Shown here: one piece after another, positions 1-41,070 of the stretch
Layout: the number at the start of each line of letters is the position of its first letter
Position numbering within the stretch: position 1 is the first letter of the stretch
Source of the DNA: Burkholderiaceae bacterium
GTDB lineage: Bacteria > Pseudomonadota > Gammaproteobacteria > Burkholderiales > Burkholderiaceae_C
NCBI GenBank assembly: GCA_023954035.1
Contig: JAMLIT010000033.1
Span: forward strand, 1 to 41,070
Length of the DNA stretch: 41,070 bases
Direction of reading: 5' to 3'
The notes under the pieces: model-generated
Database searches by the model: none
What the model was told of the DNA's origin: nothing
The model's input: only the letters and a program-made list of their open reading frames with translations
Program-made: the position numbers and the translations under genes

Positions 1-1
1 G

Positions 2-403
2 GGCGGCAAGAACATTTCCCCCGGCAACATCGAGGCCGACCTGATGAACCTGCCGCTGGTGGAGCATGCCGTGGTGGTGGGCGACTCGCGCCATTTCCTT
101 GCGGCGCTGCTGACGTTGAAAGCCGATGTGCTCCGGGATTTTGCACAACAACAGGGCCTGCCGGGAGACCTGCAGGAATGGCGCACCAGCCCCCAGGTGC
201 ACGAAGAACTACAGCGCGGAATCGATGCCGTCAACGCACGGCAGGCGCGCGTGGCGCACATCCGCAGGTTCAGCGTCATCCAGGACGACTTTTCCATCGA
301 CAACGGCTGCCTCACGCCCACGCAAAAAATCCGCCGCAACGTGGTGCAGCGGCAGTTCGCTGCGGAAATCGACGCGCTGTACCGCGACGAGGCGGTGGGT
401 TAA
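2..403 (+). CDS. Long-chain acyl-CoA synthetase (AMP-binding), C-terminal part only
   Basis: Partial gene whose start lies left of the window; 133 residues are visible. The enzyme family activates fatty acids to acyl-CoA through an acyl-adenylate. The frame opens with [11 protein letters not shown], the hinge-region motif of long-chain acyl-CoA ligases, and ends with LTPTQKIRR around visible residues 104-112, where K109 sits at the place of the conserved C-terminal lysine used in adenylation. The part between looks like a normal C-terminal lid domain. The gene converges on lgt: the two stop codons share the palindrome TTAA, so the genes overlap by four bases. Family assignment is firm; chain-length specificity and a FadD-versus-eukaryote-like subtype cannot be decided from this fragment. 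Confidence 0.85.
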
Positions 404-1218
404 GCCTTTGCCGCCGCCTGGCGACCGCTGTAGACCCACAGCCCGATGCCAGCCAAGACCATGGGCACGCACAGCCACTGCCCCATGCTCATGCCCAGCG
501 ACAGCAGGCCGAGGTAGCTGTCGGGTTCGCGGAAATATTCGGCCGCAAAGCGCAGCACGCCGTAGCCGATGAGGAAGGCCGCTGCCACCCGGCCGCGCGG
601 CCGCTCGTGCCGCGCAAACAGCCACAGCAGCACGAACAGCAGCAGGCCTTCGAGCAGGAACTGGTAGATCTGCGAGGGGTGGCGTGGCAGCATGGAGCCG
701 CTTTGCGGGAACACCATGCCCCAGGGCAAATCGGGGCTGGAAAAGCGCCCCCAGAGTTCGCCATTGATGAAGTTGCCAATCCGCCCCGCCGCCAAGCCAG
801 TGGGAACGCAGGGTGCAACGAAGTCGGCCACTTCCAGCCAAGGGCGCTTGCGCGAATGGGCGAACCAGACCATCGAGGCAATCACGCCCAGCAAGCCGCC
901 ATGAAAGCTCATGCCGCCCTGCCAGATGGCAAAAATCTCCAGCGGGTGGCTGGCGTAGTAGCCTGGCTTGTAAAACAGGCAGTAACCCAGGCGCCCGCCC
1001 AGCACGACACCGACGACGCCCAGAAACAGGATGTCTTCCACGTCCTTGCGCGTCCAGGCGCGCGTGCCGGTCATCGAAGCAAAGGGCTCATGGCGCAGCC
1101 GCAGCGTGCCTAGCCACATAAACAAGCCGAACGCGGCAAGGTAGGTCAGGCCGTACCAATGAATGGCGATCGGACCGAGTTGCAGCGCAACGGGGTCAAT
1201 GTGTGGGTAGGTCAGCAT
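400..1218 (-). CDS. lgt: Prolipoprotein diacylglyceryl transferase Lgt
   Basis: Inner-membrane enzyme that transfers diacylglycerol from phosphatidylglycerol to the lipobox cysteine of prolipoproteins, the first step of lipoprotein maturation. The 272-residue protein has about seven hydrophobic segments, the HGG motif at residues 106-108 and the Lgt signature [14 protein letters not shown] at 145-158, including the arginine known to be essential in E. coli. Length is normal for the family. The ATG at 1218 is the natural start. It lies downstream of ilvD on the same strand, separated by about 105 bases that contain a long-hairpin repeat, so co-transcription with ilvD is possible but uncertain. 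The 3' end overlaps the convergent acyl-CoA ligase by four bases. Confidence 0.97.
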
Positions 1219-1249
1219 AGTGAGCGGAGCATACCGCGAAAAATGTAGT

Positions 1250-1298
1250 TAAATTGGCTGCTAGCGCTTATGAGATAAGCGCCAGCAGCTATTTATTT
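1250..1298 (+). repeat. Intergenic repeat, copy 1 (TAGCGCTTAT family)
   Basis: First of five related copies in this window. It contains TAGCGCTTAT followed by AAGCGC and AGCAGCTAT. Bases 1257-1289 form a near-perfect hairpin with about 15 paired bases and a three-base loop (GAG), one mismatch in the stem. It lies between ilvD and lgt, both leftward, where it could form an RNA structure between the two coding regions. The other copies are near 9609, 18756, 20885 and 32122. Confidence 0.8.
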
Positions 1299-1323
1299 GG
1301 GAGCAATCGAGCGTTTTGGGCGC

Positions 1324-3183
1324 TCAATCTTCCAGCAACGACAGGTCGCGCACCGCGCCCTTGTCGGCCGACATCACCAGCTTGGCATAGGCCTTGAGCG
1401 CGCTGGAGACCTTGCGGGGCCGCGGCTGGGCCGGCTTCCAGCCCTTGGCGTCCTGCTCGGCACGGCGCCTGGCCAGTTCGTCGCCCGATACCAGTACGTT
1501 GATGCTGCGGTTCGGAATGTCAATACGAATGCGGTCGCCCGTGCGCACCAGGCCAATGGCGCCACCGGCCGCCGCTTCCGGCGAGCAGTGGCCAATGGAC
1601 AGGCCGGAGGTGCCGCCGGAGAACCGCCCATCGGTCAGCAACGCGCAGGCCTTGCCCAGGCCCTTGGACTTGATGTAGCTCGTGGGATAGAGCATCTCCT
1701 GCATGCCGGGGCCGCCCTTGGGGCCTTCGTAGCGGACCACGACCACGTCTCCGGCCTTGACCTTGTCGTCCAGGATGTGGGCCACGGCTTCGTCCTGCGA
1801 CTCGACCACATGCGCCGGGCCCTCGAACACCAGCAGCGCATCGTCCACGCCCGCCGTCTTGACCACGCAGCCGTTCAGGGCGATGTTGCCGGTCAGCACG
1901 GCCAGCCCTCCTTCTTGCGAGAAGGCATGCTCGCCCGAGCGAATGCAACCCTGGGCGCGGTCCAGATCCAGGCTGGGCCAGCGGGCGTTCTGGCTGAAGG
2001 CCACTTGGGTAGGAATACCGCCTGGACCGGCCAGGTAGAAGGTTTTGACCGCATCCGACGGGTTGCGGGCAATGTCCCATTCGTCCAGCGCGTCTTTCAT
2101 GGTCTTTGCATGCACCGTCGATGTGTCGGTATGCAGCTTGCCGGCGCGATCCAGCTCGCCCAGGATGGCCATGATGCCGCCAGCGCGGTGCACATCTTCG
2201 ACGTGGTACTTGTCGGTGTTGGGCGCCACTTTGCACAGTTGTGGCACGGCGCGCGAGAGTCGGTCGATGTCCGCCATCGTGAAATCGATTTCCGCCTCCT
2301 GGGCGATGGCGAGGATGTGCAGGATGGTGTTGGTCGAGCCGCCCATGGCGATGTCCAGTGCCATGGCATTCTCAAACGCCTTGAACCCCATGGAGCGCGG
2401 CAGCACGCTGGCGTCATCATCCTGGTAATAGCGTTTGCACAGGTCGACGACCAAACGGCCGGCGCGCTTGAACAACTCCTCGCGGTCGGCGTGCGTGGCC
2501 ACCAAGGTGCCGTTGCCTGGGAGCGAGAGCCCCAGCGCCTCCGTCAGGCAGTTCATCGAATTGGCGGTAAACATGCCCGAGCACGAACCGCAGGTGGGGC
2601 ACGCCGAGCGCTCCACTTCGGCCAGATCGGCAGCGGACACCTTGTCGTCCGCCGCCATCACCATGGCGTCGATCAGGTCGAGCTTTCTGACCGTGATCGA
2701 ACGGGTCGCGGGCGTGGCCGACTGCACCTTGCCCGCTTCCATCGGGCCGCCGGAGACAAACACCACGGGGATGTTGAGCCGCATGGCGGCCATCAGCATG
2801 CCGGGGGTGATCTTGTCGCAGTTGGAGATGCACACCATGGCGTCGGCGCAGTGCGCGTTCACCATGTATTCCACCGAATCGGCAATGATGTCGCGGCTGG
2901 GCAGCGAATACAGCATGCCGTCGTGGCCCATGGCGATGCCATCGTCCACGGCAATGGTGTTGAACTCCTTGGCGACGCCACCCGCCGCCTCGATTTCGCG
3001 CGCCACCAGCTGGCCCAGGTCTTTCAGGTGAACATGGCCGGGCACGAACTGGGTAAAGGAATTGACCACGGCGACGATGGGTTTCTGAAAATCATCGTCT
3101 TTCATGCCGGTGGCACGCCACAGGGCGCGGGCACCGGCCATGTTGCGGCCGGCGGTGGAAGTCTTGGAGCGGTAAGCGGGCAT
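1324..3183 (-). CDS. ilvD: Dihydroxy-acid dehydratase, E. coli IlvD type
   Basis: Dehydrates 2,3-dihydroxy-3-methylbutanoate and its isoleucine-pathway homologue to 2-oxo acids in branched-chain amino acid and pantothenate synthesis. The 619-residue protein matches E. coli IlvD (616 residues) almost throughout. It begins [10 protein letters not shown], which fixes the start at 3183 although the frame stays open upstream. Cluster cysteines are visible at C122 ([10 protein letters not shown]) and C195/C198/C201 ([11 protein letters not shown]). There is no cysteine in the NSFTQF segment near residue 43, as in the oxygen-sensitive [4Fe-4S] subtype. It is divergent from a second DHAD that starts 118 bases away. 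Cluster type is inferred from the cysteine pattern. Confidence 0.95.
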
Positions 3184-3301
3184 CGTTGCGTCGAGGAAAT
3201 GGTTACTCTTGGGTCGCGTTGAATTATCCCCCAGCGATATGCCAAGCTTGCCCAGCGCCTGCTTGTGCAGACGCAGGCCCCCTCCAAAGCAAAGGCACCC
3301 C

Positions 3302-5008
3302 ATGAGCGACAACAAGGTCATTCCCATCCGTCCCGTGAACGAACGCAGCGCCCACATCACCCAAGGCAAGTCGCGGGCACCGAACCGTTCCATGTACTAC
3401 GCCATGGGCTACCAGGAGTCCGATTTCTCCAAACCCATGGTGGGCGTTGCCAACGGCCACAGCACCATCACACCGTGCAATTCGGGCCTGCAAAAGCTGG
3501 CCGATGCCGCCATCGAAGGCATCGAGGAAGCCGGCGGCAACGCCCAAGTCTTTGGCACACCCACCATTTCGGACGGAATGGCCATGGGCACCGAGGGCAT
3601 GAAATACAGCCTGGTCAGCCGAGAAGTCATCAGCGACTGCATCGAGACCTGTGTGCAGGGCCAGTGGATGGACGGCGTCGTGGTCATTGGCGGCTGCGAC
3701 AAGAACATGCCCGGCGGTCTGATGGGCATGTTGCGTGCCAATGTGCCCGCCATTTACGTCTATGGCGGCACCATTCTTCCGGGGCGCTACCAGGGCAAGG
3801 ACCTGAACATCGTCAGCGTCTTCGAGGCCGTGGGCGAAAACGCCGCCGGCAAGCTCAGTGACCACGATTTGCATGAGATCGAAAAGCGGGCCATCCCCGG
3901 CACCGGCTCCTGTGGCGGCATGTATACGGCCAACACCATGTCGAGCGCTTTCGAAGCCCTGGGCATCAGCCTGCCCTACTCGTCCACCATGGCCAACCCG
4001 CACGACGAAAAGAAGAATTCGGCCAGGGAATCGGCGCGCGTGCTGATCGAGGCGATCAAGAAAGACATCAAGCCGCGCGACATCGTGACGCGCAAGAGCA
4101 TCGAGAACGCGGTCGCCGTCATCATGGCAATCGGCGGCTCGACCAATGCCGTGCTGCACTTTCTCGCCATCGCGCACGCGGCCGAGGTGGAATGGACCAT
4201 CGACGATTTTGAGCGCGTGCGCACGAGAACACCCGTGCTCTGCGATCTCAAGCCCAGCGGGCAGTACCTGGCGGTGGATTTGCACCAGGCCGGCGGCATT
4301 CCGCAGGTCATGAAGATGCTGCTGAATGCGGGCTTGCTGCACGGCGACTGCCTGACCATCACTGGCCAGACCATTGCCGAAGTGCTGAAGGATGTGCCCG
4401 ACGCACCGCGCGCAGACCAGAACGTCATTCGTCCCATCGACCAACCCCTGTACGCACAGGGCCACTTGGCCATCCTGAAAGGCAACCTGAGCCCCGAAGG
4501 CGCGGTAGCCAAGATCACCGGCCTGAAAAACCCCGTGATCACCGGACCTGCACGGGTGTTTGACGACGAACAATCGGCCTTGCAGGCGATTTTGGACGGC
4601 AAGATCGTCCCCGGCGACGTCATGGTACTGCGCTACCTCGGCCCCAAAGGCGGGCCCGGCATGCCGGAGATGCTGGCACCGACCGGCGCGCTGATCGGCG
4701 CGGGCCTGGGCGAAAGCGTCGGTCTGATCACCGACGGGCGCTTTTCTGGTGGTACCTGGGGCATGGTGGTGGGCCACGTGGCGCCCGAGGCTGCCGCCGG
4801 CGGCACCATCGCTCTGGTCCAGGAAGGCGATTCGATCACCATTGATGCGCGCACGCTGGTGCTCGAACTGCATGTACCCGATGCCGACATCGCCCAGCGC
4901 CGCGCCGCCTGGAGCGCCCCTGCCCCCCGCTACACCCGTGGCGTGCAGGCCAAATTCGCGTTCAACGCGTCAAGCGCCAGCAAGGGGGCGGTGCTGGACA
5001 ATTACTGA
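3302..5008 (+). CDS. ilvD: Second dihydroxy-acid dehydratase, short [2Fe-2S]-like subtype
   Basis: A 568-residue IlvD/Edd-family dehydratase for the same branched-chain step as its neighbour, only distantly similar to it. Three cysteines sit where the [2Fe-2S] subtype keeps its ligands: C59 (TITPCNSG), C132 ([10 protein letters not shown]) and C204 ([11 protein letters not shown]). The C-terminal catalytic region [11 protein letters not shown] is intact. The start at 3302 gives the usual MSDNK... N-terminus with an AAAGG ribosome site; the frame extends upstream without support. It is divergently arranged with the IlvD-type gene, sharing a 118-base regulatory gap. Some relatives act on sugar acids, so a role outside amino-acid synthesis cannot be excluded, but overall similarity favours DHAD. 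Confidence 0.92.
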
Positions 5009-5024
5009 ATTGCGAGCCATCCAT

Positions 5025-5055
5025 GAAAAAAGCGCCCCAAACGGCGAAGGCGCTT
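5025..5055 (-). terminator. Intrinsic terminator of the small Trp-rich gene
   Basis: On the minus strand, AAGCGCC pairs with GGCGCTT around a 12-base loop and is followed by six T residues. It lies just downstream of the leftward gene ending at 5078 and just after the rightward DHAD stop at 5008, so it may also slow transcripts arriving from the left. Confidence 0.7.
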
Positions 5056-5077
5056 GTTTCCTGGCGAGAGTGCACCG

Positions 5078-5320
5078 TCACCGTGGCCTGCGCGGGCGCA
5101 TGCCCAAGGCCTCTTTCTGGCGGTCGATGCGGTCCTGCTTGCGCTGGTCCATTTTTTCCATGGCTTTGCGTTTCGTATAGCCCGTACTGTCAGCCCATGC
5201 CCACCATAGAAGCGTTACAGCAAAGGGCGACAGAACCCACCACCAGGACCATGTGGCAACCGGGCCGATTTCGAGGTACTTCAAGAGGCAAAGAAGAATG
5301 CCGAGGCCAAGCGTGTACAT
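5078..5320 (-). CDS. Small Trp-rich membrane protein (TIGR04438-like)
   Basis: An 80-residue protein with two hydrophobic segments in the first 45 residues, a tryptophan cluster (WSWWW, then LLWWAWADS) and a charged tail rich in K, R, D and E. This layout matches the betaproteobacterial small Trp-rich protein family, whose function is unknown. The start is taken as the ATG at 5320, preceded by GAGG at good spacing; an in-frame TTG twelve bases upstream is less likely. It is transcribed alone, with its own terminator at 5025-5055, and is divergent from the cytochrome c gene. Confidence 0.75.
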   Translation of the reverse strand: MYTLGLGILLCLLKYLEIGPVATWSWWWVLSPFAVTLLWWAWADSTGYTKRKAMEKMDQRKQDRIDRQKEALGMRPRRPR

Positions 5321-5418
5321 GATGTTCCTCAATAATGCAGACTGTATTCCCCATTGACAGCGATCGAGTCATTACAATCCACGTTGCAGCAATGTAACCC
5401 AACAAAGGAACCACCACC

Positions 5419-5727
5419 ATGATGAAACGCACCCTGCTTGCTTTCGCACTCACCCTGACCGTTGCCGGTCCGGCCATGGCCAACGAGGCACTTGCCAAAT
5501 CGAAGAATTGCATGGCCTGCCATGCGGTCGACAAAAAAGTGGTCGGCCCCGCCTACAAGGACGTGGCCAAGAAGTTCGCTGGCCAAAAGGACGCAGTGGA
5601 CATGCTGGCCGGAAAAATCATGAAGGGCAGCCAGGGCGTCTGGGGCCCCGTGCCCATGCCTGCGAACACGCAGGTCAGCGCCGCCGAAGCCAAGGAACTG
5701 GCTACCTGGGTGATGTCGCTGAAATAA
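5419..5727 (+). CDS. Class I cytochrome c (c551/c552 type), periplasmic
   Basis: A small monohaem electron carrier of 102 residues, or about 81 after signal removal. The Sec signal runs to A21 (cleavage at AMA-NEA). The haem site CMACH is at residues 31-35 and the distal ligand methionine is probably M80 in GPVPMP. The pattern [20 protein letters not shown] is typical of soluble cytochromes c551/c552 that feed terminal oxidases or denitrification enzymes. A strong ribosome site (AAAGGA) precedes MMKR; either methionine could be used. It is monocistronic, closed by a strong terminator at 5765-5803. The redox partner is not evident from the neighbours. Confidence 0.93.
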
Positions 5728-5764
5728 ATGCGCGACCGCGCCCGAGGGCGCGTCCAATTGCGGC

Positions 5765-5803
5765 ACGGCCGCCCTGTTTGCGCAGGGCGGCCGTCTTGTT
5801 TTT
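5765..5803 (+). terminator. Strong rho-independent terminator after cytochrome c
   Basis: A perfect 12-base-pair stem (ACGGCCGCCCTG with its complement) closes a six-base loop and is followed by CTTGTTTTT. It lies 38 bases past the cytochrome c stop codon. Confidence 0.93.
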
Positions 5804-5820
5804 GTGCTTCTTGTTCTGTG

Positions 5821-6285
5821 CTATTCGAGCACGCGCCGCCGCGTCTGCAATTGGTTTTCCAGCTGCCCCCAATACGCGGCCGTCGTGTTGTCCGACTCGT
5901 TGGCACGGGCCAGCAGGCGCGATTCCAGCGTTTCAATGCGCTCCATCAGCGCGGCGTGGCTTTGCTGGCTCTGTGTTTGCAAGAACGCCTTCATTTCCGT
6001 AAAGCGCGAGGCTTCGGCCTTGTCGGCCAGTTCGCGCTGCACCTGCATTTCCTTTCCATGCCGCCGCGTTTCCATCAGCACCGAGCCTTGGAGCCACAGC
6101 ACATACGCCAAAGCAAATGCGGCAAGCAAAGCGGTCAATGCCAGCATGACGACACCCAGGGGTGCCTCCACCGTCGCCAAGCCCAACGACATGGGGACCG
6201 CCGTGGCCAGTGCATTCCAGTTCAACACGGCGAGCGCGGCAATGGCCGCCACCGTCAAGGTCAACAAGAGAGATCGGAGATTCAT
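5821..6285 (-). CDS. LapA-like membrane protein with C-terminal coiled coil
   Basis: A 154-residue protein with two transmembrane helices (about residues 4-26 and 42-66) followed by a charged, probably coiled-coil tail with heptad-like E/L/R spacing. The first 70 residues resemble the LapA/DUF1049 domain (NWNALATAVPMSLGL, then a second helix), a domain found in inner-membrane proteins linked to lipopolysaccharide assembly. The tail is longer than in E. coli LapA. ATG at 6285 has GAGG upstream. It converges on the cytochrome c gene. A direct role in LPS assembly is inference only; no lapB-type partner is present here. Confidence 0.6.
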   Translation of the reverse strand: MNLRSLLLTLTVAAIAALAVLNWNALATAVPMSLGLATVEAPLGVVMLALTALLAAFALAYVLWLQGSVLMETRRHGKEMQVQRELADKAEASRFTEMKAFLQTQSQQSHAALMERIETLESRLLARANESDNTTAAYWGQLENQLQTRRRVLE

Positions 6286-6518
6286 GGGGTCCTCGCAGTC
6301 GTCTTCAGGAGATGCGCACGCCCAGCCGCGTGGTAGCGAGGTTGTACCCGATTCGTGCGGATGTCAGGCACTTTCTCGGGTTATCGCGTCAATTTCCTAC
6401 AGACGACGGCGGCTCGACCCGCCGATTTCAGCCAATTGATTCAGGCAAGTCCGGTTTTGTGCCCACGTCACGCCGCTGCGCGACATGAGTGTCCCCAAAC
6501 CCGCAAGCGCTTCGCGCT

Positions 6519-6550
6519 GGCGCCTTGCGGCGCCTTCTGGATCAATTGAT
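6519..6550 (-). terminator. Hairpin and palindrome at the end of acs (weak candidate)
   Basis: GGCGCC-TTGC-GGCGCC at 6519-6534 forms a six-base-pair hairpin just past the acs stop, without a T tract. The ten-base palindrome ATCAATTGAT at 6541-6550 overlaps the acs stop codon itself. Either may help 3'-end formation; neither is a canonical terminator. The rest of 6286-6518 shows nothing I can name. Confidence 0.3.
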
Positions 6551-8539
6551 CTCCGACAATTGATTGAGAATTGCGGGGTTTTCCAGCGTGCTGGTGTCCT
6601 GGGTGATGGCTTCGCCCTTGGCTATGGAGCGCAGCAGGCGGCGCATGATCTTTCCGCTGCGGGTCTTGGGCAGGTTGTCGCCGAAGCGGATGTCCTTGGG
6701 CTTGGCGATGGGGCCGATCTCCTTGGCCACCCAGTCGCGCAGTTCCTTGGCGATCTGCTTGGCTTCCTCGCCTGTGGGGCGGCTGCGCTTCAAAACCACG
6801 AAGGCGCAGATGGCCTCGCCCGTGACATCGTCGGGACGCCCGACCACGGCGGCCTCGGCCACCAGGTCGGTCTTGGCCACCAGGGCGGATTCGATTTCCA
6901 TGGTGCCCATGCGGTGACCCGAGACATTGAGCACGTCGTCGATGCGGCCGGTGATACGGAAATAGCCCCGATCGGCGCTGCGCACCGCACCGTCACCTGC
7001 GAGGTAGATCTTGCCCCCCATCTCGTCCGGGAAGTAACTCTTCTTGAAGCGCTCCGGGTCACCCCAGATGGTGCGGATCATGCTTGGCCAGGGACGCTTG
7101 ATGACCAGCATTCCGCCCGAGCCGTTGGGAATGTCGTTGCCCGTTTCGTCCACGATGGCGGCCATGATGCCAGGCAGCGGCAGCGTGCAGCTGCCGGGCA
7201 CCAGCGGCGTCGCACCGGGCAGCGGCGTGATGACGTGACCGCCGTTTTCGGTCTGCCAGAAGGTGTCCACCACCGGGCAGCGCTCGCCACCGACGTTCTT
7301 GTAGTACCACATCCAGGCTTCGGGGTTGATGGGCTCGCCGACGCTGCCAAGGATGCGCAGACTGGAGAGGTCCGAGCGCTCCGGGTGCACGGCCGGATCG
7401 GATTCAGCTGCCTTGATGAGCGAGCGGATGGCCGTGGGCGCGGTGTAGAACACTGTGCACTTGTGGCGCTCGATCATCTGCCAGAAGCGGCCGGCGTTCG
7501 GGTAGGTGGGGATACCTTCAAAAATGATCTGCGTAGCACCTGCGGCCAAGGGGCCATAGGCCACATAGGTATGGCCGGTGATCCAGCCGATATCGGCCGT
7601 ACACCAGAACACGTCGTCCGGCCGGATGTCGAAAGTCCACTCCATGGTGGTCTTGGCCCACATCAGATAGCCCGCCGTGCTGTGCTGCACTCCCTTGGGT
7701 TTGCCGGTGGACCCCGAGGTGTACAGAATGAACAGCGGGTGCTCGGCGCCCACGGCGACCGGCTCGCAGTCGCTCGATTGCCCTTGCATCGCCTGGCTGA
7801 AGCTCAGGTCGCGGCCCGCCACCATGTGGCAGGCGCTCTTGGTGCGCTCGTAAACCAGCACGTGGCGCACTTTCTCGCAGCCGCCCATGGCAAGCGCCTC
7901 GTCGATGATGGCCTTGAGCGGCAATTCCTTGCCGCCGCGCAATTGGGCGTTGGCCGTGATGACGACGCTGGCGCCCACGTCGATCACGCGCTCGTGCACC
8001 GCCTTGGCCGAAAACCCGCCAAAGACCACGCTGTGGATCGCGCCCAGACGCGCGCAGGCCTGCATGGCGACAACGCCCTCGATGGTCATGGGCATGTAGA
8101 TGAGAACCCGATCGCCTTTGCTCACCCCCAGGGCCTTGAGCGCATTGGCAAAGCGGCTCACGCGGGCCAGCAGCTCCTTGTAGCTGACGCGGGTGACCGA
8201 GCCGTCGTCGGCTTCAAAAATGATGGCGGTCTTGTCCTCGGCAGGCGTGCCGATGTGGCGATCGAGGCAGTTGGCCGACGCGTTGAGCTCTCCGTCGGCA
8301 TACCATTTGTAGAACGGAGGGTTGGATTCGTCCAGGATCTGCGTGAACGGCTTGGTCCACTGCAGATGCTCGCGCCCCAGGCGTGCCCAGAAGCCCTCGT
8401 AGTCGGCTGCGGCTTCGGCGCACAAGGCCTCATACGCGGCCATGCCCGAAATGCGCGCGGCCTTCACTGCCTCCTCACTGGGAGGAAACACACGGTTCTC
8501 GACGAGAGTGGATTCAATGGCAGACGAAGGCGCGCTCAT
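6542..8539 (-). CDS. acs: Acetyl-CoA synthetase
   Basis: Converts acetate, ATP and CoA to acetyl-CoA through acetyl-adenylate. The 665-residue protein carries the phosphate-binding loop [11 protein letters not shown] at 273-283, the acetate-pocket region [10 protein letters not shown], and the C-terminal [12 protein letters not shown] in which K630 corresponds to the regulatory acetylated lysine of Salmonella Acs (K609). The pocket has F where many Acs proteins have the first W of WWQTETGG; the second W, which limits acyl length, is kept. Start at 8539 has GGAG eight bases upstream; 18 further in-frame codons upstream lack such a site. It is probably monocistronic. Acetate is the likely substrate, with propionate as a side activity. 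Confidence 0.95.
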
Positions 8540-8607
8540 GGGGGAAGTCTCCTGAATTGAGGGAAAAGCTCCCGCCAATGTCGGCGCTGGCACTTACAAC
8601 GCACTGA

Positions 8608-8624
8608 CGGGCCCTGTGGGCCCG
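8608..8624 (-). terminator. GC hairpin downstream of the nitronate monooxygenase gene
   Basis: CGGGCCC-TGT-GGGCCCG forms a seven-base-pair stem with a three-base loop, starting 12 bases past the stop of the leftward gene ending at 8636. There is no T run, so intrinsic termination is only possible, not shown. Confidence 0.35.
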
Positions 8625-8635
8625 CACGAGCGCCT

Positions 8636-9589
8636 CTACAGGGCCAGGCGTGCGCGGGCTGCCTGGTATTGTGCGCGCAAGCGCTGCACCAGGACAGCGG
8701 TGCTCGTGATCTCGGTGACGGCGCCAATGCCTTGGCCACAGCCCCAGATGTCTTTCCACGCCTTCTTGGCGTCGCCGCCAAAGTTCATCTTGCTCGGATC
8801 GGACTCGGGCAAATGCTCCGGATCCATGCCTGCCGCGCGGATCGACGCAGCAAGGTAGTTCCCGTGCACGCCGGTAAACAGGTTGCTGTAGACGATGTCG
8901 TCCGAACTTCCATCGACGATGGCCTGCTTGTAGGCGTCGCTCGCGCGCGCTTCTTCGGTGGCAATGAAGGCCGAGCCGATGTAGGCAAAATCGGCTCCCA
9001 TGGCCTGGGCGGCCAGCACCGCGTCGCCCGTGGCAATCGCGCCGCTCAAAGCGAGCGGCCCGTCGAACCACTGGCGAATCTCCTGGACCAGCGCGAACGG
9101 GCTCTTGACGCCTGCGTGGCCGCCGGCACCGGCCGCCACCGCAATCAGGCCATCGGCGCCCTTCTCAATCGCCTTGTGCGCGAACTTGTTGTTGATGACG
9201 TCGTGCAGCACGATGCCGCCCCAGCCGTGCACCGCCTGGTTGACGTCTTCGCGCGCGCCCAGGCTGGTAATGACGATCGGCACCTTGTATTTGGCGCAGA
9301 CCTGCATGTCGTGCTCCAGACGGTCGTTGCTCTTGTGGACGATCTGGTTGATGGCGAAGGGCGCTGCCGGCGTTCCGGGGTTGGCCTGGTTGTAGGCGGC
9401 CAGGGTCTCGGTGATCTCGGCCAGCCACTCGTCCAGCTGCTCGGCCGGGCGCGCATTGAGCGCCGGCATCGAACCCACAATGCCGGCCTGGCATTGCGCA
9501 ATAACGAGCTTGGGATTGCTGACGATGAACAGCGGCGCGCCAATGACGGGGAGCGAGCGATTTTGCAAAACAGGTGGGAGCTTGGACAT
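8636..9589 (-). CDS. Nitronate monooxygenase family flavoprotein
   Basis: An FMN-dependent TIM-barrel protein of 317 residues. Members oxidise nitronates (anionic nitroalkanes) or, in relatives, act as enoyl-ACP reductases. Visible landmarks are the N-terminal PVIGAPLF, the phosphate-binding GAGGHAG around residues 154-160 with H158 at the catalytic histidine position, SGAIATGD at 182-189 and GADFAYIGSAF at 198-208. The start is taken as the ATG at 9589; the frame can be opened with a TTG nine bases earlier. No good ribosome site is seen because repeat copy 2 fills the 84 bases upstream. It follows the acyl-CoA dehydrogenase on the same strand. The physiological substrate is unknown. Confidence 0.85.
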   Translation of the reverse strand: MSKLPPVLQNRSLPVIGAPLFIVSNPKLVIAQCQAGIVGSMPALNARPAEQLDEWLAEITETLAAYNQANPGTPAAPFAINQIVHKSNDRLEHDMQVCAKYKVPIVITSLGAREDVNQAVHGWGGIVLHDVINNKFAHKAIEKGADGLIAVAAGAGGHAGVKSPFALVQEIRQWFDGPLALSGAIATGDAVLAAQAMGADFAYIGSAFIATEEARASDAYKQAIVDGSSDDIVYSNLFTGVHGNYLAASIRAAGMDPEHLPESDPSKMNFGGDAKKAWKDIWGCGQGIGAVTEITSTAVLVQRLRAQYQAARARLAL

Positions 9590-9608
9590 GGCACTCAAAA
9601 ATTTGATT

Positions 9609-9663
9609 AAAAACAGGCTCTAGCGCTTATCCAGCAAGCGCTAAATGCTATTAATTAAATAGC
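9609..9663 (+). repeat. Intergenic repeat, copy 2
   Basis: Contains CTAGCGCTTAT and AAGCGCTAAATGCTAT, with the inner dyad AGCGCTT/AAGCGCT (seven base pairs around seven bases). It fills nearly the whole gap between the acyl-CoA dehydrogenase stop and the nitronate monooxygenase start, so on the leftward transcript it lies in the leader of the downstream gene. Confidence 0.75.
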
Positions 9664-9673
9664 AATACCCGGT

Positions 9674-11464
9674 TCAGAAAGCATCCAGGGCCAGCTCGGT
9701 CACGCTGCCTGCGCCGGCCACGATGGCGTCGCGCATTCCGGGAATGCTGCTCAGCACATGGTCGGCGTAGAACTGTGCGGTCACTATCTTGGCCTGCATG
9801 AAGGCCGTGTCCTGTCCCTTCTGCAACAGCGCATCGGCCACCAGCAGCGAGCGCGCCAATTGCCAGCCGGCCACCAAGCGGCCCGCCAGCAGCAAGTACG
9901 GCACGCTGCCGGCAAAGACGGCGTTGGGGGACGACTTGCCGTGCTTGACGACGAACTCCACCACGTCAAGGTAGGCCAGGCGCGCCGTCTCAAGCCGCGC
10001 CGCCACCGTTTGCGCAGCGCCGCTGCTGTTGGCATGCAAGGCCGCCTCGGTCCGCTCGATCTGCGCGGCAATGGCGCGGGCCACAGCCCCGCCGTCGCGC
10101 GCCGTCTTGCGGCCCACCAGGTCGTTGGCCTGGATGGCGGTGGTGCCCTCGTAGATGGTGAGAATGCGCGCGTCGCGGTAATACTGCGCGGCGCCGGTTT
10201 CCTCGATGAAGCCCATGCCACCGTGCACCTGCACGCCCATGCTGGTCACGTCGATGCTCATGTCGGTGCTGTAGCCCTTGACCAGCGGCACCATGAATTC
10301 GTAGAAGGCCGCGCTGTCCTTGCGCACCTGCGCATCGGCATGGTGGTGGGCAGCGTCGTACGCGGCCGCCGCCACGGTGGCCATGGCGCGGCAGCCCTCA
10401 GTGTGGGCGCGCATGGTCATGAGCATGCGGCGCACGTCGGGGTGGTGAATGATGGTGGCGCTCTCCTTCATGCTGCCATCCACGGGCCGGCTCTGCACGC
10501 GCTCGCGTGCGTAGGCCACGGCCTTCTGGTAGGCGCGCTCGGCAATGGCAATGCCCTGCATGCCGACGGCGTAGCGCGCGGCGTTCATCATGATGAACAT
10601 GTACTCGAGGCCGCGGTTCTCCTCACCGACGAGGTAGCCCACAGCGCCTGCGTTGTCGCCAAACTGCAGTACCGCGGTCGGGCTGGCCTTGATGCCCAGC
10701 TTGTGCTCGATGCTGACGCAGTGCGCGTCGTTGCGGGCGCCCAAGCTGCCGTCGTCGTTCACGATGAACTTGGGCACCACGAACAGGCTGATGCCCTTCA
10801 CACCTTCCGGCGCGCCCTGCACACGGGCCAGCACCAGATGGACGATGTTCTCGGCCATGTCGTGCTCACCATAGGTGATGAAAATCTTGGTGCCGAACAC
10901 CTTGTAGGTTCCGTCGCCCTGAGGCTCGGCGCGGGTGCGCACCAGCGCCAGGTCAGAGCCCGCCTGTGGCTCGGTGAGGTTCATGGTGCCGGTCCATTGG
11001 CCCGTTACCAGCTTTTCGAGGTAAGTCGTCTTGAGTGCATCGCTGCCGGCGGTCAGCAAGGCCTCGATGGCGCCGTCGGTGAGCAAGGGGCACAGCGCAA
11101 AGCTCATGTTGGCGCTGTTGATCATTTCGATGCAGGCCGCGCCAATGGTCTTGGGCAGGCCTTGGCCGCCAAAATCCTGCGGGTGCTGCAGACCTTGCCA
11201 TCCGCCCTCGGTGTATTGCCTGTAGGCGTCCTGGAAACCCGGGGTGGTCTGCACCGCGCCGCTCTTGAACGCGGAAGGATTTTGGTCGCCTTCCCAATTG
11301 AGCGGTGCGAGCACACCCTCGGCCAGTTTGGCGCACTCCTGCAGCACGGCGCGGGCGGTGTCCAGGCCGGCGTCCTCAAAACCGGGCATTTGCGCAACCT
11401 GGTCGATCTGAGCGAGATGCTCGATGTCGAAAAGCATGTCCTTGAGCGGGGCGGTGTAACTCAT
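9674..11464 (-). CDS. Acyl-CoA dehydrogenase, long (DmdC-like) family
   Basis: FAD enzyme that introduces the alpha-beta double bond in acyl-CoA and hands electrons to ETF. At 596 residues it belongs to the longer group that includes 3-methylmercaptopropionyl-CoA dehydrogenase (DmdC) and carries an extra C-terminal domain. The substrate/FAD segment MNLTEPQAGSD is at 161-171, and the catalytic glutamate is probably E439 in ILTIYEGTTAIQAND. ATG at 11464 has GGAG upstream. It lies directly downstream of etfBA, its probable electron acceptor, but a terminator at 11492-11521 separates them, so it may have its own promoter or depend on read-through. Chain-length or sulfur-substrate preference cannot be read from sequence alone. 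Confidence 0.92.
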   Translation of the reverse strand: MSYTAPLKDMLFDIEHLAQIDQVAQMPGFEDAGLDTARAVLQECAKLAEGVLAPLNWEGDQNPSAFKSGAVQTTPGFQDAYRQYTEGGWQGLQHPQDFGGQGLPKTIGAACIEMINSANMSFALCPLLTDGAIEALLTAGSDALKTTYLEKLVTGQWTGTMNLTEPQAGSDLALVRTRAEPQGDGTYKVFGTKIFITYGEHDMAENIVHLVLARVQGAPEGVKGISLFVVPKFIVNDDGSLGARNDAHCVSIEHKLGIKASPTAVLQFGDNAGAVGYLVGEENRGLEYMFIMMNAARYAVGMQGIAIAERAYQKAVAYARERVQSRPVDGSMKESATIIHHPDVRRMLMTMRAHTEGCRAMATVAAAAYDAAHHHADAQVRKDSAAFYEFMVPLVKGYSTDMSIDVTSMGVQVHGGMGFIEETGAAQYYRDARILTIYEGTTAIQANDLVGRKTARDGGAVARAIAAQIERTEAALHANSSGAAQTVAARLETARLAYLDVVEFVVKHGKSSPNAVFAGSVPYLLLAGRLVAGWQLARSLLVADALLQKGQDTAFMQAKIVTAQFYADHVLSSIPGMRDAIVAGAGSVTELALDAF

Positions 11465-11491
11465 GGGGTCTCCGGAAGCTTGAAACTCTTG

Positions 11492-11521
11492 AAAAAAAAG
11501 GCACCGCCAGCGATGCCTTTT
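11492..11521 (-). terminator. Intrinsic terminator after etfA
   Basis: On the minus strand AAAAGGCA pairs with TGCCTTTT around a ten-base loop and continues into a run of eight T residues. It lies 17 bases past the etfA stop and before the acyl-CoA dehydrogenase start. Confidence 0.85.
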
Positions 11522-11538
11522 GGATGGACCAAGCGCGC

Positions 11539-12471
11539 CTACAGCGCCTTGACCAGCTCGGGAATGGCGGTGAACAGATCGGCTTCGAGACCGTAGTCCG
11601 CCACACTGAAGATGGGCGCCTCGGCGTCCTTGTTGATCGCCACGATCACCTTGGAATCCTTCATGCCGGCCAGGTGCTGGATGGCGCCCGAGATGCCAGC
11701 CGCAATATAGAGCTGGGGCGCGACAATCTTGCCGGTCTGGCCGACCTGCAGGTCGTTCGGTGCGTAGCCTGCATCGACGGCGGCGCGGCTGGCGCCGATG
11801 GCGGCGCCCAGCTTGTCGGCCAGCGGTGTCATGACTTCGTCGAACTTTTCCTTGCTCCCAAGTGCCCGGCCACCCGAGACAATGATCTTGGCGGCTGTCA
11901 GATCGGGGCGGTCGTTCTTGGCAATTTCGCTACCCACAAAGCTGCTCTTGCCTGCGTCTGCAACGGCATCGATCTTCTCGACGCTGGCGCTGCCACCGGT
12001 GGCGGCCGCTGCGTCAAAGCCGGTGCCACGCACGGTGATGACTTTGGTCGCATCCTGGCTTTGCACCGTGGCAATGGCGTTGCCGGCGTAGATCGGGCGC
12101 TCGAAGGTATCGGGGCTGTCCACCTTGCTGATGTCGCTGATCTGCGCCACGTCGAGCTTGGCGGCAACGCGCGGCGCCACGTTCTTGCCACCAGCCGTAG
12201 CGGCGAACAGGATGTGGCTGTAGTTGCTGGCAACCGCCAGCACCTGGGCAGCGACGTTCTCGGCCAGCCCATGCTCCAGCGCGGCGGCGTCGGCGTGCAG
12301 CACTTTGGTGACGCCGGCAATCTTCGCCGCGGCTTCTGCAGCAGGGCCGGCGTTGTGGCCGGCGACCAGCACGTGGACCTCACCGCCGCACTGGCTGGCT
12401 GCGGTGACGGTGTTGAGAGTGGCGCCCTTGAGGCTGGCGTTGTCGTGTTCTGCGATGACGAGTGCGGTCAT
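11539..12471 (-). CDS. etfA: Electron transfer flavoprotein, alpha subunit
   Basis: Large subunit of the soluble FAD/AMP heterodimer that carries electrons from acyl-CoA dehydrogenases to ETF:quinone oxidoreductase. The 310-residue length is typical. The C-terminal FAD domain is clear, with the signature [17 protein letters not shown] at 254-270 followed by KVIVAINKD to residue 282. AAGGAG precedes the ATG at 12471. It lies 11 bases behind etfB in the usual betaproteobacterial order etfB-etfA, closed by the terminator at 11492-11521. Confidence 0.97.
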
Positions 12472-12482
12472 TCTTGTTCTCC

Positions 12483-13232
12483 TTAGAGCACTTTGGCTTC
12501 GTTCTTGAGCTTGTCGACCAGGGTGGCGACGTCAGGCACTTTGATGCCGGCACCGCGCTTGGGCGGCTCGCTGACCTTGAGCGTCTTCAGGCGGGGCGTC
12601 ACGTCGACACCAAGGTCTTCGGGCTTCAGGTTCTCAAGCGGCTTCTTCTTGGCCTTCATGATGTTGGGCAGCGTGACGTAGCGCGGCTCGTTCAGGCGCA
12701 GGTCGGTGGTGATGACCGCAGGCAGGCTGAGCGAGAGCGTCTCGGCGCCGCCGTCAATTTCACGCGTGACGCTGACTTTGTCGGCCGTGAGTTCCACCTT
12801 GCTGGCGAACGTGGCCTGGGGCAGATCGCACAGCGCGGCGAGCATCTGGCCGGTCTGGTTGGCGTCGTCGTCGATGGCCTGCTTGCCAAGGATGACGAGT
12901 TGGGGCTGCTCCTTGTCGACCAGCGCCTTGAGCAGCTTGGCGACGGCCAGGGGCTGGAGTTCTTCACTGGTTTCGACCAGGATGGCGCGGTCTGCGCCAA
13001 TGGCCATGGCAGTGCGCAGGGTTTCCTGGCACTGGGCGACGCCGCAGGAGACGGCAACGATTTCCGTCACCAGGCCTTTTTCCTTCAGACGCACGGCTTC
13101 TTCGACGGCGATTTCGTCAAAGGGATTCATGCTCATCTTGACGTTGGCAATGTCCACACCGCTGTTGTCCGATTTCACACGGACCTTGACGTTGTAGTCC
13201 ACCACGCGCTTGACAGGGACCAAGACCTTCAT
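12483..13232 (-). CDS. etfB: Electron transfer flavoprotein, beta subunit
   Basis: Small ETF subunit, 249 residues, which binds AMP and provides the docking surface for dehydrogenases. It begins [20 protein letters not shown], the standard EtfB N-terminus, and contains the recognition-loop region with [16 protein letters not shown] near residues 120-135. GGAG lies nine bases before the ATG. It is first gene of etfBA. A 12-base palindrome (13265-13276) sits in its leader and is the likely regulator site. Confidence 0.97.
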
Positions 13233-13264
13233 TGCTGCGGCTCCTTAGAGTGGGTTGAATTGAC

Positions 13265-13288
13265 GTTTACGTAAACCAGATCATTCTA
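13265..13288 (-). promoter_or_regulatory. Palindromic operator GTTTACGTAAAC and -10 candidate before etfB
   Basis: GTTTACGTAAAC (13265-13276) is a perfect palindrome 33 bases before etfB. In gene direction it continues as GTAAACGTCAA. From memory this resembles the site proposed for the MerR-family regulator LiuR of branched-chain and fatty-acid catabolism; that identity is inference. A -10-like TAGAAT lies just upstream at 13283-13288. A perfect TATAAT at 13355-13360, overlapping the end of the mscS-type gene, is a second promoter candidate with a longer leader. In both cases the palindrome would lie downstream of the promoter, a repressor-like position. Confidence 0.6.
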
Positions 13289-13355
13289 TGACGCGCATTC
13301 CCGCCATCCCCAGGGTACCGGATGCATCAAAAACGAACGATCGTGCTTTTTCGAA

Positions 13356-14717
13356 TTATAGGGCACTTGTAGCCGCCTGTGCCGAGTCCGGTGGCACATT
13401 CGGCACCATCGCCCCGGCCGCGGCAGGCCCGCCAGGCGCGCCAGAGCCGGTCGCTTGAATTTGCACCACGCGCTGCGGAAACGGAATCTCGATGCCATGG
13501 GCGCGCAGCGCGCGCAGAATGGCAAGGTTGACGTCCGAGCGCAGTGACAGCGTGCCGTTTTCCGGGTCCACGATCCAAAAGCCCAGCGTGAACTCCAGCC
13601 CATCGGCACCAAAGGCAGACAGCGCAGCCGAGGGCGCGGGGTCCCGGAGCACGCGCGGGCTGGCAAAAGCCGCTTCCCGCAGCAAGCGCATCACCAAGTC
13701 CACATCGCTGCCATAGCCGACACTCACCACGGTGGACTGCCAGACGCGAGGATCGGCGAGCGACAGGTTTTCCACACGCTGCGAAATCAGCATCTCGTTG
13801 GGCACGATGGATTCACGTCCCGCGGGCGAGCGAATTACGGTGTAGCGGCCCGTGATGTCGGTAATTCGCCCTTCGAAGCCATCGACCCGTACGCTGTCGC
13901 CAATGCGCAGGCTGCGTTCGGCCAAGATGACGAAGCCGCTGACATAGTTGGCAGCCAGCTTCTGCAGGCCCAGGCCAATGCCCACGCCCACCGCGCCGCC
14001 GAGCACCGACAAGGCCGTCAGGTCGATGCCCGCCGCTGAGAGCGCAAACATCAGTCCGACAAAAAGCAACAGCGCACGAATGGCATTGCTCAGCGCCTTG
14101 CGCACCGAAAGACCGCTGCCGGTGGCCGAGCGCAGCAACCAGGACTCCAGCACCGAGGAAACCCACAGCGCCGCCAGGAGCACCACGCCCGCAGTGATGG
14201 CGCCTTCCAGAACGGTGCGCACCGACATCTCGGAACTGCCCATCTTCCACCGTACCTCGCCGAGCGTGTCGAGCGCGCGCGGCAATACCCCCGTGACCCA
14301 AAGCACCATGGCTCCCCAGGCCAGCCAGGAAATCGTGCGCTCAATGTCGCCCAGCCACTGGGCCTGCGGAAACGCCGCCTGCAGCACCTTGGCGCCTGTG
14401 CGAATCACCGCCAGCGACAGGAGCGCCGGAATCACCAGCCGAAACGCCGCCAGGGGAATGTGCTCATCCACGAAATTGCGCGCCACATAGCCAAAGACCA
14501 GCAGTACCAGGGGAAACAGCGCCCCATCCACAAGGCGGCGGCCGAACAGGATGGAATCGGGGTCGCGCCGTCCGCTCAAGCGGCGCAGCGCAGCCACAAA
14601 GACCCATGCGAGCACCAGCGCCGCCACCGCGGCGGCCAGCTCAACCAGTACCGTGGGCTGCGCCAGTGCAACCCACTTGCGACCCAGTTCGTCGAGCAGC
14701 GGGCCGTTGGCGGGCAT
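13356..14717 (-). CDS. MscS-family mechanosensitive ion channel
   Basis: Inner-membrane channel of 453 residues, expected to open under membrane tension to release solutes after osmotic downshock. It has extra N-terminal transmembrane helices before the conserved core. The pore-lining helix with its Gly/Ala pattern is at about 233-265 (VGVGIGLGLQKLAANYVSGF), followed by the beta domain with RIGDSVRV and VPNEMLIS. The C-terminal tail is Ala/Pro/Gly-rich and probably disordered. Its ATG overlaps the stop of the upstream crotonase-fold gene by one base, which points to translational coupling and a shared leftward operon. Confidence 0.92.
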   Translation of the reverse strand: MPANGPLLDELGRKWVALAQPTVLVELAAAVAALVLAWVFVAALRRLSGRRDPDSILFGRRLVDGALFPLVLLVFGYVARNFVDEHIPLAAFRLVIPALLSLAVIRTGAKVLQAAFPQAQWLGDIERTISWLAWGAMVLWVTGVLPRALDTLGEVRWKMGSSEMSVRTVLEGAITAGVVLLAALWVSSVLESWLLRSATGSGLSVRKALSNAIRALLLFVGLMFALSAAGIDLTALSVLGGAVGVGIGLGLQKLAANYVSGFVILAERSLRIGDSVRVDGFEGRITDITGRYTVIRSPAGRESIVPNEMLISQRVENLSLADPRVWQSTVVSVGYGSDVDLVMRLLREAAFASPRVLRDPAPSAALSAFGADGLEFTLGFWIVDPENGTLSLRSDVNLAILRALRAHGIEIPFPQRVVQIQATGSGAPGGPAAAGAMVPNVPPDSAQAATSAL

Positions 14718-15517
14718 CAGAGTTTCCAGTGGGGTTTGCGCTTTTCGGCAAAGGCGCGCGCGCCTTCCTGCGCGGCCTCGTCCATCATGTTGACGGCCAT
14801 GGTCTGACCGGCGATCTGGTAGGCCGCTTCCAGGCCCAGCTCGCGCTGGCGGTAGACCAAAGCCTTGCCCATGGCCACCGCGGCGCGCGGCTTCTCGAGG
14901 ATAGCCTGCACCAGGCGCTCGACTTCGGCATCCAGCGCTTCCAGGGGCACGACGCGGTTGACCAGTCCCTCAGCGAGCGCCGTCTGCGCATCGATAAAGT
15001 CGCCCGTGAGCAACATTTCCATGGCGCGCTTGGCCGGCACGTTGCGCACCAGCGGCACGCTGGGCGTGGCACAGAAGAGGCCGTAGTGAATGCCACTGGT
15101 GGCAAAGGTGGCGCCTTCGGCCGCCACGGCCAGATCGCACTGCGCCACCAACTGGCAGCCCGCCGCCGTGGCCATGCCGTGCACCCGTGCGATCACCGGC
15201 ACGTCGAGCTTGTGCAGCGACAGCATCATGCGGCTGCACTGTGCAAACAGCTGTTGGTACCAGGCCAGGTCGGGGTGCGCCGCCATGTCCTTCAAATTGT
15301 GGCCGGCGCAAAAGGCCTTGCCCGCGCCTGCCAGCACCACCACGCGGACCGCTTCGTCCCCGACCAGTGCATCGATCGCGCCCTGCAACGCGGCAAGCAT
15401 CTCGGAACCGAGCGCATTGAAGCGGGCCGGATCGTTCAAGGTCAGGGTGGCGACGCCACGCGCGTCGCGTTGCTGATGCAGCAAGGCACTCGTGGCTTCT
15501 GGCGATGTGGAACTCAT
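14717..15517 (-). CDS. Crotonase-fold protein (ECHDC3-like), both catalytic Glu absent
   Basis: Enoyl-CoA hydratase/isomerase superfamily protein of 266 residues. Oxyanion-hole segments are present: FCAGHNLK near 69-76 and HGMATAAGCQL at 113-123. The two glutamates that hydrate the double bond in true enoyl-CoA hydratase are replaced: the first falls on Q122 (CQLVAQCD), the second on a glycine in TSGIHYGLF near 141-149. Classical hydratase activity is therefore doubtful; CoA binding and another crotonase-type reaction remain possible. Similar sequences are usually labelled enoyl-CoA hydratase and resemble mitochondrial ECHDC3. The ATG at 15517 has GGAG eight bases upstream; a TTG four codons earlier is a poorer start. 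It overlaps the mscS-type gene by one base. Confidence 0.82.
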   Translation of the reverse strand: MSSTSPEATSALLHQQRDARGVATLTLNDPARFNALGSEMLAALQGAIDALVGDEAVRVVVLAGAGKAFCAGHNLKDMAAHPDLAWYQQLFAQCSRMMLSLHKLDVPVIARVHGMATAAGCQLVAQCDLAVAAEGATFATSGIHYGLFCATPSVPLVRNVPAKRAMEMLLTGDFIDAQTALAEGLVNRVVPLEALDAEVERLVQAILEKPRAAVAMGKALVYRQRELGLEAAYQIAGQTMAVNMMDEAAQEGARAFAEKRKPHWKL

Positions 15518-15556
15518 CAAACTCTCCAAGTGATTGCCGGCTGCATCCCCGCTCGC

Positions 15557-15763
15557 TCAAGAACCAGCCCACGGCCAAGGCTTGCTCATCACGACAAAGA
15601 CGCCGGCCAAAACATACATAGCAACAAAGAGATAAAAAAGAACGGGATTGTCTTCCCGGGTGTACGTGTTTGCCTTGAACCCACGCGAGCCGGCCATTAC
15701 TTCGCCCGCCCAGAACCCCCAGATGCCGACAGCGATCAGCACCATGCCAAGAAATGCGAACAT
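15557..15763 (-). CDS. Small two-helix membrane protein, unknown function
   Basis: A 68-residue protein with one hydrophobic segment at about residues 2-22 and a second at 42-60. They are joined by a polar loop (GSRGFKANTYTREDN). I do not recognise the family. It sits 17 bases after the HDAC-family gene and 39 bases before the crotonase-fold gene on the same strand. Reality as a gene is supported by its position in the leftward operon, typical codon use and a plausible GGGG-type ribosome site. Confidence 0.6.
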   Translation of the reverse strand: MFAFLGMVLIAVGIWGFWAGEVMAGSRGFKANTYTREDNPVLFYLFVAMYVLAGVFVVMSKPWPWAGS

Positions 15764-15780
15764 CGGCGCGGGCCCCTGAT

Positions 15781-16734
15781 TCAGAGATCTGCGAGCACGC
15801 GCACATGGGCTTCCACGCTCAGCGCCAGCGCGCGCATCACGTAGCCGCCTTCCAGGCAGGAGACGATGCGACCCTGCGCGTACTTGTTGGCCACATCCTT
15901 GATTCGCTGCGTGATCCAGGCGTAGTCCTGCTCTGTCAGGCCCATCTGTCCCATGTCGTCGTCGCGGTGGGCGTCAAAGCCGGCGCTGATGAAAATCATC
16001 TCGGGCTTGAAAGCTTCCAGGCGCGGAATCCACATGATTTCGATGAGTTCGCGCACCTCCATGCCCTTGGTATAGGCCGGCACTGGCACGTTGACCATGT
16101 TGGGCGCCGGCGACTGGTCTCCGCTGTAGGGATAGAACGGGTGCTGAAAGAAGCTCACCATCAAGGCGCGCTCGTCGCCGGCCAGGATGTTCTCGGTGCC
16201 GTTGCCGTGGTGCACGTCGAAATCGACCACGGCCACGCGCTTGAGCTGGTGGCGCTCCAGCGCGTATTTGGCGGCCACCGCCACGTTGTTGAAAAAGCAA
16301 AATCCCATGGCCTTGTCGCGGCAGGCATGGTGGCCCGGCGGGCGCACGGCGCAAAACGCGTTCTCAAGCTCTCCCGCAATCACCGCGTCGGTGGCGGCCA
16401 TGGCCGCGCCGGCCGAGCGCAGTGCCGCCTTCCACGTATGGGCGTTGATGGAGGTATCCGGGTCCATCTGGGTGTAGGACGGCCCGCCCGCGTCCATCTC
16501 CTCGCGCAGCCAGTCGGTCAGGCCGCGCATGGACGCAATGTGCAGCCGGGTGTGCGCCAGCTCAACGTCGGCCAGCGCCGCTTCCGGCGCTTCAAAATGC
16601 TCCAGCGCATCGGACACCCCGGTGATCAACAGCCGGTCTTCGATCGCGTCAAGCCGTTCAGGGCATTCGGGATGGCCAGGGCCCATCTCGTGCAGTTTGC
16701 AGTCGCGGTGGGTGAAATAACCCGTCTTGCCCAT
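15781..16734 (-). CDS. Histone-deacetylase-family amidohydrolase
   Basis: A zinc-dependent deacetylase of the class II HDAC/acetylpolyamine amidohydrolase superfamily, 317 residues. All hallmark residues are visible: HPECPERL at 21-28, RPPGHHA with H135/H136, DFDVHHGNGTE with zinc ligands D173 and H175, SAGFDAHRDD with D254, and the transition-state tyrosine Y298 in LEGGY. In bacteria the substrates may be acetyl-lysine proteins, acetylpolyamines or small amides. The ATG at 16734 has GGAG upstream. It heads the leftward group with the small membrane protein, crotonase-fold protein and MscS-type channel, and is divergent from moxR with 53 bases between. The presence of acs nearby makes protein deacetylation an appealing but untested role. 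Confidence 0.93.
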   Translation of the reverse strand: MGKTGYFTHRDCKLHEMGPGHPECPERLDAIEDRLLITGVSDALEHFEAPEAALADVELAHTRLHIASMRGLTDWLREEMDAGGPSYTQMDPDTSINAHTWKAALRSAGAAMAATDAVIAGELENAFCAVRPPGHHACRDKAMGFCFFNNVAVAAKYALERHQLKRVAVVDFDVHHGNGTENILAGDERALMVSFFQHPFYPYSGDQSPAPNMVNVPVPAYTKGMEVRELIEIMWIPRLEAFKPEMIFISAGFDAHRDDDMGQMGLTEQDYAWITQRIKDVANKYAQGRIVSCLEGGYVMRALALSVEAHVRVLADL

Positions 16735-16787
16735 AGTCTTGTCTCCCCGCTCAGCTTGTTCTGCGGATTTTCGGATAACGTCGCGGG

Positions 16788-17708
<921 letters not shown>

Positions 17709-17724
17709 GGCGCTGTCTGTGCCA

Positions 17725-18735
17725 ATGCAGGCTGCAACGCGTACTTCCGTCCAAGTGGCTGCGCGCCTGAACCCCGCAGCCCTGGCGCGGAGGCGCTTTC
17801 GCGTCTGGTGGATGGCGCGGCTGCCGCGCACCGACACCACGCTGCTCACCCAACGCAATGTCTACATTCTGCCCACAGGCGCCGGCTGGATGTTGGCGCT
17901 CACCCTGCTGGTGCTGCTGGTGGCGTCGATCAACTTCCAGCTGAACCTGGGCTACCTGCTCACGTTTTTGCTGGCCGGCAGCGCCGTGGCGGGCATGCAT
18001 ATCTGCCACGGGACGCTGCGCGGACTGTCCCTGCACCTCAAGCCGCCGGCGCCGCACTTTGCCGGCGACAGCGCGGCGCTGGAGGTGCAACTGAGCAGCG
18101 AGCGGCGCACGCCCCGCATGGCGATCGCCCTGGCAGTGCAAGGCAGCGGCCAGTGGTCTTGGACCGACGTGCCGGCCCAGGGCACAGCCCTGGTGCAAGT
18201 CGCTTTCGCACCGGCGCGGCGCGGTCTGCACGATGTGCCCGTGCTCATTGCGGAAACGCGTTTTCCGCTGGGAACTTTTCGTGTTTGGGCGCTGTGGCGA
18301 CCCGCCGCCCAGGTGCTCGTCTATCCCACGCCGGAACCGCACCCGCCCGCGCTGCCGCCGGGCGATAGTCTGGGCGGCGACGCGCCCAGCACGCACAGCG
18401 CGGGCAGCGGCGAGTTCGACGGCGTGCGCGCCTACCGCCGGGGCGATCCGCAAAAGCTGGTGGTCTGGAAGAAAGCCGCGCAGGCCATGGCCACGGGCAC
18501 CGACGCGCTCGTCAGCCGCGACACCCAGCAAAGCCAGCGCAGCGAACTGTGGCTGGAGCCCGGCCGCACCGGCCTGGTCGACCCGGAAGCACGCATTGCG
18601 CGTTTGACCGCCTGGGTGCTGCAAGCCGACCGGCTGGGTCTGCGCTATGGCCTGCGCCTAGCAGGCAGCGTGGTGCCACAAGGCAGCGGCGCGGCGCAGC
18701 GCCTGCGCTGCCTGGAGGCACTGGCGCTGTGTTGA
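17725..18735 (+). CDS. DUF58 domain protein
   Basis: A 336-residue protein with two adjacent hydrophobic segments (about 48-65 and 70-90) and a soluble C-terminal part containing the DUF58 signature FDGVRAYRRGDPQKLVVWK near 232-250. DUF58 proteins regularly travel with MoxR ATPases and von Willebrand or transglutaminase proteins; biochemical function is undefined. ATG at 17725 is preferred to an in-frame GTG two codons earlier. It follows moxR by 16 bases. The next gene is separated by 91 bases that hold repeat copy 3. Confidence 0.88.
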   Translation: MQAATRTSVQVAARLNPAALARRRFRVWWMARLPRTDTTLLTQRNVYILPTGAGWMLALTLLVLLVASINFQLNLGYLLTFLLAGSAVAGMHICHGTLRGLSLHLKPPAPHFAGDSAALEVQLSSERRTPRMAIALAVQGSGQWSWTDVPAQGTALVQVAFAPARRGLHDVPVLIAETRFPLGTFRVWALWRPAAQVLVYPTPEPHPPALPPGDSLGGDAPSTHSAGSGEFDGVRAYRRGDPQKLVVWKKAAQAMATGTDALVSRDTQQSQRSELWLEPGRTGLVDPEARIARLTAWVLQADRLGLRYGLRLAGSVVPQGSGAAQRLRCLEALALC

Positions 18736-18755
18736 ATTTCAAGCCGAAATTTTTA

Positions 18756-18811
18756 GTAAAAATGGCCTTTAGCGCTTATTTTACAAACGTTAGCAGCTAT
18801 TTGTTTGATAG
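18756..18811 (+). repeat. Intergenic repeat, copy 3
   Basis: Contains TTTAGCGCTTATT and TTAGCAGCTAT, flanked by AT-rich ends. The inner dyad is degenerate compared with copy 1. It fills most of the gap between the DUF58 and transglutaminase genes, ending 15 bases before the tgpA-type start codon, so it occupies the leader of that gene inside an otherwise tight cluster. Confidence 0.75.
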
Positions 18812-18826
18812 CATCTGGATGCCCGC

Positions 18827-20851
18827 ATGAATCTGCGCGCCACCCTGAGCCACCTGCCCCGCGAAGCACGCGACACCTTGTTTTTGCTCGGCGTCATCGC
18901 TTGCGTGCTGCTGCCCTTGTTCCCCCACCTGCCGCTCTGGGCAGGGCTCTTCGCAGGTTTGCTGCTGCTGTGGCGTACAGGGCTGGCACTGCTTTCGCGG
19001 CCGCTGCCGTCGCGCTGGCTGCTGTTTGCCTTGCTGGTCCTGGCGGTGGCGGCCACGCTGGGTCAGTTTCGCACCATCCTCGGGCGTGAAGCCGGTGTCA
19101 CGCTGATCGCCCTGCTGCTGGCCCTCAAGACCTTGGAGGCCCGGGCGCGGCGCGACGCCATGGTGATCTTCTTCCTGGGCTTCTTCACGATGCTCAGCAA
19201 CTTCTTTTTCTCGCAGTCCCTGCTGACCGCAGCGGCCATGCTGGTGGCGCTGCTGGGCCTGCTGACGGCGCTGGTCAACGCCCACATGCCGGTGGGCCGA
19301 CCACCGCTGGCCGTGGCGCTGCGCACGGCCGCGCGCATGGCGCTCTTTGGCACGCCGGTGATGGTGGCGCTCTTCGTGTTCTTCCCGCGCATGGCGCCGC
19401 TGTGGGGCTTGCCGGGAGACCAGCTCGCTGGGCGCAGCGGCCTCTCTGGCAGCATGCAGGTGGGCAACATAGCGCAGATGGCGCTGGACGACACGGTGGC
19501 CTTTCGCGTGCGTTTCGATGGCCCGGACAGCGCGCTGCCGCCGCAATCGGCCATGTACTTTCGTGGCCCGGTGCTGTCGGACTTTGACGGCCGCGAGTGG
19601 CAGGCGCTGCCGATTCGCGACACCCCCAACACCCCCGCTTTGCTTGAAGTGCAAGGCCCGGGCATTGGCTACGAAACGACGCTTGAGCCGAACCAAAAGC
19701 CCTGGCTGCTGCTGCTCGACGCCTCGCCCGAAGGCCCCAAGGCGAGCGGCTTGCAAGCCTTTATGGCGCGCGATCTGGAATGGCTGTCGATCCGGCCGGT
19801 GAGCGAGGTGCTGCGCTACCGCGCCACGAGCTACCCGCAGTTTCGCCATGGGCCGCTGACCGAAACGCGCACGCTGCGCTTTTCCAGTGCATTGCCGGCG
19901 GACTCCAACCCGCGCACCAAGGCGCTGGCAGCGCAAATGCGCGCCGACCCGGCAGTCAGCGCAGGCGGCACGCAGGCCCTGGTGGACGCTGCACTCAAGC
20001 GCCTGCGCACCGGCGGCTACGAATACACGCTGGAGCCCGGCGTGTACGGCGAGCACACGGCCGACGAATTCTGGTTTGACCGCAAGGCGGGTTTTTGCGA
20101 GCACATTGCCTCGTCCTTCGTCATTCTGATGCGGGCCGCCGGTGTGCCCGCGCGCGTCGTCACTGGCTACCAGGGCGGCGAGCGCAATCCGGTGGACGGC
20201 TACTGGACCGTGCGCCAGAGCGACGCCCACGCCTGGACGGAGGTGTGGATCGAAGGCCGCGGCTGGCTGCGTGTGGACCCCACAGGCGCCGTTTCCCCAG
20301 GGCGAATTGGCCAGTTCACCCGATTGCGCGCGCCGCGTGGAGCCTTGGGCAACGCAGTGGACCGCGTCATCAGCCCCGGCCTGGCGCAGCAACTGCGCGC
20401 TGTGTGGGAGGCGGCCAACAACCGCTGGAACCAGTGGGTACTGAACTACACGCAGACTCGCCAGCTCGACATGCTCAAGGCCCTGGGATTTGACGCACCC
20501 GATTGGCAGGACCTGGTCAATCTGCTCGCTGGCCTGGTGGCCGCTGCGGCGCTGGGGGGCGCGGCCTGGTCGGCGTGGGAACGGCTGCAGCACGACCCCT
20601 GGCTGCGCCTGCTCACGCTGGCCCGCAAGCGCCTGGCACAGGCGGGGCTGGCGCTGCCTGCGCACCTGCCGCCGCGCGCCATGGCCGAGGCCGTGCGCGC
20701 GCATTTTGGCGCGGCCGGCGAGCCGCTGGCGCAATGGCTGCTGGAGCTTGAAGCCCTGCGCTACGCAGCGCACGGCAGCAACCCTGCGCCGCGCCTGAAA
20801 CAGTTGCGCCGCCAGTTTGCTACCCTGGCGCTGCCAACGCACTCCGCCTGA
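18827..20851 (+). CDS. TgpA-type transglutaminase-like membrane protein (DUF3488)
   Basis: Large inner-membrane protein of 674 residues with about six transmembrane helices in the first 185 residues and a periplasmic transglutaminase-like domain. One further helix lies near 565-585, before a cytoplasmic DUF4129-like tail. The papain-like catalytic triad is complete: C424 (GFCEHIASSF), H468 (DAHAWTEVW) and D484 (RVDPTG). The Pseudomonas homologue TgpA is essential and linked to cell-envelope integrity. It is third in the cluster moxR-DUF58-tgpA, a widely conserved association. The start ATG at 18827 follows repeat copy 3 closely; no strong ribosome site is seen. Confidence 0.93.
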   Translation: MNLRATLSHLPREARDTLFLLGVIACVLLPLFPHLPLWAGLFAGLLLLWRTGLALLSRPLPSRWLLFALLVLAVAATLGQFRTILGREAGVTLIALLLALKTLEARARRDAMVIFFLGFFTMLSNFFFSQSLLTAAAMLVALLGLLTALVNAHMPVGRPPLAVALRTAARMALFGTPVMVALFVFFPRMAPLWGLPGDQLAGRSGLSGSMQVGNIAQMALDDTVAFRVRFDGPDSALPPQSAMYFRGPVLSDFDGREWQALPIRDTPNTPALLEVQGPGIGYETTLEPNQKPWLLLLDASPEGPKASGLQAFMARDLEWLSIRPVSEVLRYRATSYPQFRHGPLTETRTLRFSSALPADSNPRTKALAAQMRADPAVSAGGTQALVDAALKRLRTGGYEYTLEPGVYGEHTADEFWFDRKAGFCEHIASSFVILMRAAGVPARVVTGYQGGERNPVDGYWTVRQSDAHAWTEVWIEGRGWLRVDPTGAVSPGRIGQFTRLRAPRGALGNAVDRVISPGLAQQLRAVWEAANNRWNQWVLNYTQTRQLDMLKALGFDAPDWQDLVNLLAGLVAAAALGGAAWSAWERLQHDPWLRLLTLARKRLAQAGLALPAHLPPRAMAEAVRAHFGAAGEPLAQWLLELEALRYAAHGSNPAPRLKQLRRQFATLALPTHSA

Positions 20852-20856
20852 ATTGC

Positions 20857-21966
20857 ATGCCCCATTTTTTGAGATTTGCTCTTATTTTTATAGCTTGCTG
20901 CGCAGTACCAATAAGCGCTACAGCCAAAAAACCATCAAAAAGACCTGTCCCTGCCGCAGCCGAAGCCGAAGCCAGCGCCCCGGCCGAGAGCCGCCTGTAC
21001 GCCAGCCGGCCCGATGCCATGCAGCTTGCCGACGATCTGGCACAGCGGCGCGACCTCGATCCGGCCTGGGTGCGCGCCGTGATCGGACGCGCGCGCTTTC
21101 TGCCCCAGGTGCCGCGCCTGATGCTGCCGGCGCCACGTGGCACGGCCAAGAACTGGCGCGCTTACCGCGCGCGCTTTGTCGAGCCGGTGCGTATCCGGGC
21201 CGGTGTGCGTTTCTGGAACGACAACGCCGCCGCGCTGGCGCGGGCCGAGCAGGAATACGGCGTACCGCAGGACATCATCGTTGGCATCCTGGGCGTGGAG
21301 ACGCTCTACGGCCAGCACATGGGCAACATCCGCGTGCTGGACGCGCTGGCCACGCTGGCCTTTGACTTCCCCGAAGCCCACCCGCGCGCCGCCGAGCGCC
21401 AAGCCTACTTTCGCGGCGAGCTGGAACAGTTTCTGAGCCTGGCACACCGCAGCAGCAGCGACCCCTTCGAGCCGCGCGGCAGCTACGCCGGAGCCATGGG
21501 TCTGCCGCAATTCATGCCATCGAGCTGGGCGCGCTGGGCAGTGGACTTTGACGGAAGCGGCCATATCGACCTGTTTGGCAGCGCAGAAGACGCCATTGGC
21601 TCCGTGGCCAGCTACTTCATCGGACACGGCTGGCAACCAGGCTTGCCCACGCATTTTCCAGTGCGCTTTGACGCCACGCGGCTGGACCTCGACGCCCTGC
21701 TCGCACCGGACATCCTGCCCAGCTTCAGCGTCGCGTCCATGGCGACCAGGGGGGCGCTGGTGGAAGGCGCAGGCGCAGCCTATGGCGGCAAACTGGCCCT
21801 GATCGAACTGGAAAACGGTGGCGATGCGCCCAGCTTTGTTGCGGGTACCGACAACTTTTATGCCGTCACCCGCTACAACTGGTCCAGCTACTACGCCATG
21901 GCCGTTATCGCGCTGGGGCAGGCAGTGTCTGCAGCGCGGGGTGGCGAGAGCCTTCGCGGCCAATAA
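20857..21966 (+). CDS. mltB: MltB-type lytic murein transglycosylase; signal peptide encoded by a repeat
   Basis: Periplasmic enzyme that cleaves the MurNAc-GlcNAc bond of peptidoglycan with anhydro-ring formation. The 369-residue protein has the catalytic glutamate E148 in GILGVETLYGQ and the downstream family motif GAMGLPQFMPSSW near 211-223, then an EF-hand-like DFDGSGHIDLFGS loop. Residues 1-30 form a signal peptide with likely cleavage after A23 (SATA-KK); IACC at 12-15 could alternatively be read as a poor lipobox. This region is encoded by repeat copy 4, in antisense orientation. The start is five bases after the tgpA-type stop, with only a weak ribosome site. Envelope remodelling fits its place after moxR-DUF58-tgpA. 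Confidence 0.92.
   Translation: MPHFLRFALIFIACCAVPISATAKKPSKRPVPAAAEAEASAPAESRLYASRPDAMQLADDLAQRRDLDPAWVRAVIGRARFLPQVPRLMLPAPRGTAKNWRAYRARFVEPVRIRAGVRFWNDNAAALARAEQEYGVPQDIIVGILGVETLYGQHMGNIRVLDALATLAFDFPEAHPRAAERQAYFRGELEQFLSLAHRSSSDPFEPRGSYAGAMGLPQFMPSSWARWAVDFDGSGHIDLFGSAEDAIGSVASYFIGHGWQPGLPTHFPVRFDATRLDLDALLAPDILPSFSVASMATRGALVEGAGAAYGGKLALIELENGGDAPSFVAGTDNFYAVTRYNWSSYYAMAVIALGQAVSAARGGESLRGQ
20885..20930 (-). repeat. Intergenic repeat, copy 4, lying inside the mltB coding region
   Basis: Read on the minus strand it has GGCTGTAGCGCTTATT, then a diverged middle, then AGCAAGCTATAAAAA, matching the other copies at both ends. On the plus strand the same bases are codons 10-25 of the mltB-type gene, giving LIFIACCAVPISATAK. 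Confidence 0.75.
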
Positions 21967-22006
21967 TCGCCACAGAGCCAACGACCCAGCCACCAGGAGA
22001 AATTCC

Positions 22007-23596
22007 ATGCCGTTCAAGCAGCTTTCCGGGCTGGATGCGAGCTTTCTTTTTCTGGAAACACCTGAAATGCCCATGCATGTGGGCGCCATGCACCTGCTCG
22101 AACTGCCCAAGGGCTTTCGCGGCCGCTATGTGAACGCGCTGCGCCGTCTTTACGCAGCGCGCATGCCGGCCACGCCGGCGCTGCGCCGGCGGCTGTGGTG
22201 GATGCCGCTCAATCTGGCCAACCCGGCCTGGGTCGATGCGGAACCCGATCTGAATTACCACATCGTCGAGCACCCATTGCCCAGCCCCAAAAAGGGCAGC
22301 CCGGTCCGGGATGCCCGTGCCTTGCTGGAAGAAGCCGTCTCCCAGCTGCACCCGCAATTGCTCGACCGCAGCAAGCCCCTGTGGCGCATGCACGTCATCG
22401 AAGGCCTGCCTCGCAGTGCGAGTGGTTGCAAACAGGTGGGCGTACTTTCGCAGGTGCACCACGCGGCGGTCGATGGCCAGGCGGCCGTGGCGCTGGGCAA
22501 TGTGTTGTTCGACACCACGCCAGAACCGCGCGAGCTTGAGATACGCCCGTCCAGACGCAGCAAAACCTTTCGCATCGGCATGGTCGAAATGTTGCGCGGC
22601 GCCCTGGGCAACGAGGCCAGCCAGGTGGTGCGCCTGGTGCGCGAACTGCCGGCCGCCCTCGGCACGGTAGCCGGAACGGCCAAGGGCGCGCTCAGCCCCA
22701 AACAACTGCTGGGCAAGGGTTCCGGGAATGTCACTCTGGCGCCCGCGACGCCGATGAACCGGTCAGTGACTCCTGCGCGGGCCTTTGCCTCGGCCAGCGT
22801 GCCGCTGTCGGAACTCAAGGCCCTGAGCCATGCCCATGGTGCCACGCTCAATGATCTGGTTCTCATGCTGTGCGCGGGTGCGCTGCGCAGCTACCTGTTG
22901 CAGCACCAGCAGCTGCCGCGCAAAAGCCTGGTGGCGGCGGTGCCGATCTCGCTGCGCCCGGCCGGCGATACGCGCCCGGACAACCAGGCCTCCATGAGCC
23001 TGATCAGCCTGGGCACCCACCTGGCCGATCCAGGCAAACGGCTGGCGCATATCCGCACGGCCAGCCAGGCAATGAAAACCACCATGGGGCGGATGAAGAG
23101 CATTCTGCCCACCGATTTCCCGTCCATCGGCATTCCCTGGCTGATGGAAGCGGCTGCCTCGCTCTACGGCAAGGCCCGCGTGGCCGAGCGCTTGCCACAA
23201 GTGGCCAACCTGGTGATCTCCAACGTGCCCGGCCCGCAGGTTCCGATCTACCTGGCCGGCGCGCGCGTGCTGGCCAACTGCCCCACCAGCATCGTGGTGC
23301 ATGGACTGGCACTGAACATCACAGTGCAGAGCTTCGACGCCCACATGGATTTCGGTCTGATGGCCGACGCAGCTGCCCTGCCCGACGTCAAAACACTGGC
23401 CCTGGCCTTGGATGCGGCTTGGAAGGAGCTGCGGGCGTTGCCCGCACCCGGTCTCAATGCCCTGCCCACGCAGAGCGCTCAGCCATCGCCCCGCAAAGCC
23501 ACGCCCGCCCCAAACGCCCCGCCAACGCGCAAAGTGTCGCGTGCGCGACGCAACTGCGGGGTCGGAGCGGATGGCAGGGGCGCGCGCAGTCGCTAG
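22007..23596 (+). CDS. Wax ester synthase / diacylglycerol acyltransferase (WS/DGAT)
   Basis: Bifunctional acyltransferase that joins acyl-CoA to long-chain alcohols or diacylglycerol, making storage wax esters or triacylglycerol. The 529-residue protein has the condensing motif HHAAVDG at 151-157 (pattern HHxxxDG), PLWRMHVIEGL at 124-134, the NDLVLMLCAGALRSYL helix and the late SNVPGPQ motif, all normal for the family. The start at 22007 follows AGGAG at ideal spacing; the frame is open for 63 more codons upstream only because it overlaps the end of mltB. The last 45 residues are Pro/Arg-rich and low in complexity. It is followed after nine bases by an alpha/beta hydrolase. Confidence 0.94.
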   Translation: MPFKQLSGLDASFLFLETPEMPMHVGAMHLLELPKGFRGRYVNALRRLYAARMPATPALRRRLWWMPLNLANPAWVDAEPDLNYHIVEHPLPSPKKGSPVRDARALLEEAVSQLHPQLLDRSKPLWRMHVIEGLPRSASGCKQVGVLSQVHHAAVDGQAAVALGNVLFDTTPEPRELEIRPSRRSKTFRIGMVEMLRGALGNEASQVVRLVRELPAALGTVAGTAKGALSPKQLLGKGSGNVTLAPATPMNRSVTPARAFASASVPLSELKALSHAHGATLNDLVLMLCAGALRSYLLQHQQLPRKSLVAAVPISLRPAGDTRPDNQASMSLISLGTHLADPGKRLAHIRTASQAMKTTMGRMKSILPTDFPSIGIPWLMEAAASLYGKARVAERLPQVANLVISNVPGPQVPIYLAGARVLANCPTSIVVHGLALNITVQSFDAHMDFGLMADAAALPDVKTLALALDAAWKELRALPAPGLNALPTQSAQPSPRKATPAPNAPPTRKVSRARRNCGVGADGRGARSR

Positions 23597-23605
23597 GATA
23601 TTTGC

Positions 23606-24469
23606 ATGGTGTCCAAGCTCTACGCCCGCATTCGTCCCCGTCGTGCGCGTCCGATTCGCCCGGAAGCGGGCGACGATCCCGCCAGCGCCGTTGCCCTGTC
23701 CGCCCCCGGGCTGTGGCTTCTGATGTTGGAGGCGCGGGCGCCCTGGGAAGCCATGGGCCTGGCCGCCATTTCGCCCTGGCTGTCGAAAATGCCCTCGGGC
23801 GACGGCCACCCGGTCCTGGTGCTGCCTGGTCTGGGCGCTTCGGACATCACCACTGTGGCTTTGCGCCGTTTTCTTCGGCGCCAGGGCTACAGCGCCCAAC
23901 CGTGGAAGCAGGGGCTGAACCTTGGCCCGCGCGAGGGCGTGGTCGAAGGCTGCCGCGAGCGCCTGCAAACCATCAGCGCGGAGCACGGCGACGCCCCGGT
24001 CAGCATCGTGGGCTGGAGCCTCGGCGGCATTTACGCCCGCGAATTGGCCAAGGAAATGCCCGAGCGCGTGCGCTGCGTGATTACCCTGGGAACTCCCTTT
24101 ACCGGCCACCCCAAGGCCACCAATGCCTGGCGCTTCTACAAAATGGTCAGCCGCCAGCAAGCGCCCGATGATGCCCTGCTGGCCGAGGTGCGAAAACCCC
24201 CGCCGGTTCCCACCACGTCGATCTACAGCAAGACCGACGGCATCGTCGCCTGGCCCTGTAGCATCAACCCCGCTCGCCACGCACACACCGAAAACATCGA
24301 GGTGCATGCCAGCCACATCGGCATGGGAATGAACCCGCTGGCCATGTACGCCATAGCCGACCGGCTGCGCCAGGACCCTGCGCACTGGAAGCGTTTTGAC
24401 GTGCAGGGCGCGCGCCGCTGGTTCTTCAAGGTGGCTCACCAGCCAGAGATCCTGACGCAGTGGTATTGA
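23606..24469 (+). CDS. Alpha/beta hydrolase, lipase/esterase-like, paired with WS/DGAT
   Basis: A 287-residue alpha/beta hydrolase with an Arg-rich N-terminus. The nucleophile is S138 in the elbow GWSLGG (136-141), the acid is probably D211 in SKTDGIVAW, and the histidine H237 in HASHIGMG. The oxyanion strand is HPVLVLPGLGASD at 68-80. The sequence SIYSKTDGIVAW resembles PGAP1/triacylglycerol-lipase-type proteins. It starts nine bases after the WS/DGAT stop, so the two are almost certainly one transcript; turnover or editing of neutral lipid is a reasonable guess. No signal peptide is visible. Confidence 0.85.
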   Translation: MVSKLYARIRPRRARPIRPEAGDDPASAVALSAPGLWLLMLEARAPWEAMGLAAISPWLSKMPSGDGHPVLVLPGLGASDITTVALRRFLRRQGYSAQPWKQGLNLGPREGVVEGCRERLQTISAEHGDAPVSIVGWSLGGIYARELAKEMPERVRCVITLGTPFTGHPKATNAWRFYKMVSRQQAPDDALLAEVRKPPPVPTTSIYSKTDGIVAWPCSINPARHAHTENIEVHASHIGMGMNPLAMYAIADRLRQDPAHWKRFDVQGARRWFFKVAHQPEILTQWY

Positions 24470-24738
24470 ATTCGGCGCCCCCCCTGCGTCGCTGCGCTCC
24501 TCCGTGCAGCCACCAAAGGCGGCAGCCCTTCGGGGATGTCCAAGCCTGCGCAGGCAGGCTTGGAGTCGCACCCCTCAGCCCCCTCTCTCCAATCGCTGCG
24601 CGGTTGGGGAAGTACGACGTCGCCAGCGCGGCGGGGCGGCGCGGCCGGCCCAGGCCCTTGCGCGGGGGCCACTGGTATGGGGCGCGCCGGTCTCACGCAT
24701 TACCGATGGTGCACAGCGTGCGAGGCTGGTGACGCCCC
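24470..24738 (+). repeat. GC-rich intergenic element with hairpin
   Basis: This 269-base gap holds no convincing gene. Its composition is strongly patterned: CCCCCTGCGTCGCTGCGCTC at the left, CCCCTCAGCCCCCTCTCT in the middle, then GACGTCGCCAGCGCGGCGGG and a CACTGGTATGGGGC end. From memory such strings recur between genes in Acidovorax/Comamonas-type genomes. Inside it, 24540-24563 is a perfect ten-base-pair hairpin (CCAAGCCTGC with its complement, four-base loop) with no T tract; it may end the WS/DGAT-hydrolase transcript. Confidence 0.5.
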
Positions 24739-25632
24739 ATGCAAATTCAAGCCAACGGCCTGCGTATCGAGGTCGACGACCAGGGACCAGCGAACGGGCC
24801 TGTGGTGCTGCTGATCATGGGGCTGGGAATGCAGCTGATCGCCTGGCCACAGGCGCTGGTGCAGGCTTTGACCGGGCGCGGCTTTCGTGCCGTGCGGTTT
24901 GACAACCGCGACATCGGGCTGAGCCAGGATTTTGACGCTGCGGGCGTGCCCAATATCGCGGTGGCCGGGCTGCGCCACTGGCTGCATTTGCCGGTGCGCG
25001 CTCCCTACCGCCTCGCCGACATGGCGCGCGATGCCCTGGGGGTGCTCGATGCTCTGGGCATTGGGCGTGCCCATGTGTGCGGCGCGTCCATGGGCGGAAT
25101 GATTGCGCAGCACCTGGCCGCCATTGCACCAGAGCGCGTCGCCAGCTTGACGCTGATGATGACCAGCAGCGGTGCGCGCTCGCTCCCCAAGCCGTCTTGG
25201 GACGTGCAGCGCAAGTTGCTGGCGCGCCCACGAGGGCCGGGACGCGATGCGGCAGTGGACTGGATCGTCAAGCTGCTGCAGACCATTGGCAGCCCGGCCT
25301 ATCCGGCGGACCCCATCGAACTGCGGGCGCTGGCTCGCGTATCGGTGCAGCGCGCCTGGCACCCGGCCGGTTCGGCGCGCCAACTGCTGGCCATCGTGGC
25401 CGACGGCGACCGCACACCGCTGCTGGGGCGCATCAGCGCGCCCACGCACATCGTGCACGGCGCCGACGATCCGCTGCTGCCCCCAGCCTGCGCCCGCCAG
25501 TTGGCACAACACATCGCCGGAGCGCACACCGACGTCATTCCCGGCATGGGCCACGACTTGCCGGACGCATTGCTGGAACGCTTGGCAGAGGGTATTGCGC
25601 ACACCGCGGGGCGTGCGGGCGCGAGCGCCTGA
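24739..25632 (+). CDS. Alpha/beta hydrolase fold protein
   Basis: A cytoplasmic alpha/beta hydrolase of 297 residues with an intact triad: S117 in GASMGG (115-120), D243 or D244 in HGADDPLLP, and H272 in [10 protein letters not shown]. The oxyanion region is LLIMGLGMQ near 24-32. The pattern [13 protein letters not shown] is common in aclacinomycin-methylesterase-like and proline-iminopeptidase-like hydrolases. Substrate unknown. It is transcribed alone behind the GC-rich element and converges on the radical SAM gene with ten bases between. Confidence 0.85.
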
Positions 25633-25642
25633 AGGAACATCC

Positions 25643-26737
25643 CTAAAACAACTCCTGCTGGGCACGCAGCGCCACAGGCCGAAAAAGCGAGACGTCCGGC
25701 GCATGGCGCCCGTGCTGGTAGCCCAGGCGTTCGCAGGCCTTGAGAAAGCGCTGGCGCAGCAGGTCGGCCCAGATGCCCTGCCCCTTCATCCGCGCCCCAA
25801 AGTCCGCCTGGTAATCCTTGCCGCCATGCAGGTCCTGCACGCGCGCCATCACGCGTGCGGCACGGTCGGGGTAATGGAGTTCGAGCCACTGACGAAACAA
25901 GGGCGCCAGCTCCCACGGCAGGCGCAGCACCTGGTAGAAAGCGCGGCGCGCGCCCGCCTCATAAGCGGCGGCCAGCACCTGCTCCATGTCCTCATTGATG
26001 AATGGGATTTGCGGCGAAACGCTGACGCCCACCGGCACGCCGGCCTCGGCCAGCGTGCGCAAGGTGCGCAGACGTCGGTGCGGTGCAGCGGCACGGGGCT
26101 CCAGGATGCGTGCCAGCTGGGCGTCGAGCGTGGTGATGGTTACGTAAACCGCCGCAAGACCCTGTGCGCCCATGGGGGCGATCAAGTCCAGGTCGCGCTC
26201 GACGCCGCTGCCTTTGGTAACGATGGAAAACGGGTGCTGCGCGCGGCACAGGACGTCGAGCGCCGCGCGGGTCAGGCGCAGTTCTCGCTCCACGGGCTGG
26301 TAGGCGTCGGTGACCGTGCCCACGGCAATCATCTCGGGCCGGTAGCGTGGGTGCGCGAGTTCAGCGCGCAGCACCTCGGCAAGATTGCGCTTGGCGATCA
26401 GCCGCGTCTCGAAATCGAGTCCCGGCGAGAGACCCAGGTAACTGTGGCTGGGCCGGGCATAGCAATAAATGCAACCGTGCTCGCAGCCGCGATAGGGGTT
26501 GAGACCCTGGCTGAAGCCGATGTCCGGAGAATCATTGCGCGTGATGGCGCTGCGTGCATCTTCAAAACGCACTTCGGTGGCTGGGGGCGCCGCTCCGCCG
26601 CGTTCGCCAGCAGCCTCCGCCTGCGTGCCCCAACCATCGTCAAAGGCGGCGCGCTTGTCGCGCTCGAAACGGTGCGGCTGGCGGTGTGCCACACCACGGC
26701 CTTTGAGCGCATGCAGAGGAATCAGGATTTCAGACAT
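25643..26737 (-). CDS. PA0069-family radical SAM protein (SplB-like)
   Basis: A 364-residue radical S-adenosylmethionine enzyme. The [4Fe-4S] cluster motif CEHGCIYC has cysteines at 85, 89 and 92 (CxxxCxxC), preceded by the family string [11 protein letters not shown]. The family is related to spore photoproduct lyase but its reaction is not established. The ATG at 26737 gives [15 protein letters not shown], the usual N-terminus; the frame stays open 47 codons further upstream without support. No ribosome site is present: the five bases before the ATG directly follow a LexA-like box (26743-26762). The first 70 residues are polar and low in conservation. DNA-damage-linked regulation would fit a DNA-repair-related role. 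Confidence 0.88.
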
Positions 26738-26742
26738 CGTGA

Positions 26743-26762
26743 TACTGTATATAAAATCAGTG
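26743..26762 (-). promoter_or_regulatory. LexA (SOS) box-like site before the radical SAM gene
   Basis: TACTGTATATAAAATCAGTG matches the E. coli-type LexA consensus at 16 of 20 positions and keeps CTG-N10-CAG, the most conserved part. On the minus strand it ends five bases before the radical SAM start codon. Within it TATACAGT could serve as a -10 element, which would place transcription initiation at or near the ATG (leaderless message). It lies 96 bases before the divergent ABC transporter gene. Confidence 0.65.
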
Positions 26763-26857
26763 TCTTCTGCATGCTTCACCAACCCAGGCAGCAAGCGGCT
26801 GTTCACGTCACAATGTCCGGCCCGCTGCATGTGGCCCTTGTCCACACTCCCCGATCC

Positions 26858-27825
<968 letters not shown>

Positions 27826-27829
<4 letters not shown>

Positions 27830-28596
27830 CCGGCCTCAACCTGCACGGCGTGCGCGCCATTTACAAGTTTGAGATGAACCGCGCGTTTCGCACCTGGATG
27901 CAAAGCCTGATCGCACCGGTGCTTTCCACCGCGCTGTACTTCATCGTCTTTGGCTCGGCCATTGGCTCGCGCATGGGCGAGATTGGTGGCGTCAGCTACG
28001 GCGCCTACATCATCCCCGGCCTGCTGATGCTCTCGCTCTTGTCCGAGAGCATTTCCAACTCGGCCTTTGGCATCTACATGCCCAAATGGTCAGGCACCAT
28101 CTACGAACTGCTGAGCGCGCCGGTCAACTGGGTCGAAGTGCTGCTGGGTTACGTGGGCGCAGCGGCCACCAAATCGCTGCTGGTGGGCGTGCTGATACTG
28201 GCTACGGCGCGGCTCTTCGTTCCCTACGAAGTGGCGCACCCGGTGTGGATGGTGGGCTTCCTGATCCTCACCGCCGTCACCTTCTGCCTCTTCGGCTTCA
28301 TCATCGGCCTGTGGGCCGACAGCTTCCAGAAGCTGCAAATCATTCCGCTGCTGGTGGTGACGCCGCTCACCTTCCTGGGCGGCGCGTTCTACAGCATCAA
28401 CATGCTCCCGCCGGTCTGGCAAACCGTCTCGTTCTTCAACCCGGTGGTCTATCTGATCAGCGGGCTGCGTTGGGCCTTCTACGGCCAGGCCGACGTGCAC
28501 ATCGGCGTGAGCGTGGGCATGACCCTCACCTTCCTGACGGTCTGCCTCACCGTGGTGTGGTGGGTGTTCAAGACGGGGCACCGCATCCGAAGCTGA
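27826..28596 (+). CDS. ABC-2 type transporter, permease protein
   Basis: Six-helix ABC-2 membrane protein of 256 residues, similar to YadH/NodJ-type permeases. Hydrophobic segments cover most of the chain, with the conserved [12 protein letters not shown] loop near 188-199 and [13 protein letters not shown] near 204-216. It forms an exporter with the preceding ATPase; the substrate is unknown. Start ATG overlaps the ATPase stop. Downstream there is no further intact gene on this strand. Confidence 0.93.
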
Positions 28597-28679
28597 AGCA
28601 GCGCCGGTGCCGGTGGTGTGGCCGGCTACACCATGCGCCGAATCGGTTTCTTCCGCCAGACGACGTGCTGGTAGGCGGT

Positions 28680-29231
28680 CTACAGCGCCAGCATCGTGAT
28701 GAAGTTGATGGGATAACCAATCAGCACCAGGCCGCCGGTCAGCACCAGATTCATCAACAGCCCGGTGCGGGCAAACGCACCCAACGTGGCTTCGCAAATG
28801 CCGCGCAAACTCCCGCGTGGGCGCCAGCGGGCTCGCCAAACGGCGCAGGCGCCAGCCCATCCACACGGTGGCTACCGCAGAGGACACGACCGTAGCTGCC
28901 GCCGCGCTGGCCACTCCCAACTGCGGCAACCCGGCCCGGCCGCGAATCAGCGCGGGCATCAGCGCCAGGCCGATGGCAGTGGAAATCCCCAGCGTATGGA
29001 GAGGCGTCACCGTGTCGCCAATGCCGCGAAGCATGGCTGTGGAGAGCAGATACACAAACAGTCCCCGTATGGCAATCAGCACAATGCGCGCGTACAGCGT
29101 GGCGTCCGTCAGGATGTCCGCAGGCGTTCCAAGGAGCGAAAGCATCGGTTGGGTGAACACTCCGCCCAAGAGCGCCACCAACAACCCCCCACAGCGGGCG
29201 CGGTGCGACGGGCGCCGTCGGCGTGCCAGAT
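28680..29231 (-). pseudogene. Decayed MATE-family transporter remnant
   Basis: No intact gene lies in 28597-29231. On the minus strand, 28820-29210 encodes a MATE-like stretch: LLGTPADILTDATLYARI, then AMLRGIGDTVTPLHTLGIS, then LGVASAAAATVVSSAVAT and WRLRRLASPLAPTREFARHL, covering roughly residues 85-230 of a normal MATE protein. There is no start codon context, the first helices are missing, and the frame then runs into non-homologous sequence. Near 28811 a shift to another frame opens a hydrophobic segment (TGLLMNLVLTGGLVLIGYPI) ending in TAG at 28680, perhaps the end of a different transporter. The remnant abuts the end of the DUF2239 gene. Confidence 0.75.
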
Positions 29232-29789
29232 TCAGGTCGGGCCATCTTTTTCGCTCCAGGCGGCTGCGGCCAAACCCTGCAGATACGTTCCAACGTCTTC
29301 GGGCCAAGCCGCCACCAGCGCCAAGAATCGCTCCTGATCGCCTGCAAACAGCGCACGCGCGGCCTCCTCGAAACCTTCCAGCGAACCCGCCATGGCTGTC
29401 ATGAAGCGGTACGCCGCCTCGCGCGCTTCGCGCACCGTGTCGCGCCCGTGGTGGATGCGGCGCGCCTCTTCCACCAGGCGGCGCAGCGCCACCGACGCGC
29501 CGCCGGGCTGGCGGCCGAGCCAGTCCCAGTGGCGTGGCAAGAGCGTGACCTCGCGCGCCACCACACCCAGCTTGGGGCGGCCGACGCTGCGCGGTGCCTC
29601 AGCAGCCGTCGGCTCCTGAGCTGGTTCGCGCAGATCGAGGTCGACCAAGGCGCCGTTGGTATCGTCAAAAATCAGCAACGGCGCATTGCCACTGTATTGC
29701 CTGAGCTGCGCAAAAACCTCTTTTCTACTGCCTTTGGCAATGCGTTCAAAACCGACGAACGCGGTAAGCGTCTGGGCGGTGGCCGTCAT
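29232..29789 (-). CDS. DUF2239 family protein
   Basis: A 185-residue soluble protein that matches the DUF2239 pattern: AFVGFERIAKGSRKEVFAQL at the N-terminus, FDDTNGALVDLDLR in the first third, SVGRPKLGVVAREVTLLPRH in the middle and a helical second half with WLGRQPGGASVALRRLVEEA. Function unknown; the basic GRPKLGVVAREVTLLPRHWDWL portion looks like it could contact nucleic acid, which is inference. ATG at 29789 overlaps the stop of the GIY-YIG gene by four bases, so the two are translationally coupled. Confidence 0.88.
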   Translation of the reverse strand: MTATAQTLTAFVGFERIAKGSRKEVFAQLRQYSGNAPLLIFDDTNGALVDLDLREPAQEPTAAEAPRSVGRPKLGVVAREVTLLPRHWDWLGRQPGGASVALRRLVEEARRIHHGRDTVREAREAAYRFMTAMAGSLEGFEEAARALFAGDQERFLALVAAWPEDVGTYLQGLAAAAWSEKDGPT

Positions 29790-30211
29790 GGCTGGACTCC
29801 GTTGTAGCCGCTGTGGCCATGGCAGGGAATCTCTTCCCGCCAAAGCGCGAGCAGGCTGTCGAGTTCGACCCGGTGGTCAAAAAGCGGATCGTCCCGCTCC
29901 TTGATGCGGTCCACCACGGCAAAGCTGAAGCATTGCGCGCCGTACGCGATCCAATCGAGCTGCAAAGGCTTGTTGCGGTGGGAGCGCAGGTTCAATTCGA
30001 AACGCAGGCGATTCATCGCGCCGTCGAGGTTGAGGCTGCCACCCACAAAGACCCGACCATTGGACTGATTGGTGAGGGTGAAGACGCCGGCAGGCAGGCG
30101 TGAGTCCTTGTATTGGCGCACCAGCGCGCGGCGCGCGGCGGAAATGGCCTGGCCTGCGTTCGGGTGCGCAACCGTTGGCATGGGAGTATCGGCAGGCATT
30201 GCAGAAGTCAT
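29786..30211 (-). CDS. GIY-YIG nuclease-like protein (GVF...FVG variant)
   Basis: A 141-residue single-domain protein of the GIY-YIG superfamily. The two name motifs appear as GVF (42-44) and FVG (55-57), so both conserved tyrosines are phenylalanine. Other core positions look intact: R68 or R70 in NRLRFEL, H78 in SHRNKPLQ, a glutamate near E116 and the terminal GYNG at 135-138. Loss of both tyrosine hydroxyls would weaken or change catalysis relative to I-TevI-type nucleases, although I recall a subfamily with the same change. It heads a two-gene unit with DUF2239. The -10 candidate TAAAAT lies six bases before the ATG, predicting a leaderless message. Confidence 0.8.
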   Translation of the reverse strand: MTSAMPADTPMPTVAHPNAGQAISAARRALVRQYKDSRLPAGVFTLTNQSNGRVFVGGSLNLDGAMNRLRFELNLRSHRNKPLQLDWIAYGAQCFSFAVVDRIKERDDPLFDHRVELDSLLALWREEIPCHGHSGYNGVQP

Positions 30212-30217
30212 GCCCGC

Positions 30218-30263
30218 ATTTTACCCGGACAAAATACAATATTGCAAACCACCCGGGTAAAAT
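30218..30263 (-). promoter_or_regulatory. Promoter with tandem ACCCGGGT-type operator sites
   Basis: Two 18-base sites related to ATTTTACCCGGGTAAAAT lie at 30218-30235 and 30246-30263, centres 28 bases apart. The outer halves (30218-30228 and 30253-30263) are an exact 11-base inverted repeat. On the minus strand a promoter fits between them: -35 TTGCAA, 18-base spacer, -10 TAAAAT (30218-30223). The -10 is inside the left site and its end is six bases from the GIY-YIG start codon. This is the layout of a repressor-controlled leaderless promoter. The regulator is not encoded recognisably next door. Confidence 0.6.
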
Positions 30264-30266
30264 TGT

Positions 30267-31589
30267 TTAGTAGCGTTGCATTTTGCAGCTTGTGAGCTGC
30301 TCGGTCTGCGCCGCAGGAATGTCGCGCACCACGCGAAATCCATAGCCCGAGCCTTCCACGTCGAAGGGCACGCCGGGGGTGCCCTGCTTGTCCATCACGC
30401 CCACCACCAGCGCTTGCTGGAACTGGTGATCGACTGCGCGCATGCTGGCGCTGCGCCCTGCCAGACTGACCTGTATACCCTCCAATTGCCTGGCCACGGA
30501 GACGGCATCCACGCTGCCCGCGCCCTCCATGGCCTTCGCCAGCGCCTCGATCATCAACTGCATGCGCAGGTGCACATAGTCGTCCTGCGGCCTGGGAAAG
30601 CGCTCGCGGAAGGCCTTGTAGAAGCTGGCGCTGGGAGCCCCCGAAACATTGGGCATCCAGTCGGCCACAGCCACCACTTTGCCAATGCCCGCATCGCCGA
30701 TGGCTGCCGGCGCGCCCATGGCGTTGCCATAGAAGGTGTAGAAACTGCCGCTGTAGCCCACTTCGCGGGCAGCCTTGACCAGCAAAGTGAGGTCATTGCC
30801 CCAGTTGCCGGTAATGACGGCCTGGGCGCCGCTGTTCTTGATCTTGACGGCGTAGGGGGCAAAGTCCTTCACGCGCCCTACGGGGTGCAGCTCATCGCCC
30901 ACCACGGCCACATCGGGCCGCTGGGCGGCCAGCTGCTTCCTGGCTTCGCGCAGTACAGCCTGGCCAAAGCTGTAGTCCTGGCCGATCAGGTAGACGCTCT
31001 TGAGCGCCTTGTCGCCACGCAGCACCTCCATCAGCGCCGCCATGCGCATGTCGGCATGGGCATCAAAGCGGAAATGCCAGAAGCTGCATTTCTCGTTGGT
31101 CAAAATCGGATCGACCGCCGAGTAGTTCAGAAACAGCACGCGCTTGTCCGGGTCACGCTCGTTGTGTTTGTTGACGGCGTCGATCAGCGCCGCTGCGGTG
31201 GCCGACGAGTTCCCCTGCATCACCACGCGCGCACCGTCGTCAATGGCGGCGCGCAGGGCCGAGAGCGCCTCTTCGTTCTGGCCCTTGCTGTCGTAGCGCG
31301 CAATCTGCAGGGGCCGTGCGCCGCCAGCCGCTGTGGGCAGCGCCACGCCACCGCGCGCATTCACGCGCTCGGTGGCCCACAGCAGGTTGCGAAACACTGC
31401 CTCACCCGTGTTCGCAAAGGGCCCTGAGAGACTCTCGATCAACGCCAGCTTGATAGGGACGGTCGCCGTGCTGGCAGCGCCTGCCGGGCCCTCCTGAGCG
31501 TGGGCCTCGCCACCACCCAGACCCAACAAAGAAGCCAAACCAAGGGCCAAAGCGCCCAATTTCAAGCGCGCGCTGCGAAATTTATTCAT
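30267..31589 (-). CDS. ABC transporter substrate-binding protein, branched-chain amino acid type
   Basis: Periplasmic binding protein (Peripla_BP_6 / LivJ-like), 440 residues. A Sec signal of 31 residues ends at AHA-QE. The mature part has the usual KLALIESLSGPFANTGEAVF opening and YLIGQDYSFGQAVL in the middle. A cysteine pair may exist: one in NEKCSFWHF, another near the C-terminus (TSCKMQRY). The start at 31589 has AAGG at good spacing and gives a proper signal peptide; 50 extra in-frame codons upstream do not. No permease or ATPase genes lie beside it, so it is an orphan and must share a translocator encoded elsewhere. Ligand unknown. Confidence 0.9.
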   Translation of the reverse strand: MNKFRSARLKLGALALGLASLLGLGGGEAHAQEGPAGAASTATVPIKLALIESLSGPFANTGEAVFRNLLWATERVNARGGVALPTAAGGARPLQIARYDSKGQNEEALSALRAAIDDGARVVMQGNSSATAAALIDAVNKHNERDPDKRVLFLNYSAVDPILTNEKCSFWHFRFDAHADMRMAALMEVLRGDKALKSVYLIGQDYSFGQAVLREARKQLAAQRPDVAVVGDELHPVGRVKDFAPYAVKIKNSGAQAVITGNWGNDLTLLVKAAREVGYSGSFYTFYGNAMGAPAAIGDAGIGKVVAVADWMPNVSGAPSASFYKAFRERFPRPQDDYVHLRMQLMIEALAKAMEGAGSVDAVSVARQLEGIQVSLAGRSASMRAVDHQFQQALVVGVMDKQGTPGVPFDVEGSGYGFRVVRDIPAAQTEQLTSCKMQRY

Positions 31590-31686
31590 CAAAGAAACCT
31601 TCTTGAAATCGCCGTGACTGTGCGTATCTCCTTCGGTATGCGGCGAACAAACCGGGAGCCGCGCAGTGTAATTGGAGTAAACCCTG

Positions 31687-32070
31687 ATGATTTTCGCCCC
31701 CACTTTGCGCCGCGCCAGCTTCGTCCACGCGCCACACAACCACGATGCTGCGCTGCAGCGTTTTCTACTGGCCGCCGCCCAAGGCAGCCCCGCCCGCGCA
31801 CCCGTTCAGGTGCAAGACGATGAGAAAGCCACCACCCTGCAGCTCGACGTTCCGGGCCTTGCGCGCGAGCAGCTCACCATCACCATCGAGGGCGCACAAG
31901 TGCAACTCAAGAGCATTGATGGCGCCCCGCGCCAGGTGCAGCGCAGCTGGGAACTGCCCGGCGAGATTGACGCCAGCGCCAGCAGCGCCAAACTGGAAAA
32001 CGGCGTACTGACTCTGGTGCTTGCCAAGCTGCAGCCCGAGAGCCGGGCAACCCAGCTTGCCATTGGCTAA
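31687..32070 (+). CDS. Small heat shock protein, Hsp20/alpha-crystallin family
   Basis: A 127-residue holdase chaperone. The alpha-crystallin domain spans about 42-125, with LDVPGLAREQLTITIEG, the ELPGEIDASA region and the GVLTLVLAK strand (GxL motif) all recognisable. The N-terminal arm is short and there is almost no C-terminal extension, so large oligomers are less certain than for IbpA. GGAG lies nine bases before the ATG. It is divergent from the substrate-binding protein gene (97-base gap) and is followed by a strong terminator. Confidence 0.9.
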   Translation: MIFAPTLRRASFVHAPHNHDAALQRFLLAAAQGSPARAPVQVQDDEKATTLQLDVPGLAREQLTITIEGAQVQLKSIDGAPRQVQRSWELPGEIDASASSAKLENGVLTLVLAKLQPESRATQLAIG

Positions 32071-32087
32071 GCCGGTTCAAGCTCCGT

Positions 32088-32119
32088 CAAAAATGGGTGG
32101 CCTTGGTCACCCATTTTTG
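32088..32119 (+). terminator. Strong intrinsic terminator after hsp20
   Basis: CAAAAATGGGTG and its exact complement form a 12-base-pair stem with an eight-base loop; the right arm supplies the T run (ATTTTTG). The symmetry would allow termination from both sides. Confidence 0.9.
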
Positions 32120-32121
32120 TT

Positions 32122-32173
32122 CAACTTTGATAGCTGTCAGCGCTTGTACTTATTGCGCTAGCGGCCGTTTTAC
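32122..32173 (-). repeat. Intergenic repeat, copy 5
   Basis: Minus-strand reading: GGCCGCTAGCGC, a slightly changed middle (AATAAGTACAAGCGCT), then GACAGCTATCAAA. It starts three bases past the hsp20 terminator. The rest of the 343-base gap up to the nikR-like gene (32174-32413) contains no gene I can support and presumably holds its promoter. Confidence 0.75.
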
Positions 32174-32413
32174 CTGATTTTTTCCTGCCCTTGCGTCCGA
32201 GGTGTTGTTTCAGTCATAGCCGCATTTTTGGCAGCCTGCGTGTGCCAAGGGCGGGGCTGGGATGTGCTCCGGCGCAGCTTTCGGATCACGCTGCAGCACA
32301 GCGAAATGCGTGCTCAGACCAACCGCCGATGAGGTTCATGGCCAAAGCGTGGGCGCTTGGTCCTACCATTGATAGTCTTGCTCACCACAGAACAGCTATC
32401 TGGAATTTCCCCC

Positions 32414-32872
32414 ATGCGGCGCTTCACCATCACCATTGACGACGACCTGGACGATAGGTTTGGAGTCCACATGTCATCTCGGGGGTATGCCAACCGTTCC
32501 GAGGCAGTGCGCGATCTCATCCGTCAGGAGATGAACCGAGAGCACGCCCAGCAACATCCGGCGGACCCGTGCGTCGCAGTCATGTCCTATCTCTATGTGC
32601 CGCAGCAGCGCAGCTTGGCGCTGCGCCTGATCGAGCTGCAGCGGGACAACGCGGGATTGATTGACTCCTGCACCGCGACACAGGTGAACGACGAATTGCG
32701 CATGGAAGTGCAGTTGCTGCGTGGGCGGGTGTCGGAGGTGCGCGCCTATGCCTGGTCGGTGGTCAGTCTGCCCGGGGTCACGCACGGCGAGGTACAGCTG
32801 CGCGTGGCACATGGCGCCTTGCGCGACGAGTTCATCCCCGCTGCCGACATGCCTCGGCCCAACGGAGGCTGA
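32414..32872 (+). CDS. NikR-family ribbon-helix-helix regulator lacking the nickel ligands
   Basis: A 152-residue protein aligning over its full length with NikR. The DNA-binding ribbon-helix-helix (RRFTITIDDDL...GYANRSEAVRDLIRQEM, residues 2-40) is well conserved, followed by the ACT-like ligand domain (VMSYLYVPQQRSLALRLIELQ). Gap-free alignment to H. pylori NikR puts R77, A88, Q90 and R96 at the four square-planar nickel ligands (three His and one Cys there), so none is kept. It therefore probably does not sense nickel as NikR does. It converges on a five-gene Nik/Dpp-like importer 20 bases away. The start at 32414 gives the canonical N-terminus; 19 upstream codons are spurious. Symbol withheld because of the lost site. 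Confidence 0.88.
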   Translation: MRRFTITIDDDLDDRFGVHMSSRGYANRSEAVRDLIRQEMNREHAQQHPADPCVAVMSYLYVPQQRSLALRLIELQRDNAGLIDSCTATQVNDELRMEVQLLRGRVSEVRAYAWSVVSLPGVTHGEVQLRVAHGALRDEFIPAADMPRPNGG

Positions 32873-32881
32873 AGCTTCAGC
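32868..32881. other. Perfect palindrome at the end of the nikR-like gene
   Basis: GCTGAAGCTTCAGC is a 14-base perfect palindrome overlapping the stop codon of the regulator and lying 12 bases from the stop of the convergent ATPase gene. It may form a small hairpin in both transcripts; no T tract is present. Confidence 0.45.
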
Positions 32882-32892
32882 GATTGCGCGGA

Positions 32893-33489
32893 TCAGAGCG
32901 GATGGGGACGCGCACCGATGGCCTTCAGCAAGCCCTCGTCGTGGCTTATGGCGATGATTCCCAGCCCCGAGCGGCGCATCAGTTCCAGCAGGGCGTGCCA
33001 TATCTGCGCCTGGGTGATGGCATCGAGCATGGCAGTCAGCTCGTCAGCGATCAGCACTCGCAGGCCCGGCACAAAGGCTCGGGCGATCGACAGGCGCTGC
33101 AGCTCTCCCCCCGATAGTTCGTGTGGGTAACGCACGAGCCATTCTCGCCGAGCGCCGAGGCTGTCCAGCAACGAGCTGTCCACACCGTTCGGAAAGGCAT
33201 CACTTAGCTTTACCCGGGGGTTGAAGGCCAACTCGGCGTTCTGCAACACCAGCTGCACCGGGTGGGGTCGACCCCAGCGCCGGGGCTGCAGGGGACTCCC
33301 GTTCAGTAGCACCTCGCCGCGCTGCATCGGCAAGTGACCCGCCAGCAGTCGGGCCAGCGTGGACTTGCCGCATCCGGAAGGCGCACGCACGCCGACCACT
33401 TCACCCGACGCCAGGTGTAGGGACACACTGTGCAGTACCGGAGTGGCGTTGCCGGGCCAGATGTGGTGAATATTTCGGGCCTCAAGCAT
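32893..33489 (-). CDS. Nik/Dpp-type ABC importer, second ATPase (NikE/DppF-like)
   Basis: ATP-binding subunit of 198 residues, shorter than usual (about 260-330) because it ends soon after the H-loop and lacks the C-terminal oligopeptide-transporter extension. Walker A is APSGCGKST (36-44, A instead of the first G), Q-loop Q83, signature LSGGE at 125-129, Walker B VLIADE at 145-150 followed by LTAMLD instead of the common PTSALD, and switch histidine H183. All catalytic residues are present. It overlaps the first ATPase gene by eight bases and is last in the leftward operon. Confidence 0.88.
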   Translation of the reverse strand: MLEARNIHHIWPGNATPVLHSVSLHLASGEVVGVRAPSGCGKSTLARLLAGHLPMQRGEVLLNGSPLQPRRWGRPHPVQLVLQNAELAFNPRVKLSDAFPNGVDSSLLDSLGARREWLVRYPHELSGGELQRLSIARAFVPGLRVLIADELTAMLDAITQAQIWHALLELMRRSGLGIIAISHDEGLLKAIGARPHPL

Positions 33490-34315
33490 GGATAGGTTCC
33501 TCCCGCAGAGCGGCATGCCGCTCGCGCGGATCACCGGTCGCGGGCAGCTGAAATCCTAGCTGCGGGAGCGCACGGCGCAGGTTGCGGGTATAAGCCTCGC
33601 GCACGCGCCCGGCCATGAAGTCATCGGCTTCGACCGACTCCACACAGCGTCCCGCGTCCAGCACGACGAAACGGTTGGCTATTGCCGTCAGCGCCGCCAG
33701 GTCGTGGCTGATGACCAGCACCGTGCGTCCCTGGTCAGCCAGGCCGCGCAGGTACTGCAGACTCTGTCTGCTGGCTTGCGCGTCCAGCCCGGTGGTGGGC
33801 TCATCCGCGATCAGCAATTGCGCCTGCGCGACGGTCGCCATGGCAGTCAGCACGCGGCGCGCCATGCCCCCCGACAGCTCGTGCGGATAGTGCCGCTGCG
33901 CCACAGCCCCCAGTCCGCAGCGCGCCAGTTCCTCAACCGCTAGGGAAGCCCCCGAGGACTTTCCGGCGGCTTGGGCCGCCCAGGCCACCTGTCGCCGCGC
34001 CCGTGCGCTGGGGTCGAGATACGTCAGAGCCTGCGGCACCAGGGCCACGCTCCGGCCACGCAGCTGGCGCTGTCGCGCGGCGGTCAGGGGTTCACCCTGC
34101 CAGCGCATGGCACCCGTCACCCGGGCCGTGGGAGGCAGAATGCCCAGCACCCCGTGTGCCAGCAGGCTCTTGCCGGCACCGCTGGCGCCCACCAATGCCA
34201 CGACTTCGCCCGGGCGGGCGCTCAGGCTCACGTCGCGCAGCGATTCGCTGAAAGTGCGACGGAACCAGCCCGCGTAACGCACAAAGCCCACCGACAGCTT
34301 GTCGATCTCCAGCAT
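33482..34315 (-). CDS. Nik/Dpp-type ABC importer, first ATPase (NikD/DppD-like)
   Basis: ATP-binding subunit of 277 residues. Walker A GASGAGKS is at 43-50, signature LSGGM at 147-151, Walker B LLIADEPTTGLD at 167-178 and switch histidine H204. The C-terminal REAYTRNLRRALPQLGF segment resembles the start of the oligopeptide-transporter extension. It begins three bases after the NikC-like permease stop and overlaps the next ATPase by eight bases. With that subunit it should form the heterodimeric motor typical of nickel, dipeptide and metallophore importers. Confidence 0.9.
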   Translation of the reverse strand: MLEIDKLSVGFVRYAGWFRRTFSESLRDVSLSARPGEVVALVGASGAGKSLLAHGVLGILPPTARVTGAMRWQGEPLTAARQRQLRGRSVALVPQALTYLDPSARARRQVAWAAQAAGKSSGASLAVEELARCGLGAVAQRHYPHELSGGMARRVLTAMATVAQAQLLIADEPTTGLDAQASRQSLQYLRGLADQGRTVLVISHDLAALTAIANRFVVLDAGRCVESVEADDFMAGRVREAYTRNLRRALPQLGFQLPATGDPRERHAALREEPIHA

Positions 34316-34318
34316 GCT

Positions 34319-35179
34319 TTACTCCTGCGCGCGCCGCGGGTCGGTCATCAGACGCAGGGCCGAGCCCACGCGCTCAAAACTCAACACCATCAGCATCAGG
34401 CACAAACCAGGCCAAAGCCCCAACCACCAGTAGCCGGCGCTAAGGGTTCGCATGGCCTCGGACAGCAGGATGCCGATTGCCGGCAAATGCGGCTCCAAGC
34501 CAAAGCCAAGAAAGCTCAGCCCGGCCTCGTGCAGGACCGCATGCGGAAACAACAACACGCCGCCCACCAGTGCCTGCGGCAGCACGTGAGGCAGCAGATG
34601 GCACGACACGATGTGCAAGCGTGACGCGCCCAGCTGCCGGGTGACGACGATGTAGTCCTGCGCGAGTACGTGCCGCACCTCGGTGCGCACCACACGCGCC
34701 AGCGTGGGCCAGTGCGACAAGACCACCGCGATGATCACTCCTCTCGTGCCTCCGCCGAGCGCGAAAGACAGCAGCACGAGCAATACCAGGTGCGGAATGG
34801 CGGTCACCAGGTCCACCAGCACTCCCACCGCCGCGTCGAGACGACGATGGAAGGCAGCTACGACGCCCAGACACACTGCAAGCAGCGTCGCCAGCGTGGC
34901 CGAAGCCAGGCCCACCTGCAGACTCAGTGCCAAGCCCTTGAGCGTGCGGGTGAACACATCCCGGCCCAGCGGGTCGGTGCCGAACCAGTGGCCGGCACCG
35001 GGTGGCAGGCTGCGTGCGTCTAGCTGCGTGCGCAAGCCTTCGTCCGGCCAGACGGCCGCGCCGACGGCAATGCCGATCAGCAGGGACAGGGCCAGCACGG
35101 TACCGGTGAGCATGCCCAAGCGGTGGCCTGCGCGGAGCACCGGCACGCCGACCAAACGATCGAGCATGCTGGCGTTCAT
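34319..35179 (-). CDS. Nik/Dpp-type ABC importer, permease (NikC/DppC-like)
   Basis: Inner-membrane permease of 286 residues with an N-terminal helix, the family string HWFGTDPLGRDVFTR near 64-78, and five further helices. The EAA-type loop (ARQLGASRLHIVSCHLLP) contacts the ATPases. The start overlaps the NikB-like gene stop by four bases. Transport direction is import by family membership. Confidence 0.92.
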   Translation of the reverse strand: MNASMLDRLVGVPVLRAGHRLGMLTGTVLALSLLIGIAVGAAVWPDEGLRTQLDARSLPPGAGHWFGTDPLGRDVFTRTLKGLALSLQVGLASATLATLLAVCLGVVAAFHRRLDAAVGVLVDLVTAIPHLVLLVLLSFALGGGTRGVIIAVVLSHWPTLARVVRTEVRHVLAQDYIVVTRQLGASRLHIVSCHLLPHVLPQALVGGVLLFPHAVLHEAGLSFLGFGLEPHLPAIGILLSEAMRTLSAGYWWLGLWPGLCLMLMVLSFERVGSALRLMTDPRRAQE

Positions 35180-36192
35180 GCGCGGCGCTCCATGACCGAA
35201 CGCTGGCGTGGATCGATCAGCAATAGGAGCGCATCTGCCAGGGCGTTGCCGGTGAAGACGAAAAGCGCCGCCATCACGGCGATGCCCAGCAGAAGCGGCG
35301 CGTCGGCGCGCGTTCCAGCCTGGACCACTGCTTGACCCAGTCCTGGATAGGAGAACACCGTTTCGGCCAGCAGCGAGCCACCGAACAGTTCACCCAGGTG
35401 GGCAAACTGCAGCGTGATAGCCGGCAATGCAGCATTGCGCAGCGCATGCCGCCATGCAGCCCGCCAGCGCGTGGCGCCCTGCGCGTAGGCAAGGGTGGCA
35501 TAGTCGCTGGCCAACACCTCGCGCACTTTGTCGCGGGTATGCAGAGTGACTTGCGCCACTCCCAGCAGGCCCAGCGCGATGGCGGGCAGCACCAGGTGCT
35601 GCAGCCGCTGGCCCAGTGTGACCTCGTCGGGCAACAAACCCGACGGAGCGGCGCAGCAGGTAGGCGCCCAGGCGAGAACCACCGCGAACACGTTGAGCAG
35701 TACGATGGCCAGCCAGAAGGTGGGCGCCGAGGCCAGCATGAAGGCGTAGCCGCGGATGGCGCGGTCGAGCCAGCCGCCTTCGTGCACACCGGCCACCATG
35801 CCCAGGCCAAAGCCCAGCGTGCCAGCCAGCAACCAGGCCATGCCCATCAGCGCCAGTGAAGCACTAGCCCGTTCCATCAGCACATCGGCCACCGGGCGCT
35901 GGTAGATCATCGACTGTCCGAGGTCGCCTTGCAGGGCATGGCCCGCCCACTTGGCAAAACGTTCCGGCGCTGGGTCGTTCAGGCCCCACTTGGACTCGAT
36001 GGCGGGGCGCTGTTCTGGTGAGACGCGCAACAACTCTTCACCGACGAGCGCCCGCACGGGGTCGACGGGCGAGAACGTAACCAAGGCAAATGCGCCTGCG
36101 CTCACCAACGGCAGCAGCCACAGAAGCCTCAGACCCCGCCAGATCAACCAGCGTGGCCAAAAACGGCGTGCGGCAGTCAACGGCAGGTCCAC
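35176..36192 (-). CDS. Nik/Dpp-type ABC importer, permease (NikB/DppB-like)
   Basis: Inner-membrane permease, 338 residues from the chosen start. It shows the family pattern GDLGQSMIYQRPVADVLMER after the first periplasmic region, the EAA-type loop AYAQGATRWRAAWRHALRN, and the late GGSLLAETVFSYPGLGQAV motif. The frame is open to 36270, but that part overlaps the binding-protein gene. I chose GTG at 36192, which has GGAAG seven bases upstream and overlaps the binding-protein gene by 16 bases. TTG at 36180, overlapping the binding-protein stop as TTGA, is the alternative. No ATG fits. Confidence 0.88.
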   Translation of the reverse strand: MDLPLTAARRFWPRWLIWRGLRLLWLLPLVSAGAFALVTFSPVDPVRALVGEELLRVSPEQRPAIESKWGLNDPAPERFAKWAGHALQGDLGQSMIYQRPVADVLMERASASLALMGMAWLLAGTLGFGLGMVAGVHEGGWLDRAIRGYAFMLASAPTFWLAIVLLNVFAVVLAWAPTCCAAPSGLLPDEVTLGQRLQHLVLPAIALGLLGVAQVTLHTRDKVREVLASDYATLAYAQGATRWRAAWRHALRNAALPAITLQFAHLGELFGGSLLAETVFSYPGLGQAVVQAGTRADAPLLLGIAVMAALFVFTGNALADALLLLIDPRQRSVMERRA

Positions 36193-37784
36193 TTCCAGGC
36201 TTCCAGGTTCCAGGCAATGGGCAGGCCGTGGCCATGCGGCTCGATCTGGCGCGGACCAATGTCCAGGCAATTGCTTACAAAGTAGACGTGGTCCAGGTTC
36301 ACCAGCCAGGCCCAGGCCGCGTCACCGCGCATGCCAAAGCCGGTCTTGCCGTCCCACATGGCGTTCTTCCAGTGCGGGATCGATGCGTCGAACGAGGCCG
36401 ATTTCTGCGCTGCATCCAGGTGGTGGTTGACCTCCGGGTTGTCATAGAAGCCGGTGTTGTAGAAGCCCTTGCCAGCGTTTTGGCCGTGGTAGAGCTGTGC
36501 GATTTCCAGCGGATCGTGGCTGCCCCAGCCAAACACCACCGGCTGGCTGTGCGCCTGAGGCATGATTTCGTCCCAGCTCTTGCCCGACGGTTCGATGCGG
36601 ATGCCCAGCGGGCGCACCATGTCGGCCACGGCCAGCGCCAGTGCCTGGCGCTCCTGTCGCCCGGCGGGGTACATCAGGGTGAAGCGGGCCGGCACGCCGT
36701 TTTTCTCCAGCATGCCATCGCCATCGCTGTCACGCCAGCCGGCCTTGGCCAGCAGAGCCTTGGCGCCAGCCAGGTCGCCGTCGGGAAGGCGCGCAGCGGG
36801 ATTGTCCCAGGCCAGGCCGTCGGCCACACCCCAGGCCGGCGTGGCGAAACCGTTAAGTGCGCCTTCGGCCAGCTTCTTGCGATCCACTGCGATGTTGATG
36901 GCCTGGCGGATCGCGGGGTCCGAGGTGACCGGGTTACCAATGGGGGCGCCCTTCTCGGTCTTGCGACCGGTTACTGGCTGCACCGGAAATGCCAGTCCGC
37001 GGTTGTCCACCGTCTTGGCCGCCAACCGCTTCATTCCGGCAGGCACCTCCTTGGCCAGCGCGGGAGGCACGGCCGCCACATCTAGCTGGCCCGAGCGCGC
37101 GGCGGCAAAGGTGGCGTCTTCGCCGACGAAGAGCCAGGTGATGCGCTCGAATGGTGACCGGGTGCCGTAGTAGTGAGGGTTGGGCATCATGATCACCTGC
37201 TGCCCTGGCGTCAACGACACGAACTGGAATGGACCAGAGCCCACTGGCGCCTTGGCGTAGTTCGCCCCGTAGGCGTGCGCCGGCAGGATACCCAGGGACA
37301 CCATCATTTGCATGAAAGTGATGCGCGGCCTCTTGAGCACGAAGACCACGGTCTGGTCATCGGGCGTGTCTGCTCGGTCCATGAAGGTCAGGTCCAGCGT
37401 GCCGCCCGCGTTCTTGGCGGTATCGAAGGTGAATTTCACGTCCTTGGACGTCAGGGTTTGGCCATCCGAAAACTTCACGCCGGGGCGCAGTTTCACCGTC
37501 CAGAGCAGACGGTCGGCCGAGACCGCCCATTCGGTGGCCAAGTCGCCCACCAGCTTGAGGTCGGCGTCGCGTTTGAGCAAGGTCGACTGGAACAGCAGCG
37601 GACCATGTTTGCCCCAGCCTTTGATGGGATCAAAACCTTCTTCGGGCTCGGCCCCCATCGCCAGCACCAGTCGATTCTTGGTTTGAGCTGCCGCGGGCAG
37701 TGATAGTGATAGGGCAGACACGCTGACAGCACCGAGCAGGGCAGATGCAATGGCGGATCGAATAGGGACAACAGGTCGGGACAT
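36177..37784 (-). CDS. Nik/Dpp-type ABC importer, periplasmic binding protein
   Basis: Extracytoplasmic binding protein of the SBP_bac_5 family (NikA/DppA/OppA type), 535 residues. The signal peptide ends near residue 34 (PAAA-QT). The mature part opens LVLAMGAEPEEGFDPIKGWG and contains LKLVGDLATEW and the VKLRPGVKFSDG motif of the family. It shows fair likeness to nickel/metallophore binders, but the ligand cannot be read from the sequence. Clusters such as GHGLP near the C-terminus and the tail WNLEAWKWTCR with a terminal cysteine are noteworthy. GGAG lies seven bases before the ATG at 37784. It is first gene of the operon, behind an AT-rich promoter region. Confidence 0.9.
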   Translation of the reverse strand: MSRPVVPIRSAIASALLGAVSVSALSLSLPAAAQTKNRLVLAMGAEPEEGFDPIKGWGKHGPLLFQSTLLKRDADLKLVGDLATEWAVSADRLLWTVKLRPGVKFSDGQTLTSKDVKFTFDTAKNAGGTLDLTFMDRADTPDDQTVVFVLKRPRITFMQMMVSLGILPAHAYGANYAKAPVGSGPFQFVSLTPGQQVIMMPNPHYYGTRSPFERITWLFVGEDATFAAARSGQLDVAAVPPALAKEVPAGMKRLAAKTVDNRGLAFPVQPVTGRKTEKGAPIGNPVTSDPAIRQAINIAVDRKKLAEGALNGFATPAWGVADGLAWDNPAARLPDGDLAGAKALLAKAGWRDSDGDGMLEKNGVPARFTLMYPAGRQERQALALAVADMVRPLGIRIEPSGKSWDEIMPQAHSQPVVFGWGSHDPLEIAQLYHGQNAGKGFYNTGFYDNPEVNHHLDAAQKSASFDASIPHWKNAMWDGKTGFGMRGDAAWAWLVNLDHVYFVSNCLDIGPRQIEPHGHGLPIAWNLEAWKWTCR

Positions 37785-37828
37785 GCGGTGCTCCAGAAAG
37801 GAAACGGAAGCGTGGAAGCCGGGCACCA

Positions 37829-37860
37829 GTATGACATATTATTTATTTGTAATATTAAGA
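37829..37860 (-). promoter_or_regulatory. AT-rich promoter/operator region of the Nik-like operon
   Basis: A sharp AT-rich island 45-76 bases before the binding-protein gene. It contains ATATTA (37836-37841) and its complement TAATAT (37850-37855), eight bases apart, and on the plus strand GTATGA at 37829-37834, identical to one half of the E. coli NikR operator (GTATGA-N16-TCATAC). The second half-site is not present at the correct spacing. TAATAT on the minus strand is a -10 candidate. Confidence 0.45.
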
Positions 37861-37915
37861 CTTCTTTTCAGAGAACCGCTTTTTCTCGATGACTGCATTT
37901 GCTGCAGGCTGGTCC

Positions 37916-39124
37916 TCACTCATGCCGCAGCGCATCGATCGGGTCCATGCGCGCCGCGCGGCGGGCGGGGAAGTAGCCAAACAGCACGCCAATCACGGCG
38001 GAGAAAATGAACGAGGCTAGGTTTACCGCCGGGCTGAAGAGAAAGGGAATCCCCATGATTCCGGAGAGCAATACCGAGGCCAGCGCCGCCAGCACGATGC
38101 CGATCAGACCGCCCAGCGCCGCCAGTACCACGGCCTCGATCAGGAACTGCATCAGCACCTCGCGTTCCAGTGCGCCAATGGCCAGGCGCAGGCCGATCTC
38201 GCGGGTGCGCTCGGTCACGCTCACCAGCATGATGTTCATGATGCCGATGCCGCCCACCAATAGGCTCACAGCAGCCACCGCGCCCAGCAGCGTGGTCATG
38301 ATGCGGGTGGTGCCCGAGAGCGTGTCGGCCAGCTGCTTGGTGTCGAGCACGTTGAAATTGTCTTCGTCGCTGTCGGCCAGCTTGCGGCGCTCGCGCAGCA
38401 ACTGCGTCAGGCTCTTCTTCACCCGCTCGGCATCGCTGCCGTCGGCCATGGACACCAGCAGCGTGTTGACTTGTGTGTTGCCGGTGATGCGGCGCTGCAG
38501 CGTCTTGATGGGCATGAAGACCATGTCGTCCTGGTCGTTGCCAAAAGCACCCTGACCTTTGGAGGCGAGCACGCCCACCACTTCGCAACTGATCTGCTTG
38601 ACGCGCAGTTGCTCACCCAGCGCCGGGCTGCTTCCAAACAGCTCACGCTGCACGGTATTGCCGATGAGACACACGGCGGCGCCGGCGCGCAATTCGGCCT
38701 CGGTAAACACGCGGCCGCTGGACAGCGTCCAGTTGCCGATGGTGAGCCAGTCGTTGGTACTGCCGGTGATGAGGCTGCTCCAGTTGCGGCCGTTGGCTAC
38801 CAGGGTGCCGCTGGAGCGCGATTCGGGCGCGGCAGCCGCCACGCCGCCGATCTGGCTGGCAATCGCCTCGGCGTCGGTGTCCTTGAAGGCCGGTGCGCTC
38901 GCGCCGCCGCTGCCCGGGCCCATGCGCTGGCCGGGGCGCACCTGCAGCAGGTTGGTGCCCAGGCCGGAAATCTGGCTCTGCACTGCCAGGGTGGCGCCGT
39001 TGCCCACAGTGACCATGGTGATGACCGCGCTCACGCCGATCACGATGCCGAGCACGGTTAAAAAAGAGCGCATCAGGTTGCGCCGAATCGAGCGCAGCGC
39101 CAGCAGCAAGGTGTTAAGCCACAT
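37916..39124 (-). CDS. MacB-like ABC transporter permease (FtsX domain)
   Basis: Permease of 402 residues. One N-terminal helix (near 19-40) is followed by a large periplasmic MacB core domain (about 45-245), then three helices of the FtsX domain at the end, with GGIGIMNIMLVSVTERTREIGLR at 283-305 as the clearest motif. In E. coli MacB the ATPase and permease are fused; here they are separate genes. It overlaps the ATPase gene by 11 bases. With the MacA-like adaptor and an outer-membrane channel it would export macrolides, peptides or other compounds from the periplasm. The ATG at 39124 gives the normal [16 protein letters not shown] start. Confidence 0.93.
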   Translation of the reverse strand: MWLNTLLLALRSIRRNLMRSFLTVLGIVIGVSAVITMVTVGNGATLAVQSQISGLGTNLLQVRPGQRMGPGSGGASAPAFKDTDAEAIASQIGGVAAAAPESRSSGTLVANGRNWSSLITGSTNDWLTIGNWTLSSGRVFTEAELRAGAAVCLIGNTVQRELFGSSPALGEQLRVKQISCEVVGVLASKGQGAFGNDQDDMVFMPIKTLQRRITGNTQVNTLLVSMADGSDAERVKKSLTQLLRERRKLADSDEDNFNVLDTKQLADTLSGTTRIMTTLLGAVAAVSLLVGGIGIMNIMLVSVTERTREIGLRLAIGALEREVLMQFLIEAVVLAALGGLIGIVLAALASVLLSGIMGIPFLFSPAVNLASFIFSAVIGVLFGYFPARRAARMDPIDALRHE

Positions 39125-39872
39125 GGGCAGCCTCCGTAGGCGCAGGTGCAGCCGCCTGCAAGCCCACCGGCGATGGGTTGCGCTCGTCGCTCTCGACCAC
39201 GCCATCCACAAAGCGCACGATGCGCCGCGCGTAGGCCGCCATGTCGTGCTCGTGCGTCACCATGATCACGGTGATGCCGAGGTCGGCGTTGAGGTGCCAG
39301 AGAAACTCCATGATCTCCTTGCTGCGCGCCGTGTCCAGGTTGCCGGTGGGCTCATCGGCCAGCAGCACGGCGGGTTCGGTGACGATGGCACGCGCAATCG
39401 CCACGCGCTGCTGCTGCCCACCCGAGAGCTCGCCCGGCGTGTGGTGCTCCCAGCCCTTGAGCCCCACGGCTTCGAGCGCGCGGGCCGCCATGGCATGGCG
39501 CTTGGCTTTGGGCTCGCCGCGGTAGATCAGGGGCAGCTCGACGTTTTCCAGCGCCGAGGTGCGCGCCAGCAGGTTGAAGCCCTGGAACACGAAGCCCAGA
39601 TAGCGCCGGCGCAGCCGGGCGCGCTCGTCGCGGCTGAGCGATTGCACCTGCACGCCTTGAAACTCGTAGGTGCCCTTGGTCGGGGTGTCCAGGCACCCCA
39701 GCGTGTTCATGGCGGTGGACTTGCCCGAGCCGCTCGGGCCCATGATGGCGACAAAATCACCGCGCTCGATGTCCAGATCCACGCCCTTGAGCGCCTGGAA
39801 CGCGGTCGCGCCTTCGCCATAGACCTTGGTGATGCCGCGCAAGCGGATCAGCGGCGTATCGGAGGGTTTCAC
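39114..39872 (-). CDS. MacB/LolD-type ABC transporter ATP-binding protein
   Basis: ATPase of 252 residues from the GTG at 39872, which overlaps the adaptor stop as GTGA. Walker [10 protein letters not shown] is at 45-53, signature LSGGQ at 149-153, Walker [13 protein letters not shown] at 169-180 and a switch histidine in [11 protein letters not shown]. The DEPTGNLD string is typical of the MacB/LolD/FtsE group. The frame stays open upstream inside the adaptor gene, but the GTG matches the family N-terminus ([12 protein letters not shown]). It has an Ala/Pro-rich tail of about 20 residues. Confidence 0.93.
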
Positions 39873-41070
39873 GCGCCGGCCCCGCTGCTGCGCTGGTCGG
39901 TGATGACGAGCAGGCCGGGCTCCAGAGCCTCGCCGCTCACCTCGGTCTGGCGACCGTCGCTGATGCCGGTGGTCACCGACAACGCCACTGGCTGACCGTC
40001 CTTGAGCAGCCAAATCTGGCGCGTACCTGCGGTCTTGCTGTCGCTGCGCGCCATCTTGGTGCCGCTCCTGGGCGGGCGCGGCATCATTTTGGAGAGAATG
40101 CCGCCACCTTGCGCACTGCCGCCCGCCGCTGGCGCGCCGCCCACGGGGGAGAAGCGCAGCGCGGTGTTGGGCACCAGCAGCACGTCGTTGCGCTCGGTCG
40201 CCACGATGGTCGCCACCGCCGTCATGCCGGGGCGCAGGGTGAGGTCTGCGTTGTCCACCTTCAGCGTGGTCACGTAGGTCACGACGTTGTTGGTCGTGGT
40301 GGCGCCAAAAGCCACGCGCTGGATGGTGGCCGGAAAGCGTCGCGTCGGGTAAGCGCTGACCGTGAAGCTGGCGCTCTGGCCCACGGCGACCGCGCCCACA
40401 TCGGCCTCGTCCACGCTGGCATTGAGCTCCAATTGCGCCAGGTTTTCAGCCACCGAGAACAAGGTCACGGCCTGCAAGGATGCCGCCACGGCATTGCCCG
40501 GCTCCACCGATCGGCTGAGCACCACGCCGTCGATGGGCGAGCGGATGGAGGCTTTGGACAGATTGGTTTCGTCGGTGGACAGCGTGGCCCGCGCCACCGC
40601 CACATTGGCCCGGGCGCTGTCTTCTGCGGCCACGGCGCGGTCCAGGGCAGCGCGCGCGCTGTCGAGTTCGCTGGCAGACGGCACCTTGCCGCCCGAGAGC
40701 TTGGCCACTTCCTCAAAACGCGCCAGGGCGGCCCGCGTCTCTTGGGTGGTGGCCACGCTCTGCGCTTGCGCAGCCTGCGCTGCAGCCAGTGCGGCCCGCG
40801 AGCGCGTGACCTGGTCACGGAATTTGGAGGCGTCGAGTTCCACCAGCACCTGGCCGGCCTTGACGCGGTCGTTCACATCCACCAGCACACGCTTGATGGT
40901 GCCCGAGAGCTCGCTGCCGATGTTCACCGAGCGGGTCGGCTGCAGCGTGCCGTTGGCCGACACCGTCAGCGTGATGCTGCCCTTGGCCAGTGGTGTGGTG
41001 ACATAGGCGGGCGCGGCTTTGGCTCCCTTTTGCTCTTGCCAGTAAACCAGACCGCCCGCTGCCAGCAGCA
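39869..41070 (-). CDS. MacA-like periplasmic adaptor (HlyD family), N-terminus outside window
   Basis: Membrane fusion protein running off the right edge; about 399 residues are visible. The edge shows the end of an N-terminal membrane anchor (LLAAGGLVYWQEQ), then the beta-barrel/lipoyl part (GTLQPTRSVNIGSELSGTIK, VLVDVNDRVKAGQVLVELDA) and an alpha-helical hairpin rich in Ala/Arg/Glu. The second lipoyl half follows (ASIRSPIDGVVLSRSVEPG), then the barrel and a membrane-proximal domain ending VTTGISDGRQTEV. A Gly/Pro-rich insertion near the end (GAPAAGGSAQGGG) is unusual. It overlaps the ATPase gene by four bases and leads the adaptor-ATPase-permease operon. Confidence 0.93.
   Translation of the reverse strand, partial: LLAAGGLVYWQEQKGAKAAPAYVTTPLAKGSITLTVSANGTLQPTRSVNIGSELSGTIKRVLVDVNDRVKAGQVLVELDASKFRDQVTRSRAALAAAQAAQAQSVATTQETRAALARFEEVAKLSGGKVPSASELDSARAALDRAVAAEDSARANVAVARATLSTDETNLSKASIRSPIDGVVLSRSVEPGNAVAASLQAVTLFSVAENLAQLELNASVDEADVGAVAVGQSASFTVSAYPTRRFPATIQRVAFGATTTNNVVTYVTTLKVDNADLTLRPGMTAVATIVATERNDVLLVPNTALRFSPVGGAPAAGGSAQGGGILSKMMPRPPRSGTKMARSDSKTAGTRQIWLLKDGQPVALSVTTGISDGRQTEVSGEALEPGLLVITDQRSSGAGA

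Follow-up and report, generated by a model that had tools for sequence, protein, structure and literature searches.

We propose that a gene in the 41,070-nucleotide stretch of Burkholderiaceae DNA analysed here (the window) probably encodes a transcription factor that derives from NikR, no longer has the His3Cys nickel site and is still selected as a working regulator, within a cassette that also encodes a Ynt-type transporter. Going by sequence comparison, retained function without the canonical nickel site seems the best reading, given that none of the four ligands is left, the domain for DNA binding is conserved and the gene evolves under purifying selection. The 5.5 kb formed by the regulator and the Ynt-type cassette (Table 1) is common to two genomes, both of which also encode NiFe-hydrogenases. 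NikR serves as a textbook case of metal sensing, with the four ligands taken as its defining feature. Conserved NikR relatives that do without these ligands, located by nickel importers and some of them preceded by the classic operator, offer a natural way to test how much NikR control depends on the metal and how the signal of a metal sensor can change.

Table 1. Features of the regulator and transporter cassette in the window (L066, the locus of Hydrogenophaga sp. NFH-34).
Feature	Position	Strand	Remarks
NikR-like regulator, 152 aa from ATG	32414..32872	+	RHH and NikR_C, without His3Cys ligands
Four former ligand codons	32642..32701	+	R77 32642-32644, A88 32675-32677, Q90 32681-32683, R96 32699-32701
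ABC ATPase 2, Ynt-type transporter	32893..33534	-	start codon uncertain
ABC ATPase 1, Ynt-type transporter	33482..34315	-	
Permease C (BPD_transp_1)	34319..35179	-	
Permease B (BPD_transp_1)	35176..36270	-	start probably 36192 from comparison with L066
Substrate-binding protein (SBP_bac_5), YntA-related	36177..37784	-	start set at 37784; listed ORF from 37826
Block common to window and Hydrogenophaga sp. NFH-34	32350..37853	.	86.2% over 5512 columns
TGTCATACT	37828..37836	-	common to L066; includes one half (TCATAC) of E. coli-type NikR box
Weak dyad ATATTA-N8-TAATAT	37836..37855	-	at site of CAGATTAC-N6-GTAATCTG in L066; candidate operator

Both domains of NikR were recognised in the regulator, RHH_1 at the N-terminus with 26.0 bits (Pfam cut-off 20.5) and NikR_C at the C-terminus with 48.5 bits (cut-off 22), and residues 1-128 align with E. 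coli NikR (1q5v) with an E value of 7.5e-21 in phmmer. The protein scores above the cut-off of the NCBI model NF002815 for the nickel-responsive regulator NikR (117.8 against 83) and below those of the NCBI NikR models TIGR02793, NF003381, NF001884 and NF002169. The initial annotation had described the ribbon-helix-helix as conserved, and this is borne out not only by the RHH_1 score but also by R3, T5, T7, E30, R33 and D34, which are unchanged in an alignment of 84 distinct NikR-like proteins. Of these residues, R3, T5 and T7 are what we take to be the DNA-contact positions of NikR. E30 and D34 are ligands of a potassium site in NikR, according to PMC7055735. The regulator is the single NikR_C match in the window genome and, likewise, in that of Hydrogenophaga sp. 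NFH-34.

The nickel ligands of NikR are given as H76, H87, H89 and C95 in the same source (PMC7055735), and in a multiple alignment R77, A88, Q90 and R96 of the window protein fall on these residues of E. coli NikR. The claim that this is a NikR homologue with all four nickel ligands replaced thus stood, as both Pfam domains pass, the R/A/Q/R columns are confirmed and the orthologue is the same; the alignment behind it had been called gap-free, which is true of the ligand region and not of the whole protein, where short gaps occur in the inter-domain linker against the E. coli, H. pylori and P. horikoshii chains. A misalignment hiding His or Cys ligands was considered and rejected, as the columns are identical in the alignments to all three. 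The conserved H62 is also gone: the window protein has P63 where all 73 proteins with the intact site (HHHC) have His. C95, H87, H89, H76 and H62 are invariant among those 73 proteins and all five are absent from the window regulator. In the first set of 84 distinct NikR-like proteins, from which the window's own copies (L001, L036, L067 and L107) were left out, 72 are HHHC and the RAQR combination is confined to the window protein and the Hydrogenophaga one. By its predicted fold the regulator is a relative of NikR. Because the defining His3Cys site is missing, it ought not to carry the label of a nickel-responsive NikR, although it may still act like NikR with a different input.

Partial changes at the ligand positions occur elsewhere among the NikR-like proteins. 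Two of them (L047 and L057, genomes G268 and G331) have H/R/Q/C, a partial loss, and form a supported pair of their own in the tree. Another two (L062 and L030, HHQR and HHHR) have Cys95 replaced by Arg, one of them also with His89 to Gln, so one replacement of the window protein also occurs singly. A separate NikR-like group (L029, L033, L034, L035 and L139) carries CHHM, FHHM, YHQV or RHHT, the position of Cys95 being M, V or T, and an ABC ATPase gene lies near four of its members. The NikR-like frame of L032 (genome G073) looks broken, since in the latter half of the C-domain it no longer follows the family.

A scan of genome contigs, of a kind that detects close relatives only, gave one close orthologue, that of Hydrogenophaga sp. 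NFH-34, with 93% identity to the window protein over residues 1-149 (91% over all 152 columns) and with identical residues at the R/A/Q/R positions. The 5.5 kb block is the only blastn match between the window and L066. The gene is rare: it was found in one of the 26 genomes of the genus, the window's own, and 70 of the 399 genomes of the family have a NikR-like match, of which the best besides the window's show 39-46% identity over at least 129 residues, together with one 79-residue fragment at 49%. In codons 47-131, the comparison of this one pair by the Nei-Gojobori method gave 1.0 non-synonymous against 30.0 synonymous changes, which argues that the ligand-less domain is under purifying selection and not in decay. 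The dN/dS of this stretch is 0.008; for codons 1-46 it is 0.096, for the tail 0.71 and for the whole gene 0.087. The five transporter genes gave 0.08-0.17, and the C-domain 0.009 by the same method. Five of 100 transporter-gene windows of 78 codons match the constraint of the C-domain, four of them in the binding protein. In this one sequence pair, few parts of the cassette are as constrained as the ligand-less C-domain, which is nevertheless not unique.

The regulator lies tail-to-tail with five minus-strand transporter genes in both genomes that carry it, and its link to the transporter is thus kept. The binding protein matches, over its length, the YntA structure 4ofl ('extracytoplasmic nickel-binding protein YpYntA') with an E value of 1.1e-136, an unnamed solute-binding entry (3ry3) scoring slightly higher, and two permeases and two ATPases are encoded in one run with it. 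According to PMC2667541, YntABCDE is a nickel ABC system distant from NikABCDE. By the tests applied to its genes, the transporter is a predicted nickel ABC system of the Ynt type. The binding protein has no match at E 1e-100 in the 398 other genomes of the order (399 in all). Among 28 plasmid records with a relative of it, six were inspected, and in Azospirillum, Shinella, Labrenzia and Paracoccus yeei the order of the transporter genes is identical, with a divergent nikR that encodes an HHHC protein; the cassette of P. yeei adjoins urease genes. In Haematobacter no nikR is annotated at the binding-protein locus, and the annotation around the Leptolyngbya relative holds none either. On the Haematobacter plasmid NZ_CP035512.1, a NikR-like match without an annotated gene (L072) adjoins the Ynt-type binding protein. 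As for possible uses of nickel, the window genome and that of NFH-34 each have two strong loci for the NiFe-hydrogenase large subunit, the former with one short additional match, and urease alpha was found in the NFH-34 genome and not in the window genome (89.5% complete).

The E. coli-type NikR operator, whose consensus we take to be GTATGA-N16-TCATAC, is found between the genes of the four alphaproteobacterial cassettes with 0 (Azospirillum and Labrenzia), 1 (P. yeei) or 2 (Shinella) mismatches. In the window cassette the best matches have 5 of 12 mismatches upstream of the binding-protein gene and 6 upstream of the regulator, the corresponding numbers in L066 are 5 and 4, and the whole window holds no such site with at most 2 mismatches. 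Before the binding-protein gene, TGTCATACT and the adjoining dyad give only a hint of a possible operator; the dyad was equalled by 127 of 1000 shuffles in the window and by 2 of 1000 in L066.

Predicted ligand loss is not unique to the window lineage, as a clade that we call xSPx (a name coined here for an alphaproteobacterial group of 10 loci, L109-L117 and L128) and one RQPY protein are also without the site. A phylum-wide search, in which 38 of 398 genomes matched at E 1e-12, gave a protein with L/S/P/A at the ligand positions, and in its family 10 of 248 genomes matched, nine with xSPx proteins and the tenth (L118) with an HHHC protein. In the nine, H87 is replaced by S, H89 by P and C95 by A, M, S or T, H76 is L, Q or, in two, retained as His, and H62 is also lost; they form one group in the tree with a support of 100/100. 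A further xSPx protein (LSPS, L128) is encoded on a plasmid of Roseomonas marmotae next to transporter genes of the CbiM/CbiQ type and a few genes away from urease accessory genes. The search in the class matched 12 of 289 genomes: the query's own, nine with HHHC, one with RHHT and one with RQPY. The enlarged set has 79 HHHC proteins among 102 distinct ones, which is not a natural frequency, part of the set having been found with an xSPx query.

Clear nickel/cobalt-uptake genes lie beside seven of the 10 xSPx loci, namely NikKMLQO-type genes at four (L108, L126, L119 and L128), a CbiM-type gene with a NikO-like ATPase at L120, and Ynt-type transporters at L121 and L122. L124 has an SBP_bac_5 protein and permeases whose identity to those of Ynt is only 31-32%, no clear nickel importer is seen among the neighbours of L123, which include DUF4198 genes, and none was recognised among those of L125. 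An operator with 0-2 mismatches is present upstream at eight of the 10 loci (L108, L126, L119, L120, L121, L122, L124 and L128), and none of that quality precedes L123 and L125. The RQPY gene (L140, 6858-7912), a third ligand-less type, is divergent from a HupE/UreJ gene, a nickel/cobalt-uptake neighbour, and has a perfect GTATGA-N16-TCATAC box upstream. As controls, the HHHC gene of the xSPx family (L118/L127) has no operator, and none of the nine HHHC genes from the class search has one with at most 3 mismatches in the 250 bases upstream, which means that the box is no mere mark of every NikR gene. Since the operator lies upstream of eight of the 10 xSPx genes and of the RQPY gene, these regulators, in contrast to the window lineage, have apparently retained their DNA target.

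Automatic names seem to be unreliable for such proteins because NF002815 accepts the window protein and all five other ligand-less proteins scanned, these with 99-148 bits against the cut-off of 83. TIGR02793, which is stricter, accepts none of the ligand-less proteins scanned, and the Roseomonas xSPx protein is publicly recorded as a nickel-responsive regulator NikR. A literature search found no title on ligand-less NikRs, and the print record may still hold some.

L032, whose frame is broken, and L098, which is the same gene as L109, were left out of the tree. In the best tree the window pair falls in a 12-row group whose other ten members are HHHC proteins from the family of the window genome (support 98/93), and xSPx is placed elsewhere. 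The stem branch of the window pair is long, with 2.68 changes per column against a median of 0.23 for end branches. Forcing the window pair and xSPx into one clade lowers the likelihood by 8.7 log units, a constraint that the AU test does not reject (p-AU 0.28). In a tree of binding proteins (10 rows), the window pair joins Azospirillum, which has an HHHC NikR, with a support of 99/96, apart from the two that are linked to xSPx. It is likely that separate ligand losses in the window lineage and in xSPx are a better reading than one joint clade.

Nickel shifts H. pylori NikR towards the DNA-binding conformers, and the signal passes via the beta-sheets of the C-domain (PMC7949043 and PMC9860126). 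For a NikR relative that is without the site, three possibilities are left: a lock in one state, a different site or a different signal. The window regulator would bind DNA at the cassette promoters and control the transporter, its DNA binding would no longer answer to nickel at the standard site, and the protein would be either fixed in a single conformation or governed by some other signal acting at the remodelled C-domain. The first of these options, a metal-free NikR that is permanently closed or open and acts as a constitutive repressor or activator, with salt bridges of the arginines replacing the metal and no signal sensed, is the strongest rival, if a doubtful one. It accords with the arginines at two ligand positions and with the xSPx loci, where the operator kept at eight of 10 suggests that operator use without the site is common; however, a regulator without input is hard to reconcile with the very low rate of change over the whole C-domain, and the salt bridges find no backing in a structure prediction from two-sequence input (monomer, mean pLDDT 42.5, pTM 0.33), which was too poor for use. 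Between a signal-binding role and a locked tetramer, the constraint seen throughout the C-domain tips the balance slightly towards the former.

Somewhat less probable still is that nickel or another metal is sensed via a new site or via a low-affinity site at E30 and D34. C53, C86, H48, H124 and D84 are identical in the window protein and L066, and the conservation of the first four in the pair therefore makes another metal site possible; in addition, E30 and D34 are retained, the adjoining transporter is of the nickel type, and H. pylori NikR can use alternative coordination sites under some conditions (PMC7949043). On the other hand, the five residues invariant in the 73 HHHC proteins are all gone here, and between two near-identical sequences the conservation of single residues weighs little. 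That the gene is a decaying NikR pseudogene is very improbable: the long stem branch and the absence of an E. coli-type operator from the cassette would fit, but the frame is open in two genomes, the linkage to the transporter is retained and dN/dS is low both gene-wide (0.087) and in codons 47-131 (0.008), a substitution pattern between the window and L066 on which decay was rejected.

Within the preferred reading, a regulator retained without the canonical nickel site, an anionic ligand would fit R77 and R96, which are the same in both orthologues. Another metal and a metallophore, also suggested in the initial annotation, are no more than candidates for the ligand. A more specific proposal, which we regard as speculative and on balance unlikely, is that NikR has more than once been made into a nickel-blind regulator of nickel uptake, and that the window C-domain was rebuilt for a non-metal, possibly anionic effector (held in the former nickel pocket between R77 of one subunit and R96/Q90 of the next) together with a new operator. 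In that joint proposal the rebuilding of the C-domain would correspond to the long stem followed by near-stasis.

Compared with the NikRs of E. coli (1q5v), H. pylori (2ca9) and P. horikoshii (2bj1), the window regulator has the same two-domain build of RHH and NikR_C with R3/T5/T7 and E30/D34, and it too adjoins a nickel-type transporter; however, it is without all four ligands and H62, and its cassette is without the E. coli-type operator. The five transporter genes resemble YntABCDE in that they are in the order of the plasmid-borne relatives and the binding protein matches YntA (4ofl), whereas the window regulator is at the 3' end on the opposite strand, tail-to-tail with the transporter; in the four alphaproteobacterial cassettes nikR is divergent. 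The xSPx group shares with the window regulator the loss of the canonical site and, in nine members, of H62. It has DNA-contact positions of the same kind, and most of its loci adjoin nickel/cobalt-uptake genes, two of them Ynt-type transporters, but it differs in having its own replacements (H87S and H89P), a His-rich tail and the operator at eight of 10 loci.
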